From: Actinomycetota bacterium
GTDB taxonomy: Bacteria; Actinomycetota; Actinomycetes; Nanopelagicales; Nanopelagicaceae
Assembly (NCBI GenBank): GCA_016870365.1
Contig: VGBW01000005.1
Location: 1-64,000, forward strand
DNA length: 64,000 bases
Reading direction: 5' to 3'
Part shown: piece by piece, positions 1-64,000 of the stretch
How positions within the stretch are numbered: the first letter of the stretch is position 1
How the letters are laid out: each line of letters begins with the position of its first letter
Translations under genes and position numbers: made by a program
Notes under the pieces: model-generated
Told to the model about the DNA's origin: nothing
The model's input: the letters and a program-made list of their open reading frames with translations, nothing else
Databases searched by the model: none

Positions 1-628
1 TTACGTTCTGGCCCAGAAGAGTTATCTCAATAACTCCATCTGCCACCAGAGCTCTTATCTCGCTTAATATTTCATCAGCGCTTCGATCTTTCTCGCGGCC
101 GCGAAGAGCGGGAACTATGCAGAAGGTGCAGGTGTTATTGCAGCCCACTGAGATTGAGACCCAGGCAGAAAATGGTGAATGACGCCGTGCTGGAAGAGTG
201 GATGGAAAGTGTTCTAGAGATTCTTTGATTTCAATCTGAGCCCTTTTTTCAACTCTGGCTCGCTCAAGTAAGGCTGGAAGAGAGCCCATATTGTGAGTTC
301 CAAAGACCACATCAACGTAGGGAGCCTTCATTAAGATCAATCCTTGGTCTTTCTGGGCGAGACAACCACCTATTGCTATCTGCATATCTGGCCTTAGTTT
401 TTTCGCAGGAGCTAGGAAACTTAGGTGACCATAGAGTTTGTTATCAGCATTCTCTCTCACCGCGCAGGTGTTAAAGACGATTAGATCAGGGTCGGTTCCA
501 GGGGCTGCGGGGAGGTAGCCTGCGGCATCAAGGGATCCAGCAATACGCTCGGAATCATGAACGTTCATCTGGCAGCCCAGAGTTTGGATGAGGTAGGTGC
601 GACTCACCAGCGAATCGTACCTATCCAT
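1..628 (-). CDS. miaB: tRNA-2-methylthio-N6-dimethylallyladenosine synthase MiaB (partial)
   Basis: Radical-SAM methylthiotransferase that adds a methylthio group to i6A37 of tRNAs. The visible ~209 residues hold the N-terminal MTTase domain (GCQMN near residue 20, [16 protein letters not shown]) and the radical-SAM cluster motif CNNTCTFC followed by PALRGRE. The protein runs off the left edge, so the C-terminal half with the TRAM domain is missing. The start is taken at ATG 628, 13 nt after the recX stop; an in-frame GTG at 607 would give MSRTYLIQ, close to the usual N-terminus of the family. It is downstream of recA-recX in the same direction and probably cotranscribed. RimO, a paralogue with the same cofactor motif, lies at 5881-7281; NTCAVRE and SVGCNNTC identify this one as MiaB. 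Confidence 0.93.
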
Positions 629-641
629 CTCTTGCCGAAAT

Positions 642-1139
642 TTATGAGCGCGAGATTCCCAGCTCTGCCAATACTCGAGAGATGACAGGGCCAGAAAAGC
701 CCCGCCTTGATAAGGCTCCACACATTCTGCGGCATGCCACCTCAGGTGAAAGGCTGCTAACTGCCCGAGCTTTTCGCTCTGCGAAAGTCATGGCATTGGC
801 AAACTCTTCATCATCGCTGATATCACCGGTGATCCGCTCGATTATCTCTGGAGAGATTCCCTTAGAGCGCAGCTCTCCGCCAATTATTCGCTTTGAGACC
901 TTCTTAGTCCTCTGCCGTGATTCACTCCAATAGCGAGCAAACTCATGATCATTGACAAAGCCCCGCTCGGCAAGGCGGAAGAGGACTGCGTTCGCAACCT
1001 CTTCCGGAATTCCGCGTTTCTTGAGGAGAGTGAAGAGCTCTCCCCTACTTTTCGCCCGACGACCAAGCGCAGTTAACGCAATCGTCGTGCCTACTTGGTA
1101 GGGGTCGCTCCCAACTTCTACTGAATTAGAACTCGACAT
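642..1139 (-). CDS. recX: Recombination regulatory protein RecX
   Basis: RecX binds RecA filaments and restrains RecA activity. The 165-residue product is made of helical three-helix repeats typical of RecX, with [30 protein letters not shown] and a C-terminal RRGFSGPVI element. The start chosen is ATG 1139, which overlaps the last 14 nt of recA (stop at 1126), implying translational coupling. An upstream in-frame start at 1166 would lie deeper in recA and is less likely. Small size, position after recA and these motifs make the call firm. It should share the recA promoter and its SOS control. Confidence 0.93.
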
Positions 1140-2211
1140 CAGCTGCGGCTTCATCGATTGCAGCAACTAGCGCTGGATCGATATCGCTCGCTGCGAAGTG
1201 AGCCCGGATCTTGCCTTCAATCTCATTGGCTAGATCTGGGTTATCAAGCAGGAATTGGCGGGAGTTCTCTTTACCCTGACCGAGTTGATCTCCTTCATAG
1301 GTAAACCAGGCTCCAGATTTCTTTACGATTCCAAGATCAACGCCTAGATCTAGAAGGCTTCCCTCTCTAGAGATTCCTATTCCGTAGAGAATGTCAAACT
1401 CTGCTTGCTTAAATGGTGGAGCCATCTTATTTTTCACAACTTTGACGCGGGTGCGATTCCCAACCGCTTCTTGTCCATCTTTGAGAGTTTCGATACGACG
1501 GATATCCATACGGACTGAGGCATAGAACTTGAGCGCTTTTCCACCAGTTGTGGTTTCGGGAGAGCCAAAGAAAACGCCAATCTTGTCGCGGAGCTGATTA
1601 ATGAAGATAGCGGTGGTTTTTGTCTGGCTTAACGCGCCAGTTATCTTCCTTAAAGCCTGCGACATTAAGCGAGCCTGAAGTCCCATATGGGAATCACCCA
1701 TCTCACCTTCAATTTCAGCTCTAGGAACTAGGGCAGCAACTGAGTCAACGACAATAAGATCAAGTGCTCCAGAGCGAACTAACATATCCATGATTTCAAG
1801 TGCTTGTTCGCCGGTATCAGGTTGCGAAACTAGAAGCGCATCAATATCGACGCCAAGTTTCTTAGCATATTCAGCATCAAAGGCATGCTCGGCATCAATG
1901 AATGCTGCAATGCCGCCACTTTTTTGCGCATTAGCAATTGCATGCAAAGTTAAAGTTGTTTTTCCTGATGATTCAGGTCCAAAGACTTCAACGACACGGC
2001 CTCGTGGTATGCCACCAATCCCTAAGGCCATATCCAGGGCGATGGAACCAGTTGGAATTACCTCAATTGGAGTTGCGATCCGCTCGCTCATCTTCATTAC
2101 TGAGCCCTTGCCAAACTGACGCTCGATTTGAGCAAGCGCGGTATCTAGGGCTTTCTGCCGTTCGGCAGAGGGTTCTGCTTCTTTATTTGGATCTTTGGCT
2201 TCTTTAGCCAC
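1126..2211 (-). CDS. recA: Recombinase RecA
   Basis: DNA-dependent ATPase that forms filaments on single-stranded DNA, drives strand exchange and triggers LexA self-cleavage. Walker A GPESSGKT is at about residues 78-85; also seen are the [22 protein letters not shown] region, the loop sequences around [20 protein letters not shown], and an acidic C-terminus ending DEAAADVEF. The start is placed at GTG 2211, preceded by GAGAGG at suitable spacing, giving 361 residues, near the family length. The in-frame ATG at 2262 would add 17 residues not typical of RecA. It is followed by overlapping recX and then miaB. A LexA-type palindrome lies about 140 bp upstream. Confidence 0.98.
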
Positions 2212-2314
2212 AGTCTTGCCTCTCTTCTCTCGTAGTTGGCTCCAGAAGGTACGGAATGCCACTGACGGCCTGACCTTTAAAGTCGGCGGAATTGTGGAAC
2301 CGCTCTGGTTGGGT

Positions 2315-2335
2315 ATAACAGCTCTCCGCTGTTAT
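2315..2335 (-). promoter_or_regulatory. Hairpin in the recA 5' leader
   Basis: Perfect 8-bp inverted repeat (ATAACAGC / GCTGTTAT) around a 5-nt loop, lying between the proposed -10 of recA and its start codon about 104 nt downstream. There is no T-tract, so it is not a standard terminator. It could shape the untranslated leader or bind a protein. Function unknown. Confidence 0.5.
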
Positions 2336-2350
2336 GGGCATCATTCTAGC

Positions 2351-2364
2351 CGAACATCTGTTCT
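2351..2364 (-). promoter_or_regulatory. Candidate SOS (LexA) box of recA with overlapping promoter
   Basis: On the minus strand the sequence reads AGAACAGATGTTCG, a palindrome GAAC-4-GTTC that matches the Gram-positive LexA consensus CGAACRNRYGTTYC except at the two outer positions. A -10-like TAGAAT follows directly at 2344-2349 on the same strand, so the operator would sit between -35 and -10. Its place upstream of recA fits SOS control. lexA itself is not in the window. Confidence 0.75.
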
Positions 2365-2389
2365 AATGACTTTCTAGACACGCCACCCC

Positions 2390-2395
2390 TACCTT
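2390..2395 (+). promoter_or_regulatory. Possible -10 element for leaderless P450 mRNA
   Basis: TACCTT matches the loose actinobacterial -10 pattern TANNNT and ends 6 nt before the P450 ATG. There is no Shine-Dalgarno sequence before that ATG. Together these suggest a leaderless transcript. Weak, because the pattern is short. Confidence 0.3.
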
Positions 2396-2401
2396 GAAGC
2401 C

Positions 2402-3808
2402 ATGGTCGAGCTCGCACCTTTTCAAACCCCAAGACCGGCCGAATATGCCCCTATTCCAAAGCCCCTAAAGAAGCGAGATCTGAAGGGGCTCAAGATTCCA
2501 GATGGGCCAAGATCTGCCTTTCTAACCCTTAGGTTCCAGAGAGACACCCCGGCCTTTCTACTAGATGCCCGAGACAGATATGGAGATTGCAGCTCATTCC
2601 TCCTCGGCGGCCAGCTATTTATTACCGCCTTCTCCCCTGAAATGGTCCATGAGGTAACGGTGAGCAAGCAGAGCAGCTTTATTAAGGGGGTGGGCTTTGA
2701 TCGGATGCGAAAGGTATTAGGTAGTGGACTGCTTACCAATGAGGAGCCAATTCATCTTCGCCATAGAAGGCTGATGCAATCTCCATTTCATATCAGCAAG
2801 ATCTCCTCGTATGCCCAGACGATGCTTAGCCTTACTCGCAAACATATCTCCAATTGGAAAGATGGTCAGGTAGTAGCACTTGGACCTGAGATGATGTCGC
2901 TTACCTTTGACATCGTTGCCGATATCTTATTCGGTACCGATATCTCAGCAGATACCAAGCGGGTCCAGGATTCTATGCATATCGCCATAGATCGTATCGA
3001 GCGCACCATGCTTCCCGGCCTTGATCGCCTAGACAATCTGCCTATCGCCTATTTTAGAAAGTTTGAAAAAGCAGCCAACGAGCTCCATGAGGTGGCAACT
3101 CGGATAGTAAATGAGCGCATTGCCAGCGGAATCATGCGCGATGACCTAATGGGAGTATTACTTGAAGCCCAAACTGTCGAAGGAGAACGCTTGACTCCCA
3201 GAGAAATCTCTGATGAGACTCTGACTTTAATCTTAAGTGGCCATGAAACTACCGCAAATGTGTTAACTTGGACCTTTGCCTACTTAAGCCAGAACCCAAG
3301 GTATTGGGATGGGCTCGCAGAAGAAGCTGAGGCGGTTTTTGCAAAAGAAAATGATGAGGATTTTGCCAAGGCTCTTCTCTCCGCACCCCTATCAGGAGCC
3401 ATCTTTAGTGAGGTCTTAAGGCTTGCTCCCCCAGTCTGGGTCTCTCCAAGAAGAGCTCTAGAGGATATAACCCTTGGGGGCAAAGATATTCCAAAAGGTG
3501 CTCACGTTTTACTTAGTCAATATGTCACTCAAAGGGATGAAAAATACTTCTCCTCTGCCAATGAATTTATCCCAGAGCGATGGAGCGGTGAGTTTGAAAA
3601 GAGCTTGCCTCGTGGCGCTTATTTCCCCTTCTTAGCAGGTAGTAGAAAATGCCTGGGCGATCAATTCGCTCTCCTTGAGGGGCGAATAATTATCTTAGAG
3701 ATGGCACGAGGAGCTCGGCTCTCACTTACTGGGGAATTTCCTAAAGCCCAACCTCGAGCAACTTATCGCCCTAAAGGGGCTGTAGCTATGAAAGTTGAGC
3801 TTATTTGA
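2402..3808 (+). CDS. Cytochrome P450 monooxygenase
   Basis: Soluble bacterial heme-thiolate monooxygenase of 468 residues; substrate unknown. Seen in the sequence: I-helix oxygen-activation motif GHETT (residues 280-284), K-helix ExxR (E337-R340), a PERW element at 391-394, and the heme loop FLAGSRKCLG with the ligand Cys417. No membrane anchor or fused reductase is present, and no ferredoxin or ferredoxin reductase gene is next to it, so electrons must come from partners encoded elsewhere. It diverges from recA and its 3' end overlaps the convergent DUF3046 gene by 8 bp. A TetR regulator lies just beyond. The pair interrupts an otherwise conserved gene order, suggesting acquisition as accessory DNA. 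Confidence 0.95.
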   Translation: MVELAPFQTPRPAEYAPIPKPLKKRDLKGLKIPDGPRSAFLTLRFQRDTPAFLLDARDRYGDCSSFLLGGQLFITAFSPEMVHEVTVSKQSSFIKGVGFDRMRKVLGSGLLTNEEPIHLRHRRLMQSPFHISKISSYAQTMLSLTRKHISNWKDGQVVALGPEMMSLTFDIVADILFGTDISADTKRVQDSMHIAIDRIERTMLPGLDRLDNLPIAYFRKFEKAANELHEVATRIVNERIASGIMRDDLMGVLLEAQTVEGERLTPREISDETLTLILSGHETTANVLTWTFAYLSQNPRYWDGLAEEAEAVFAKENDEDFAKALLSAPLSGAIFSEVLRLAPPVWVSPRRALEDITLGGKDIPKGAHVLLSQYVTQRDEKYFSSANEFIPERWSGEFEKSLPRGAYFPFLAGSRKCLGDQFALLEGRIIILEMARGARLSLTGEFPKAQPRATYRPKGAVAMKVELI

Positions 3809-3998
3809 GTTCGCTTGGAATATCTGGGTTATTTTTCACAACCGCCCGCCAGATATCAGCCGGCTCAAATCCCATTTCAAGTGCTTGGTCCACACTCTGT
3901 CCACCAAGTTCTGCCATGGCAAAATCTTTGGAAAAGGAAGGAGCCCATTCAGGACCAAAGTGGGCAATTAGCCTTCGACGAAGTTCCGTGATCCTCAC
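3801..3998 (-). CDS. DUF3046 family protein
   Basis: Small protein of unknown function, about 65 residues, of a family restricted to Actinobacteria and commonly encoded close to recA-recX. Seen: basic N-terminus MRITELRRRL, then HFGPEWAPSFSKDFAMAELGG and DQALEMGFEPADIWRAV, the conserved core. The start is set at GTG 3998 to match the usual N-terminus; an in-frame TTG at 4013 would add five residues. It ends inside the convergent P450 gene (8-bp overlap). Its biochemical role is not known, so only the family name is given. Confidence 0.8.
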   Translation of the reverse strand: MRITELRRRLIAHFGPEWAPSFSKDFAMAELGGQSVDQALEMGFEPADIWRAVVKNNPDIPSELK

Positions 3999-4019
3999 TT
4001 TATTTCTTACCAAATGCTC

Positions 4020-4553
4020 TTAAAGAATTGAGGCTAAACGCTCTGCCTGCTCTTTAGAGTGCTCATCAGAAAGTGGGGCTGTCACTTGTCCCATTAGCCA
4101 GCGCAGGATAAGTCCGACTCCAACGACATCGGTTGCAAAAATCTTAGAGAGTTGAGCATAAATCTCAACCCAGATTCTATGCTCTCTTGCGGTTAAAGCA
4201 TCTGCCATAGTCTCGCCATCGTTAGCAAGTGCGCTTCTTAGCCCGGCATGGTTTGAGATCTCAGAGGAGATTAAATAAAGCGCCTTAGCTCTTGATTGTG
4301 CAATCATTGCCAGAGTTGAGATTCGCTCTAATTCACTTTCGACCAGCGCCAAGAAGACTTCATGTTTATCTCTAAAATGGTTATAAAGCGAGGCTCTTGA
4401 GACTTGAGCCTTATCAGCAATTTCAATCATGTTAGTGCCAGAGATTCCGCTTTGCGCCAAAAGCTCTTTTGTTGCTGCCATGATGGCGCCTCTGGTGCGA
4501 CGATGAATTATTGATTGGTGTTGATAGGTCGAGCGTAAGCTCTGATCTCTCAC
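4020..4553 (-). CDS. TetR-family transcriptional regulator
   Basis: 177-residue repressor-type protein with an N-terminal TetR helix-turn-helix: AATKELLAQSGISGTNMIEIA, then VSRASLYNHFRDKHEVFLAL. The C-terminal ligand-binding part is divergent, so the ligand cannot be guessed. Start at GTG 4553 with an upstream GAGGGG. It lies between clgR (21 nt upstream) and DUF3046, both long-standing members of this locus, while TetR genes are not. The nearby P450 gene is a reasonable target by proximity, but no operator was recognised. Confidence 0.85.
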   Translation of the reverse strand: MRDQSLRSTYQHQSIIHRRTRGAIMAATKELLAQSGISGTNMIEIADKAQVSRASLYNHFRDKHEVFLALVESELERISTLAMIAQSRAKALYLISSEISNHAGLRSALANDGETMADALTAREHRIWVEIYAQLSKIFATDVVGVGLILRWLMGQVTAPLSDEHSKEQAERLASIL

Positions 4554-4574
4554 AGCCTAATTCTTCCCCTCTGT

Positions 4575-4847
4575 TTAAGCAGCGTTGGTATCAACGACGC
4601 TAAGTACTGGAGTCTCATTGAGTCTGACTTGAGTAGTTACCTCAACTAGTACTTTTGATAGCGACAAATTCAGCGCCAGGCAAATCGCATTAAGAAGTTC
4701 AGATGATGCTTCTTTCTGACCACGTTCCACCTCAGAAAGATACCCCAGTGAAACTCGGGCAACCTTGGCTACATCTCTTAGGGTTCTATCTTGAGAGATG
4801 CGCTCGGCGCGAAGGCACTGACCAATATGGCTACGTAGTAACTCCAT
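4575..4847 (-). CDS. clgR: XRE-family regulator, ClgR-like
   Basis: 90-residue helix-turn-helix protein. The HTH runs through [30 protein letters not shown], close to ClgR, the actinobacterial activator of clp protease and stress genes. Location beside cinA and pgsA upstream of recA matches ClgR loci. Start at ATG 4847, preceded by a strong GGGAGG seven nt upstream; the alternative start at 4868 lacks this. After the HTH it carries a short tail with no other domain. Regulation of clpP here is inferred from family and synteny only. Confidence 0.82.
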
Positions 4848-4886
4848 GACTGAACCTCCCTGCTTCAACTAGATCTGCGCCGGTAC

Positions 4887-5357
4887 CTAGGTGCTAAGGA
4901 TACGCGCCAGAAGGGTTAATGCGCTCTCTACCGCGCCGTTTATAACCGCTTGGCGATCGCCATTTAAGGTCAATTTCAAGCTTTCTTGCCTATTTGGACC
5001 CACTAACCCGATCCAGATCTCACCAGGGGCGAAGCCATCTAGAGGTGATGGACCGGCAGCACCTGAGGAGGATATGGCCCAACTGCTTCCAATTCTTAGC
5101 TTTGCCCCCTCGGCCATGGCCAAGGCAACATCTGCGGAAACCAAACCTTTGGAGTCAATTAACTCCGTACTTAAACCTAACTGACTAATCTTCATCTCCT
5201 TTGAATAAGCAACGATTGATCCAAGTAAGACCTCTGAGGCCCCAGCTACTGAAACAAGAGCAGAAGTTATGCCTCCTCCTGTGATTGATTCGGCGCAGGA
5301 GATGCTCTCTCTTCGCTCTCTGAGTAGATCGATTACCTGTTTTGCTAGTTCGTTCAT
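4887..5357 (-). CDS. pncC: Nicotinamide-nucleotide amidase (CinA C-terminal domain, PncC)
   Basis: Stand-alone CinA C-terminal domain, 156 residues. The family deamidates nicotinamide mononucleotide to nicotinate mononucleotide in pyridine nucleotide recycling. Motifs: CAESITGGGITS near residue 21, VAYSKEMKISQLG, GLVSADVALAMAEGA, SSSGAAGPSP and PGEIWIGL. The N-terminal MoaB-like domain of long CinA is absent, as usual in Actinobacteria. The ATG overlaps the pgsA stop by 4 nt, so the two are probably translationally coupled. Confidence 0.88.
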   Translation of the reverse strand: MNELAKQVIDLLRERRESISCAESITGGGITSALVSVAGASEVLLGSIVAYSKEMKISQLGLSTELIDSKGLVSADVALAMAEGAKLRIGSSWAISSSGAAGPSPLDGFAPGEIWIGLVGPNRQESLKLTLNGDRQAVINGAVESALTLLARILST

Positions 5358-5884
5358 GGCTTTGACTTAACTACATCTCGAATGTATTGAAAGCCAGTAA
5401 TGTAGGTCAGCGCTATCGAAATTGCAAGCAGGATATCTCTTGGAGTATGTAGAATTTCAGGAAGTGGCAGGATGTAGAAACCGACTGAAAAGTTCTGCAG
5501 CAGAGTCTTTAGCTTTCCGCCCTTGCTAGCACTGATTACTTTTCGCCTAACAACCGCCAGGCGCAAGACAGTAATGACAATTTCTCGGGTGAGAATTAAT
5601 ACCGTCACCCACCAAGGCATCTTGCCAAGTATTGAAAGGCCAATTAGAGCTGTAGCGATAAATGCCTTGTCAGCGATGGGGTCTAAGATAATTCCAAAAG
5701 AGGAAATCTGATTCCAACGCCTTGCAATAATCCCATCTAGAACATCGGTCATTCCCACAATGAAGAATGAGAACCAGGCGATGATCTGCCAGTTTTGATC
5801 ATCTCCTCCATTCTTAAATAGAGCCCAGGTGCAGAAAGGAAGGGCTGCAATCCGGGTAAAGGTCAAGGCATTGGGAAGATTCAT
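5354..5884 (-). CDS. pgsA: CDP-diacylglycerol-glycerol-3-phosphate 3-phosphatidyltransferase PgsA
   Basis: Integral membrane enzyme making phosphatidylglycerol phosphate from CDP-diacylglycerol and glycerol-3-phosphate. The full CDP-alcohol phosphotransferase signature D-2-DG-2-AR-8-G-3-D-3-D is seen at DVLDGIIARR...GIILDPIADK (about residues 47-73). Several hydrophobic helices follow. Related enzymes (phosphatidylinositol phosphate or cardiolipin synthase) share the motif; the position between rimO and cinA supports PgsA. It overlaps rimO and pncC by 4 nt each. Confidence 0.92.
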   Translation of the reverse strand: MNLPNALTFTRIAALPFCTWALFKNGGDDQNWQIIAWFSFFIVGMTDVLDGIIARRWNQISSFGIILDPIADKAFIATALIGLSILGKMPWWVTVLILTREIVITVLRLAVVRRKVISASKGGKLKTLLQNFSVGFYILPLPEILHTPRDILLAISIALTYITGFQYIRDVVKSKP

Positions 5885-7281
5885 AGGCCCTGGGCGATCG
5901 AATCTGCCCCTGAAACATCGATGACAATAGCATCAACATACTGGCCCACTTTATAGCCAGCGCTTGGCCGACCAGCGATGGTGATAAAGGTGCTGGAATC
6001 AACTTCAGGTCCTTGATGTTCGGCTCTGCCTTCTTGAAGCTCTTCATCTTCAACTAGCACTCTCACTTTCTGGCCGATTCGATCCGAGGCTGTCTGCATC
6101 ACTAACTCTTCGGCGATCTTGGTTAGCTCACTTGTTCGCTCAGCAATAACATGAGGTTCTAACTTACCTTCCATCGAAAGGGCCTCAGTCTTATCTTCAT
6201 CAGAGTAGGCAAAGATGCCCATGGCATCAAGTTTTGCGGCATTAACAAAGTCAACCAGCTCTTGATACTCGCTCTCACTCTCTCCAGGAAAACCCACAAT
6301 GAAGTTGGAGCGAATTCCAGCTTCAGGACTCAGCGCTCTTATCTGAGTGATTAAGTGTAAGAACTTCTCACCATCTCCAAAGCGGCGCATCCTTCTGAGC
6401 AGGGCCCCTGAGGCATGTTGAAATGAGATGTCAAAGTAGGGAACAACCTTCTCCGTTGCAACCATGGCTTGCAATAGGGTCGGTCTAATCTCTGCAGGCT
6501 GTAGGTAAGAAGCTCTGATGCGCTCGATTCCATCAATTCTTGAAAGCGCTGGCAACAATTTCTCCATTGCCTTTAGATCACCGAAGTCTTTTCCATAAGA
6601 GGTGGTGTTCTCGCTTACCAGAAAGAGTTCACTAACGCCACTTTCAGCTAGCCATCTTGCCTCAGCGATAATCTCATCTGAAGTTCTTGAGATAAAAGAT
6701 CCTCTAAATTGTGGGATGGCGCAGAATGAACACCTGCGATCACAGCCTGAGGCGATTTTTAAGGGAGCCATTGGGGAGTTGGCTAATCTCTTTCTTGAGA
6801 AAGTGCTTCCCTGCCCCATCTTGGTCTTCAGCTCGTCCTTCATCTCCTGGCGAGCTACAGGTGATACGGGAGTTAAACTTCTACGGTCCTTTGGAGTATG
6901 GGCCGGGCTGGACTTGCCTGCCAGAATGTTCTGCAGGCGGCTTGAAATATCGGCATAGTCATCAAAGCTTAATATGGCATCAGCCTCTGGCATGGCATCT
7001 GCTAGCTCCTTTCCATATCGCTCAGCCATACATCCCACAGCAACTACTGCGCGAAGGGTGCCATCTGATTTCATGGAGTGCGCCTCAACTAGAGCATCTA
7101 CTGAGTCTTTTCTAGCAGATTCAATAAAACCGCAGGTATTTACCAAGGCCACATCAGCAGTTGCTGGATCATCAACTAATTGCCATCCAGCTACTGCCAG
7201 CCGCCCGGCCAATTCTTCGGAATCAACATCATTTCGCGCACAGCCCAGAGTCACTAAGGCAACGCTTTTGGGCTTGGACAC
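5881..7281 (-). CDS. rimO: Ribosomal protein S12 methylthiotransferase RimO
   Basis: Radical-SAM enzyme that methylthiolates a conserved Asp of ribosomal protein S12. N-terminal MTTase cysteines at 14 (TLGCARN), 50 (NTCGFI) and 84 (GCMAERY); radical-SAM CxxxCxxC at 180/184/187 (CDRRCSFCAIP); C-terminal TRAM-like segment around KVRVLVEDEE. TLGCARN and NTCGFIESA separate RimO from MiaB. Start GTG 7281. Its 466 residues are normal for the family. It begins a run of genes (rimO-pgsA-pncC) that overlap at their ends. Confidence 0.96.
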   Translation of the reverse strand: MSKPKSVALVTLGCARNDVDSEELAGRLAVAGWQLVDDPATADVALVNTCGFIESARKDSVDALVEAHSMKSDGTLRAVVAVGCMAERYGKELADAMPEADAILSFDDYADISSRLQNILAGKSSPAHTPKDRRSLTPVSPVARQEMKDELKTKMGQGSTFSRKRLANSPMAPLKIASGCDRRCSFCAIPQFRGSFISRTSDEIIAEARWLAESGVSELFLVSENTTSYGKDFGDLKAMEKLLPALSRIDGIERIRASYLQPAEIRPTLLQAMVATEKVVPYFDISFQHASGALLRRMRRFGDGEKFLHLITQIRALSPEAGIRSNFIVGFPGESESEYQELVDFVNAAKLDAMGIFAYSDEDKTEALSMEGKLEPHVIAERTSELTKIAEELVMQTASDRIGQKVRVLVEDEELQEGRAEHQGPEVDSSTFITIAGRPSAGYKVGQYVDAIVIDVSGADSIAQGL

Positions 7282-7310
7282 CTAATTATTCTATAGAGAA
7301 GAGGTGAGGC

Positions 7311-8027
7311 TTAACCTTGATTAGATGCTTGAGGTCCGAATTCCAGACGCAAAACCTCGCCGACTGCTCCAACAACTCCAATGTCTTCGCCATTTACCGT
7401 CAGATTAATCGCTCCGGCGTTTCCCATGACCAGATAGAGCAGTTGATTATCGGTAAAGGTCCGCTCCTCACCCTGGTGAATTCGTCCACTAAATTGAGTC
7501 CGTCCAGTGCTATCGCGAATTGCAATCCATGAAAGCCCATTTACTGCTTTGAGTTTTACCTCAACGTCATCTCTTATTGCAGCGCTGGGTGGGCTCTGAT
7601 CTTCATTGTTACTTGGGGCAGTAATGATGTTTTGCTCTGGTGACTCCTGTATAGAAGTAATTGCGGTTCCAACGAGTGCAAAGATAAACAGCACAGCTAC
7701 TACGCCACCTAGGGCCGTCCAGGAGATTGGCTTTCTCTCCTTCTTCGGCGTGAGAACGTGATTTTCACTTAGCAGATCGCGAATGGATTTTCGCAAAGGA
7801 ATTGTTTGGGATTCAAACTTAATCAATAGATCACTATCGCCAACTCCACAGATTCGGGCAATAGTTTTGATGTGTCCCCGAGCATAAGTCGCGCCACCTG
7901 CAGATGAAAAATTGTCATGCTCTAGATCCGCAATCACCGATGTCGGAATGCGCGAGAGTCTTGCAATTTGCTCGATGGTGAACCCTGCCGACTTGCGCAT
8001 CTCTTCTAGCGTTGAACCGACCGACAT
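7311..8027 (-). CDS. RodZ-like membrane protein with N-terminal helix-turn-helix
   Basis: 238-residue protein with three parts: a cytoplasmic HTH_25 domain (LEEMRKSAGFTIEQIARLSRIP, residues ~6-75), one transmembrane helix (about 110-132, GGVVAVLFIFALVGTAIT) and an external DUF4115 beta domain (LSWIAIRDSTGRTQFSG). This is the layout of RodZ, which links MreB filaments to the cell envelope. Start at ATG 8027, preceded by AGAGG; the longer start at 8105 lacks support. It lies between ftsK and rimO. Whether this organism has MreB cannot be seen here. Confidence 0.8.
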   Translation of the reverse strand: MSVGSTLEEMRKSAGFTIEQIARLSRIPTSVIADLEHDNFSSAGGATYARGHIKTIARICGVGDSDLLIKFESQTIPLRKSIRDLLSENHVLTPKKERKPISWTALGGVVAVLFIFALVGTAITSIQESPEQNIITAPSNNEDQSPPSAAIRDDVEVKLKAVNGLSWIAIRDSTGRTQFSGRIHQGEERTFTDNQLLYLVMGNAGAINLTVNGEDIGVVGAVGEVLRLEFGPQASNQG

Positions 8028-8148
8028 GAAAGCCTCTAAATCACTTGTGGGGAAGGGCAATTGTAGAAGCAGTACCAAGATAGGACAACCTAATTGTTGG
8101 AGCATGGGCTATTTGAGCAGAGGGCAGCCAAATACCGCCCTAGGAAAT

Positions 8149-10482
8149 TCAACCCTGAATTACCTCAAGGACAGTCGTCAGGTCCTCCTGCTTGACTAGA
8201 ACCACCCGAGCCTTGGAGCCCTCTGAAGGTCCCACAATTCCTCGACTCTCCATTAAGTCCATCAGCCTGCCAGCTTTGGCAAAGCCGATTCTTAGCTTTC
8301 TCTGCAACATTGAAGTTGAACCAAATTGCGTACTAACCACTAATTCAATGGCTTGAATCAATAGCTCTCTATCATCGCCAATCTCCTCATCATATCCACG
8401 AGTGGCAAAGAGAGGCTTCAAAATGTCTTCGCGATATACCGGTCTTAGCTGAGCCTTTACATGGCTTACAACTGCTTCGATTTCTCGCTCTGAAACATAC
8501 GCTCCTTGGATTCTCATCGGCTTACTTGCCCCCATGGGCAAGAAGAGAGCATCGCCTTGGCCCACGAGTTTTTCAGCTCCTGGGGTATCAAGAATAACTC
8601 TGGAGTCAGCAAGAGATGAGGTGGCAAAAGATAGGCGCGAAGGGACATTTGCTTTGATAAGACCGGTAACAATATCGACGCTGGGCCTTTGAGTCGCGAT
8701 AACTAGATGAATACCAGCAGCTCTTGCCAACTGAGTGATTCTTACTATGCGATCTTCAACATCTCTGGCAGCAACCATCATTAGATCTGCTAACTCATCA
8801 ATGACTACAAGAAGATATGGATAAGGCTCTAAAGCTGCATCTGCTCCCTCTTTAGCGATGACTTTTCCGGCCCTGACTGCCTTATTAAAATCATCGATAT
8901 GTCTAAAGCCATAAGTCGAAAGATCGTCATAGCGCATATCCATCTCGCGTATTACCCAAGAAAGTGCCTCTGCGGCTTTTTTCGGATTGGTGATAATCGG
9001 AGCAATTAGATGCGGGATTCCCTCATAGGAATTAAGTTCGACTCGCTTGGGATCAATCAGAATGAGACGCACATCATTGGGAGTTGCTCTTACTAATACT
9101 GAGGTCACCAGAGCATTAATCATGGATGATTTACCAGCGCCAGTTGCACCTGCCACTAGGAGATGCGGCATCTTGGCAAGGTTTGCGCAGATAAAATTGC
9201 CTTCAACATCCTTTCCAAGGGCTATCACCATGGGATGGTGATCATTTCCAGCAACATTTGAGCGGAGCACATCGCCTAAAGAAACTATCTCTCTATCGCT
9301 ATTTGGAATCTCAATACCAACTGCAGACTTACCGGGAATTGGCGAGAGGATTCGCACATCGCTACTTGCCACCGCATAAGCAACGTTCCTACTAAGGGCA
9401 GTTATTGCCTCAACCTTCACCCCTGATCCCAGCTCTACCTCATAGCGAGTAACGGTGGGCCCTCGCATAAAGCCAGTGACTTCACAGTCGATTTCGAATT
9501 GGGCAAAAACTTCAGTTAAAGACTGGACTATCTGATCATTGGCCTTGGTCTTGGCTTTACTTGATGGAGTGGTTCTAAGGAGATCCATCGATGGTAATTC
9601 ATAGGAGTCAGTTGAGGAAAGCAGTAATTGAATTGGCCTAGCAGGCTTTGCGCTTACTTTCGGCTTTGGAATCTCAACTGTGAACTCTTCATCAAGGCCC
9701 TCCTCGTCAATTTCACCTTCTAGCTCCTCTTCGTGGGTTTTACTAAGATCCTGAACTAGTGGCGTTTCAAATGGTGGAGTATCGGCAATTTCAAAATCCT
9801 GCCTCTCCTGTTTTCTATCTCTACGTTCATTAAGTGCCCCACTAACTTTATTACTTACCCCAGAGATAAGGGCCTTGACCAAATCAATCACCTTTGAGAA
9901 AGGAGTTGCGGTAATGACAAGTGCACCAAAGACCAAGGTGAGAGAAAGAATTGGAATAGCCAACATATCGGTAAGCAGTGCCACAAGGGGCGTTGAAACG
10001 CCATAGCCAATCCATCCCCCACCTTCACGCATGGCGGTTGCGCCCGTGTCGATTGACGAGGGATTAATTATGTGGATTAGCCCCGTTGAACTTAAGACTA
10101 GAAGAAGAGAACCAATAGTTATCCGCCCATTTGCTGCCTTATCTTGTGGAGCGCGAAATAATCGGAATGCAGAATAGCCAAAGAGAATTGGTGTAAGAAT
10201 TGCTACTCTGCCAAACCCTCCATAGAAGAAGGCATGAGCCGCCCTGCCGAAGGCATTATCTAGTTGCCACCAAGAGGTAGCTGCAGCCAAGAGTGCAACA
10301 ATTAAAAGAACTAAACCGATGCCATCCCGTTGATGCTCTGGCTCTAGGTCTTTGGCTCCCCGCGCGATAAAGCGAATACTGGCACCGAATGATCTAGCAA
10401 TCGCGCTCCAAGCAAATCCAAAGCCACCAGCAATGGAGGATGCTATGCCGCTTGCCTTTTTCGTAGATTTCTTCTTTGCCAC
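8149..10482 (-). CDS. ftsK: DNA translocase FtsK/SpoIIIE
   Basis: Septum-anchored DNA pump that clears chromosome ends from the closing septum. 777 residues: four hydrophobic helices (roughly 54-70, 92-108, 122-140, 164-195), an acidic linker to about 300, then the motor domain with Walker A GATGAGKS (445-452), Walker B in LLVVIDELADLM, ATQRPSVDIVTG, and a C-terminal winged-helix gamma domain (STSMLQRKLRIGFAKAGRLM) that reads KOPS-type sites. The linker is short compared with E. coli FtsK, as is common in Gram-positives. No gene overlaps it; about 120 bp to the rodZ-like gene hold nothing recognisable. Confidence 0.96.
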   Translation of the reverse strand: MAKKKSTKKASGIASSIAGGFGFAWSAIARSFGASIRFIARGAKDLEPEHQRDGIGLVLLIVALLAAATSWWQLDNAFGRAAHAFFYGGFGRVAILTPILFGYSAFRLFRAPQDKAANGRITIGSLLLVLSSTGLIHIINPSSIDTGATAMREGGGWIGYGVSTPLVALLTDMLAIPILSLTLVFGALVITATPFSKVIDLVKALISGVSNKVSGALNERRDRKQERQDFEIADTPPFETPLVQDLSKTHEEELEGEIDEEGLDEEFTVEIPKPKVSAKPARPIQLLLSSTDSYELPSMDLLRTTPSSKAKTKANDQIVQSLTEVFAQFEIDCEVTGFMRGPTVTRYEVELGSGVKVEAITALSRNVAYAVASSDVRILSPIPGKSAVGIEIPNSDREIVSLGDVLRSNVAGNDHHPMVIALGKDVEGNFICANLAKMPHLLVAGATGAGKSSMINALVTSVLVRATPNDVRLILIDPKRVELNSYEGIPHLIAPIITNPKKAAEALSWVIREMDMRYDDLSTYGFRHIDDFNKAVRAGKVIAKEGADAALEPYPYLLVVIDELADLMMVAARDVEDRIVRITQLARAAGIHLVIATQRPSVDIVTGLIKANVPSRLSFATSSLADSRVILDTPGAEKLVGQGDALFLPMGASKPMRIQGAYVSEREIEAVVSHVKAQLRPVYREDILKPLFATRGYDEEIGDDRELLIQAIELVVSTQFGSTSMLQRKLRIGFAKAGRLMDLMESRGIVGPSEGSKARVVLVKQEDLTTVLEVIQG

Positions 10483-10531
10483 AACAAAAAATCGTATTGG
10501 AAAGTATTTTCATTGAGGCACAGGCGCGCCG

Positions 10532-12214
10532 TCAAACCTCAATTACAACCGGCACAATCATTGGGCGACGGCGATGTTCTTCCCCTACCCAACTTCCAAC
10601 CGTCTTTCGAACAACTTGAGAGAGTTGATGCGTTCCATTAATTCCACCTGCCACAGCCCCTGCAAGGGCTCGCTCTATCCGGCCTTTTACTTCACTAAAC
10701 AGCTGGAGATCCTCAGCAAAGCCACGAGCATGGATGTCAGGGCCTGCAACAATCTCTCCACTCTGTGAATCAATAACCACAATTACTGAGATAAATCCCT
10801 CTTCTCCCAGAATCAAGCGATCTTTGATAGAGGCCTCGGTGATATCACCGATACTCTGGCCATCTACATAGACATATCCCACTGGAACTGCGCCTACCAC
10901 TCTTGCTCTACCCTCACTTAAATCCACGACAACTCCATTATCAACGACCACAACATTGCCTGGCTTGACTCCGGTTGAGATAGCAAGCTCGGCGTTAGCA
11001 GTCATTTGGCGCCATTCACCATGAACTGGCATGACATTCCTAGGCTTGACGACGTTATAGCAATAGAGCAACTCCCCTGCAGCGGCATGGCCTGAAACAT
11101 GAACAAGTGCGTTGCCCTTATGAACTACCCGAGCCCCGAATCTAGTTAACTCATTTATTACTCGATAGACCGAGTTCTCATTCCCAGGGATCAGCGACGA
11201 GGCCAGAATCACAGTGTCATCTTTGCCAACTCTAATCTGATGATCACCGTTCGCCATTCTTGATAGAGCTGCCAGAGGTTCGCCTTGTGAGCCGGTGCAG
11301 ATCAAAACTACTTTATCTCCAGCACTGTCAATTTCATCAATCTCAAGCAAGGTATTAGGGGGAATGTGTAGATATCCCATCTCGGCAGCAAGTGTCATGT
11401 TGCGAACCATGGAGCGCCCAACGAAGGCAGCCTTTCTACCCTTGCTATAGGCAATATCGATTACCTGTTGAATGCGATGAACGTGGGAGGCAAAGGAGGC
11501 AACAATTACTCGCGCCTTTGTGCCATCAATTACTCGCGCTAATACCGGCATGATCTCGCGCTCTGAAGTAGTAAAGCCTGGAATATCAGCATTGGTTGAA
11601 TCAACCATGAATAGATCCACCCCTGATTGGCCAAGGGATGCAAAGCGAGCTAAGTCAGTAACCCTGCCATCTAAGGGAAGTTGATCCATCTTGAAGTCAC
11701 CGGTGTGAAGAACGACTCCTGCTGGCGTTTTTATGGCAACTGCTAGCGAATCAGGTATTGAGTGATTTACTGCAATGAATTCCAGATCAAAGGGGCCAAC
11801 TTTTCTACTCTGGCCCTCTTTGACTTCAATCAAAACCGGCGAAATCCGATGGTCTCTTAATTTTCCCTTCAAGAAGGCAAGAGTTAGTGCGCTACCGATT
11901 ACTTGGATATCTTCTCGCTCGCGCAGCAAGTAGCCAAGCGCGGTTATGTGATCTTCATGGCCATGGGTAAGAAATACTGCAGCAATATCGCCCATCCGCT
12001 CTTTAAGGTAAGAAAAGTCTGGGAGGATCAAGTCAACGCCTGGTTGAGTTTCACTGGGGAATAAGACTCCGCAGTCAAGGATCAATAACTGGCCTTCATA
12101 TTCAAAGACGGTCATATTGCGTCCAACCTCGCCAAGACCGCCCAAGGTTAGGATCCTTAGAGTTTTAGCAGGTAGTTTTGGCGGCAACCCTAGTTCGGGA
12201 TGCGGATGATTCAT
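10532..12214 (-). CDS. rnj: Ribonuclease J
   Basis: Metallo-beta-lactamase/beta-CASP ribonuclease with 5'-3' exo- and endonuclease activity in mRNA decay and rRNA maturation. The metal-binding HGHEDH motif is at 84-89 (FLTHGHEDHI); VNHSIPDS and HTGDFKMD follow; beta-CASP motifs ASFASHVHR and the HVSGHAA element occur later. 560 residues, family size. The ATG overlaps the dapA stop by one nt (TAATG), a dapA-rnj coupling common in Actinobacteria. Confidence 0.95.
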   Translation of the reverse strand: MNHPHPELGLPPKLPAKTLRILTLGGLGEVGRNMTVFEYEGQLLILDCGVLFPSETQPGVDLILPDFSYLKERMGDIAAVFLTHGHEDHITALGYLLREREDIQVIGSALTLAFLKGKLRDHRISPVLIEVKEGQSRKVGPFDLEFIAVNHSIPDSLAVAIKTPAGVVLHTGDFKMDQLPLDGRVTDLARFASLGQSGVDLFMVDSTNADIPGFTTSEREIMPVLARVIDGTKARVIVASFASHVHRIQQVIDIAYSKGRKAAFVGRSMVRNMTLAAEMGYLHIPPNTLLEIDEIDSAGDKVVLICTGSQGEPLAALSRMANGDHQIRVGKDDTVILASSLIPGNENSVYRVINELTRFGARVVHKGNALVHVSGHAAAGELLYCYNVVKPRNVMPVHGEWRQMTANAELAISTGVKPGNVVVVDNGVVVDLSEGRARVVGAVPVGYVYVDGQSIGDITEASIKDRLILGEEGFISVIVVIDSQSGEIVAGPDIHARGFAEDLQLFSEVKGRIERALAGAVAGGINGTHQLSQVVRKTVGSWVGEEHRRRPMIVPVVIEV

Positions 12215-13104
12215 TACTTGACTTTCACGCCGCCGGCGCGAAGATCTTCTCGTAGTTGGTTTATCTGAGATTCAGTGGCATCAACTAATGGCAGACGAAC
12301 TCTTCCTCCGCTTAAGCCCATCATGGTAAGAGCTGCTTTGGTGAGAATTGCGCCTTGGGTTCTAAATGTTCCGGTGTAAACTGGCAATAGCCTTTGATGA
12401 ATTTCGATGGCTTTGTTGATATCACCCGAGAAGAATGCATCAAGCATCTGCTTTAACTCTGCTCCGACGCTATGGCCGCAGACCGAGACAAAACCCACTG
12501 CTCCCACAGAAAGTAATGGCAGATTCAAGATGTCATCACCGGAATAGACTGGAATAGCGCATCGCTTAATTACCCAAGAAGTTGAGGCGACGTCTCCCTT
12601 TGCATCTTTAAGGGCTGCAATCTTGGGATTCGCTGCTAATCTAACAATCGTATCTGGCTCAATTGCCGCCCCAGTTCTATGCGGGATGTCATAGAGCATT
12701 ATTGGTAGATCAGTAGAACCTGCCATCGCTTCAAAGTGAGCGGCAATTCCTGCCTGTGGTGGTTTGTTGTAGTAGGGAGTAACCACTAAGAGTCCATCAG
12801 CGCCGGCGCTAGCTGCTTGCCTAGCCTGCTCAAGAGAATGTGAAGTCTCGTTATTTCCAGCTCCTGCCACAATCCTTATATTTGATCCCACGACTTTGCG
12901 CACAACCTTGATGACTTCAACTTTTTCCTCATCACTAGTGGTTGGAGCCTCACCGGTGGTGCCATTTAGAACGATTCCGTCATGGCCAGTTGAGACTAGA
13001 TGGGAGGCAATCTTCTCAACGCTTGCCCAATCAATTGAGAGATCATCTTTAAAAGGCGTGACCATTGCGGTCAACAATCTGCCAAATGGCGGATGAATCG
13101 ACAT
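12214..13104 (-). CDS. dapA: 4-hydroxy-tetrahydrodipicolinate synthase
   Basis: Condenses pyruvate with aspartate semialdehyde, the first committed step to diaminopimelate and lysine. TIM-barrel aldolase family with GTTGE (48-52), catalytic Tyr138 (LYDIPHRTG) and Schiff-base Lys166 (ALKDAKGD). 296 residues. The next enzyme, dapB, lies at 15164-15910. Coupled by one-nt overlap to rnj downstream. Confidence 0.95.
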   Translation of the reverse strand: MSIHPPFGRLLTAMVTPFKDDLSIDWASVEKIASHLVSTGHDGIVLNGTTGEAPTTSDEEKVEVIKVVRKVVGSNIRIVAGAGNNETSHSLEQARQAASAGADGLLVVTPYYNKPPQAGIAAHFEAMAGSTDLPIMLYDIPHRTGAAIEPDTIVRLAANPKIAALKDAKGDVASTSWVIKRCAIPVYSGDDILNLPLLSVGAVGFVSVCGHSVGAELKQMLDAFFSGDINKAIEIHQRLLPVYTGTFRTQGAILTKAALTMMGLSGGRVRLPLVDATESQINQLREDLRAGGVKVK

Positions 13105-13127
13105 GCTCCAAGGCTACTACCTAAGGG

Positions 13128-13877
13128 CTATGGCGCGATGCGCCCCGACTTTTCAAAGGCAGCATAGGTAAGGGGCATGAGACGGGCAAAGTGCTCCTCC
13201 ATCTTCTCTGCCACCATTTCAATCTCCCGTTGCGGATAGCTAGGAAAGCGAGAACCTTCCCGGGCAGTTCTTAGCGACAAAAAGTTCATGAGCGCTCTAG
13301 CATTCATCGTGACATACATAGATGAATAGAGCGCGACTGGAAGCACCGCCCTTGCCACCTCTCGTGCCACCCCTGCATCTAACATCTTCTTGTAGTTTGC
13401 ATAACAAAGTTCATAACTTTCCTTCATTGCAGCCACTGATATTTCATATTGTTCATCACTGCCATCGATGAATACATAATGACCAGTCTTTCCCGTTTGA
13501 ATTAATTTTCTCGCCTTATTTGGCACATAGAAGACCGGGAGAAGTTCGCGATAGCGACCGCTCTCCTCGTTATATGAAGCGATGCGATGACGCATAAATT
13601 CTCTAAATACAAATATTGGCGCGCTAACAAAGAAAGTCATTGAGGTGTGTTCAAAGGGAGTGCCGTGGCGCTCTCTTGCTAGATAATTAATTAGACCTGC
13701 CGAGCGCGCAGGATCTGCATTTACTTCCTCTAATGATTTCTCACCTGCTGTTGAAACTCGCGCCGCCCAAATTACATCAGCATCATTAGCGTTAGCTTTT
13801 ACTAGCTCTACGGTCATATCGTCTCTGAAGACAATTTCTGGATGATCAGGCTGGCTCACGTGCGCGACCTTATCCAT
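13128..13877 (-). CDS. thyX: FAD-dependent thymidylate synthase ThyX
   Basis: Makes dTMP from dUMP using methylene-tetrahydrofolate and NADPH via FAD. The ThyX signature RHRxxSxNEESxRY is complete: RHRIASYNEESGRY at 96-109. 249 residues. Start at ATG 13877; CAGGGA lies directly before it, closer than usual, so the exact start is uncertain. It is divergent from azlC, with only about 42 bp between the start codons, so the two promoters must be compressed or overlapping. Confidence 0.95.
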   Translation of the reverse strand: MDKVAHVSQPDHPEIVFRDDMTVELVKANANDADVIWAARVSTAGEKSLEEVNADPARSAGLINYLARERHGTPFEHTSMTFFVSAPIFVFREFMRHRIASYNEESGRYRELLPVFYVPNKARKLIQTGKTGHYVFIDGSDEQYEISVAAMKESYELCYANYKKMLDAGVAREVARAVLPVALYSSMYVTMNARALMNFLSLRTAREGSRFPSYPQREIEMVAEKMEEHFARLMPLTYAAFEKSGRIAP

Positions 13878-13919
13878 TCCCTGGCGCTAGGCGGGGATTT
13901 TCTAAGGCAGAATGGGCGC

Positions 13920-14600
13920 GTGTCAGAAGAGCCTGCCAGCTTCAATAAGCGCACTGTCTTATCAGACTCACTTGCGGTGGCAATTCCTGTGGGAACTTAT
14001 GGCGCTGCCTTTGGAGCCGCCTCTATCGCGGCTGGCTTCTCGATTCTTCAAACCTGTCTGCTGTCTCTGCTCTTGTTCTCAGGAGCTTCGCAATTTGCAG
14101 TAGTTGGGGTGATGGCCTCTGGTGGATCTGCTTTGAGTGCCATTGCCACAGGTTCTCTTCTTGGTTTCCGGAATGGGCTTTATGGACTAAAGATGGCGCC
14201 ACTGTTAGAACTCAAGGGTTTTAGACGCGTAATTGGTGCGCAATTAACTATCGATGAATCAACAGGTGTTGCAATTAGCCAAGAGGCTAGAGGAGATGAT
14301 GCTGCGCGCTTTGGATTCTGGGCTACTGGAATCGGGGTCTATTTCTTCTGGAACCTCTTTACGCTTCTTGGAGCACTTGGTGCTGGAGCAATAGGAGATC
14401 CTGCGGCATGGGGTCTTGATGCCGTAGTTCCAGCAGCCTTCTTGGGCCTCCTCTGGCCAAGACTAGTTGACAACATAACTTTGGCACTTGCTATCTCTGC
14501 CGCACTCCTGGCACTTCTGCTAGTTCCCATCCTTCCTGCGGGGGTTCCAATTATTGCAACGGCGCTGCTAGCAGTTATTTTTGGAAGCAGAACAAAGTGA
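13920..14600 (+). CDS. azlC: AzlC-family branched-chain amino acid exporter, large subunit
   Basis: Membrane protein of the AzlC family, which together with AzlD exports branched-chain amino acids. Seen: AIPVGTYGAAFGAASIAAGFS, LLLFSGASQFAVVGVMASGGS and FRNGLYGLKMAPLL, all family features, and about five hydrophobic segments. The start is set at GTG 13920, in frame and giving 226 residues; the ATG at 13842 would run into thyX. Followed by azlD with a one-nt overlap. Substrate is inferred from the family. Confidence 0.85.
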   Translation: MSEEPASFNKRTVLSDSLAVAIPVGTYGAAFGAASIAAGFSILQTCLLSLLLFSGASQFAVVGVMASGGSALSAIATGSLLGFRNGLYGLKMAPLLELKGFRRVIGAQLTIDESTGVAISQEARGDDAARFGFWATGIGVYFFWNLFTLLGALGAGAIGDPAAWGLDAVVPAAFLGLLWPRLVDNITLALAISAALLALLLVPILPAGVPIIATALLAVIFGSRTK

Positions 14601-14905
14601 TGAATCAGCTATGGATTGCGACTTTGGTGTCGAGTTTGATCTGCTTCTTACTTAAATATCTGGGCTATCGCACCCCAGAATCACTTCTTAATCGACCGGT
14701 AATTCAGAGGGCTAATTCTTTGATTCCCATCGCTCTACTGAGCTCATTAGTTGCTGTTCAAGCCTTAACGATTAAGGAGCAGGTAGTAATTGACCATAGG
14801 CTCGCTGGGCTCTTTGTTGCCGCAATTGCTTTAAGATTAAAGGCAAACTTCCCACTAATGATGATACTTGCCGCTGCAAGTTCGGCTGTGGTCTACAACC
14901 TCTAG
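14600..14905 (+). CDS. azlD: AzlD-family branched-chain amino acid exporter, small subunit
   Basis: Small (101-residue) hydrophobic partner of AzlC with the typical N-terminal helix, LKYLGYRTPE and the LRLKANFPLMMILAA C-terminal helix. ATG 14600 overlaps the azlC stop in a TGATG arrangement, indicating coupled translation. Its stop codon shares the palindrome CTAG with the stop of the convergent redoxin gene. Confidence 0.85.
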   Translation: MNQLWIATLVSSLICFLLKYLGYRTPESLLNRPVIQRANSLIPIALLSSLVAVQALTIKEQVVIDHRLAGLFVAAIALRLKANFPLMMILAAASSAVVYNL

Positions 14906-15156
14906 ATAATCTTCAAAGCTTCAAGCTTTGCTCTTAGATCAATATCTGAAGGCTCGGTGAGATGGGTTCCATCGGAGAAAAGAATTACTGGAATGGAGCG
15001 CTTTCCCCCATTTATTTCGATTACTTTCTCAGAAGCTCCAGGAGTTGATTCGACATCAATAATCTCATAGCTAACAGCTAGAGAATCAAGAAGCCTCTTG
15101 GAACGAAAACAATCTCCACACCAATCTGCGCTGTACATTGTTATTGCAGCACTCAT
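14902..15156 (-). CDS. Glutaredoxin-like / mycoredoxin-type thiol oxidoreductase
   Basis: 84-residue thioredoxin-fold protein with redox motif CGDC (ADWCGDCFRSKRLL, cysteines 13 and 16), a cis-proline segment SIPVILF and a TEPSD element. Such CxxC redoxins in Actinobacteria are usually mycoredoxins that reduce mycothiol mixed disulfides, or NrdH. The CGDC active site is not diagnostic for either, so the electron donor is open. Seven nt downstream of dapB. It ends on the stop codon of azlD. Confidence 0.8.
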   Translation of the reverse strand: MSAAITMYSADWCGDCFRSKRLLDSLAVSYEIIDVESTPGASEKVIEINGGKRSIPVILFSDGTHLTEPSDIDLRAKLEALKII

Positions 15157-15163
15157 GATTTTC

Positions 15164-17202
<2,039 letters not shown>

Positions 17203-17212
17203 TGAATTCCAC

Positions 17213-19420
17213 TTACTCCGAGGTAGGGTCTGACTTCTGGCCTTCACTTAAGACTGGTATGAGCGAGAGCTTGCCCTTGGGATCAATCTCACCAATTTCA
17301 ACTTTGACTTTATCGCCAACTTTCATGACATCTTCTAGGTTTTCTATCCGCTTTCCACCATGCATCTTGCGAATCTGCGAGATGTGTAGCAAGCCATCTT
17401 TTCCAGGAAGAAGATTTACGAAGGCTCCAAAGGTTGCAATCTTGACGATAGTCCCGTTATATCGCTCCCCGATTTCAGGAAGCTTTGGATCGGCAATTGA
17501 GAGAATCTGGGCTTTGGCAGCATCTGCTGCTGTGCCATTGGTGGCACCGATAAAGATTGTTCCATCATCTTCGATGGAGATCTCAGCTCCAGTTTCCTCT
17601 TGAATCTGATTAATAACCTTTCCCTTAGGTCCGATAACGGCGCCAATCTGATCAACCGGGATCTTGATTGAGATGATTCTAGGAGCAAGCGGATTCATAT
17701 CATCTGGGCGATCAATAGCTTCATTCATCACCTTTAATATCGCAAGACGTGCTTCTTTTGCCTGCAGGAGCGCATCTGATAAGACGCCAGCAGGAATTCC
17801 ATCTAACTTGGTATCTAATTGAAGAGCAGTTACAAAGTCTTTAGTTCCAGCAACTTTAAAGTCCATATCTCCGAAAGCATCTTCTGCGCCCAAGATATCT
17901 GTTAGAGCAACGTATTCGACTTTGCCATCAACATCATCTGAAATCAAGCCCATGGCAATTCCAGCAACTGGTGCCTTTAATGGTACGCCGGCATTTAGTA
18001 GCGAGAGAGTCGAAGCACAGACAGATCCCATTGAAGTTGATCCATTGGAACCGAGTGCTTCAGAGACTTGCCTGATGGCATAAGGAAACTCCTCGCGAGC
18101 AGGAAGAACTGGTAGGAGTGCTCGCTCAGCAAGTGCTCCATGACCAATTTCCCGCCTCTTAGGTGATCCCACTCGACCAGTCTCACCAGTTGAATACGGA
18201 GGGAAGTTATAGTTATGCATGTAACGCTTATGGTCTTCAGGATTGAGCGTATCTAACTGTTGCTCCATCTTAAGCATATTCAAAGTAGTGACCCCCAGGA
18301 TCTGAGTCTCACCGCGTTCAAAGATAGCTGAGCCATGAACTCTTGGAACAACCTCAACTTCGGCAATTAACGGTCTGATATCACGTAGACCTCGGCCATC
18401 GATTCGAATCTTTTCGCGCAAGACTCTCTGGCGAACTAACTTCTTAGTCAATGAACGAAATGCTGCAGGAATTTCTTTCTCCCGGCCAGCAAAGCTCTCA
18501 GCAAGTGATTGCATAGCCTCATCAGATAGGCGATCTATCTCACTTTCACGCTCTTGCTTAAGTGAAATCTTTAGCGCAGCATCAAGATTCTTCTTTACTG
18601 CTTTCTCAACGGCCGCAAAGGCATCTTCTTGATAATCAAGAAATACTGGAAACTCAGCGGTTGGCTTTGCAGCCACCTGAGCTAGTTCAATCTGTGCTTG
18701 GCAGAGTTGGCGAATAAAAGGCTTGGAAGCTTCAAGTCCCTGTCCAACAATTTCCTCAGTTGGAGCGCTAGCACCAGAGCCAATTAAGTCAATGGTCCTA
18801 GTCGTTGCTTCAGCCTCAACCATCATGATGGCAACATCATCGCCAGCAATTCTTCCAGCCACGACCATATCAAACACCGCTTTTTCTAGGTCGCTATGGT
18901 TTGGAAATGCCACCCATTGCCCATCGATGAGGGCAATTCGCACACCACCAATTGGACCTGAGAAAGGCAACCCTGCCAATTGCGTTGACATCGATGCCGC
19001 ATTAATAGCAATCACGTCATACATATGATTCTGATCAAGCGCCAGAACAGTTACAACGATCTGAACTTCGTTACGCAGCCCTTTGATAAATGAGGGGCGA
19101 AGCGGACGATCAATCAAGCGACAGGTGAGGATGGCATCCTCTGAAGGACGACCTTCTCTGCGAAAGAATGATCCAGGGATCTTTCCCACTGCATACATAC
19201 GCTCTTCCACATCAACTGTTAATGGGAAGAAATCGAATTGATCTCTAGGCGACTCTGAAGCAGTTGTCGTTGACAGCAACATCGTCTCATCATCGAGATA
19301 AACAACCGCACTTCCTGCAGCTTGGCGCGCTAGGCGACCAGTTTCGAAACGGATCTCTCGTTTTCCAAATTTTCCATTGTCAATCACGACAGCGGCAGAC
19401 TTAACGTCTTGACCCTCCAT
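17213..19420 (-). CDS. pnp: Polyribonucleotide nucleotidyltransferase (PNPase)
   Basis: Phosphorolytic 3'-5' exoribonuclease. 735 residues: two RNase PH cores (first with [22 protein letters not shown], second with MGSVCAS and [16 protein letters not shown]), then KH domain ([15 protein letters not shown]) and C-terminal S1 domain ([24 protein letters not shown]). Separated from rpsO by 151 bp that probably holds a regulatory leader. The M16 peptidase gene follows. Confidence 0.97.
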
Positions 19421-19423
19421 GGG

Positions 19424-19550
19424 TCTCTCCTACTCTCTAAAACCCGCGCACCTACTTGCAGAGAATGGATCTTCGATCGAAGCCAACGGCGTTCTTCTTT
19501 GAATCCGTAAGCCACCACCGAGGACCAAACCTCCAGCGTCGTGCTGGGTG
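19424..19550 (-). promoter_or_regulatory. pnp leader with hairpins, Actino-pnp-like
   Basis: Non-coding stretch between rpsO and pnp. It contains a 12-nt palindrome CTTCGATCGAAG (19471-19482) and a 5-bp hairpin CCAGC-5-GCTGG (19533-19547). Position corresponds to the Actino-pnp RNA motif known from 5' regions of actinobacterial pnp genes. The match is by location and hairpin content, not by a covariance search. It may mediate feedback on pnp mRNA or hold a processing site. Confidence 0.45.
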
Positions 19551-19571
19551 ATTATGTAATTGTTCAGCAAA

Positions 19572-19841
19572 CTAACGGCGGATGCCGAGTTTGTCGATGA
19601 TCGCGCGGTATCGCGCAATATCTGTCTTTGCAAGGTATTGCAAAATTCTGCGACGGCGACCTACTAGAAGCAGTAGACCACGACGGTTGTGGTGATCATG
19701 CTGATTGGTCTGTAGGTGCTCGGTTACTTCTTCAATTCTCTTTGATAAAACCGCAACCTGTGACTCTGGGCTTCCCGTGTCAGATGCAGAGGCGCCATAC
19801 TTGGTAATGATTTCTTTCTTCTCGGCAGGCGTTAATGCCAT
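19572..19841 (-). CDS. rpsO: 30S ribosomal protein S15
   Basis: 89-residue primary 16S rRNA-binding protein. Seen: [29 protein letters not shown], the conserved S15 core, and the C-terminal IDKLGIRR. Start at ATG 19841, preceded by AAAGGA with good spacing and giving the standard length; an upstream ATG at 19850 adds three residues. Upstream of pnp, the usual order. Confidence 0.97.
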
Positions 19842-19965
19842 TCTTTTCATCCTTTACATCTTTGGCGAGGGCTCTCAAGCTGATGCACGAGCGCACGCTT
19901 TCTCGTTTGAGGGGCGCAAATCTACCAGCGCTGCTTAAAGATCAAAAATCGAGGCGAAAATACGC

Positions 19966-20883
19966 TTAAAGTGAAGTCAGTTTCCTGGCCTCATCACAAT
20001 CTGTTTTCATCTGTAGCAAGAGCTCATCGAGAGAGGCAAATTTGATGGTATCCCTAAGTCTCCAACCAAACTCTACTTTCGCCTCTTGGTCATAGAGATC
20101 TAGGTCATCTCGATCAAGTGCGTATGCCTCAACCTGTCGCCCCCGGACACCTTCAAATGTGGGATTAGTTCCAATCGAAATTGCTGCTGGCCAACGGTGA
20201 GTTCCAATCGACAACCATCCGGCATAGACCCCATCTGATGGGACCGTGGCATAGGAATCTAGGCCAATATTTGCAGTGGGATATCCAATCTTTTTTCCTC
20301 TTTTTTCGCCATGAATTACCGGCCCTACCAATTGATGAGCTCTAGTTAGTAATTGATTAGCAATCTCGATATTTCCAGCCCTGATTGCTTCTCGGATTCT
20401 TGTTGAGGAAACCTTCATGTTTCCATACGTGTAAAGTGGAACCGCCTTCACTTTAAAAGGTGAATTAGATTGTAAATACTCAACATTGCCAGCAGCTCCT
20501 GCTCCAAAGGTGAAGTCCTCCCCTACTAAGACTAACTCGGGATCAAAGATGGATTTCAAGACTTGGCTAATGAACTCATCTGGACTCAACTTGGAAAATT
20601 GCGGGCTGAATCTGACTACCGCAACGCTACTTGCCCCATGCATGACTAGCTGAGTAATGCGATTATGTAGGGTCAAAAGTCGGGTTGGAACTCTATCTGG
20701 GGCAAATACCGAAGTTGGATGAGGATCAAAGGTGAGAGCAACGACTGGAAGTGCTGCCTTAATCCCCTCTTGAAGTATTACTTGATGGCCCATGTGTACT
20801 CCATCAAAGATTCCAATAGCAAGAGCTGAACCCAAAAGTGGCGACCCATGCCAGGCTACTTCGGCGCTACTCATACCTTTCAT
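19966..20883 (-). CDS. ribF: Bifunctional riboflavin kinase / FAD synthetase RibF
   Basis: Converts riboflavin to FMN and FAD. N-terminal nucleotidyltransferase domain with GIFDGVHMGHQ, DPHPTSVF and VGEDFTFGAGAAG, then STRIREAI; C-terminal flavokinase domain with GYPTANI and DGVYAGW. The start is uncertain because the frame stays open far into truB. ATG 20883, four nt after the truB stop, gives 305 residues; ATG 20874 is also possible. Follows truB as in most bacteria. Confidence 0.93.
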   Translation of the reverse strand: MKGMSSAEVAWHGSPLLGSALAIGIFDGVHMGHQVILQEGIKAALPVVALTFDPHPTSVFAPDRVPTRLLTLHNRITQLVMHGASSVAVVRFSPQFSKLSPDEFISQVLKSIFDPELVLVGEDFTFGAGAAGNVEYLQSNSPFKVKAVPLYTYGNMKVSSTRIREAIRAGNIEIANQLLTRAHQLVGPVIHGEKRGKKIGYPTANIGLDSYATVPSDGVYAGWLSIGTHRWPAAISIGTNPTFEGVRGRQVEAYALDRDDLDLYDQEAKVEFGWRLRDTIKFASLDELLLQMKTDCDEARKLTSL

Positions 20884-20887
20884 TCTT

Positions 20888-21745
20888 TCATGAAATAAAG
20901 ACTGCCACAGGTTGAGCCCCATGCTGGCGATTTTCCAAGATGGCAGCGACTTGCCCGCTTGGACCGACGGCCACCACCGGAGCATCAGTTGATGAGGCAC
21001 TTAGCGCTCTACCGAAACTCAACTCTTTAACTTCTTGTAGATCGACGTTTCTTATCGCCATAACTTTAGAAATCTCACCAACAAGTGGCCTTATCACCGG
21101 AGATTCAATGGTGCTGCAATCATCTAATGAAAATGGGGCAACCAGGCTTCTTCTAAGTGAGATCAAGTGACCACCTACGCCAAGAGCGCTTCCTAGATCT
21201 CTTGCAATTGATCGAATAAAAGTTCCTGTAGAGCATTCAACATAAACCTCAATATCTAGATGTTCACCATGGTTAATCTCAATCACGTCTAACTTATAGA
21301 TATCTACTTGACGGGCTGGAATATCAACTTGCTTGCCCTGCCTAACTAGATCATAAGCTCTCTTACCATCAATCTTAATTGCCGAGACTTTCGTTGGAAA
21401 CTGCATGATGCTCCCCACTTGCCTTGCAAGCAAATCTCCTATCACTTGATCACTAACGCCTGAGGTGTCGGAAGTTGAGATAATTTCGCCTTGTGCATCA
21501 TCGCTGCTCGTTCCTTGACCTAAACGGATCCGGCCGTGATAGGCCTTCTTTCCTTGAGTGATGTATTGCAAGAATCTTGTAGCTCTATTTATCCCAAGGA
21601 CTAAGACCCCGGTTGCCATGGGATCTAGAGTCCCAGCATGCCCCACCTTCTTAGTTCCTAGCGCTTTTCTTAGCTCGGCTACTACATCATGGCTGGTGAC
21701 TCCTGCTGGCTTATCAACAATGACAAAGCCGTCTTCCAAACTCAT
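20888..21745 (-). CDS. truB: tRNA pseudouridine(55) synthase TruB
   Basis: Forms pseudouridine 55 in the T-loop of tRNAs. Catalytic motif GHAGTLDPMATG with Asp41; AYHGRIRLG, FPTKVSAIKIDGKRAY and CSTGTFIRSIARDLG are also typical. 285 residues. Sits between rbfA and ribF in the nusA-infB operon. Confidence 0.95.
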   Translation of the reverse strand: MSLEDGFVIVDKPAGVTSHDVVAELRKALGTKKVGHAGTLDPMATGVLVLGINRATRFLQYITQGKKAYHGRIRLGQGTSSDDAQGEIISTSDTSGVSDQVIGDLLARQVGSIMQFPTKVSAIKIDGKRAYDLVRQGKQVDIPARQVDIYKLDVIEINHGEHLDIEVYVECSTGTFIRSIARDLGSALGVGGHLISLRRSLVAPFSLDDCSTIESPVIRPLVGEISKVMAIRNVDLQEVKELSFGRALSASSTDAPVVAVGPSGQVAAILENRQHGAQPVAVFIS

Positions 21746-22189
21746 TCATCCACCAGAGAGAAAGTCTTTTGGCCGGCTCTGGCGATAGGGATCTAAGCCA
21801 CTTATCGGCTCTGCGCTAGATCGAAGATTTGCGATCTCCTCATCGCTTTTTCTGACCTGATCTAATAGATCTTCAAAGTTCTTAGCATTCTCACCAAGGC
21901 CATCTGCAAAGAAAGTTAGAGATGGAGTATTTCTGGTGCCAAGCTCACGACCCACTTCAGTTCTAAGTAGTCCCTTAGCGCTATTTAGTGCTTTGGCCGA
22001 GTTGAGGCGAGCCTCATCATCTCCCAATACTGTGTAGAAAATAGAGGCCTGCTGCAAGTCTCCAGTTACTCGAACATCGGTAATGGTCACAAAACCTAGG
22101 CGCGGGTCTCCTACTTTGCTCTCAAGGGCTGAGGCAACTACCACCTTGATGCGGTCAGCAACTTTTGCAGCCCGATGTGACTTTGCCAT
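21746..22189 (-). CDS. rbfA: 30S ribosome-binding factor RbfA
   Basis: Cold-shock and 16S maturation factor, 147 residues. KH-like fold signatures: DRIKVVVASALESKVGDPRLGFVTITDV and YTVLGDDEARLNSAKALNSAKGLLRTEVGREL. Immediately downstream of infB (three nt) and next to truB, the usual order. Confidence 0.94.
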   Translation of the reverse strand: MAKSHRAAKVADRIKVVVASALESKVGDPRLGFVTITDVRVTGDLQQASIFYTVLGDDEARLNSAKALNSAKGLLRTEVGRELGTRNTPSLTFFADGLGENAKNFEDLLDQVRKSDEEIANLRSSAEPISGLDPYRQSRPKDFLSGG

Positions 22190-22192
22190 GAT

Positions 22193-24913
22193 TCATGCTC
22201 GCTTTTTCTCGCGCATCTCAAATGCCTCAAGTACATCTCCGATTTGAATGTCTTTGAAATTACCTACGCTAACTCCACACTCAAAGCCCTCACGAACTTC
22301 AGCGGCATCATCTTTGAATCGCTTCAGAGATTCAATGTTTAGATTATCGCCAATTACCACGCTATCGCGCAGGACTCTAGCCTTAGCATTTCGTCTGATT
22401 AGACCGCTTGAAACTAGAGATCCTGCAATAGTTCCAAACTTACTGGACTTAAATACCTCCCGCACTTCAGCCCTTCCCAAGATTTCTTCCTCAAATTCAG
22501 GCTTGAGCAATCCTTTGAGGGCAGCCTCGATTTCCTCAATTGCTTTATAAATAACTGAGTAGAAGCGAACCTCAACGCCTTCTTCATCAGCAAAAATTGC
22601 AGTGTGGGCCTCTGGCTTAACATTGAAGCCAACAATTACCGCGCCAGATGCTGAAGCTAGAGTGACATCGCTCTTGGTTATTGCACCAACGCCTCTATGA
22701 ATAACCCCTAGATGAACTTCACTTCCCACATCTAGTTGAACTAGAGCATCTTCAAGTGCTTCAACAGAACCGCTGACATCACCTTTGAGGATTAGATTAA
22801 GAGTGGTGACCTTAGATTGCTCTAGGAAGTCTTCAAGAGAAACTTTCTTTCTAACTTTAGCCAGGGCCGCGTGGCGCTCTCCTGCCTGGCGCTTCTCGGC
22901 AATCTGTCTAGCAGTGCGATCATCAGGTGCCACAATAAAACTATCTCCAGCACTTGGCACTGAGGTAAATCCGAGAACTTGAACTGGGCGAGATGGACCT
23001 GCAACTTCAACATCTTTTCCAAACTCATCCATCATCGCTCTAACACGACCAAAAGCACTTCCTGCAACGATGGCATCTCCCACCTTTAGCATTCCTCGTT
23101 GGACTAGCACTGTGGCAACTGGACCACGTCCACGATCTAGGTGAGCTTCGATGGCAACGCCTCTTGCATCATCTTCATGAATTGCTCTTAGATCAATTGC
23201 CGCATCTGCGGTTAATAGAATTGCTTCAATCAATTGATCTATGCCAGTGACTTTGGCTGCAGAAACGTCAACGAACAAAGTATCTCCGCCATATTCTTCG
23301 GCAACCAAGTTGTATTCCGTCAATTGCTGACGAATCCTGCCGGGATTTGCTCCCTCTTTATCAACCTTGTTTACTGCCACAACAATTGGAACGCTTGCAG
23401 CTCGAGCGTGATTAAGGGCTTCAATGGTCTGAGGCATAACTCCATCATCTGCAGCGACAACCAAAACTGCAATATCTGTCACCTTTGCTCCGCGTGCTCG
23501 CATGGCGGTGAAAGCTTCATGGCCTGGAGTATCAATAAAGGTAATAGCGCGATTAAGGCCCGCATGGTCATGATGAATCTGATAAGCGCCGATATGCTGA
23601 GTAATTCCACCTGCTTCACCTTTGACAACTTCAGTCTGGCGAATGGCATCTAGTAGCAGTGTCTTTCCATGATCAACATGGCCCATGACTGTCACCACTG
23701 GAGGTCTAATACTTAACTCGTCAGGATCGACTTCAGAGAGTTCTTGATCAAGATCAATATCAAATTGCTCTAATATCTCTTTATCTTCATCCTCTGGTGA
23801 AACTACCGTTACTTTGTAGCCAAACTCGCTACTCAATACATGCAATGTTTCTTCATCGACTGATTGGGTTGCAGTAACCATCTCGCCTAGATGAAAGAGC
23901 ACTGAGACTAAAGCTGCTGGATCTGCTCCAATTTTTTCAGCAAAGTCAGCAAGAGATGCCCCTCTTCTTAATCTAACTGGAGTATTTCCATCGCCCCGAG
24001 GAACAATTGCGCCGCCTAAGGTAGGGGCTTGCATATTGTCTATCTCTTCGCGGCGAGTCTTCTTTGATTTGTAATTCCTTTTCTTTCCAGCATTCTTTCC
24101 AAATGCGCCACCGGCGCTTCCGCGCTGCCCAGGTCTTCCTGGCGCAAAACCACCACCTGCTTTTCCTTGCTCCGGCCTTGCTGGCGCACCAGTTGAACTC
24201 CTAGAACCTGCTTGGCCGTCGCCTTGGCTGCGATAGGGAGATGATGATCCAGAGATGCGATCTTGAGGACGCGATGAACCATCAGTGCGCTGTTGTGGAC
24301 GGGCAGCAAATCCTGGACGAATAGAATCCGGGCGAGGTCCTGCCATATTTCCACTTCGTCCTGGCGCACCTGGTGGCCTTACTGCGCCAGGTCTAATTTG
24401 TCCGGGGCGTTGCACTCCGCCTCGGCCTTGTGGTCTTGGTGGACGAGGCGGCGCTGATGGATTCCCAAAAGGATTGTTTCCCGGCCTTGCTCCACCTCGG
24501 CCTTGTGGTCTTGGTGGACGAGGCAGCGCTGATGGCGTGGCAAAGGGATTGTTCCCAACTCTGGCAGCAGGAGCAGCTGGAGGCTTAGCAGGGAGTGGAT
24601 TTGGAGTGATCTTTTCTCTGACGCTCTCTTTAGTTACAGGATTAGCAGTTGGAGCCTTCTTATCTACCTGCTCCATTGGCTCTGCCGGCGCCGCTCTCTT
24701 AGCTGGCGCCTTCCTGGTAGGGGCTTTCTTGGCAGGAGTTTTCTTGGGGGCAGCGGTGGTCGGAAACTTTTCTAGAAACTTTCGCACCACCGGTGCTTCA
24801 ACAGTTGAAGATGCGGAGCGAACAAATTCGCCCATCTCCTGGAGTTTTGCAAGGACTTCCTTGCTATCCATTCCTGCATCTCTTGCTAATTCGTAAACGC
24901 GGACCTTTGCCAC
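22193..24913 (-). CDS. infB: Translation initiation factor IF-2
   Basis: GTPase that brings initiator tRNA to the 30S subunit. 906 residues. An N-terminal IF2_N helix (1-50) is followed by a long low-complexity Pro/Gly/Arg/Ala region (50-290) with a 25-residue tandem repeat, then a second IF2_N module and the G domain with GHVDHGKT at 411-418, DTPGHE and NKVD. Start GTG 24913 has a good AGGAG upstream. A 203-codon open frame on the opposite strand reflects the GC-rich repeats and is not a gene. Confidence 0.97.
24420..24535. repeat. 75-nt tandem repeat in infB linker
   Basis: A 41-nt block at 24420-24460 recurs at 24495-24535 with one mismatch, i.e. a 75-nt (25-codon) period. It encodes the repeated PPRPQGRGG and GNNPF units of the IF-2 linker. 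In-frame repeats like this vary in number by replication slippage. Confidence 0.85.
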
Positions 24914-25084
24914 TTTTCTCCTTTTGTGGCTCCTCGTCTACCTCCTAAACGCGAAGCCTAGTTGACCTACTCATAACTGTGAGATGCTCATTTGAGTGCC
25001 ATTGCCTTCTAGACCTAGCCTTCGCTTTTCAAATACATGTAAGGGAGATCCTCACGGCATAACCATACCGCCGCGGTGCTACTT
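24914..25084 (-). other. nusA-infB spacer, ylxR absent or decayed
   Basis: Most Actinobacteria carry ylxR (about 90 codons) between nusA and infB; here only 171 bp are left. A frame overlapping the nusA end reads ...AAVWLCREDLPYMYLKSEG then stop, which loosely resembles the C-terminal GRGAYLC..C part of YlxR. This could be a relic or chance. No ribosome-binding site supports it as a gene. Confidence 0.35.
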
Positions 25085-26080
25085 TTACGAAACTTCGCTC
25101 GCTTCAGGCCCGCTAGGCGCTCCATCGGAGTGAATATCAATACGCCAACCAGTCAGGCGCGCTGCCAGGCGGGCATTCTGTCCATCTTTTCCAATGGCAA
25201 GAGATAGTTGGTAATCAGGAACTACTGCCTTGACAGAGCGAGTGTCGATATTTACCACCTCAACCTTTGAAACTCTTGCCGGAGCTAGGGCATTACCGAC
25301 ATAAGTTGCTGGATCATCAGACCAATCAACAATATCTATCTTCTCACCATGCAGCTCATCCATTACCGCCCTTGCCCTGGCCCCCATTGGACCAATCAAC
25401 GCTCCCTTCGGACTTACCCCAGCTCTATGCGCTCTTACCGCAATCTTGCTACGGTGGCCTGCTTCACGAGCAATTCCCATAATTTCGACGATGCGATCTC
25501 TAATTTCGGGAACTTCCAGGGCAAATAATTGTTTGACCAAGGCTGGATGGCTTCTAGAGAGCAATACTTCCGGGCCCTTGTGGCCCTGCTTAACTTCAAC
25601 AACAAAACTCTTGATTCGATCACCATGTTTATAGATCTCACCTGGCACTTGTTCATGTGGTGGAATTTTTCCCTCAACTCTTCCAAGATCGATATAGACC
25701 ATCCTCTGATCGCGCCCCTGTTGAATAACTCCCGAGACAATGTCACCAACAGATGCGCTAAATTCGCCAACAATTTCTAGATCTTTTGACTCACGCATCT
25801 TCTCTCTTATTATCTTGCGCGCGGTAGAGGATGCAATACGACTAAAGCCCTCTGGCTCATCGCTGATCTCATCAATTTTCTCTCCATCTGGACCAAATAT
25901 TGGAACCAAGATCTTTATCTCACCGGTGACTAGATCTAATTTGGCATGAGCAAATGGTTTTGCTCCCTCCATCTCGTCATAGGCGCTCTTGACTGCAATT
26001 TCTATGGCAGCAATTAGGCGATCTAATGGGATGTCGCGCTCAATGGTTAGAGCCTCTAGAACTTTCATATCAACATTCAT
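25085..26080 (-). CDS. nusA: Transcription termination/antitermination factor NusA
   Basis: RNA polymerase-associated factor. 331 residues in four parts: N-terminal polymerase-binding domain (EALTIERDIPLDRLIAAIE), S1 domain around VSGVIQQGRDQRMVYIDLG, and two KH domains (GVSPKGALIGPMGARARAVM and YQLSLAIGKDGQNARLAARLTGW). It lacks C-terminal acidic repeats, as usual in Actinobacteria. ATG overlaps the rimP stop by 4 nt. Confidence 0.96.
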   Translation of the reverse strand: MNVDMKVLEALTIERDIPLDRLIAAIEIAVKSAYDEMEGAKPFAHAKLDLVTGEIKILVPIFGPDGEKIDEISDEPEGFSRIASSTARKIIREKMRESKDLEIVGEFSASVGDIVSGVIQQGRDQRMVYIDLGRVEGKIPPHEQVPGEIYKHGDRIKSFVVEVKQGHKGPEVLLSRSHPALVKQLFALEVPEIRDRIVEIMGIAREAGHRSKIAVRAHRAGVSPKGALIGPMGARARAVMDELHGEKIDIVDWSDDPATYVGNALAPARVSKVEVVNIDTRSVKAVVPDYQLSLAIGKDGQNARLAARLTGWRIDIHSDGAPSGPEASEVS

Positions 26081-26547
26081 CGTCTATCACCATCTTTGCG
26101 ATTAAATTCAATCTCAACAGCTGCCCGTTTGATATCACCGAGTGAGACGCTTACCTCCCCACCCTTTACCTCAAATAGGGCCGAGTTTGAATCATGGCTC
26201 TTCAGGCGGCCAACTAGCTTTTGCCCATCTGTTTGTGCTATGGAAACTAAGCGCCCGATATTCTTCCTCCAGTGATGAGCTTTACTTAGTGGGCGATCCA
26301 CCCCGGGGGTGGTGACTTCCAGAGTAAATGGATTATCACCGAGCTGGCTGTAGTTTTCTAACAATTCAGAGATTGCCCTTGAAGTAGCGGCTACTTCATC
26401 AAGATCTAGGTTTCGCTCATCATGATCAATTGTCACCGAGATGATTCGAGAGCGCCCAACCGGGATTACCCTTATTTCTTCAAGGAGCAGCCCAGACTCT
26501 CTAAATACTGGGGCAAGAAGCTCACTTAAGTTATCTACCAAAGCCAT
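26077..26547 (-). CDS. rimP: Ribosome maturation factor RimP
   Basis: 156-residue protein needed for 30S maturation. N-terminal domain with LLLEEIRVIPVGRSRIISVTID and DLDEVAATSRAISELLE, then FTLEVTTPGVDRPLSKAHHWRKNIGRLV, the signature of the family. First gene of the rimP-nusA-infB series; a 57-bp gap separates it from the TSUP permease gene. Confidence 0.94.
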   Translation of the reverse strand: MALVDNLSELLAPVFRESGLLLEEIRVIPVGRSRIISVTIDHDERNLDLDEVAATSRAISELLENYSQLGDNPFTLEVTTPGVDRPLSKAHHWRKNIGRLVSIAQTDGQKLVGRLKSHDSNSALFEVKGGEVSVSLGDIKRAAVEIEFNRKDGDRR

Positions 26548-26604
26548 TTTGTTACCTACTTATTTAGTTGTTGTGAAGTTGTAGGGCTAAGAGTAGCCCA
26601 GATT

Positions 26605-27399
26605 TCAACCTCTTAGGAAGGTGTCATAGCAGAGACGGATGATAAGTGCGGTAGTAACTACAAGAAATGCCCGTCGAATCAAGACTGAGCCACCTTTCAT
26701 TCCAGCTTTGGCACCAATGAATCCCCCAAGGATATTTCCTGCCGCCATCGTTAAGCCCAGAGCCCAGAGAATCTGAGAGTTGAAGCCAAAAACTGCTATC
26801 GCTCCCAAGTTGGTTGCTAGGTTCACAAGCTTGGCAGTCACTGATGCTTGAAGAAATGCAAAGCCCAAGAGCGCAACCAGCGCCAGCATCAGGAATGACC
26901 CGGTGCCAGGGCCAAAGATTCCATCATAAAAACCGATGACTGCCCCGACTATTGCGCCAATTAGAAGTCGTCTATTTCTTTCGAACTTTGCTGAGGCAAT
27001 CTGTCCTAGATCTTTCCGAAGATAGGCATAGATGGCAACAATAATGAGAAGAAATAGGATGACCGGCCGAAAGGCATCTTTTGGAATCATGGTCGCCACG
27101 CTTGCTCCAAGCGCTGAACCGATAAAGGCCGGTAGAGCCATCACTGCAGCTAGTTTGAAGTCTGGCCTTACCTTCCTTAGATATGAAGCAGTGGCACCGA
27201 AGGTTCCAAGAAATGATGGGACCTTGTTAGTCCCAAGAATCACTGAAGGCGAAGTATCAGGAAGGGAGACTAGAAGCGCAGGCAGTTGAATTAGACCGCC
27301 GCCTCCAGCTAGCGAATCAACCAGTCCTGCAAAGGTTGCAGCAAGTAGGAGTAATAGGATTATTTCGAACGAGATATCCACGACAGAATAGCGAATCAA
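26605..27399 (-). CDS. TSUP-family membrane permease (TauE/SafE-like)
   Basis: About eight hydrophobic helices and the family sequence GLVDSLAGGGGLIQLPALL near the N-terminus, with FYDGIFGPGTGSFLM in the middle. TSUP proteins are proposed to move sulfite, sulfoacetate or other organosulfur anions; the substrate cannot be read from sequence. The start is doubtful: TTG 27399 overlaps the proS stop by 4 nt, GTG 27381 is an alternative, and neither has a clear Shine-Dalgarno. Confidence 0.85.
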   Translation of the reverse strand: MIRYSVVDISFEIILLLLLAATFAGLVDSLAGGGGLIQLPALLVSLPDTSPSVILGTNKVPSFLGTFGATASYLRKVRPDFKLAAVMALPAFIGSALGASVATMIPKDAFRPVILFLLIIVAIYAYLRKDLGQIASAKFERNRRLLIGAIVGAVIGFYDGIFGPGTGSFLMLALVALLGFAFLQASVTAKLVNLATNLGAIAVFGFNSQILWALGLTMAAGNILGGFIGAKAGMKGGSVLIRRAFLVVTTALIIRLCYDTFLRG

Positions 27400-29120
27400 C
27401 CAAGCAATTTGACTAAGTGGGCGGTTATCTGGCCAAGTGCAACCTCGATCTTCTCGCCACTTCTTCGAACTCGGAATTCAACGAGGCCTTGAGCCAAACT
27501 CTTGCCAAAGATCAAGATATAGGGATTACCAATTAATTCCGCGTCTTTGAACTTAACCCCAGGGCTTGCCTCACGACGATCATCTAGCATCACAGTAATT
27601 CCCTTGGCTTCTAATTCTTTTCCGATTTTCTCTGCCTGGATAAATGGCTCATCATCTCGACCCGTTGCCACGATATGAACTTTTGCTGGAGCAATCTCGA
27701 CTGGCCAGATAATGCCGATCTCATCATGACCCTGCTCCGCAATAGCGGCAAGGGCCCTGGTAACTCCAATACCATAAGAGCCCATGGTTACTACCCGGGA
27801 TTTACCATGGTTATCAAGGACCGTTAAATCAAGTGCTTGAGCATATTTGCGCCCCAATTGGAAGATGTGACCAATTTCAATAGCGCGATCAATAATGATT
27901 GGACTGTCACAGTTTGGACAAGGATCTCCTTGGTTTATCTCAACGGCTTCAATGAATCCATCAACGCTAAAGTCACGACCATGGGTGACATATCGCATAT
28001 GTTTATTCTTGGTATTTGCTCCAGTAATCCAGTGAGAGCCAACTACAACAGAGGGATCGGCATAGAGTTTAATTCCCAATTTCTTCGCATCCTGTGGACC
28101 AACATAGCCTTTGACCAAACCTGGATGCTTCTCAAAGTCGGCATCTTCAAATAGACGAAGCTCCTTGATTCCGGCAAGGTTAGCCTCGACGCGCTTTAGA
28201 TCTACTTGGCGATCACCTGGGATAAGTATTGAGATTACTTGCCCATCTGCTACCAACAAAATGTTCTTTAAGGTGTCAGAGGCGTTTACATTTGCTTGGT
28301 ATTTCTGATTCATTACTGCAACTAAGCTCTCTATGGTTGGAGTATCTGGGGTGTCAAGAAGCTCCATCGCAGGTGCCGGCTCTATCTCCTTGCCAACTAT
28401 CTTGCCAACCATCGCTTCAACATTTGCGGCATAACCACATTTAGGGCAGAGCACATAAGTATCTTCACCTGTTGGGCAGGGAGCTAGAAACTCCTCCGAT
28501 TTTGAACCACCCATCGACCCCGATACTGCTGAAACGATATTGAATCTAAGGCCGAGGCGATTAAATGTTGAGATATAGGCAGCTCGATGTTTCTGATATG
28601 AAGTTTCAAGGCCGGCATCATCCAGATCAAAGGAATAGGAGTCCTTCATAACAAATTCCCGACCCCTAATGATTCCGCTTCTTGGACGGGCTTCATCGCG
28701 ATACTTCGTCTGAATTTGATAGATAGAAAGTGGTAGATCTTTATATGAGGAGTACTCCCCCTTGACCATGAGAGTAAACATCTCTTCATGGGTTGGCCCT
28801 AGGAGATAATCACTTCCTTTGCGATCTTGGAGCCTAAATAATGCTGGTCCATATTCCTCCCAGCGATTGGACTTCTCATAAGGATCTTTAGGAAGCAGGG
28901 CTGGAAAGTGCACCTCCTGAAAACCTGCCTTATCCATCTCTTCCCTGATGACTCTTTCAACATTTCTAAGAGCAATCACCCCCAGCGGCAGCCAAGAGAA
29001 AATTCCTGCGGCAATTGGGCGGATATATCCAGCGCGAACTAGGAGTTTTAGGCTGGCAACAGAGGCATCTGATGGGTCATCTCTGAGTGTGCGTAGCAAG
29101 AGAGATGACATCTTCAACAT
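27396..29120 (-). CDS. proS: Prolyl-tRNA synthetase
   Basis: Class II aminoacyl-tRNA synthetase, 574 residues. Motif 2 region with TKYRDEARPRSGIIRGREFVMKD, a central INS editing domain (about 225-390), motif 3 GSYGIGVTRALAAIAEQ, and a C-terminal anticodon-binding domain. The INS domain marks the bacterial type, which clears mischarged Ala-tRNAPro. Downstream of ispG. Confidence 0.96.
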   Translation of the reverse strand: MLKMSSLLLRTLRDDPSDASVASLKLLVRAGYIRPIAAGIFSWLPLGVIALRNVERVIREEMDKAGFQEVHFPALLPKDPYEKSNRWEEYGPALFRLQDRKGSDYLLGPTHEEMFTLMVKGEYSSYKDLPLSIYQIQTKYRDEARPRSGIIRGREFVMKDSYSFDLDDAGLETSYQKHRAAYISTFNRLGLRFNIVSAVSGSMGGSKSEEFLAPCPTGEDTYVLCPKCGYAANVEAMVGKIVGKEIEPAPAMELLDTPDTPTIESLVAVMNQKYQANVNASDTLKNILLVADGQVISILIPGDRQVDLKRVEANLAGIKELRLFEDADFEKHPGLVKGYVGPQDAKKLGIKLYADPSVVVGSHWITGANTKNKHMRYVTHGRDFSVDGFIEAVEINQGDPCPNCDSPIIIDRAIEIGHIFQLGRKYAQALDLTVLDNHGKSRVVTMGSYGIGVTRALAAIAEQGHDEIGIIWPVEIAPAKVHIVATGRDDEPFIQAEKIGKELEAKGITVMLDDRREASPGVKFKDAELIGNPYILIFGKSLAQGLVEFRVRRSGEKIEVALGQITAHLVKLLG

Positions 29121-29138
29121 GGCGCTAAGCCTAGCGAA

Positions 29139-30290
29139 TTACCTTACCTGTACTGTCGGTTCTCCCGATGCGACACCAGCGGCCTCCATCTTTTCTGCAA
29201 GGCGCATCGCCTCTTCAATCAAAGTTTCAACTATCTGCGCCTCAGGAACAGTTTTGATTACTTCACCTTTTACAAATATCTGACCTTTGCCATTACCTGA
29301 TGCAACGCCAAGATCTGCCTCTCTCGCCTCCCCCGGTCCATTAACCACGCATCCCATAACTGCAACGCGAAGCGGAACCGTCATTCCCTCAAGTCCTGCC
29401 TGTACTTTCTCAGCCAGTGAATAGACATCTACTTGGGCCCTACCACAAGAAGGACAAGAGACAATCTCCAATTTTCTCTGCCTTAAATTAAGCGATTCTA
29501 AAATTGAAATACCAACTTTAACTTCCTCAACTGGAGGCGCAGAAAGGGAGACTCTTATTGTGTCGCCAATTCCTTCAGCCAATAAGACAGCAAATGCCGT
29601 AGATGATTTGATGGTTCCTTGAAATATGGGACCAGCCTCAGTCACTCCTAAGTGAAGTGGATAATCACACTTTTGCGCCAAGAGCCGATACGCCGTGACC
29701 ATAGTTACTGGATCGTGGTGTTTAACAGAGATCTTGATATCCCTAAAACCATGTTCTTCAAACAAACCAGCCTCCCAGAGCGCCGATTCGACTAAGGCTT
29801 CGGCAGTGGCTTTGCCATACTTTGACAAAAGCCTTGGATCAAGGGAGCCAGCATTTACTCCAATACGGATTGGAATACCGGCATCGCCTGCAGCTCTGGC
29901 AACTTCTTTAACTTTGTCATCAAATTGTTTGATATTTCCGGGATTTACACGGACTGCAGCGCATCCGGCGTCAATTGCAGCAAAGATATACTTTGGTTGA
30001 AAGTGAATATCTGCAATAACTGGAATCTGAGATTTCCTTGCGATATCTTTTAGGGAATCAGCATCATCTTGGCTGGGAACAGCAACTCTTACTATCTGAC
30101 AGCCCGATGCGGTGAGCTCTGCTATTTGCTGCAGGGTTGAATCCACATCTGCAGTTAGCGTGGTGCACATCGATTGAACTGATACTGGAGCATCTCCCCC
30201 AACTAGAACACTGCCTACCTTTAGTTGGCGAGATTTACGGCGCGGGGCAAGCACTGGTGGTGGCGCAGACGGAATTCCCAGATCAACCAT
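29139..30290 (-). CDS. ispG: 4-hydroxy-3-methylbut-2-enyl diphosphate synthase (flavodoxin/ferredoxin)
   Basis: Penultimate enzyme of the MEP isoprenoid pathway; an iron-sulfur protein making HMBPP from MEcPP. N-terminal TIM barrel ([22 protein letters not shown]) and C-terminal Fe-S domain with [11 protein letters not shown] and [16 protein letters not shown], which supply the cluster cysteines. 383 residues. In the conserved dxr-rseP-ispG cluster. Confidence 0.96.
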
Positions 30291-30304
30291 GGCTCTATTC
30301 TCTC

Positions 30305-31486
30305 CTAAAGATCGAGGTTAATCGGATTGAAAACATCAGCAATTAGCAACAGAAGGGTCAGGGCGAGCAGGATAGCGAAGACCACCAAGGTAATTGGGGT
30401 GAGCCTCTCCACATCAACCGGCCCTGGATCAGCCTTTCCTCGAATAGCTGCAATCCTGCGACGAATCGCTTCATAGCTAGCGACTGCAATGTGGCCACCA
30501 TCAAGGGGAAGGATAGGAAGAAGGTTAAAGATTCCGACAAAGATGTTGAGAGAGGCCACGATGAGAATGAATGTGGCTACTTTCTCTCCAGTGCTGAGAT
30601 TGCCGCTAGAAACAGTCTCCCCACTTGCCCGAGCCACTCCAATAATTCCAACTAGCCCTTGCGAGTTTCGCTCTTGACCCAAGAACGTCTGGCCAACCAA
30701 GGAAGGTACCTGAGAAGGAAGTGACATCAGAGCTTTGATAGAGCCTTCAAAGATTGCTCCAGTTGCTCTGATGCTTGAGCTAATAGCTTTGATGGGGCTC
30801 TGCCTTACCAGACCAATTTCATTTATCACTCCCAGAAATCCTCTGGGGCTTCCGTCAACAATCCTGGTTGCTGGGGTGATGGCAATATTCATTATCTGCC
30901 CATCTCTTTTGATTATGAAATTGATCTCTCTCTCTGCAGATGCACGCAAGATCTCTGCCGCATCGCCCCAAGGCAAGACTTGTCCATTTACTCCCAGGAT
31001 CTCATCTCCTGGCATCAGGCCAAAGCGCTTAGCAGGTGAAATCGGATCTCCTGGTTGGCACTGGCTCTCCTTTGGAACACAGGGCAGTACTTGAGAAATT
31101 GTTGGAAGCACTTGTGATGTGCCAATTCCTGCAAAGAGAGCAAATAGGAGCAATATCGCAAAAACAAAATGGAGAAATGATCCAGCGCTAAGAACTACTA
31201 ACTTCTTTGGGGCTGTTGCTAGGTAAAAAGCCCTTGGTTTGAACTCATCTGCTAACTCTTCATTTGGCGACATCCCGGATATCTTGCAATAACCACCGGC
31301 AGGAATTGCCTTGATGCCAAACTCGGTCTCACCACGTTGGGTTGACCATAAGCGCTTGCCAAAACCTACGAAGAACTCGGTAACTCTCATCCCATAGCGT
31401 TTAGCGGTTATGTAATGGCCAAATTCATGAACCATCACCGATATAAGGAGAGCGAGAATAAAGGCAATTACACCAAGAAATCCCAT
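30305..31486 (-). CDS. rseP: Site-2 metalloprotease, RseP/Rip1 type
   Basis: Intramembrane zinc protease, M50 family. Zinc motif HEFGH at 20-24 in the first membrane helix, a PDZ domain (about 135-220, [13 protein letters not shown]), and the second active-site motif [12 protein letters not shown] near 335-346 in a later helix; a last helix ends the 393-residue protein. In Actinobacteria the homologue Rip1 cleaves anti-sigma factors and other membrane proteins. Between dxr and ispG, as typical. Confidence 0.93.
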
Positions 31487-31498
31487 TTCCCCTCCCCT

Positions 31499-32635
31499 TT
31501 ACCGCCTCTTCAATACCTCTGTTGCAACCATGCGGGCATCTTGCTCAATAGCGCTGACATCTGAGATGTCACGAATCTTTGAAGGTGCACGTGCCGTTAA
31601 CTTATCAACAACCTTTTCAATGGTATCGACAATGGCTGTGAAAGCGATCTCCTGCCTCATAAAGGCAGCCACTGCCTCCTCATTTGCTGCGTTATAAATC
31701 GCAGCAACTGATGAGCCGAGGGCTCCTGCTCTCTTTGCTAGTTGCACTGCTGGAAATCTCTTCTCATCAATTGGTTCAAAGCTCCAACTCTGCTTGCTAC
31801 TCCAATCAATTGGCGCCATAGCGCCATTGACTCTATTTGGATAAGAAAGGGCGTAGGCGATCGGCCCCTTCATATCAGGAGGTGATGCTTGAGCAAGAGT
31901 TGAGCCATCTCTAAATTCCACCAGTGAATGCACTACTGATTGAGGATGAATCACTGCTTCAATCCTGGAGTATGGGATATCAAACAAGTAGTGAGCTTCG
32001 ATGATCTCAAGGCCCTTATTGACTAGCGTTGCAGAGTTGATGGTCACAACTGGCCCCATCGACCAGGTGGGATGGGCTAGAGCATCTGCAAGCTTCACTT
32101 CGCCTAAATCTTGTCGATCCCTAAAAGGACCACCGCTTGCGGTGAGAATTAGCTTAGAGACATCACTTGATCGCCCTGAGCTCATCGCTTGAAAGAGAGC
32201 TGAATGCTCAGAATCGACTGGAATTATTTTCTCTGCTCCATAGGCCATCACCAAATCTCCGCCTGCAACGAGAGATTCTTTATTGGCAAGAGCTACTCTA
32301 TTTCCGCAAGATAGAGCTGCCAGAGTTGGACCAAGACCAATGGATCCCGTCATGGCATTTAGAACTAAGTCACAGGTCAGGGAGGCGATCTGCTCAGAGG
32401 CCCCCTTGCCATCAATTACTTTGACACCACTTAGGACGCTTTTAAGTTCTTCAGCTCCACTACTCACCCCCACAATTGGGACATTAAATTGCCTTACTTG
32501 TTTGGCCAACAAACTTAAGCTACTTCCCCCGGCACTAAGCCCACCTACTCTAAAAAGATCAGGGTTAGCTGCGATAACCTCTAGGGCTTGAACCCCAATC
32601 GAGCCGGTGGAGCCTAAAATCACAATATCGCGCAC
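31499..32635 (-). CDS. dxr: 1-deoxy-D-xylulose 5-phosphate reductoisomerase
   Basis: Commits DXP to the MEP pathway, giving 2-C-methyl-D-erythritol 4-phosphate with NADPH. NADPH motif GSTGSIG at 8-14, LANKESLVAGG, PVDSEHSALFQ, and TASGGPFRDR; metal-binding acidic residues lie in VDSEHSA and the later NKGLEIIEAHYLF segment. 378 residues. Start GTG 32635 with GAGAAG upstream. Divergent from gabT over only 53 bp. Confidence 0.96.
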   Translation of the reverse strand: MRDIVILGSTGSIGVQALEVIAANPDLFRVGGLSAGGSSLSLLAKQVRQFNVPIVGVSSGAEELKSVLSGVKVIDGKGASEQIASLTCDLVLNAMTGSIGLGPTLAALSCGNRVALANKESLVAGGDLVMAYGAEKIIPVDSEHSALFQAMSSGRSSDVSKLILTASGGPFRDRQDLGEVKLADALAHPTWSMGPVVTINSATLVNKGLEIIEAHYLFDIPYSRIEAVIHPQSVVHSLVEFRDGSTLAQASPPDMKGPIAYALSYPNRVNGAMAPIDWSSKQSWSFEPIDEKRFPAVQLAKRAGALGSSVAAIYNAANEEAVAAFMRQEIAFTAIVDTIEKVVDKLTARAPSKIRDISDVSAIEQDARMVATEVLKRR

Positions 32636-32676
32636 GGGTCAATCTTCTCAGAAATAGGTCAAATAGATGGAAAAGA

Positions 32677-32682
32677 TAGAAT
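32677..32682 (+). promoter_or_regulatory. -10 element for a leaderless gabT transcript
   Basis: TAGAAT ends 6 nt before the gabT ATG. There is no Shine-Dalgarno sequence in the gap AGGCAG that would fit ribosome spacing. The spacing puts the likely transcription start at or next to the start codon. No good -35 is seen, common for actinobacterial promoters. Confidence 0.55.
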
Positions 32683-32688
32683 AGGCAG

Positions 32689-34029
32689 ATGAGTTCAGGG
32701 CCACATATCGAGCAGGTAAGAAAACTTCTCACTCAAATCCCTGGACCAAAGTCCCAAGAACTAATAGAGCGCAGGGCTGAGGCGGTTTCGGCCTCACTGG
32801 GTATGGCTATCCCAGTTGTGGTGCAAAAAGCTGGCGGTGGGGTAATTGTTGATGTTGATGGCAATTCCATCATCGACATGGGAGCAGGAATTGCCGTCGT
32901 AAATGTTGGAAACTCGGCAGATAGAGTTGTAAAGAATGTTCAAGAGCAGGTAGAGGCATTTACCCATACCTGCTTCATGATCGCCCCTTACATGGGATAT
33001 ATCCAAGTCTGTGAGGCCCTTAATCGCTTAACTCCAGGAAGCCATAAGAAGAAGTCAGTACTTTTTAATTCAGGTGCTGAAGCGGTTGAGAACGCAGTAA
33101 AGATTTCACGCAAGTTCACCAAGCGCCAAGCAGTAGTGGTCTTTGAACATGGCTATCACGGCAGAACCAATCTAACGATGGCCATGACTGCAAAGAACAT
33201 GCCATACAAAGATGGATTTGGGCCATTTGCTCCTGAGGTCTATCGCATGCCAATGTCTTATCCATATCGCTGCGATTCCTGTTCAGGGCCTTGCCAAGAA
33301 TCAGTTCTAGATACCGTGCTACATAAGATTGAGAAAGAAATTGGTGCAGGTAATGTGGCCTGTATCGTCATTGAACCAATTCTTGGTGAGAGTGGCTTTA
33401 TCGTTCCATGTAAAGGCTTCCTTCCGGGCCTTGCCAAGTTCTGCAAAGAGAATGGCATTTTGTTTGTTGCAGATGAAGTTCAAACCGGCTTTGCAAGAAC
33501 TGGTGCGATGTTTGCCTGTGAAGATGAAGGGGTCGTTCCAGACCTAATCACTACAGCAAAAGGTATTGCAGGCGGTCTTCCGCTAGCTGGCGTTACTGGA
33601 AGAGCTGATGTAATGGATTCCATTCATGCAAGTGGCCTTGGTGGAACATTCGGTGGATCTCCTATTGCCTGCGCTGCAGCCCTTGGCGCAATTGCCACAA
33701 TTGAGGAGGATAGTCTAGTTGAGAGAGCAAGAGTGCTCGGTTTGATTATGCGCCAGAGCCTTGAGGCGATGAAGAAGAAGTATCCAATCATTGGAGATGT
33801 TAGAGGGCGCGGATCTATGCAGGCTCTAGAGCTAGTAATCCCTGGATCAAAAGAGCCAAATCCAGCAGCGCTTAGCTCTGTTATTACATATTGCCAGCAA
33901 AACGGAGTTCTAATTCTCTCTGCTGGAACTTATGGCAATGTAATTAGGCTATTGCCGCCACTTGTTATGCCGGAGCACCTTCTCAAAGAGGCTCTAGAGA
34001 TTCTTGAACAGGGCCTAGCTCAGGCTTAA
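32689..34029 (+). CDS. gabT: 4-aminobutyrate aminotransferase
   Basis: PLP-dependent class III aminotransferase, 446 residues, transferring the amino group of GABA to 2-oxoglutarate to give succinate semialdehyde. PLP-binding Lys291 (TTAKGIAGG), Asp262-Glu263 (VADEVQTGF), FNSGAEAVENAVK at 126-138 and GYHGRTNLTMAMTAKNMPYK. The N-terminal half matches the actinobacterial GabT style. A short segment 195-202 has three cysteines (CDSCSGPC), of interest as a possible metal site. It converges on the agmatinase-family gene with overlapping stop codons. It may also accept putrescine or related diamines. Confidence 0.92.
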   Translation: MSSGPHIEQVRKLLTQIPGPKSQELIERRAEAVSASLGMAIPVVVQKAGGGVIVDVDGNSIIDMGAGIAVVNVGNSADRVVKNVQEQVEAFTHTCFMIAPYMGYIQVCEALNRLTPGSHKKKSVLFNSGAEAVENAVKISRKFTKRQAVVVFEHGYHGRTNLTMAMTAKNMPYKDGFGPFAPEVYRMPMSYPYRCDSCSGPCQESVLDTVLHKIEKEIGAGNVACIVIEPILGESGFIVPCKGFLPGLAKFCKENGILFVADEVQTGFARTGAMFACEDEGVVPDLITTAKGIAGGLPLAGVTGRADVMDSIHASGLGGTFGGSPIACAAALGAIATIEEDSLVERARVLGLIMRQSLEAMKKKYPIIGDVRGRGSMQALELVIPGSKEPNPAALSSVITYCQQNGVLILSAGTYGNVIRLLPPLVMPEHLLKEALEILEQGLAQA

Positions 34030-35024
34030 CGATCAAGTAAATTCTGCGTTGGTAGGTATCTATCGCCTCTTTTTCGTTTAGCAATAGCACTTACTGCCTC
34101 TAGGACTACGCGGTTTGCCAAGATTGCTGTGACATCAGCAGAATCAAATGGCGGTGAAACTTCAACGACATCAATTCCAACTACTGGTAGCTCTAGGCAG
34201 ATCCTTCTTACGGCCTCTAAAAGTTCACGTGAAGTCATCCCCCCCGGCTCTGGAGTTCCAGTTCCTGGCGCCATTCCAGGATCGACTACATCGATATCAA
34301 CTGAGAGAAAAACGCCATCGCAACCATCTGTGAGTCGAGCAAACGATTCATCCAAAACAGTATTCAATCCACGGTGATGAATCTCTGTCATCTCATAGGA
34401 ACGCATTCCTTGATCGCGCATCCAGTTCAAAGTCGCATCATCTGGCCAATATCCACGAAGACCTAGTTGCAAGAAACGATCGCCACGAACATAACCACTA
34501 TCAATCAATCTGCGCATCGGTGTTCCATGGCCAACTAGTGCTCCAAATTGTAAATCTCCGGTATCGGCATGTGCATCAAAATGCACCATAGAAATCTTGC
34601 CTTTACCGCGGTGCTCAGCAATACCGGCAACATCGGCCGAAGCAATCGAATGATCACCGCCAAGAACAAGAGCAATCGCGCCGGCCCTAGAGATCTTCTC
34701 TGTTGCCGCTTTCAATACCTTTAGCGATTCCTCAAGGTTTCCAGGTGGCATCAATAAATCACCGGCATCAAATACCTTCAAAGCCTTCAAGCCATCTATT
34801 CGCAGCGCTAAATGAGGGCGCTCACCGTCATGCGGAAGGTAATCCCCCATGCGAATTGCTTGGGGGCCAAACTTTGCACCGGATCTATGTGAAGTTCCGC
34901 TATCAATTGGCGCGCCAACAATTACAACATCGGCGCCCTTGTAAGTATCTGGCTTATCTAGATCGCATGCAGGCACGCCAAGGAAAGTGAAGTTAGGGCC
35001 ATACATATTTCCGATGTTGGTCAT
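34026..35024 (-). CDS. speB: Agmatinase / guanidinobutyrase-family ureohydrolase
   Basis: Binuclear manganese hydrolase that removes urea from a guanidino compound. Metal ligands are in GGDHS (His125), HFDAHADTGD (Asp150, His152, Asp154) and SVDIDVVDP. 332 residues. Agmatinase makes putrescine from agmatine; guanidinobutyrase makes GABA directly from 4-guanidinobutyrate. Neighbouring gabT and aldehyde dehydrogenase genes fit either reading. The original neighbour upstream was potC; the two are now separated by about 1.15 kb of inserted DNA, and a 76-bp copy of the potC end remains before this gene. Confidence 0.88.
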   Translation of the reverse strand: MTNIGNMYGPNFTFLGVPACDLDKPDTYKGADVVIVGAPIDSGTSHRSGAKFGPQAIRMGDYLPHDGERPHLALRIDGLKALKVFDAGDLLMPPGNLEESLKVLKAATEKISRAGAIALVLGGDHSIASADVAGIAEHRGKGKISMVHFDAHADTGDLQFGALVGHGTPMRRLIDSGYVRGDRFLQLGLRGYWPDDATLNWMRDQGMRSYEMTEIHHRGLNTVLDESFARLTDGCDGVFLSVDIDVVDPGMAPGTGTPEPGGMTSRELLEAVRRICLELPVVGIDVVEVSPPFDSADVTAILANRVVLEAVSAIAKRKRGDRYLPTQNLLDR

Positions 35025-35052
35025 TACTTCTTTCTTTGTCTGCTTACAACTT
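34977..35052. repeat. 76-bp direct repeat, copy A (junction of speB)
   Basis: Identical to 36204-36279 except for one base (catacaTattt versus catacaAattt). The block contains the first ~16 codons of the agmatinase gene and the last ~9 codons and stop of potC. In copy A the agmatinase gene is whole and the potC part is an orphan tail. Confidence 0.97.
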
Positions 35053-35068
35053 CTTTTTCCACCTTCCG

Positions 35069-35098
35069 ATTCTATTAAGGAAGGGTCAAATTGACCAA
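35069..35098 (-). promoter_or_regulatory. Possible promoter for speB inside the island
   Basis: On the minus strand TTGGTC (35093-35098) and TAGAAT (35069-35074) are separated by 18 nt, about 45 nt upstream of the agmatinase start. The island may have supplied a new promoter after separating the gene from potC. The perfect palindrome GGTCAAATTGACC at 35084-35096 overlaps it and could be an operator. Prediction only. Confidence 0.35.
35084..35096. repeat. 13-nt perfect palindrome GGTCAAATTGACC
   Basis: Perfect inverted repeat around one central base. It overlaps the possible speB -35 on the minus strand and the SD/start of the ORF on the plus strand. A further inverted repeat CCTTCC...GGAAGG spans 35062-35084. 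Looks like a binding site, protein unknown. Confidence 0.6.
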
Positions 35099-35339
35099 TA
35101 GCAATAATGTGTGTGGTTCAAATTGTAAGGAATATGCGCTGTATGCCATGTCAAACAAACAATTGGCATCTTCTACTAGGAAGGAATGGACAATGCTTGT
35201 CAATAGATTGCCACTTCAAGACTTCCCATGCCCGCTTGATGAAGTGCAATCGTGGAATATGGTCAATGGCAGGTATCCCAATCCAAGAACTAAGCGTGGT
35301 GTCCTTCAAGCACTAAATGCCCTTTGGGGATCAAGATGA
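35091..35339 (+). CDS. Hypothetical 82-residue protein
   Basis: Open frame with TTG start preceded by AAGGAAGGG at good spacing, giving an 82-residue polypeptide. No family was recognised. The sequence has normal amino-acid variety (LPLQDFPCPLDEV, NPRTKRGVLQALNALWG) rather than the look of a chance frame. It ends on the first bases of the TM2 fragment (ATGA overlap). It lies in the island between direct repeats, so it may be a truncated remnant. Confidence 0.35.
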   Translation: MTNSNNVCGSNCKEYALYAMSNKQLASSTRKEWTMLVNRLPLQDFPCPLDEVQSWNMVNGRYPNPRTKRGVLQALNALWGSR

Positions 35340-35449
35340 AGACTGGCAAACTATTTACATTGGGCGGTCTAGGAATTTGGGCTCTCATTGACTCTATTAT
35401 CATTGCCACCAAGAATGTGAAAGATGGGAGTGGTTCGCCAATTGCCTGA
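35336..35449 (+). pseudogene. TM2-domain protein fragment
   Basis: A 37-codon frame reads MKTGKLFTLGGLGIWALIDS, then IIIATKNVKDGSGSPIA. This is the second half of the TM2 domain (GGLGIWxLIDxIxI...DxxGxPI); the conserved first half with the GxHRFYLG motif is missing upstream, where a different frame is open. Without both helices it is probably not functional. Its TM2 origin is clear. Confidence 0.7.
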
Positions 35450-35903
35450 CGGGCAATGTCCCTTGTCGCATTTCTCTCGCATGAACAGTCTCAAATGGGC
35501 TCAAAAGTTCTTAAACATCGTTAATCCATCCTATGGGTTACTAGTTTTCTTTGAGCGTAACGAGCTAAGGGGGCAGTAGCTCAGTTGGTTAGAGCCCCGA
35601 ACTCATGATCTGGCGCTCATTCCTCGGGCTTTCAGTCCATTTCTTGATTTTGAACGGGAAAAGAGCAGAACTTTTACAGGGTTTGGGGCTACCGCCCTTG
35701 CCTAAATGGGTCTAGGTTGAACCCAATGCCTTAGATAGGACACCTATCTGACCAACTTTTCCTTGTCCTAGCAGATTTAGTGCCACTGTCTAAGGCAGGC
35801 TAGAAAGGCAGGGCATCAAGGATCGCTACAAGACCCTATCTATAAGACCTCCTATTGGCCCTATTGCCAGGATACTTGGACTGAGCGGGGTATAAGAAAC
35901 ATC
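35450..35903. other. Non-coding part of the island with tRNA remnant
   Basis: About 450 bp without a credible gene between the TM2 fragment and the DUF2061 gene. It contains the decayed tRNA-Met at 35569-35640. The rest shows only short open frames and no recognisable motif; it may be remains of a mobile element. Confidence 0.6.
35569..35640 (+). pseudogene. Degenerate tRNA-Met (CAT) remnant
   Basis: Starts GGGGGCA, followed by an intact D-arm TAGCTCAGTTGGTTAGAGC and an anticodon loop CTCATGA with CAT at 35604-35606. From there the match fails: the anticodon stem is mispaired (CCGAA against TCTGG), a TTCRA T-loop is missing although GGGCTTTCAGTCC resembles a damaged T-arm, and no 3' acceptor strand complements GGGGGCA. 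Not a working tRNA. Confidence 0.7.
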
Positions 35904-36125
35904 ATGACAGAATCAAGAAAAAGAAGTGGACTAAAATCAATCACATGGCCGATAGTTCATGCAGGGTTCGTGTCTATATTGGTCTATTTTTTTGAAAGAC
36001 TAATCACTGGACAGGCTCATTGGGAATACGCTGGAGCATTCGCCCTAATATATACCACTTGTGAGGCTATCGGCTTCTACCTTCATGAAAGAATTTGGTC
36101 CAGATTTGGAAGCAAAATAAGGTAA
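35904..36125 (+). CDS. DUF2061 family membrane protein
   Basis: 73 residues, two hydrophobic segments. The family features are K-SITWPIVHAG at the start and the C-terminal EAIGFYLHERIW. Function unknown. ATG 35904 is preceded by TATAAG with a 7-nt gap and no Shine-Dalgarno, so the message may be leaderless. It is the only apparently whole gene in the island. Its reverse strand also carries an open frame, caused by the repeat at 36204. Confidence 0.75.
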   Translation: MTESRKRSGLKSITWPIVHAGFVSILVYFFERLITGQAHWEYAGAFALIYTTCEAIGFYLHERIWSRFGSKIR

Positions 36126-36203
36126 TGAAAAATCGGCGGGCGCCTGAATATGACCAAGTTGAAGTAATTCGATACCAGACATGCCTGGAGGTGGAATTGG
36201 AAT

Positions 36204-36279
36204 GCCAAGGAAAGTGAAGTTAGGGCCATACAAATTTCCGATGTTGGTCATTACTTCTTTCTTTGTCTGCTTACAACTT
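36204..36279. repeat. 76-bp direct repeat, copy B (junction of potC)
   Basis: Copy with intact potC end and the first ~16 codons of the agmatinase gene, which then break off into unrelated sequence (frame continues to 36045). The TAATG overlap potC/speB is preserved, showing that this was the ancestral junction. Distance to copy A is 1,227 bp. Confidence 0.97.
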
Positions 36280-37075
36280 GGCCAACGATAACAATAATTA
36301 GAGCAATGAAAAACATGGCACTTCCGATCACATTGGCTTGGGCTGGAATGCCTCTAGCTGCTGAAACATAAACGAACTTGGGAAATGTTGACTCAATGCC
36401 TGAGTTGAAATTGGTGATGATGAAGTCATCAAATGAGAGGGAGAATGCAAGCAGCGCAGCTCCTGCAATTCCTGGCATGACCAAGGGAAGTGTCACATAT
36501 CTAAAAGTGTCCCGTTCATTGGCATAGAGATCCATCGCTACCTGCTCAAGTCTTGGATCAAGAGATGCAACTCGAGCTTTAACAGTAACCACAACGAAGG
36601 AGATACAGAACATCACATGGGCAATCACTATGGTCCAAAAGCCAGGGTTAACTCGCAAATTTAGGAACATGGCCAGAAGCGATGCTCCGAGGACCACTTC
36701 AGGGGTAGCCATGGGAAGAAAGATTAGAAGGTTTGTGGTCCTTCGCCCCTTGAAGTCATGCCTACTTATGGCAAAGGCAATCATCGTTCCTAAGACAGTG
36801 GCCACAAGGGTTGAGATAAAGCCTATTTGAAGAGAGTTTGCCACGCTCTGACAAACCTGCGGAGCTCCGCAAGGATTCTTCCAATTATCTAGAGTAAATC
36901 CCTGCCAGACCAAATTGCTCTTCCCAGAGTCATTAAAGGAGAAGGCAAATGTGTAGGCCACTGGAATGAAGAGGTAGATAAAGGCCAAAGCAGCGTAGAT
37001 TCTTATTAGATTTCTCGAAAACCATCTAGAGCTTCGATGAGAGAGAGATGGCTTAGGAATCACCTGGGTGCTCAT
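36251..37075 (-). CDS. potC: Spermidine/putrescine ABC transporter permease PotC
   Basis: One of two inner-membrane channel subunits. 274 residues, six hydrophobic helices, and the binding-protein-dependent permease EAA-like loop near MDLYANERDTFRYVTLPLVMPGIAGAALLAFSLSFDDFI, a PotC/YdcV-type signature. Start overlaps potB by 4 nt. Its last codons lie in the direct repeat. Confidence 0.92.
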   Translation of the reverse strand: MSTQVIPKPSLSHRSSRWFSRNLIRIYAALAFIYLFIPVAYTFAFSFNDSGKSNLVWQGFTLDNWKNPCGAPQVCQSVANSLQIGFISTLVATVLGTMIAFAISRHDFKGRRTTNLLIFLPMATPEVVLGASLLAMFLNLRVNPGFWTIVIAHVMFCISFVVVTVKARVASLDPRLEQVAMDLYANERDTFRYVTLPLVMPGIAGAALLAFSLSFDDFIITNFNSGIESTFPKFVYVSAARGIPAQANVIGSAMFFIALIIVIVGQVVSRQRKK

Positions 37076-37977
37076 ACCAGCTCATCCGTTCCAGATTTGC
37101 GGATGTAAAGGGTTACTAAAATCAGGATTGTCGCCATCAGAGTAAATGAGAGCGCTGCCGCTGTTGGATAATCAACGACAGCGAAGAATCTTGATTCAAT
37201 AACGTTTCCGATCATCTTGGTGCTTGGATTTCCAAGAAGTGCGGCATTGACATAATCTCCTGCTGCTGGAATGAATGTTAGAAGCGTTCCTGCGACCACC
37301 CCAGGCATAGAGAGTGGAACTGTTACCTTTCTGAAGGTGATAAATCCATTGGCATAGAGATCACCCGAGGCCTCAAGAGTTCTGGGATCGATGCGCTCTA
37401 AGCTGGCATAGAGCGGCAGAGTCATAAATGGCAGGAAGTTATAAGTTAAACCTGAAACCACGGCAAATGGGGTGGCAGTTAGGCGCAAAGATTCATCGAT
37501 AAATGGTAGAAATCTTAATGTTGAGAGTACCGGACCTTCATCACCGAGAATCTGCGACCAAGCCACAGTTCTTAACAAAAAGGAGGTGAAGAAGGGCGCT
37601 ACTACTAGGACCAATAGGATGTTGCGATATTTTCCAGCTCTAAATGCAATCATATAAGCCAGTGGATATGAGATAGCAAGAGCCAAGATTGTGGCAATTC
37701 CTGCATACAGGAATGACCTTACATACTGCTCCTGATTTGCCAAGAATGCATCAACATAATTAGCAAAGCGCAGCTCTTGAACATAAGTGCCAATCTGTGC
37801 GCCTTGGGGGCGGACCATGGTTGAAGTACTACCAAGTGAGAATATTGGAATAACAAAGAAGGTGATTAGCCAAATCAAACCCGGCGCTATCAGTAGATAT
37901 GGAGTCAGTGAGCGCTTCTTTAGGGAGTCGCCCTTTGCCCCGCTCTGGCTCTTAGTCGTCCCTTGCAGAAATGCCAT
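37072..37977 (-). CDS. potB: Spermidine/putrescine ABC transporter permease PotB
   Basis: Second channel subunit, 301 residues with six hydrophobic helices. Motif EASGDLYANGFITFRKVTVPLSMPGVVAGTLLTFIPAAGDYV is the EAA loop typical of PotB. Starts three nt after potA. Substrate assignment rests on the matching PotA, PotC and PotD. Confidence 0.92.
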   Translation of the reverse strand: MAFLQGTTKSQSGAKGDSLKKRSLTPYLLIAPGLIWLITFFVIPIFSLGSTSTMVRPQGAQIGTYVQELRFANYVDAFLANQEQYVRSFLYAGIATILALAISYPLAYMIAFRAGKYRNILLVLVVAPFFTSFLLRTVAWSQILGDEGPVLSTLRFLPFIDESLRLTATPFAVVSGLTYNFLPFMTLPLYASLERIDPRTLEASGDLYANGFITFRKVTVPLSMPGVVAGTLLTFIPAAGDYVNAALLGNPSTKMIGNVIESRFFAVVDYPTAAALSFTLMATILILVTLYIRKSGTDELV

Positions 37978-37980
37978 TAC

Positions 37981-39108
37981 TCACTCGTCATCATCGAGAT
38001 CTGCCCCGGCATTGACATCTTGTGCACCATCTAGACCAAAGGTGTGTTCGCTATCCCACTCAAGTGAGACTTTATCGCCGAGCCTGAGGTCATGAAGCCC
38101 TTCATCGTTTTGTTCAAAGACCACAAGCTCTAGATCCCATGGAGTTCTCACCAAATACTGTGTTGAGGTTCCTACAAAGGAGCGATCGGTAACTAGGCAC
38201 TCTTTAATGGAATTAACCCCGCTACCATCTAAGCGCAGTTTCTCGGGACGAACCCCAAGAAGGAGTGAATCGTTACTACTTGAGACTCTAGATTCAGGTA
38301 TCTCAAAGGTATGGCCCTTGGCACTTACCACTACTTTGCCGCCCGAGCGTGATTGAACCCTAACTTTGATCAAATTGCATTGACCTAGGAAGTTTGCCAC
38401 AAAGGCAGTCTTGGGCGCTTCATATAGTTCTGTCGCAGATCCCATCTGTTCAATCTTGCCTTGATTCATCACCGCAATGGTGTCAGCCATAGTCATAGCC
38501 TCTTCTTGGTCATGGGTGACATGGATAAAGGTGATTCCAACTTCCATCTGGATTCGCTTTAACTCAATCTGCATCTGACGCCTTAGCTTTAGATCAAGTG
38601 CCCCCAAGGGCTCATCAAGAAGTAATACTTCAGGGCGATTAACAATGGCTCTTGCCACAGCAATTCTCTGCTGTTGCCCACCAGAGAGTTGCCCAGGTTT
38701 GCGCTCTGCAAGATGGGCTAATTCAACAAGATCTAGCGCCTTTTCAACTTCACTCTTTACATCTTTGATTCCACGCCTTCTTAGACCAAAGGCAATATTC
38801 TCAAAGATGCTTAGGTGAGGGAAAAGCGCATAATTCTGAAATACGGTATTTACATTTCGGCGATATGGCTTCTGGGTGGTGATATCAGTATCACCAATAG
38901 AGATTGTTCCAGCAGATGGCTCCTCCAAACCTGCAATCATTCGAAGAGTTGTGGTCTTGCCACAGCCTGATGGTCCAAGCAGGGCAAAGAACGAACCATC
39001 AGGAATGGTCAAAGTCAGATCATCAACTGCGCAGAAATCTCCGTAACGCTTTGAGATGCGATTTAGAACTAAGTCGCCAGTATCTTGTAAGACCTTGGAA
39101 TTGGCCAT
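37981..39108 (-). CDS. potA: Spermidine/putrescine ABC transporter ATPase PotA
   Basis: 375-residue ATPase. Walker A GPSGCGKTT, Q-loop in NTVFQNYALFPHLS, signature LSGGQQQR, Walker B LLLDEPLGALD, H-loop THDQEEA, then a C-terminal TOBE domain. Ends in an unusual acidic tail (DVNAGADLDDDE). 21 nt downstream of potD. Confidence 0.94.
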   Translation of the reverse strand: MANSKVLQDTGDLVLNRISKRYGDFCAVDDLTLTIPDGSFFALLGPSGCGKTTTLRMIAGLEEPSAGTISIGDTDITTQKPYRRNVNTVFQNYALFPHLSIFENIAFGLRRRGIKDVKSEVEKALDLVELAHLAERKPGQLSGGQQQRIAVARAIVNRPEVLLLDEPLGALDLKLRRQMQIELKRIQMEVGITFIHVTHDQEEAMTMADTIAVMNQGKIEQMGSATELYEAPKTAFVANFLGQCNLIKVRVQSRSGGKVVVSAKGHTFEIPESRVSSSNDSLLLGVRPEKLRLDGSGVNSIKECLVTDRSFVGTSTQYLVRTPWDLELVVFEQNDEGLHDLRLGDKVSLEWDSEHTFGLDGAQDVNAGADLDDDE

Positions 39109-39129
39109 TACCTGCTAGCTACCAAGCCC

Positions 39130-40332
39130 CTAGTTGCCGACAGCTTCGTCAAAAGCAGCTTGAAAACTCGTGCTCTCATCAGCGGTAAGCGAACGGAAAA
39201 CCTTAACCTTCGCCAAGGTGGCTGCATCAGGGAAGATAAATGGGCTGGTGGCAAGATCTGGATCAATCTTCTCTAGCTCGCTCTGGGCTGCTTCAACTGG
39301 GCAGATGTAGTTGACATATGCGGCAACCTCAGCAGCAACTGCTGGTTCGTAATAATGATTCATCAGAAGCTCTGCGTTCTTCTTATGAGTTGATGTAGAG
39401 GGAACTAGAAGGTTATCGCTCCAGAGCGTTCCACCTGATTCTGGGATCGCAAAGTCAAACTTGCCATCATTTTCAGACTTGAGAATGAATAGGTCCCCAG
39501 ACCAGCCGATAACCGCTACGGCATCGCCATTTACTAGGTCTTCTGAGTATGAGTTTCCACGAACTTTTCTAATAAAGCCATCGGCAACTTTGCCCTTTAG
39601 GAAATCAATAGCATTCATATATTGATCTTCAGTGAAATCACTTGAAGGATCCACCCCTTGATACTGCAGGATGATTCCAATAGTGTCGCGTAGCTCTGAT
39701 AAGACCACAACTCGACCTTTATTGGCGGGAGCAAAGAGATCTTCCATGGTGCGAACGCCCTTCTTGATCTTCTCAACATTCCAGCCAAAGCCTGCAAAGC
39801 CTGATTGCCAGGTAAGTGAGTAGTTTCTTCCTGGATCAAAGCCCACATTTGCCAAGACTTCACGGATATTTGACTTATTCGGGATGTTTGCAGAGTCCAA
39901 TTCTTGGGCATATCCCATTTCAATCCAGCGCGCTGCCATCCAATCTGTTGGAGTGACGATGTCATATCCAATATCAGATCCGATTCCTAATTGACCTTGC
40001 ACTTTTCCATAGAAGGTGTTGTTATCGTCTATATCTTCGGTGTAGGTAGCCTTAATTCCTGTGGCATCTTCAAAAACTTTGAGGGTTGGGTACTCCTTAG
40101 TATCCTCGTTGTAATCTAGATAAAGTGGCCAGTTCGCCCAGCGAACGATCTTTTCGCTATCGCTAACATCAACCACGCCCTCTGCTTCACTCTCTGTCGA
40201 TCCGGTCCCGCAGGCAGCAAGGGTGCTCGCTCCTGCAATAGCTCCCGCTCCAACTAAGAGTGAGCGGCGAGTGACTTGGGCGCGAATGATAGAACGAGCC
40301 TCTGGTGATAAGTTACCTGAATCTTTTCTCAT
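39130..40332 (-). CDS. potD: Spermidine/putrescine-binding lipoprotein PotD
   Basis: 400-residue solute-binding protein. The N-terminus has a twin-arginine motif (TRRSLLVG) followed by a hydrophobic stretch and a lipobox LAAC, so it is predicted to be a Tat-exported lipoprotein anchored outside the membrane. Polyamine-binding family features include WANWPLYLD, VVTPTDWMAARW and GDAVAVIGWSGD. Start set at ATG 40332; a TTG at 40374 is in frame. It directly follows the aldehyde dehydrogenase gene. Specificity among polyamines is not fixed. Confidence 0.92.
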   Translation of the reverse strand: MRKDSGNLSPEARSIIRAQVTRRSLLVGAGAIAGASTLAACGTGSTESEAEGVVDVSDSEKIVRWANWPLYLDYNEDTKEYPTLKVFEDATGIKATYTEDIDDNNTFYGKVQGQLGIGSDIGYDIVTPTDWMAARWIEMGYAQELDSANIPNKSNIREVLANVGFDPGRNYSLTWQSGFAGFGWNVEKIKKGVRTMEDLFAPANKGRVVVLSELRDTIGIILQYQGVDPSSDFTEDQYMNAIDFLKGKVADGFIRKVRGNSYSEDLVNGDAVAVIGWSGDLFILKSENDGKFDFAIPESGGTLWSDNLLVPSTSTHKKNAELLMNHYYEPAVAAEVAAYVNYICPVEAAQSELEKIDPDLATSPFIFPDAATLAKVKVFRSLTADESTSFQAAFDEAVGN

Positions 40333-40378
40333 CTCTTTACTTTCTCTAGTTGGGGATGCTTGTAATTTGGGCAATCTA

Positions 40379-41806
40379 TCAGACGTTGAGATTTGTCATA
40401 ACATGTTTGATGCGGGTGTATTCCTCGAATCCATAGCCTGAGAGGTCCTTGCCATGGCCTGAATGCTTGAATCCCCCATGAGGCATCTCGGCAACCATGG
40501 GGATATGGGTGTTAATCCAGACGCAACCAAAGTCAAAGGCCTTAGCCATGCGCATCGCACGGCCATGATCTTTAGTCCAAACGCTTGATGCCAGGCCATA
40601 TTTCACACCATTGGCAAAACGGACTGCCTCTGCTTCATCAATGAATTTTTGGATAGTGATAACCGGTGCGAAGATCTCACTTTGAATCATCTCGTCATCT
40701 TGTCGCAGGTCAGCAACCACTGTTGGGTTCCAGAAATATCCTGGGCGATTGATAGCGCTGCCGCCAGCGGTGATCCTGGCATGGGCTGGAGCGCGATCGA
40801 TAAAGCCCTTTACTCTGGCCAATTGATTGGCATTATTCACCGGCCCAACTAGCACATCTTCATCTGGCATGCCGACCTTGATCACATTCTTAGCCTGCTC
40901 ACTTAAGAGGGCTACCACATCCTCATAGGCGCTAGCTTCAACTAGAACTCTGGTTGCTGCGGTGCAATCTTGTCCGGCATTGAAATATCCAGCAACAGCA
41001 ATCCACTGGCAAGCGGCCTCAATATTTGCATCATCAAAGATAGCTACTGGAGCCTTACCGCCAAGTTCTAGATGGATTCTCTTTAGATCCTTGGCTGCGC
41101 TACTGGCAACCTCCATACCGGCCTTAACTGAGCCAGTAATAGAGACAAACTGCGGAATTTCATGTTCAACTAGGCGTCTTCCAGTCTCTCTATCTCCAAC
41201 CACAACATTTATTACACCCTCGGGCAAGAACTCTTGCATTAGCTCTGCCATCCATAGAGTTGAAACTGGAGTGGTATCACTTGGCTTTAGAACCACAGTA
41301 TTTCCAGCAGCTATTGCTGGCGCCCACTTCCAAACGGCCATCATCATTGGATAGTTCCATGGAGTGACCTGAGCACAGACTCCAATTGGTTCACGGCGAA
41401 CAAATGAGGTGTGGCCCTTGGAATATTCGGCAGCAGAGCGTCCCTCTAGATGGCGAGCTGCTCCTGCAAAGAATCTGATCTGATCAAGCATTGGACCAAT
41501 TTCTTCAGCGCGAGTTACCGCAATTGGTTTGCCTGTATTCTCACTTTCAATTCCGATTAGTTCCTCGGAGCGGTTTTCAATGGCATCTGCGATCTTATTG
41601 ATAGCTTTCTGACGCTCACCTGGTGTGCTCTCTTTCCAAATCTCAAAGGCGCTCCCCGCTGCCTGCATAGCCTTATCAATGTCAGCAGCGTTTGAAACCG
41701 GAGCCTTAGCAAAGATTTGCCCCGTTGATGGATTGATTAGATCTTGCGTCTTATCTGAGGAGGATGGAACAGATTTACCATTAATGAAATTTTGTAGCGT
41801 CTTCAC
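40379..41806 (-). CDS. Aldehyde dehydrogenase, gamma-aminobutyraldehyde type
   Basis: NAD(P)-dependent aldehyde dehydrogenase of 475 residues. Catalytic Cys281 (FNAGQDCTAATRV), general base Glu247 (LELGGKAP), Asn151 (TPWNYP) and GSVKAG cofactor loop. Position before potD and near gabT suggests oxidation of 4-aminobutyraldehyde or 4-guanidinobutyraldehyde. Start GTG 41806 with GGAGG upstream. Succinate semialdehyde is another possible substrate. Confidence 0.88.
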   Translation of the reverse strand: MKTLQNFINGKSVPSSSDKTQDLINPSTGQIFAKAPVSNAADIDKAMQAAGSAFEIWKESTPGERQKAINKIADAIENRSEELIGIESENTGKPIAVTRAEEIGPMLDQIRFFAGAARHLEGRSAAEYSKGHTSFVRREPIGVCAQVTPWNYPMMMAVWKWAPAIAAGNTVVLKPSDTTPVSTLWMAELMQEFLPEGVINVVVGDRETGRRLVEHEIPQFVSITGSVKAGMEVASSAAKDLKRIHLELGGKAPVAIFDDANIEAACQWIAVAGYFNAGQDCTAATRVLVEASAYEDVVALLSEQAKNVIKVGMPDEDVLVGPVNNANQLARVKGFIDRAPAHARITAGGSAINRPGYFWNPTVVADLRQDDEMIQSEIFAPVITIQKFIDEAEAVRFANGVKYGLASSVWTKDHGRAMRMAKAFDFGCVWINTHIPMVAEMPHGGFKHSGHGKDLSGYGFEEYTRIKHVMTNLNV

Positions 41807-41840
41807 GGAAAACCTCCATAGTTGGTCGGGCTTGGAAGTT

Positions 41841-41869
41841 TAGTTAACTACTGCCCTTGCTATCAAGGG
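41841..41869. promoter_or_regulatory. Palindrome and hairpin before the aldehyde dehydrogenase-pot operon
   Basis: TAGTTAACTA (41841-41850) is a perfect 10-nt palindrome. Next to it CCCTTG-4-CAAGGG (41854-41869) is a perfect 6-bp hairpin. Neither is followed by a T-tract, so a terminator for rlmN is doubtful. Lying 35-63 nt before the start codon, they could be operator sites for the polyamine operon. Confidence 0.45.
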
Positions 41870-41888
41870 ATGGAAAGGAGGGCATCAT

Positions 41889-42995
41889 CTAAGGCTTACC
41901 AGCTGCTGCCAATTGACCACAGGCTCCATCAATCTCACGTCCCCTAGTGTCACGAACTGTTACCGGAACCCCATACTTCTCTAAGGTTCTAACGAAGGCG
42001 ATCTCATCTTCTTTTCTAGAGGCCGTCCACTTCGAGCCGGGGGTGGGATTTAGTGGTATTAGATTGACATGGGCATAGCGATTCTTTACTAACCTTCCCA
42101 ACAGATCTGCTCTCCACTTCTGATCATTGATGTCTCTAATGAGAGCGTATTCGATGGAATACCTTCTCCCAGTCATCGCTACATACCTATCTGCAGCGCT
42201 TAATACTTCTTTGACCTTCCATCTGCAATTTACTGGAACAAGGGTGTCACGAAGTTCATCATCTGGGGCGTGAAGTGAGACCGCTAGGGTAATCTGTAGA
42301 TCCTCAAGGGTTAACTTCTCAATTCCTGGAACTAATCCAACAGTTGAAATAGTCACCGATCTTGCCCCAATGCCTAACCCATCTGGTTGTGGGGTGATCG
42401 TGTTTCTAACGCTCTTCAGCACCGCGTTGTAATTGGCCAGCGGCTCACCCATTCCCATAAAGACCACATTAGAGAGACGGGTTGGCCCTCCAGCAAACTC
42501 TCCACTAGCACAGGCACGTGCGGCAGTTACTACCTGAGAAGTTATCTCGCCTGCTGTGAGATTTCTTGCTAATCCAGCTTGCCCAGTAGCGCAGAAAGGA
42601 CAGTTCATCCCACATCCTGCTTGAGATGAGATACAGACCGTGGTTCTATCTTTATATCGCATCAGAACAGTTTCGACTAGAACTCCGTCATGTAAGCGCC
42701 AGAGATCTTTCCTAGTCTTTCCTTTATCGCACTCAACTTGGCCAAGTGGAGTTAGAAGTATGGGAAGAAAGTGCTCAGCAACTAGCGGGCGCATTGCAGC
42801 TGGTATATCGCTCCATGAATCAGGGCTCTCGTTGTAATGGGTGAAGTAATGAGTAACTATCTGATTCGCTCTAAATGCTGGAAGGCCTAAGGACTCTGCC
42901 TTGGCACGTCTTTCTGCAATGGTTAGATCTGCCAGGTGCTCTGGGGCTCTCTTATTGGGCTTTATCTCGTCAAAGACTAATTTGATCTCGCTCAT
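41889..42995 (-). CDS. rlmN: Dual-specificity RNA methyltransferase RlmN
   Basis: Radical-SAM enzyme methylating C2 of A2503 in 23S rRNA and A37 in some tRNAs. CxxxCxxC at 128/132/135 ([11 protein letters not shown]), GMGEPLANY motif, and the C-terminal catalytic cysteine in DGACGQL. 368 residues. Start overlaps cdsA end by 4 nt. Confidence 0.95.
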
Positions 42996-43849
42996 ACAAA
43001 GCGCTTTAAGATTTCAATAACACACCAGAGCAGTGGAGCAGTGATCAACACTGAATCGAGGCGATCCAGCATCCCACCATGCCCTGGAAGAAGAGTCCCC
43101 ATATCTTTGATAGATAGATCTCGCTTGATACCACTTTCCAGAAGATCGCCAACCGTCGCTGCTAGAGCTCCAGCACATCCTGCAAGGGCTCCAATGATTG
43201 GGTGATAATCAAGTAGATAATAAAAAGCTAGAGCAGCTCCTATAGCGCTAAGAATCAGCCCTCCGATAAATCCCTCCCAGCTCTTCTTTGGCGAGATCTT
43301 TGGAGCAAGGCGGTGTTTACCAAATAGCACTCCAATAGCCCAAGCAAAAGTATCGTTACAGGCCACCATGATTACCAATGTTGAAATGTAGTAAAAGCCC
43401 TCGCTAGATCTAGCAAGTAAGAGAATAAAGCCAGCGACAAAGCCAGGATACAGAAGCGCAAATGCCGAAGCGGTAGCTCTATCGACAAAGCCATCGACCC
43501 CCCCGAGCAGGACGATAAAGAGATTGAAAATTAGGGAAATCACCATTGAAACAGTTAGGCCTTCAAGTCCACCAATCCAAGTACTTGAAAGAATCAAGGT
43601 AGTTGATAGTGCAAGCGATAGGTAATTCGAGGAGATACCGCGAGCTCTAAAAGCAGCTGCTAGTTCCTTCAATGCAATCAACACCGCTACTGTCACAAAG
43701 GCTGCAAAAGCAAGTGTGGCATATGCCATGGTGGAAAAGACAATGGCGAGAAGAAACAAGCCCACAAAAATCGATGGAATTAGTTTTCGCCCTGCCTTCT
43801 TATTCATCGCCTCATTAATTGAGTGAAGGTCGCTCATAGTTTGCCTCAA
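42992..43849 (-). CDS. cdsA: Phosphatidate cytidylyltransferase
   Basis: Makes CDP-diacylglycerol, the precursor used by PgsA. Multi-pass membrane protein of 285 residues with the CdsA signature in [25 protein letters not shown] near the C-terminus. Three nt after frr. The frr-cdsA-rlmN order is typical of Actinobacteria. Confidence 0.93.
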
Positions 43850-43851
43850 AG

Positions 43852-44412
43852 TTAGACTTCGAGAAGTTCGGCTTCCTTATGCTTTAGCATCAGATCAACT
43901 TTAGCCACATGATCAGAGGTCACCTTCTCTAGCTCTTTTTCAGCGCGAGAGAGCTCGTCTTTGCCAATCTGGCCATCTTTTTCTAGCTTCTCCATCGCCT
44001 CCTTAGCAGCTCGTCTTATGCTTCTAATAGAAATCTTGGAATCCTCAGCTTTGGTCTTTGCCACCTTTATAAACTCTTTACGTCTCTCTTCTGTCAATTG
44101 TGGGAAATTAATGCGAATTACGGTGCCATCTGCCCCGGGATTAACGCCTAAGTCTGATTCCCTAATTGACTTCTCAATTGAGGTAATTGCTCCCTTGTCA
44201 AAAGGTGTGATTGTCGCAGTCCTGGCCTCAGGAACTTGAATTGTCGCCAATTGTGATAAGGGGGTGAGGGTTCCGTAATACTCCACCATGATCTTGGCAA
44301 ACATTGAAGGATGAGCTCTTCCAGTTCTAATAGCAGCGAATTCTTCCTTAGCTACATCTACCGCCTTATTCATCTTGGTGTTGGTATCGGCAATTACAGA
44401 TTGGATGGTCAT
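43852..44412 (-). CDS. frr: Ribosome recycling factor
   Basis: 186 residues. Splits post-termination ribosomes with EF-G. Motifs ILRTGRAHPS-type segment EEFAAIRTGRAHPSMFAKI and IRINFPQLTEERRKEF, and the coiled-coil helical arm toward the end. In the rpsB-tsf-pyrH-frr order. Confidence 0.96.
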   Translation of the reverse strand: MTIQSVIADTNTKMNKAVDVAKEEFAAIRTGRAHPSMFAKIMVEYYGTLTPLSQLATIQVPEARTATITPFDKGAITSIEKSIRESDLGVNPGADGTVIRINFPQLTEERRKEFIKVAKTKAEDSKISIRSIRRAAKEAMEKLEKDGQIGKDELSRAEKELEKVTSDHVAKVDLMLKHKEAELLEV

Positions 44413-44423
44413 AGCGTTTTTCC

Positions 44424-45146
44424 TTAGTTGACTAAAGTTCCGATTGCCTCGCCACGAACTGCGCGTGCAATATTGCCGTTTTCAAGAAGGTCAAATACCA
44501 CGATAGGCAATTGGTTCTCGCGGCAGAGGCTAAATGCTGCAGCATCGGCTACAGCAAGAGATTCTGATAACACTTGATCATATGAAATGAAGTCATAACG
44601 CCGGGCGCTCTTATCTTTTCTTGGATCTGCCGAGTAGACCCCATCGACCCCGCTCTTAGCAAGCAGGAGCGCCTCTACCCCAATTTCTAACGCTCGCTGC
44701 GCCGCCACAGTGTCGGTGGTAAAAAATGGCATACCGGCACCCGCGCCAAAGATAACTACTCGACCTTTTTCTAAGTGACGGATTGATCTGCGTGGAACAT
44801 ATGGCTCTGCCACTTGCCCCATGGCAATGGCTGTTTGAACTCGAGTATCGATTCCCTCTTTCTCTAGGAAATCCTGAAGGGCTAGGCAATTCATTACCGT
44901 TCCTAGCATTCCCATGTAATCTGCTCTTGCTCGATCCATGCCGCGCTCTTGAAGTTCTGCGCCTCTAAAATAATTGCCCCCGCCAACTACGATGGCGATT
45001 TCTGTGCCAGAGCGAACTACTTCGGCAATCTGCTGAGCAACGCCATGAACTACATCAGGATCTACGCCAACGCCTTTTGAACCGCCAAAGACCTCACCAG
45101 ATAATTTAAGGAGTACTCGCTTATAGCTCTTGCGCTTATCTGCCAT
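44424..45146 (-). CDS. pyrH: Uridylate kinase
   Basis: Phosphorylates UMP to UDP. 240-residue amino-acid kinase fold with [22 protein letters not shown] and [23 protein letters not shown]. In the standard translation-factor cluster between tsf and frr. Confidence 0.96.
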
Positions 45147-45188
45147 ATCGCCACTCCTTGAGATATCTAGAGATCTACGGAAATAACT

Positions 45189-46016
45189 TTACTGTCCTAC
45201 TCGGAATCGATAGAAGGCTGACACGGAATTTTGCGCCTCAGACAAGACGGCAGCAACGCTCCTCTTCAGATCCTTGGCATAGGCCTGCTCAAGTAGGGCA
45301 ACCTCTTTGATAAAGCCGGTGACTCGCCCTTCGGTGATCTTGGCTATGGCCTCCTCGGGCTTGCCCTCATTCTTAGCAGTCTCTTGCGCAACTTTGCGCT
45401 CATGATCTATAGCCTCAGATGGAACAGATGCGCGATCTAGGTATTGCGGAGCAAAGGCGGCAATATGTTGAGCAATATCTTTTCCAATCACTGCATCAGC
45501 TCTAGCCAGTGCTACCAATACTCCAACTTGTGGTGGCAGATCAGGGCTGGTGCGATGAAGATACTGCGCATTGGCAGTGCCTTGAATTACCGCCAATCTT
45601 CTCAGCTCGACCTTCTCGCCCATGGTGGCATTTGCTTCATCTATTAGCTCTTGCACAGCCTTTCCTGTTGCCAGCTTTGAGGCTAGAAAGGCGGCCAGGT
45701 CCTTCTGCTTTGAGACAAATAAGTGTTCAAGTAGCTCGTTAGCCACCGCCTGGAAACGCTCTCCCTTAGCAACGAAGTCTGTTTCGCAGTCTAGTTCCAA
45801 CATCACCGAGGTATCACCTTCAGATTTTGCAGCGATGAGCCCGTTAGAGGTGGCTCTGCCCTCACGCTTGGTGACCCCTTTGAGGCCTTTGACTCGGATA
45901 ATTTCAACTGCCTTATCAAAGTCTCCCGCGGATTCAACTAAAGCTCTCTTGCAATCGACCATGCCGGCTGCAGTTGCTTCCCGAAGCCTTCTAACATCAG
46001 CTGCTGAATATGACAC
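45189..46016 (-). CDS. tsf: Elongation factor Ts
   Basis: Nucleotide exchange factor for EF-Tu. N-terminal UBA-like part VRRLREATAAGMVDCKRAL, then CETDFVAKGERFQ, a core motif contacting EF-Tu. 275 residues. The GTG start at 46016 directly follows the rpsB stop (TAG GTG), so translation is probably coupled. Confidence 0.96.
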   Translation of the reverse strand: MSYSAADVRRLREATAAGMVDCKRALVESAGDFDKAVEIIRVKGLKGVTKREGRATSNGLIAAKSEGDTSVMLELDCETDFVAKGERFQAVANELLEHLFVSKQKDLAAFLASKLATGKAVQELIDEANATMGEKVELRRLAVIQGTANAQYLHRTSPDLPPQVGVLVALARADAVIGKDIAQHIAAFAPQYLDRASVPSEAIDHERKVAQETAKNEGKPEEAIAKITEGRVTGFIKEVALLEQAYAKDLKRSVAAVLSEAQNSVSAFYRFRVGQ

Positions 46017-46838
46017 CTATGCTCCCTGACTCTCACCTGGCGCATCGCTCGGTCCTGCCAGCAATTCCTTCTCCCAATCAGCAAGTGGCTCACCAGCAGC
46101 TACGCTTTCATCAGCGCTCTTGGCAGCATCCATCGCCTCTTTAGCAACAATTGCAGAACGTGCTTGAAGGCCAGCGGCAACAGCATCGGCTATGACTCGA
46201 GTAAGAAGAGTTACTGAACGAATAGCATCATCATTGCCTGGAATCTTGAAATCCACTTCATCGGGATCGCAGTTTGTATCAAGGATGGCAATCACTGGAA
46301 TACCAAGCTTATGAGCCTCAGCAACTGCTATATGCTCCTTCTTGGTATCAACCACCCAAACCGCAGATGGCAACTTAGTCATATTACGGATTCCATCTAG
46401 GTTCTTATGTAGCTTCTCGCGCTCACGGCGGAGAAGTAGTAGTTCTTTCTTAGTTAGGACTTGATCATTTGATGCCTCAAGGGCTTCTAACTCCTTGAGT
46501 CTCTGTATGCGCTTGTAGACAGTTGGGAAGTTGGTAAGCATTCCTCCGAGCCACCGCTCAGTTACATAAGGCATTCCAACTCGAGTGGCTTGAGACTTTA
46601 TAGGCTCTTGGGCCTGCTTCTTGGTTCCTACGAAAAGTAGGTGACCACCTTTTGCAACGCTATCTCTAACAAAGTCATAGGTCTTATCGATCAGAGCTAG
46701 TGATTGCTGGATATCGATGATGTAGATTCCGTTGCGCTCGGTGAAGATGAAGCGCTTCATCTTGGGATTCCAACGACGAGTCTGGTGTCCGAAATGAACC
46801 CCGCTATCGAGGAGTTCTCGCATTGTTACAACCGCCAT
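46017..46838 (-). CDS. rpsB: 30S ribosomal protein S2
   Basis: 273 residues. [39 protein letters not shown] and the [17 protein letters not shown] stretch are diagnostic. Start ATG 46838 with AAGGAG upstream at 9 nt; the upstream 46865 start is not needed. Upstream leader of about 280 bp contains two hairpins. Confidence 0.97.
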
Positions 46839-46924
46839 GGCGGCACGCTCCTTAAGTGCGAACATCTTGTCCGCATCGGTTAATGAACCAACAATCTGTT
46901 AGTTCTCTAGCGCCTAGGCACCGA

Positions 46925-47026
46925 CTGGCTCGCTCAAAGCCAGACCGAAATGGTTTCCTCAACCAACCACAGCGTGTGTAACTGAATGAAGTAGACGCGT
47001 GAAGTCACAGAGGTTCTAACTCTGTG
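46925..47026. promoter_or_regulatory. Two hairpins in the rpsB leader / rpsB-glpX gap
   Basis: CTGGCT-7-AGCCAG lies at 46925-46943 and CACAGAG-7-CTCTGTG at 47006-47026, both perfect. No T-tract follows either on the minus strand. They may be S2 autoregulatory structures or divergent-promoter elements. The remainder of 46839-47122 shows nothing else recognisable. Confidence 0.4.
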
Positions 47027-47122
47027 CTGGCCAAATCCTACCTGACCCACAACCCCGCTTTTCCCACCACCACCCGCCTGAAATGGCCTCGATAGTAGAG
47101 GGCTAAGGGCAGATTTGCCCCC

Positions 47123-47287
47123 GTGAAAATCACCGCTCTTCTAACCGCATTTCTCATCGGCCTGGTCGCAGGAATCAGTTTTTCGCCACTATCAGCAAAA
47201 GAGATCTCGACAATTTCGCAGATGGGAGACGTTCGCCGGGGTATAGATTGGGAGGTATGGCATCTACCCAACCTTCCAGAAACTTAG
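47123..47287 (+). CDS. Small membrane/secreted protein candidate
   Basis: 54-residue open frame from GTG. It begins with [20 protein letters not shown], like a signal peptide or membrane anchor, followed by a short polar tail. The frame overlaps the glpX start by 31 nt. No family recognised. Many Actinobacteria have a DUF4245 membrane protein beside glpX; this could be a shortened relic of it, but that is a guess. Confidence 0.3.
47244..47249 (+). promoter_or_regulatory. -10 element for glpX (possibly leaderless)
   Basis: TAGATT ends 7 nt before ATG 47257. The intervening GGGAGGT is only one nt from the start codon, too close for normal Shine-Dalgarno use, which favours a leaderless transcript. 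Confidence 0.4.
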
Positions 47288-48216
47288 CATTAGAGCTGGT
47301 ACGAGTAACTGAGACTGCAGCAATTGCAGCCTCTCGCTGGGTGGGGCGTGGTGCCAAAAATGATGCTGATCAAGCAGCGGTAGATGGCATGCGAAAGATG
47401 ATTAATACCGTTTCAATGGACGGAGTAATCGTCATTGGTGAGGGTGAGAAAGATCAAGCGCCGATGTTATTCAATGGCGAAAGGGTGGGTGATGGAGATG
47501 GTCCATCAGTAGATGTTGCGGTAGACCCGATTGATGGAACAACTCTAACTGCTAAGGGAATGAATAATGCCATTAGCGTAATCGCACTTGCTGAGCGGGG
47601 AAGCATGTTCGATCCCACCACTGTTTTCTATATGCAGAAACTAGTAGTGGGCCCGGAAGCAGCTGATGTCGTTGATATTACCGCGCCAGTGAAGGAGAAC
47701 TTGAGGAGGATAGCTAAAGCCAAGCGTCGTGACATTGAATCCTTGACTGTGGTGCTTCTTGATAGGCCAAGGCATGATCAGTTAGTTAAAGATATCCGAG
47801 AAGCTGGGGCCAGAATCAAATTTATTACCGATGGCGATGTAGCAGGAGCTGTGGAAGCAGCCCGAGATGAGACCGGAATTGATGCCCTAATGGGAATTGG
47901 GGGAACTCCCGAAGGAATCATTGCCGCCTGTGCCATGAAGTGTTTGGGAGGAGTGATTCAAGCAATCCTGCATCCGAGGGATGAGGCAGAGAGGGAGAAG
48001 GCGATAGCAAATGGAGTGGATCTAGGTAAAGTATTGACCACCAATGATCTAGTCTCAGGAGAGAACGCCTTCTTTGCTGCTACCGGGATCACTGATGGTG
48101 AGCTATTAAAGGGAATTCGCTTCACAGATCGCTGCATTCAATCTAACTCGATTGTGATGCGCTCCCGCTCCAAGACAATTCGCTTTATTTCCAGCGAGCA
48201 TCCCCTGAAAGATTAG
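47257..48216 (+). CDS. glpX: Fructose-1,6-bisphosphatase class II
   Basis: Gluconeogenic enzyme hydrolysing fructose-1,6-bisphosphate. 319 residues. [53 protein letters not shown] and [18 protein letters not shown] identify GlpX. Start set at ATG 47257 to match the family; an in-frame TTG at 47248 adds three residues. Ends 3 nt from the convergent xerC. Confidence 0.96.
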
Positions 48217-48219
48217 CTC

Positions 48220-49131
48220 TTAAGCTCTTGGGTGAGCTTGTTCATAAGCCTTCCTAATTCGCTCTTGAGAGACATGGGTATATATCTGGGTAGTGGCAAG
48301 GGATGAATGGCCAAGAATCTCTTGCACTGTTCTCAAATCCGCACCTCCCTCCAGAAGGTGAGTCGCTGCGCTATGCCTAAGGGTATGTGGACCTAATTTC
48401 CTATCACTATTGATAGCACCCATAGCTTGATAGACCACGCTTCTGGCAACTCTTTGATCAATTCTCTTTCCACGCGAACCAACAAATAGCGCGCTTCCGC
48501 TTGCTTGACTTAGTAGTTCAGCTCTGCCCTTACTAATCCAGGTATCAACTGCAGCGACAGCAGGGGCTCCGAGTGGAACAATCCGCTCCTTCCCTCCCTT
48601 TCCCATCACCCTTATCGTTGATCTATCTCTATCTATATCGCCAAGGTCTAGACCAACAAGCTCTGAGATACGAATACCAGAGGCATATAGAACTTCCACT
48701 ATTGCTAGATCTCTCAGCGCGCTAGCACTGCCCTCTTCCTCAGCTCTTGCCGCAAGTGCTTGTAGAGCTAGCCCCGCGCAATCGATATCTAATACCTCAG
48801 GCAGGGCTCTCTCAGGCTTTGGTGCGATTAGATCTTTGCCGATGTCTCTAGATAGCCAACCACTTCTTGCCCCCCAATAGGTGAAGGCGCGAATCGAGAC
48901 TACCCGGCGAGTAATTGATGATCTTGCCGCTCCTTTGATGTGAAGATTTGCCAGCCAAGAGCGGATGTGATTGAGCTCTAACTGCGAGAACTCGGTAACC
49001 CCCAATCGATTAATATGCAGCAGGAGGGAGTCTAAGTCGGCTAGGTAGGCCCGAATCGAGTTCTCTGACAAGTTTCGCTCAGAGACTAAGTGGGTGCGAT
49101 AAGCCTCTGCCAGCTCTTGTTCCAAAGCCAC
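48220..49131 (-). CDS. xerC: Tyrosine recombinase XerC/XerD type
   Basis: 303-residue site-specific recombinase with SAM-like N-terminal domain and full catalytic set: Arg154 (SGIRISE), Lys178 (MGKGGKER), His249 and Arg252 (PHTLRHSAATHLLEGG), His275 (LGHSS), Tyr284 (IYTHV). Such chromosomal proteins resolve dimers at dif. Start at GTG 49131; the upstream frame to 49347 does not look coding. No Shine-Dalgarno, but a -10-like hexamer 7 nt upstream. Confidence 0.92.
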   Translation of the reverse strand: MALEQELAEAYRTHLVSERNLSENSIRAYLADLDSLLLHINRLGVTEFSQLELNHIRSWLANLHIKGAARSSITRRVVSIRAFTYWGARSGWLSRDIGKDLIAPKPERALPEVLDIDCAGLALQALAARAEEEGSASALRDLAIVEVLYASGIRISELVGLDLGDIDRDRSTIRVMGKGGKERIVPLGAPAVAAVDTWISKGRAELLSQASGSALFVGSRGKRIDQRVARSVVYQAMGAINSDRKLGPHTLRHSAATHLLEGGADLRTVQEILGHSSLATTQIYTHVSQERIRKAYEQAHPRA

Positions 49132-49138
49132 AAAACAT

Positions 49139-49144
49139 AGGTTA
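49139..49144 (-). promoter_or_regulatory. -10 element for leaderless xerC transcript
   Basis: TAACCT on the minus strand ends 7 nt before GTG 49131. The gap ATGTTTT contains no ribosome-binding site. Consistent with a leaderless mRNA. Confidence 0.45.
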
Positions 49145-49294
49145 TCTAGAAATCGCCGCCTAAGCGATAGACACAGCGTTGCTAATAAGCAACACTTAAA
49201 CCATGCTGTCTTAGGTGCGCCAAGTGTAGATCTCCTTCGGTGTTTTGTCGGTGCTAGGTGGATCCCTTGGCCACTAGCAAAGAAGGGGTGGGTT

Positions 49295-49531
49295 TTGAAA
49301 GTTCTATTGATAATTAGTGATAACTGCATTGAGCCAATCCTGACCAATACTGCAACTGAGATTAGAGTAACTATCGGGCTAAGCCATGACTTCGATCAGA
49401 TATTGGATGTGACCTCTGGAATACTGGATACCGAGCAGATAGCTCTCTTGCATCGCCTTTGGGCAGATGATGCCTTCCCTAGAGATTTCAAGCGCGTAGA
49501 AGATGAATTAATCATCTCTGCTAGAGAGTAA
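49295..49531 (+). CDS. Hypothetical 78-residue protein
   Basis: TTG start preceded by GAAGGGG at good spacing. Sequence begins MKVLLIISDNCIEP; no family recognised. It ends 1 nt before the convergent HTH gene at 49533, and the nearly seamless packing supports it being real. Function unknown. Confidence 0.5.
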   Translation: MKVLLIISDNCIEPILTNTATEIRVTIGLSHDFDQILDVTSGILDTEQIALLHRLWADDAFPRDFKRVEDELIISARE

Positions 49532-49532
49532 G

Positions 49533-49796
49533 TCAGTTCCGCTTCTTTTCTATCGCACCAAGCGCAATGAGAAGAGTCTCTGGTGAGACTTCAAGGGCTT
49601 GAGCAAGAGGTGCTATCACATCAATTTTTGGCACTCGTTCTTGCCTGAAGTAGCGAGAGACTGAGCCGCGATCAACTCCGGTTCTTTGGGCTAGCTCTTC
49701 TAGCCCAGAAATATTAAGTGCTTGCATGCGAGTACGGAGCCACTCGGCCGATTCGCTCGGAGTCAATTTCTGCGCCTTCTTTAGAGCCGAACGCAT
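49533..49796 (-). CDS. XRE-family helix-turn-helix protein
   Basis: 87-residue DNA-binding protein. HTH: ISGLEELAQRTGVDRGSVSRYFRQERVP, then a short helix IAPLAQALEVSPETLLIAL. No other domain. It lies just downstream of the cimA operon and could regulate it or a prophage-like system elsewhere. Target unknown. Confidence 0.85.
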   Translation of the reverse strand: MRSALKKAQKLTPSESAEWLRTRMQALNISGLEELAQRTGVDRGSVSRYFRQERVPKIDVIAPLAQALEVSPETLLIALGAIEKKRN

Positions 49797-49816
49797 GTCG
49801 AGTTCTCTTCTCCTAG

Positions 49817-51415
49817 CTAGAGGTCTTGCTCGGGATTCTTGCCCGTTCTCAAGAGCCCATAAGTTAGCGCATCTTCTAGCGCCATGGCAGAGGCAGCAAT
49901 GACATTTTCATGAACTCCAATTGTGCTCCACTCGCCATGGCCATCGCTGCTTTCCACTAATACTCTAGTAATAGCCCCTGTTCCAAGCCGTCCTTCTAAG
50001 ATACGAACCTTGTAATCGGTTAGCTCTAGTTGGGAGAGTTCTGGAAATAACCTCTCAAGCCCATTACGAAGCGCTCTATCGATAGCGTTAACCGGACCAT
50101 TCCCACTTCCTGAGGATGAAATCAACTCACCTTTAACTCTGATGTTTACCTCAGCCCTTGAAGTAAGAGATCCATCAACGCCTTGATCCACGCTGGTCCT
50201 CCAACTCTCGATAGCAAAAAATGATGGTTTCTTTCCAGCTAGCTCCTGTCTTAAGAGCAGTTCAAAGCTGGCATCTGCTGCTTCAAAGGTGTAGCCGCGA
50301 GACTCTAGATCCTTAACTCTTTCAACCAGGCGAGCTACGATCTCTTTTTCTTTACTTAAATCAAAACCAAGTTGTGAGGATTTAATCTCAATCGAGGCTC
50401 GCCCTGCCATCTCCGAAACTAACATTCTCATATCGTTGCCAACACTCTCGGGATCTTCATGTTGGTATAGGGCTGGATCTACCTTAATTGCCGAGGCATG
50501 AAGACCTGCCTTATGAGCAAAAGCTGAGACACCAACATACGGCTGCCTTGCACTTGGTGCGACATTTGTGACCTCTGCTACCGCGTGAGCAATTCTAAAT
50601 GCTTCCTCCAGCCCCCCAGCAGGAAGTACTTCTTGCTTCTTCTTTAGCTGCAGGTTTGCAATGATTGAAATCAAATCAGCATTTCCAGTTCTCTCGCCAT
50701 AGCCATTAAGAGTTCCTTGAACATGACTTGCCCCAGCTGCCACTGCTGCAAGTGAATTAGCAATAGCGCATCCAGTGTCATTATGGCAATGAATTCCGAT
50801 GCGAGCTGAGCTATCTGAAATTACCTCTGCTACCACATCTGATAATTCATCAGGCAGCATTCCACCATTGGTATCACAGAGGGCAATCACGTCTGCCCCT
50901 GATTCAGCGGCGACTCTAACCACCTCTAAGGCGTAGCCCGGATTTGCGCGGTAGCCATCAAAGAAGTGTTCGGCATCAAGAAATACCCTTTGGCCACCGC
51001 TTCTTAGATACCTAATAGAGTCTCTAATCATCGCCAAGTTCTCTTTTAACTCTGTTTTAAGAGCCAACTCCACATGGCGATCATGTGATTTTGCAACGAG
51101 GGTGACCACCGGTGCTCCAGATTCTGCAAGAGCTCTTAGCAGGGCATCATCTCCGGCTTTGGTGTTTGCTCGCCTGGTTGCCCCAAATGCCACAAAGGTT
51201 GCATTCCTCAACGTCAACTCTTTTGCAGCTAATCTAAAAAACTCAGTATCTTTTGGATTTGCCCCTGGCCAGCCGCCTTCAATGAAGCCCACTCCAAGGT
51301 CATCCAGATGGCGAGCGATGGTTAGCTTGTCATGTACTGAAAGATTAAGTCCTTCTTGCTGCGCGCCATCCCTCAAAGTGGTGTCATAGATATGAAATGC
51401 ATCAGAGATGGCCAC
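49817..51415 (-). CDS. cimA: (R)-citramalate synthase
   Basis: Condenses pyruvate and acetyl-CoA to citramalate, first step of the threonine-independent route to isoleucine. 532 residues, alpha-IPMS/homocitrate-synthase family: DTTLRDGAQQEG at the start, FIEGGWPGANPKD, HCHNDTGCAIANS, VQGTLNGYGERTGNADL and a C-terminal regulatory domain. FIEGGWPGANP is characteristic of the CimA-type branch rather than LeuA. Overlaps ilvE stop by one nt, last gene of the operon. Confidence 0.9.
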   Translation of the reverse strand: MAISDAFHIYDTTLRDGAQQEGLNLSVHDKLTIARHLDDLGVGFIEGGWPGANPKDTEFFRLAAKELTLRNATFVAFGATRRANTKAGDDALLRALAESGAPVVTLVAKSHDRHVELALKTELKENLAMIRDSIRYLRSGGQRVFLDAEHFFDGYRANPGYALEVVRVAAESGADVIALCDTNGGMLPDELSDVVAEVISDSSARIGIHCHNDTGCAIANSLAAVAAGASHVQGTLNGYGERTGNADLISIIANLQLKKKQEVLPAGGLEEAFRIAHAVAEVTNVAPSARQPYVGVSAFAHKAGLHASAIKVDPALYQHEDPESVGNDMRMLVSEMAGRASIEIKSSQLGFDLSKEKEIVARLVERVKDLESRGYTFEAADASFELLLRQELAGKKPSFFAIESWRTSVDQGVDGSLTSRAEVNIRVKGELISSSGSGNGPVNAIDRALRNGLERLFPELSQLELTDYKVRILEGRLGTGAITRVLVESSDGHGEWSTIGVHENVIAASAMALEDALTYGLLRTGKNPEQDL

Positions 51416-52500
51416 TAGGTGACTCGCTTCATCCAGCCATGTTTATCGGCAATAGTTCCGTGTTGAATTCCAAGAAGATGATTGCGAATCTCCATAGTTA
51501 TCTCACCGGGGTTTCCATCGCCTGTGACCCAGGTTCCGTGCTTGCTCTTTGCAGCCCCCACTGGAGCAATTACTGCTGCTGTGCCGCAGGCAAAGACCTC
51601 TGAGATCTCACCGCTTGCCACCCCATCACGCCATTGATCGATTGAGATCATCCCTTCCTCAACTCTATATCCCAAATCTTGAGCAACGCTAAGAATAGAG
51701 TCGCGAGTAATTCCATGCAGCAATGTTCCGGTAAGTCTTGGAGTGAATATGGTGGCGCCTTTTCCTTTGCCCTTAACAAAGTAGAGATTCATCCCTCCCA
51801 TCTCCTCGACCCAGTAGCGTTCCTTGGCATCAAGCCAGACCACTTGGTCACAACCTTCTCTACCTGCCTCCTGCTGAGCCAGAAGTGATGCTGCATAATT
51901 ACCGCCGCACTTTGCCTCCCCGGTTCCACCCAGTGCCGCCCTGACATATTCCAATGAAATCCAAACTGTCACCGCCCTTGCAGAATTAAAGTAAGCAGCA
52001 GCTGGGGTAGCAATAACTGCAAAGAGGGCTTTGTTGGAGGGTCTTACTCCCAGGCCAACTTCGGTTGCAATCATAAAGGGCCTTAAATACAGTGACTCGC
52101 CGACTTTCTTCGGGACCCAACCAGCATCTTGTCTTACGAGTGCTTCGACGGCGCTAACAAAATCATCTACCGATAACTGCGGAAGAGTGATTCGCGCTGC
52201 GCTCTTAGCAAAACGCCGAGCATTAGCATCAGGGCGAAATAGCGCAATAGATCCATCTGGTTGGTGGTAAGCCTTCATTCCTTCAAAGATTTCCTGACCG
52301 TAATGAAAGACCATGGCAGCGGGATCAAGATTTAGTGGCCCATAGGCAGAGATAGTCAGATCAGACCAACCGCTGGCCTCATTCCACTCAGCAACTGCCA
52401 TATGATCGGTGAAGTACTTTCCAAATCCTGGGGCCTCCAGATACTTCTCTCGTTGAGCTGGAGAGACTGGATTTGATGAGAGGTTTACTTTTATCTTCAT
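51415..52500 (-). CDS. ilvE: Branched-chain amino acid aminotransferase
   Basis: Last step for Val, Leu and Ile. Fold-type IV PLP enzyme, 361 residues. PLP lysine in GEAKCGGNYAASL and FACGTAAVIAPVG near the C-terminus; the N-terminal YGQEIFEGMKAY motif is typical. One-nt overlap with leuB. Confidence 0.95.
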   Translation of the reverse strand: MKIKVNLSSNPVSPAQREKYLEAPGFGKYFTDHMAVAEWNEASGWSDLTISAYGPLNLDPAAMVFHYGQEIFEGMKAYHQPDGSIALFRPDANARRFAKSAARITLPQLSVDDFVSAVEALVRQDAGWVPKKVGESLYLRPFMIATEVGLGVRPSNKALFAVIATPAAAYFNSARAVTVWISLEYVRAALGGTGEAKCGGNYAASLLAQQEAGREGCDQVVWLDAKERYWVEEMGGMNLYFVKGKGKGATIFTPRLTGTLLHGITRDSILSVAQDLGYRVEEGMISIDQWRDGVASGEISEVFACGTAAVIAPVGAAKSKHGTWVTGDGNPGEITMEIRNHLLGIQHGTIADKHGWMKRVT

Positions 52501-53536
52501 TAGCCAAGAGCCTTTACCAGAGCATCGCCTATCTCACTGGTGCTTCTTTTCTTGTCAGCTCTTGTTAATAAGTCAGCCTCTACTGCTTTCTCAACATCTC
52601 TTGCCGCATCACTTAGACCTAGGTGATCAAGTAGCATCGCTACAGACATGATTGTTGCAGTTGGATCGGCAATACCTTTCCCTGCAATATCAGGAGCTGA
52701 TCCATGAACTGGTTCAAACATTGAAGGAAACTCTCCAGTCGGATTTACATTCCCCGAGGCAGCAAGGCCAATACCCCCGCAGATAGCCGCAGCGATATCA
52801 GTCAAAATATCACCAAAGAGATTATCAGTTACTACCACATCAAAGCGTTCTGGATTTGTTACAAAGAACATCGAGGCGGCATCAACATGGAGGTAATCTG
52901 TGCTCACCTGAGGAAATTCCTTTGCCACTTCTTCAAACGTCCTGGTCCAAAGGCTTCCAGCTCTGGTTAGGACATTGTTCTTATGAACTAGAGTCAATTT
53001 CTTTCTAGGCCTTGCCATCGCTCTATTGAAAGCATCTCTGATGACTCGTTCGGCTCCACGCCTGGTATTTAGGCTCTCCTCTGTCGCAACTTCACTTTCA
53101 GTTCCATACCCAAGAACTCCGCCAGCGCCAACATATGGCCCCTCAGTTCCCTCGCGAACCACTACGAAATCAATTGGCGCACTCGTCTTCAATGGACCGA
53201 CAACTCCAGGATAGCGGCGGGCAGGACGCAAATTTATGTAGTGATCAAAAGCGAAGCGAAGTTTTAGTAGTAAGCCTCGCTCCAATACCCCACTTGGAAC
53301 ACTGGGATCGCCAACTGCGCCTAGAAGTATCACGTCAAAACTCTTTAGCTCCTCAAGGGTTTTATCCGGCAATGCCTCACCGGTCTTATGCCAGTAGGCA
53401 GCCCCTAATTCAAAGGCCTTCTTGCCATAGCTAAAGCCATGCTTCTTGCCAGCAGCATCAAGAATTTTCAAACCCTCATTGACGACCTCAGGTCCAATCC
53501 CATCACCTGGGATGACTGCTAGGTTAAAATTCTTAC

Positions 53537-53540
<4 letters not shown>
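52500..53540 (-). CDS. leuB: 3-isopropylmalate dehydrogenase
   Basis: NAD-dependent decarboxylating dehydrogenase, 346 residues. [18 protein letters not shown], and [29 protein letters not shown], then [14 protein letters not shown]. Acts in leucine synthesis and on 3-methylmalate in the CimA route. leuC and leuD are not in the window. Overlaps serA by 4 nt. Confidence 0.95.
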
Positions 53541-56174
<2,634 letters not shown>

Positions 56175-56735
56175 TTAGTTTTGGTAGTCCTCGGTCTGGC
56201 TATGTGTCGATGAGGACGCTAGTCCAGTCTCTTGCAAAGTCCGTTCAGCCAGAGTCGTATCGCCAATTTCTAGTGCAATGAGACCTGACTGAACCAACTC
56301 TTTGATGCCAAAGCTTGATAACTCCTTTAGTAGCGCCGCAATCTCGGCGCTATTTCCTATCGCCTCAATAGTAAGGCTGGAGTTAGCCTGATTAACAATT
56401 GCCCCGCGATACTTAGCAATTACAGCTTCAACCTTTGGGCGGTTATTGGGGTCACTATTTACCTTGACCATCAGAAGCTCTCTTTGATGAGAGTTCCTAC
56501 CTTCCATCTCTTGGATGCCGATAACGTTAACTAGTTTAAATAGCTGAGCGCTCACCTGATCTAGAGCGTGTCCCTCAAGGTTTAGAACAATGGTCATTCG
56601 AGAGATCTCAGGGCTTTCAGTTGGTCCCACCGCAAGTGAATGGATGTTGTATCCCCGACGAGAAAACAGTGATGCCACTCGGGCTAGAACACCTGGGCTG
56701 TTTTCAACCAGGACAGAGAGAATGTGTTGGGCCAT
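56175..56735 (-). CDS. ilvN: Acetolactate synthase small (regulatory) subunit
   Basis: ACT-domain protein binding Val for feedback control of IlvB. 186 residues. HILSVLVENSPGVLARVASLFSRRGYNI at the start, ERELMLVKV-type segment QRELLMVKVNSD. 2 nt after ilvB. Confidence 0.95.
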   Translation of the reverse strand: MAQHILSVLVENSPGVLARVASLFSRRGYNIHSLAVGPTESPEISRMTIVLNLEGHALDQVSAQLFKLVNVIGIQEMEGRNSHQRELLMVKVNSDPNNRPKVEAVIAKYRGAIVNQANSSLTIEAIGNSAEIAALLKELSSFGIKELVQSGLIALEIGDTTLAERTLQETGLASSSTHSQTEDYQN

Positions 56736-56737
56736 GG

Positions 56738-58477
56738 CTATAACTCCTGTGAGTCCCAGTCAGGCGCCATCTCTTTGGCAATCAAAATATCATCATTAGA
56801 GGTTCCAGCAGCCACCATTGGCCAGACCATGGCATCTCGATGAACGCTAAAGTCAACAACCACCGGAGCATCATTAATAGCATTTGCTTCCTTAATTATC
56901 TTGTCGACATCACCCTTTGATTCGCAGCGAAGGCCAACGCATCCCATGGCTTCGGCAAGTTTTGCAAAATCAGGGATCCTCTTAGAGTGAAGGTCAGTAT
57001 TCGAATAACGCTCTCTATAAAAGAGTGCCTGCCATTGACGAACCATTCCTAAGCTCTCATTGTTGATGACAGCCACTTTGATCGGAATGTCATTTAGCGC
57101 GCAAGTTACTAACTCTTGATTTGTCATCTGGAAACAACCATCACCATCAATTGCCCAAACTGGAGTGTCAGGAGCACCAACTTTTGCGCCCATCGCAGCT
57201 GGAACGGCGTATCCCATCGTGCCAAGGCCTCCGGAGTTGAGCCAGGTTCGAGGTTTTTCAAATTTAACAAATTGCGATGCCCACATCTGATGTTGACCAA
57301 CTCCTGCAACATAGATCCCATCAGGGCCAGTAATTGCGCCGATTCGCTCAATTACATATTGTGGAGAAAGTGATCCGTCACCAGGCTCGCTATATCCAAG
57401 AGGATATCTCTGGCGCAGCGAATTGATCTGCTTCCACCATTGGCTGATATCGGCTCTGTTCCTGGCATACTCAGCCTTAAGAGCAGGAATTAGCGCCCTC
57501 ATGGTTGGGCCAAGATCGCCAATAATCGGCACATCGGCATAACGATTCTTGCCAATCTCTGCAGGATCGATATCTGCATGAATTACCTTGGCGTCAGGGG
57601 CAAATGTAGAGAGTTTTCCAGTTACTCGATCATCAAAGCGAGCACCTAGGGTGATAAGCAAATCTGCTTTCTGAAGTCCAGTTACTGCAGCAACAGTTCC
57701 ATGCATTCCAGGCATACCCAGATGTTGGCTATGGCTATCTGGAAATGCTCCACGGGCCATAAGGGTTGTGACAACAGGGGCTCCCACTAACTCTGCCAAC
57801 TGCAAGAGCTCTTTAGCAGCATTAGCCTTTATTACTCCTCCGCCAATATAGAAAATGGGTTTACTTGCTTGGGCTATGAGTGATGCTGCTTCACGAATTG
57901 CCTGAGCATCAGGCTCTGCATGAGGGTGATAACCCAGAAGATTCAATTTCTTGGGATAGTTGTAAATTGTCATCTTCTGTAGAGCATCCTTAGCAATATC
58001 AACTAGAACTGGCCCTGGTCGACCCGAGGAGGCAATATAGAAAGCTTCGGCCATGGCCCGCGGAATTTGGGCAGGATCTGTAATTAGATAATTGTGCTTT
58101 GTCACCGGCATGGTGATTCCACGAATGTCGGCCTCTTGAAAGGCATCGGTTCCAATAGCAGCTGAAGGAACTTGGCCAGTTATGGCAACGATAGGAACTG
58201 AATCCATCTGAGCATCAGCAATTGGAGTAACCAAATTTGTTGCCCCAGGCCCAGAGGTTGCAACACAAACTCCGACTCGACCAGTGACCTGGGCATAACC
58301 AGTTGCGGCATGTCCTGCCCCCTGTTCATGGCGGACTAGAATGTGGCGAATCTTTGAATCAAAGATTGGGTCATAGGCAGGGAGAATTGCTCCCCCAGGA
58401 ATACCGAACATGACATCAACGCCAGAATCTTCCAGAGCGTTAACTAGCGCTTGGGCGCCAGTTAGCTCGTTTGCCAT
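56738..58477 (-). CDS. ilvB: Acetolactate synthase large (catalytic) subunit
   Basis: TPP enzyme joining two pyruvates, or pyruvate with 2-oxobutyrate. 579 residues. [15 protein letters not shown], catalytic Glu in [17 protein letters not shown]-binding centre, and TPP motif [15 protein letters not shown]...NN. ATG 58477 has AAGGAGG. First gene of the operon, preceded by an attenuator. Confidence 0.96.
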
Positions 58478-58515
58478 CTTGGTCCTCCTTCCAAAAATAT
58501 CTTGCCCACTAATAG

Positions 58516-58538
58516 AAAAACCCCCAGTTTCCTGAGGG
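58516..58538 (-). terminator. Attenuator terminator before ilvB
   Basis: CCCTCAG-GAAA-CTGGGGG, a 7-bp stem with one G-T wobble and a GAAA tetraloop, followed by five Ts. It lies 39 nt before ilvB and is part of the leader, so premature termination would switch the whole operon off. Confidence 0.88.
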
Positions 58539-58539
58539 T

Positions 58540-58568
58540 GCGCGTGAACTTCGCTTTAGTTCACGCGC
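58540..58568 (-). promoter_or_regulatory. Attenuator stem I in the ilvB leader
   Basis: Perfect 11-bp inverted repeat GCGCGTGAACT/AGTTCACGCGC with a 7-nt loop. It overlaps the leader-peptide stop codon and is followed one nt later by the terminator. A ribosome stalled on the leader would cover its left arm and change folding. An alternative pairing GTTTC...GGTG with CACC...GAAAC could act as antiterminator. Confidence 0.8.
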
Positions 58569-58620
58569 AACGAATCACCACTGAAACAAGAACTGAGACA
58601 GAAGTTGATTTCGCTGACAT
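58561..58620 (-). CDS. ilvB operon leader peptide
   Basis: 19-residue peptide MSAKSTSVSVLVSVVIRCA. Seven of residues 8-16 are branched-chain (five Val, one Leu, one Ile), with GTG GTG ATT just before the stop. This is the hallmark of ribosome-mediated attenuation by branched-chain aminoacyl-tRNA. The ATG is 7 nt after the -10, so the peptide is probably translated from a leaderless mRNA. Attenuation of ilvBNC by such a peptide is established in Corynebacterium. Confidence 0.85.
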   Translation of the reverse strand: MSAKSTSVSVLVSVVIRCA

Positions 58621-58627
58621 GGGAGCA

Positions 58628-58656
58628 AGTATCTCCTGATAGAAAGTATGAGTCAA
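58628..58656 (-). promoter_or_regulatory. ilvB operon promoter
   Basis: TTGACT (58651-58656) and GATACT (58628-58633), 17 nt apart, close to the sigma70/SigA consensus. Predicted transcription start is about 58620-58622, immediately at the leader-peptide ATG. Confidence 0.8.
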
Positions 58657-58703
58657 CCCTCAAGACGGCTATCTCACAATTTGAACGGGGCTTCATCCCC
58701 TCT

Positions 58704-60380
58704 CTAATCGCAGACCGCTCCCTTTGATGCCGAGCCCACCAGCCTCACATACTTGCCTAGCACCCCTGAGGTGTACCTACTGGGTAGCGGCCTAAAGCTT
58801 GCCAGCCTCCTTGCTAACTCACTTTCATCAACTAGCAAATCTAGAGTCCTGGCATTGATATCAATACGAATTCGATCGCCATCTTTAACAAGGGCAATCG
58901 CTCCACCATCAACTGCCTCAGGGGCAACATGCCCCACGCAAAGTCCAGTTGTGCCACCAGAGAATCTGCCATCGGTAATTAGGAGAACAGATTTTCCAAG
59001 ACCAGCACCTTTTATGGCGCCAGTAATCATTAACATCTCGCGCATTCCCGGACCACCCTTTGGCCCCTCATAGCGAATCACTACAACATCGCCTGCAGCA
59101 ATCGTTCCATCTCCTAGGGCTTGCATAGCGGCTTGCTCGCGATCAAAGACTCTGGCAGGTCCTTCGAACAAATCAACTCCAACTCCAGCGACCTTTGTCA
59201 CGGCGCCATCTCTAGCAAGTGACCCGCCCAGAATTGTGATTCCACCACTTACGCCCATCGGCCTCTTAACCGCTCTTAAGATCTCACCATCAGGATCTGG
59301 TGGATTAATGTCAGCTAAGTTCTCAGCCATAGTTTTTCCGGTAACGGTTAGGCAATCTCCATGAAGCAGACCAGCATCAAGCAGAGCCTTTAATACCACC
59401 GGAATCCCCCCGACTTTATCAACATCACTCATGACGAATCTGCCGAATGGCTTTAGATCACCAAGGAGTGGGACTCTTGAACCAATTCGATGGAAATCAT
59501 CTAGAGATAGACCGACCTTGGCCTCATGCGCGATTGCTAGTAAGTGAAGAACAGCATTTGTTGATCCACCCAGGGCCATAACTGCGGTAATGGCATTTTC
59601 AAATGCGCCCTTACTTAGAATGTCTCTAGTGGTAATTCCCTGTCTGATCAACCCCACGACCGCGGCGCCGGATTTGACCGCATAGCTATCGCGCCTGCGA
59701 TCAACTGCCGGAGGAGCTGCAGATCCTGGAAGAGATAGACCGATAGCTTCTCCGACTGTGGCCATAGTGTTTGCGGTGTACATCCCGCCGCAGGCACCCT
59801 CGCCCGGACATATTGCCCGCTCAATTCTATCTACCTGCTCTTGAGAAATTAAGCCTCTTGCACACGCTCCAACTGCTTCGAAGGCATCAATGATTGTGAC
59901 ATCCTTCCCATCGACTTGCCCTGGAAGAGTAGAGCCGGCATAAACAAAAACGCTAGCAACATCAAGGCGCGCTGCTGCCATCATCATTCCTGGCAGTGAC
60001 TTATCACAGCCTGCAAAGGTGACCATGCCATCAAGGCACTCTGCCTGCATTACCGTCTCAACCGAATCTGCAATGACCTCCCTTGAAACAAGTGAAAAGT
60101 GCATTCCTTCATGGCCCATAGAGATGCCATCAGAGACTGAGATGGTGCCAAATTGCATGGGAAATCCGCCAGCATCTATAACGCCCTGCTTTGATGCTTT
60201 TGCTAGACGATCTAGCGAGAGATTACATGGAGTAATCTCATTCCAAGAAGATGCAATTCCGATCTGCGGTTTAACCCAATCCTCATCTTTCATACCAACT
60301 GCTCTTAGCATTCCGCGAGCAGGGGCGCGTTCGAGTCCATCAGTCACTAAGCCTGAACGTGGCTTCATTGGATTTGTCAT
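58704..60380 (-). CDS. ilvD: Dihydroxyacid dehydratase
   Basis: Fe-S dehydratase, third step of branched-chain amino acid synthesis. 558 residues. Cluster cysteines in CDKSLPG and [36 protein letters not shown]. It is in the same direction as ilvB, with the ilvB promoter and leader between; it starts 13 nt after gatB. Confidence 0.95.
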
Positions 60381-60393
60381 AAGTCAATCCTAC

Positions 60394-61899
60394 TTATCCT
60401 TGACCTAAATGCTTAAGGAGCAGATCTCGCACCTTTGCCGCATCTGCTTGTCCTTTCGACTCCTTCATCACCGCGCCAATTAAGGCACCTGATGCCGGAA
60501 TATTTCCCCCTCTTACCTTCTCGGCTACATCTGGGGCCGCTGCAATTGCTCGCTCGATTGCTGCCATCAAAGATGAATCATCAGAGACAACTTTGATGCC
60601 GCGACTTTGAATTATCTGACCTACCCTGCCCTCGCCATTAATGAGGGCTTCCACAACTTGACGAGCTAATTTATCGGTCAACTCTCCCTTAACAATGAGA
60701 GCCACAATCTCAGCAACATCTGCCGCGCTAATCGCTAGATCTGATGCAGCAACTGATCGCTCATTGGCGATTCTGGCAATCTCGCCTAGCCACCAAGAGC
60801 GGGCCCGCGTGGGATCTGCTCCTAGTTTCACAGTTGCCTCAACTAGATCTAAGACATCAGCATTGATCATCGCTGCCATCTCTTTATCGGGTGCCTGCCA
60901 AGCCTCTTGCAACTTCTTTCGTCTAACCGAAGGCTTCTCTGGCAGAGTCGCTGCAATCTTTTCAATCATTTCTTTGCTAGGAGCAATCGGCACCAGATCT
61001 GGCTCTGGGAAATATCGGTAATCCTCAGCCTGTTCCTTTGATCGACCAGAAGTTGTCAGACCAGTATCTTCATGGAAGTGTCTAGTTTCTTGAATTACTC
61101 GCTGATTAGAATTAAGTAGTTCAGCGTGGCGAATTATCTCCCCCCGAATGGCTCTCTCCACGGATTTCAGTGAGTTAACATTCTTAGTCTCACTCCTTGT
61201 TCCAAGTTTTTCAGATCCAATTGGGCGAAGCGAGACGTTGGCATCGCAGCGAAGAGATCCCTGTTCCATCTTCACGTCACTTACGCCAAGAGCGCGCAAA
61301 ATATCACGAAGCTCAGAGACATATGCCCTAGCAACTTCTGGGGCATGCCTTCCAGTTCCGTCAATGACTTTTGTAACAATCTCCACCAAAGGAATGCCTG
61401 CGCGGTTGTAATCAAGTAGTGAGTAATCAGCCCCATGGATTCGCCCAGTTGCTCCACCCATATGCAGAGACTTTCCGGTGTCTTCCTCCATATGAACGCG
61501 CTCAATTTCAATTCTAAAGTCCTTACTTCCTTCATCAGTATCGATTGTTATATCTAGATATCCGTTAGTGCAGATTGGCTCGTCATATTGTGAGGTTTGG
61601 AAATTCTTTGGCATATCGGGATAGAAGTAATTCTTTCGGGCGAAACGACTAAATGGAGCAACTGAGCAATTTAGGGCAAGTCCTATAGCAATGGTGTATT
61701 CGATAGCTTTTGCATTAGCTACTGGAAGTGCTCCTGGAAGTCCTAGACACACCGGACATGTTTGAGTGTTCGCAGCTGCTCCAAATACCGTGTTACAGCC
61801 ACAGAACATCTTTGAAACCGTGGCTAATTCAACATGAACCTCAAGTCCAAGAGAGGGCTCATATCTAGCGATCGCCTCTTCATACCTAAGAGCCATCAT
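60394..61899 (-). CDS. gatB: Aspartyl/glutamyl-tRNA amidotransferase subunit B
   Basis: Kinase/tRNA-binding subunit of GatCAB, which amidates Glu-tRNAGln and/or Asp-tRNAAsn. 501 residues. [35 protein letters not shown] (zinc cysteines), [24 protein letters not shown], and C-terminal YqeY-like tail domain. Overlaps gatA by 4 nt. Confidence 0.97.
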
Positions 61900-63380
61900 C
61901 TAGCTCCTAGCTTTGGAGCTAAATTAAGTATTGGGCCTTGCCATTTGAAGACAAGCTCTGCTTCAAGGGCTGCCCCGGCTTTATACATCAGATCATCTTT
62001 CATGGCAGGTGCCATGATTTGAAATCCTGCTGGTAGCCCATCTTCAAATGCAAGTCCGGAAGGAAGCGACATGCCGCCAATTCCGGCTAAGTTTGTGGGG
62101 ATAGTAGCGATGTCATTCAAGTACATCGCAATTGGGTCATTGGCTTTTTCGCCAATTTTAAAGGCGGTAGTGGGAGCAGTTGGTGAGACTAAGACATCTG
62201 CTAACTTAAAAGCGCTCTCAAAATCGCGAGAGATTAAGGTTCTTACCTTCTGAGCGCTTCCATAATAGGCATCGTAGTAACCACTGGAGAGGGCGTAGGT
62301 TCCAAGAATAATTCTGCGCTTTACCTCTCTTCCAAAGCCAATCTGCCTAGTGGCATTCATTACCTCTTCAGCAGAGCCCTCGCCCCTTCTTATTCCATAA
62401 CGCATGGCATCAAAGCGAGCTAGGTTTGATGAGCATTCACTGGGTGCGATCAAATAGTAGGCAGCTAAGGCATAATCAAAATACTTACAAGAAACCTCCA
62501 CAATATCGGCGCCCAGAGATGCCAAGATCTCTAGAGATTCATTGAAGAGCCTTAGAACTCCTGGTTGATAGCCATCGCCTTGAAGCTCTTTGATGACTCC
62601 AATTTTCATTCCTCCCACATTCCCATCTTTAGCAGCAGCAACTACTGCTGGGACTGGAGCGTTGATTGACGTTGAGTCAAGTGGATCGTGGCCGGCGATT
62701 GCTTCGTGAAGATATGCCGCATCAAGCACAGTTCTGGCACATGGCCCTGCTTGATCAAGGGAAGATGAGAATGCAACTAGGCCATACCTAGAGACTGCGC
62801 CGTACGTTGGTTTTACTCCCACCGTTGCCGTTACTGCAGCCGGTTGGCGAATTGATCCCCCAGTATCAGTTCCGATAGCAAATGGTGCTTGAAATGATGC
62901 TATAGCTGCAAATGAACCACCACTTGATCCTCCAGGGATGCGAGTTAGGTCCCAAGGATTTCTAGTAGGACCATAGGCTGAGTTTTCAGTAGATGAACCC
63001 ATAGCGAACTCATCCATATTGGTCTTGCCTAATATGACAATGCCGTTTTCTCTTAACCTTCTTACGACAGTTGAATCATAAGGAGGGCGCCACCCCTCAA
63101 GCATCTTCGAGCCACAGGTAGTGGGAATCCCTTTTTGAACTAGGACATCTTTAAGAGCTAGCGGAACACCAGCTAGTAGGGAGAGTCTCTCTCCAGCCCT
63201 TCTCTTAGCATCAACTTGTTCTGCTTGCTCTAAAGCCCCTTCTCTATCAATATGTAGAAAAGCGTTAACTTGGGAATCAACTCTTGAAATCTGATCTAGA
63301 TGGGCCCTAGTTAACTCAACGCTAGTAATTTCTCCACTCGCTAGAGATTTGGCCATCTCTGCTGCGCTCTTCCTGATCAT
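61896..63380 (-). CDS. gatA: Aspartyl/glutamyl-tRNA amidotransferase subunit A
   Basis: Amidase subunit that frees ammonia from glutamine. 494 residues. Amidase signature [14 protein letters not shown] with the catalytic Ser-cis-Ser-Lys (Lys in [11 protein letters not shown]), and [13 protein letters not shown]. 1-nt overlap with gatC. Confidence 0.97.
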
Positions 63381-63685
63381 TACTCTTCACCCAAGATTTG
63401 CGGAACTTTGAATCTCTTCCCCTCTTGCGCGGGAGCCCCAGATAGAGCCTCCTCTGGGGTAAGACTTGGGCGGACTTGATCTTGGCGGAATACATTTACA
63501 AGAGGCAGTGGATGAGAAGTTGGCGGAACATCGCTTCCAGCCACTTCCTGAACGCGAGCAACAGCGTCAAGAATTACAGAAAGCTCTTTGACAAGTCCAG
63601 CTAATTCATCCTCTGATAAGTCTATGCGCGCTAATTTGGCTAGATTTGCCACATCATCGCGGGAGATACTTGACATATAGGTCAT
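63380..63685 (-). CDS. gatC: Aspartyl/glutamyl-tRNA amidotransferase subunit C
   Basis: 101-residue belt subunit. [37 protein letters not shown] and [25 protein letters not shown] are family features. Two starts possible: ATG 63685 (MTYMSS) or ATG 63676. Confidence 0.94.
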
Positions 63686-63714
63686 CTTACCGAAGAGCTA
63701 TCACTGCCAGTGAA

Positions 63715-64000
63715 TTACTTTCGGATCTGGCCATCTCCTCTCACTATCCATGTGGTGGTCGTCATCTGTTCAAGGCCCATCGGACCGCGAGCATGAAGCT
63801 TCTGATTTGATATTCCAATCTCAGCGCCAAACCCCATCTCTTGGCCGTCTGTGAATCGCGTAGAGGCATTTATCATCACTGCCGCGCAATCAGAGAGAGC
63901 AATGAATCTCTCTGCGCGCTCATTCGATTCAGTAACAATAGCCTCGGTGTGATTGGTTCCGTACTTCAAAATGTGAGCTGCAGCGCTATCTAGGTCAGCA
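63715..64000 (-). CDS. proA: Gamma-glutamyl phosphate reductase (partial)
   Basis: C-terminal ~94 residues of ProA, the proline-pathway NADPH reductase, running off the right edge. Motifs [37 protein letters not shown] and [15 protein letters not shown] are diagnostic. The N-terminal part with the catalytic cysteine is outside the window. Same direction as gatC, 29-bp spacer. Confidence 0.95.

Follow-up and report, generated by a model that had tools for sequence, protein, structure and literature searches.

Leader attenuators upstream of ilvB were predicted in Corynebacterium, Mycobacterium and Streptomyces by Seliverstov et al. 2005 (PMC1262725). In C. glutamicum, the ilvBNC transcript starts 1 nt from the leader ATG, according to PMC11857589, which cites Morbach 2000. 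The Val codons of this leader are needed for the response, codon changes remove it, and altering the leader ATG lowers expression by 80% (PMC11857589). The C. glutamicum attenuator is the "ilvB-II motif" (PMC10272879). Start-site mapping identifies leaderless ilv leaders in C. diphtheriae (PMC5784534) and in S. lividans, where ilvL encodes the peptide MRTRILVLGKRVG (PMC8079986). For S. coelicolor ilvB, mutating the candidate codons was reported to have no effect (PMC1262725). Attenuation at M. tuberculosis ilvB1NC has been tested with reporters. Changing LVVI to AAAA abolishes the response there, the terminator U-run ends ~126 nt from the transcription start, and the model has a ribosome at the uORF stop masking an antiterminator, while a stalled ribosome lets the antiterminator form (PMC13236596).

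We present a locus with the features of an ilvB leader attenuator, namely a position upstream of ilvB(N)C, Val, Leu and Ile codons near the stop of a short ORF, and an intrinsic terminator. It lies in the window, by which we mean the whole 64-kb stretch of DNA analysed, from a genome of 1.29 Mb whose nearest named IlvB relative is from a Candidatus Nanopelagicales MAG (94% identity). All features described here are on the minus strand, a point left unstated in the original prediction. The gene order is ilvD (58704-60380), the upstream neighbour of the attenuator, then the attenuator itself, ilvB, ilvN (56175-56735), ilvC (55122-56156) and serA, with ilvN and ilvC read from the sequence. The controlled gene, ilvB, encodes the large subunit of acetolactate synthase (56738-58477; relatives are 69-94% identical). 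It starts 143 nt from the leader ATG, directly behind the attenuator, and has an AGGAGG ribosome binding site (58484-58489). From 5' to 3', the elements are a palindrome, the -35, the -10, the leader ATG, the ORF, a stem that we call stem A, the terminator, the AGGAGG and ilvB. Covariance models of Rfam release 15 find no family between 57500 and 59500, only a chance match with E = 7. Scanning both strands of the window for the pattern TTGAY-N16-19-NANNNT-N6/7-RTG followed by an ORF of 8-45 aa identifies two places, of which the ilv leader alone is rich in Val, Leu and Ile and has a strong fold and a T-run.

The promoter consists of a -35 TTGACT (58651-58656) and a -10 GATACT (58628-58633) with a 17-bp spacer, both kept in relatives. 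It has 9 of 12 consensus matches; the 501-bp stretch examined has 2 such sites, versus 0.4 in shuffles. The leader ATG begins at 58620, 7 nt (TGCTCCC) past the -10, just as originally described. For the comparison, we sampled the regions upstream of ilvB in relatives, including genomes from some two dozen families within the class. Fifty loci from ~20 families, the window sequence among them, have a parsable leader. The gap between the -10 and the RTG is 6 or 7 nt in 48 of the 50 readable loci (6 nt in 26, 7 nt in 22), an outcome that is not built in, since the -10 and the start were picked by a score without a gap term, with the search window of 3-14 nt as the limit. An RTG falls at one of these two distances by chance in ~6% of cases. 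Some relatives use a GTG start, with the spacing unchanged. A further set of 80 named loci gave 57 leaders, the others being too short upstream or without a leader by our rule, and every one of the 57 has a gap of 6 or 7 nt. These leaders include Streptomyces, Nocardioides, Kribbella, Blastococcus and others; the S. olivoreticuli peptide is the same as that of S. lividans ilvL, with a gap of 7.

The conserved gap places the predicted transcription start at or beside the A of the leader ATG (58620, within about 2 nt). Such a start goes with the Shine-Dalgarno (SD) counts: an SD core precedes the leader in 6 of the 50 loci versus 10% in shuffles, that is, at chance level, and precedes ilvB in 32 of 38. 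The window sequence is one of those six, with an AGGAG ~12 nt before the leader ATG. A rival explanation starts from this AGGAG, and holds that the attenuator is real but is mainly transcribed from the upstream ilvD region, with the SD directing initiation of the peptide. The location of ilvD agrees with it: the gene has the same orientation, and our search showed no terminator separating its end at 58704 from the ilvL promoter (58656-58704), so ilvD transcripts could run on into the leader and give a leadered mRNA. The AGGAG, however, is lost even in the closest relatives (AGGGG, ACGGA), and what is kept instead is the promoter, along with its distance from the RTG. We regard this rival as very unlikely.

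The leader ORF itself, ilvL (58561-58620), encodes the 19-residue peptide MSAKSTSVSVLVSVVIRCA, of which 7 residues are Val, Leu or Ile, and ends in a TGA (58563-58561) within the 5' arm of stem A. The comparison across Nanopelagicales that the original prediction had proposed finds the peptide conserved there and beyond. Across leaders, Val, Ile and Leu are enriched 4-9 residues before the stop, with peaks at positions 6 and 7 (86% and 76% of leaders). Within the genus, indels in the ORF are of 3 and 12 nt, while one of 1 nt occurs in the loop that follows the stop codon, a pattern expected of a translated ORF. The fixed gap of 6-7 nt, the chance-level occurrence of SD cores and the in-frame indels together make leaderless translation of ilvL very likely.

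Two variations on the peptide are found amongst the relatives. Three loci upstream of ilvB within the family (L023, L025 and L026) have leaders roughly double the normal length, with 24-29 residues, as many as 13 of them Val, Ile or Leu, for example MQKVSTSSSISSAIVISIVGVVVILERAL. In the relatives with high G+C (L035-L054), the leader codons CTC-GTA (Leu-Val) recur with little change at one position. In those genomes GTA is expected to be rare, and it is perhaps a slow codon by design.

The leader transcript folds into three hairpins. The first, H1 (58569-58615), was missed in the original prediction. It lies inside the ORF, with its 5' arm in the first four codons and the end of its 3' arm adjoining stem A; covering the first codons, it could block initiation on a leaderless mRNA. 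The second, stem A (58540-58568), has 11 bp and lies over the stop codon. The third is the terminator, an 8-bp hairpin (58520-58539) that follows stem A with a gap of 0 and is itself followed by a U-run (58516-58539 in all). The fold has -44.1 kcal/mol versus -25.7 +/- 3.3 in shuffles (z = -5.6), and 0 of 200 shuffles are as good. When the genus is aligned, 99.2% of the cells pair, and those changed on both sides outnumber their counterparts in every one of 500 shuffles. Most stem pairs are invariant within the genus, so that the covariation there comes from two pairs, an AU/GC pair in H1 and an AU/UA pair in stem A. Across families, further both-side changes appear at the base of stem A and at the base of the terminator. 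The arrangement is also conserved: stem A and the terminator are 0 nt apart in 39 of 48 loci and never more than 3 nt apart in the 48, and stem A has its 5' arm over the stop codon or right beside it. Promoter, 19-residue peptide, stem over the stop codon and terminator are all where they had been placed. The first reading came from a single sequence, and ilvD lies upstream, so one could regard the arrangement as accidental and the hairpins as an ordinary terminator behind ilvD. Conservation across the whole class and the fold z-score refute a chance arrangement, and we give this explanation practically no weight.

To see how a translating ribosome affects the fold, we blocked the RNA beneath it at each codon in turn and folded the rest. 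The probability of stem A is ~1.0 up to codon 14 (Val14), 0.81 at Val15, 0.16 at Ile16, and 0 from Arg17 to the stop, which places the switch point precisely within V-V-I. At every ribosome position, the terminator has a probability of 0.93-0.98. An extended stem A adds only the pair U52-A82 (numbering from the ATG), taking one base of the terminator, and has -19.6 kcal/mol versus -18.0. With an overlap of 1 nt, equilibrium folding yields no termination switch, and the constancy of the terminator suggests that read-through would have to be kinetic or steric, not a plain equilibrium exchange. When the transcript is folded at successive 3' ends, the extended stem A leads until the 3' arm of the terminator is complete. 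At some loci of other families, the extended stem A reaches 2-6 terminator bases.

Between the leader and the terminator, we found no strong alternative to the terminator. The best antiterminator duplexes there are scattered and inconsistent between species, and several are no stronger than the terminator. We rejected a pairing of AGUUC in the 3' arm of stem A with GAAACU in the terminator loop, which by inspection is lost in the subgroup that has AGAUC. We also rejected a switch between UCAGU in the leader and ACUGA in the terminator, since it would have 5 bp and lie beneath the stalled ribosome.

The original prediction called the stem at the stop codon a pause stem. That name is doubtful, as the stem sits where, in the model for M. 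tuberculosis (PMC13236596), the antiterminator is masked by the ribosome. Stem A is better read as a candidate antiterminator. The locus is best read by the model put forward for M. tuberculosis ilvB1NC, with a read-through step in which, we infer, folded stem A hinders the terminator. Overall, we consider it highly probable that this is a transcription attenuator of ilvBNC controlled by ribosome stalling, in which ilvL is read from a leaderless mRNA. The first transcribed nucleotide would be the A of the leader ATG or a neighbour of it, and ribosomes would initiate without a Shine-Dalgarno. When charged Val, Leu and Ile tRNAs are ample, the ribosome would reach the stop and cover the 5' arm of stem A, leaving the terminator to fold and giving a terminated RNA ~105 nt long. 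When these tRNAs are scarce, the ribosome would stall in VSVLVSVVI with its front just short of stem A, which would then form, and RNA polymerase would enter ilvBNC more often.

A further conserved element is found upstream of the promoter. It is a palindrome TGAGAY-N4-RTCTCA (58661-58676), here the degenerate copy TGAGATAGCCGTCTTG (10/12), 4 bp upstream of the -35. At least 10 of the 12 positions match in 34 of 49 loci, versus 0.24% in shuffles. The spacing to the -35 is usually 4 bp, 4-6 in nearly all loci and sometimes up to 8. The palindrome also stands upstream of ilvB in relatives such as L010, L022 and L159. Perfect copies occur in 29 of 41 family genomes, mostly once, and the reversed control occurs in one genome. 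A regulon did not emerge from other copies of the palindrome, the second copies inspected falling within unrelated genes or close to them. Read against the NdgR/LtbR operator motifs KTYCRSMWYSYGRRM and GTCCAC..GGAC, the palindrome upstream of ilvB is different, and we rejected NdgR/LtbR as its regulator. A literature search on TGAGAY-N4-RTCTCA returned nothing relevant. Judging from its conservation and spacing, the palindrome is a candidate operator, apparently of a regulator with one target per genome, and it points to a not yet named transcription factor.

The palindrome bears on how ilvBNC is controlled. If ilvL were leaderless but without ribosome stalling, read-through would be roughly constant and control would come from a regulator at the palindrome. 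The palindrome's fixed spacing, the failure to find a thermodynamic switch for the terminator, and the ineffective codon mutations in S. coelicolor (PMC1262725) all favor this explanation. It leaves aside the conserved position of the codons, the conserved reading frame and the conserved overlap of stop codon and stem, and codon changes do abolish the response in C. glutamicum (PMC11857589) and in M. tuberculosis (PMC13236596). We judge control by the regulator instead of stalling to be unlikely, and stalling remains our preferred reading. A separate proposal is that the abutting stem antiterminates without sequestering an arm (by a one-base exchange, or by a steric or kinetic effect on the hairpin as it forms at the RNA exit) in combination with TGAGAY-N4-RTCTCA as a widely conserved operator dedicated to a regulator of ilvBNC. 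This we put forward tentatively, as a possibility with rather low odds. The fixed abutment of the hairpins makes the read-through step of actinobacterial ilv attenuation accessible to tests with small constructs.

Like the C. glutamicum attenuator, this one belongs to an ilvBNC operon and has a leader rich in Val, Leu and Ile, three hairpins, and a (here predicted) start at the leader ATG. The C. glutamicum leader is without a ribosome binding site, and here there is no conserved SD. The antiterminator of C. glutamicum overlaps the terminator by ~3 nt, and the extended stem A by 1 nt; the distance from the leader to ilvB is ~292 nt there versus 143 nt here, and the peptide is MTIIRLVVVTARRLP there. 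Like S. lividans ilvL, which precedes ilvBHC, ours is a short Val/Ile/Leu peptide with a terminator behind it and a leaderless start, predicted in our case; the S. lividans leader has 13 residues and high G+C, compared to 19 residues here. Mycobacterial polycysteine uORFs (Canestrari et al. 2020) are reportedly short, leaderless, amino-acid-responsive attenuators, but the amino acid is cysteine and the operon is another one. M. tuberculosis ilvB1NC has branched-chain amino acid codons in a short ORF (LVVI there) and masking by a ribosome at the stop codon, which we predict here too; the attenuator there was tested with reporters and codon mutations.

The original prediction had presented the coupling of a leaderless start to ilv attenuation as a compact design. 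The attenuator leader holds and its leaderless start is very likely by comparison, but the coupling is not new. With leaderless ilv leaders in C. glutamicum, C. diphtheriae and S. lividans, and attenuation tested in M. tuberculosis, this kind of element, leaderless start included, is already known from Corynebacterium and Streptomyces. In the literature searched, no paper joins leaderless initiation with Nanopelagicales, and the locus extends leaderless ilv attenuation to these streamlined freshwater bacteria. The spacing between the -10 and the start codon is fixed over many actinobacterial families, so leaderless initiation looks ancestral for the ilvB leader.
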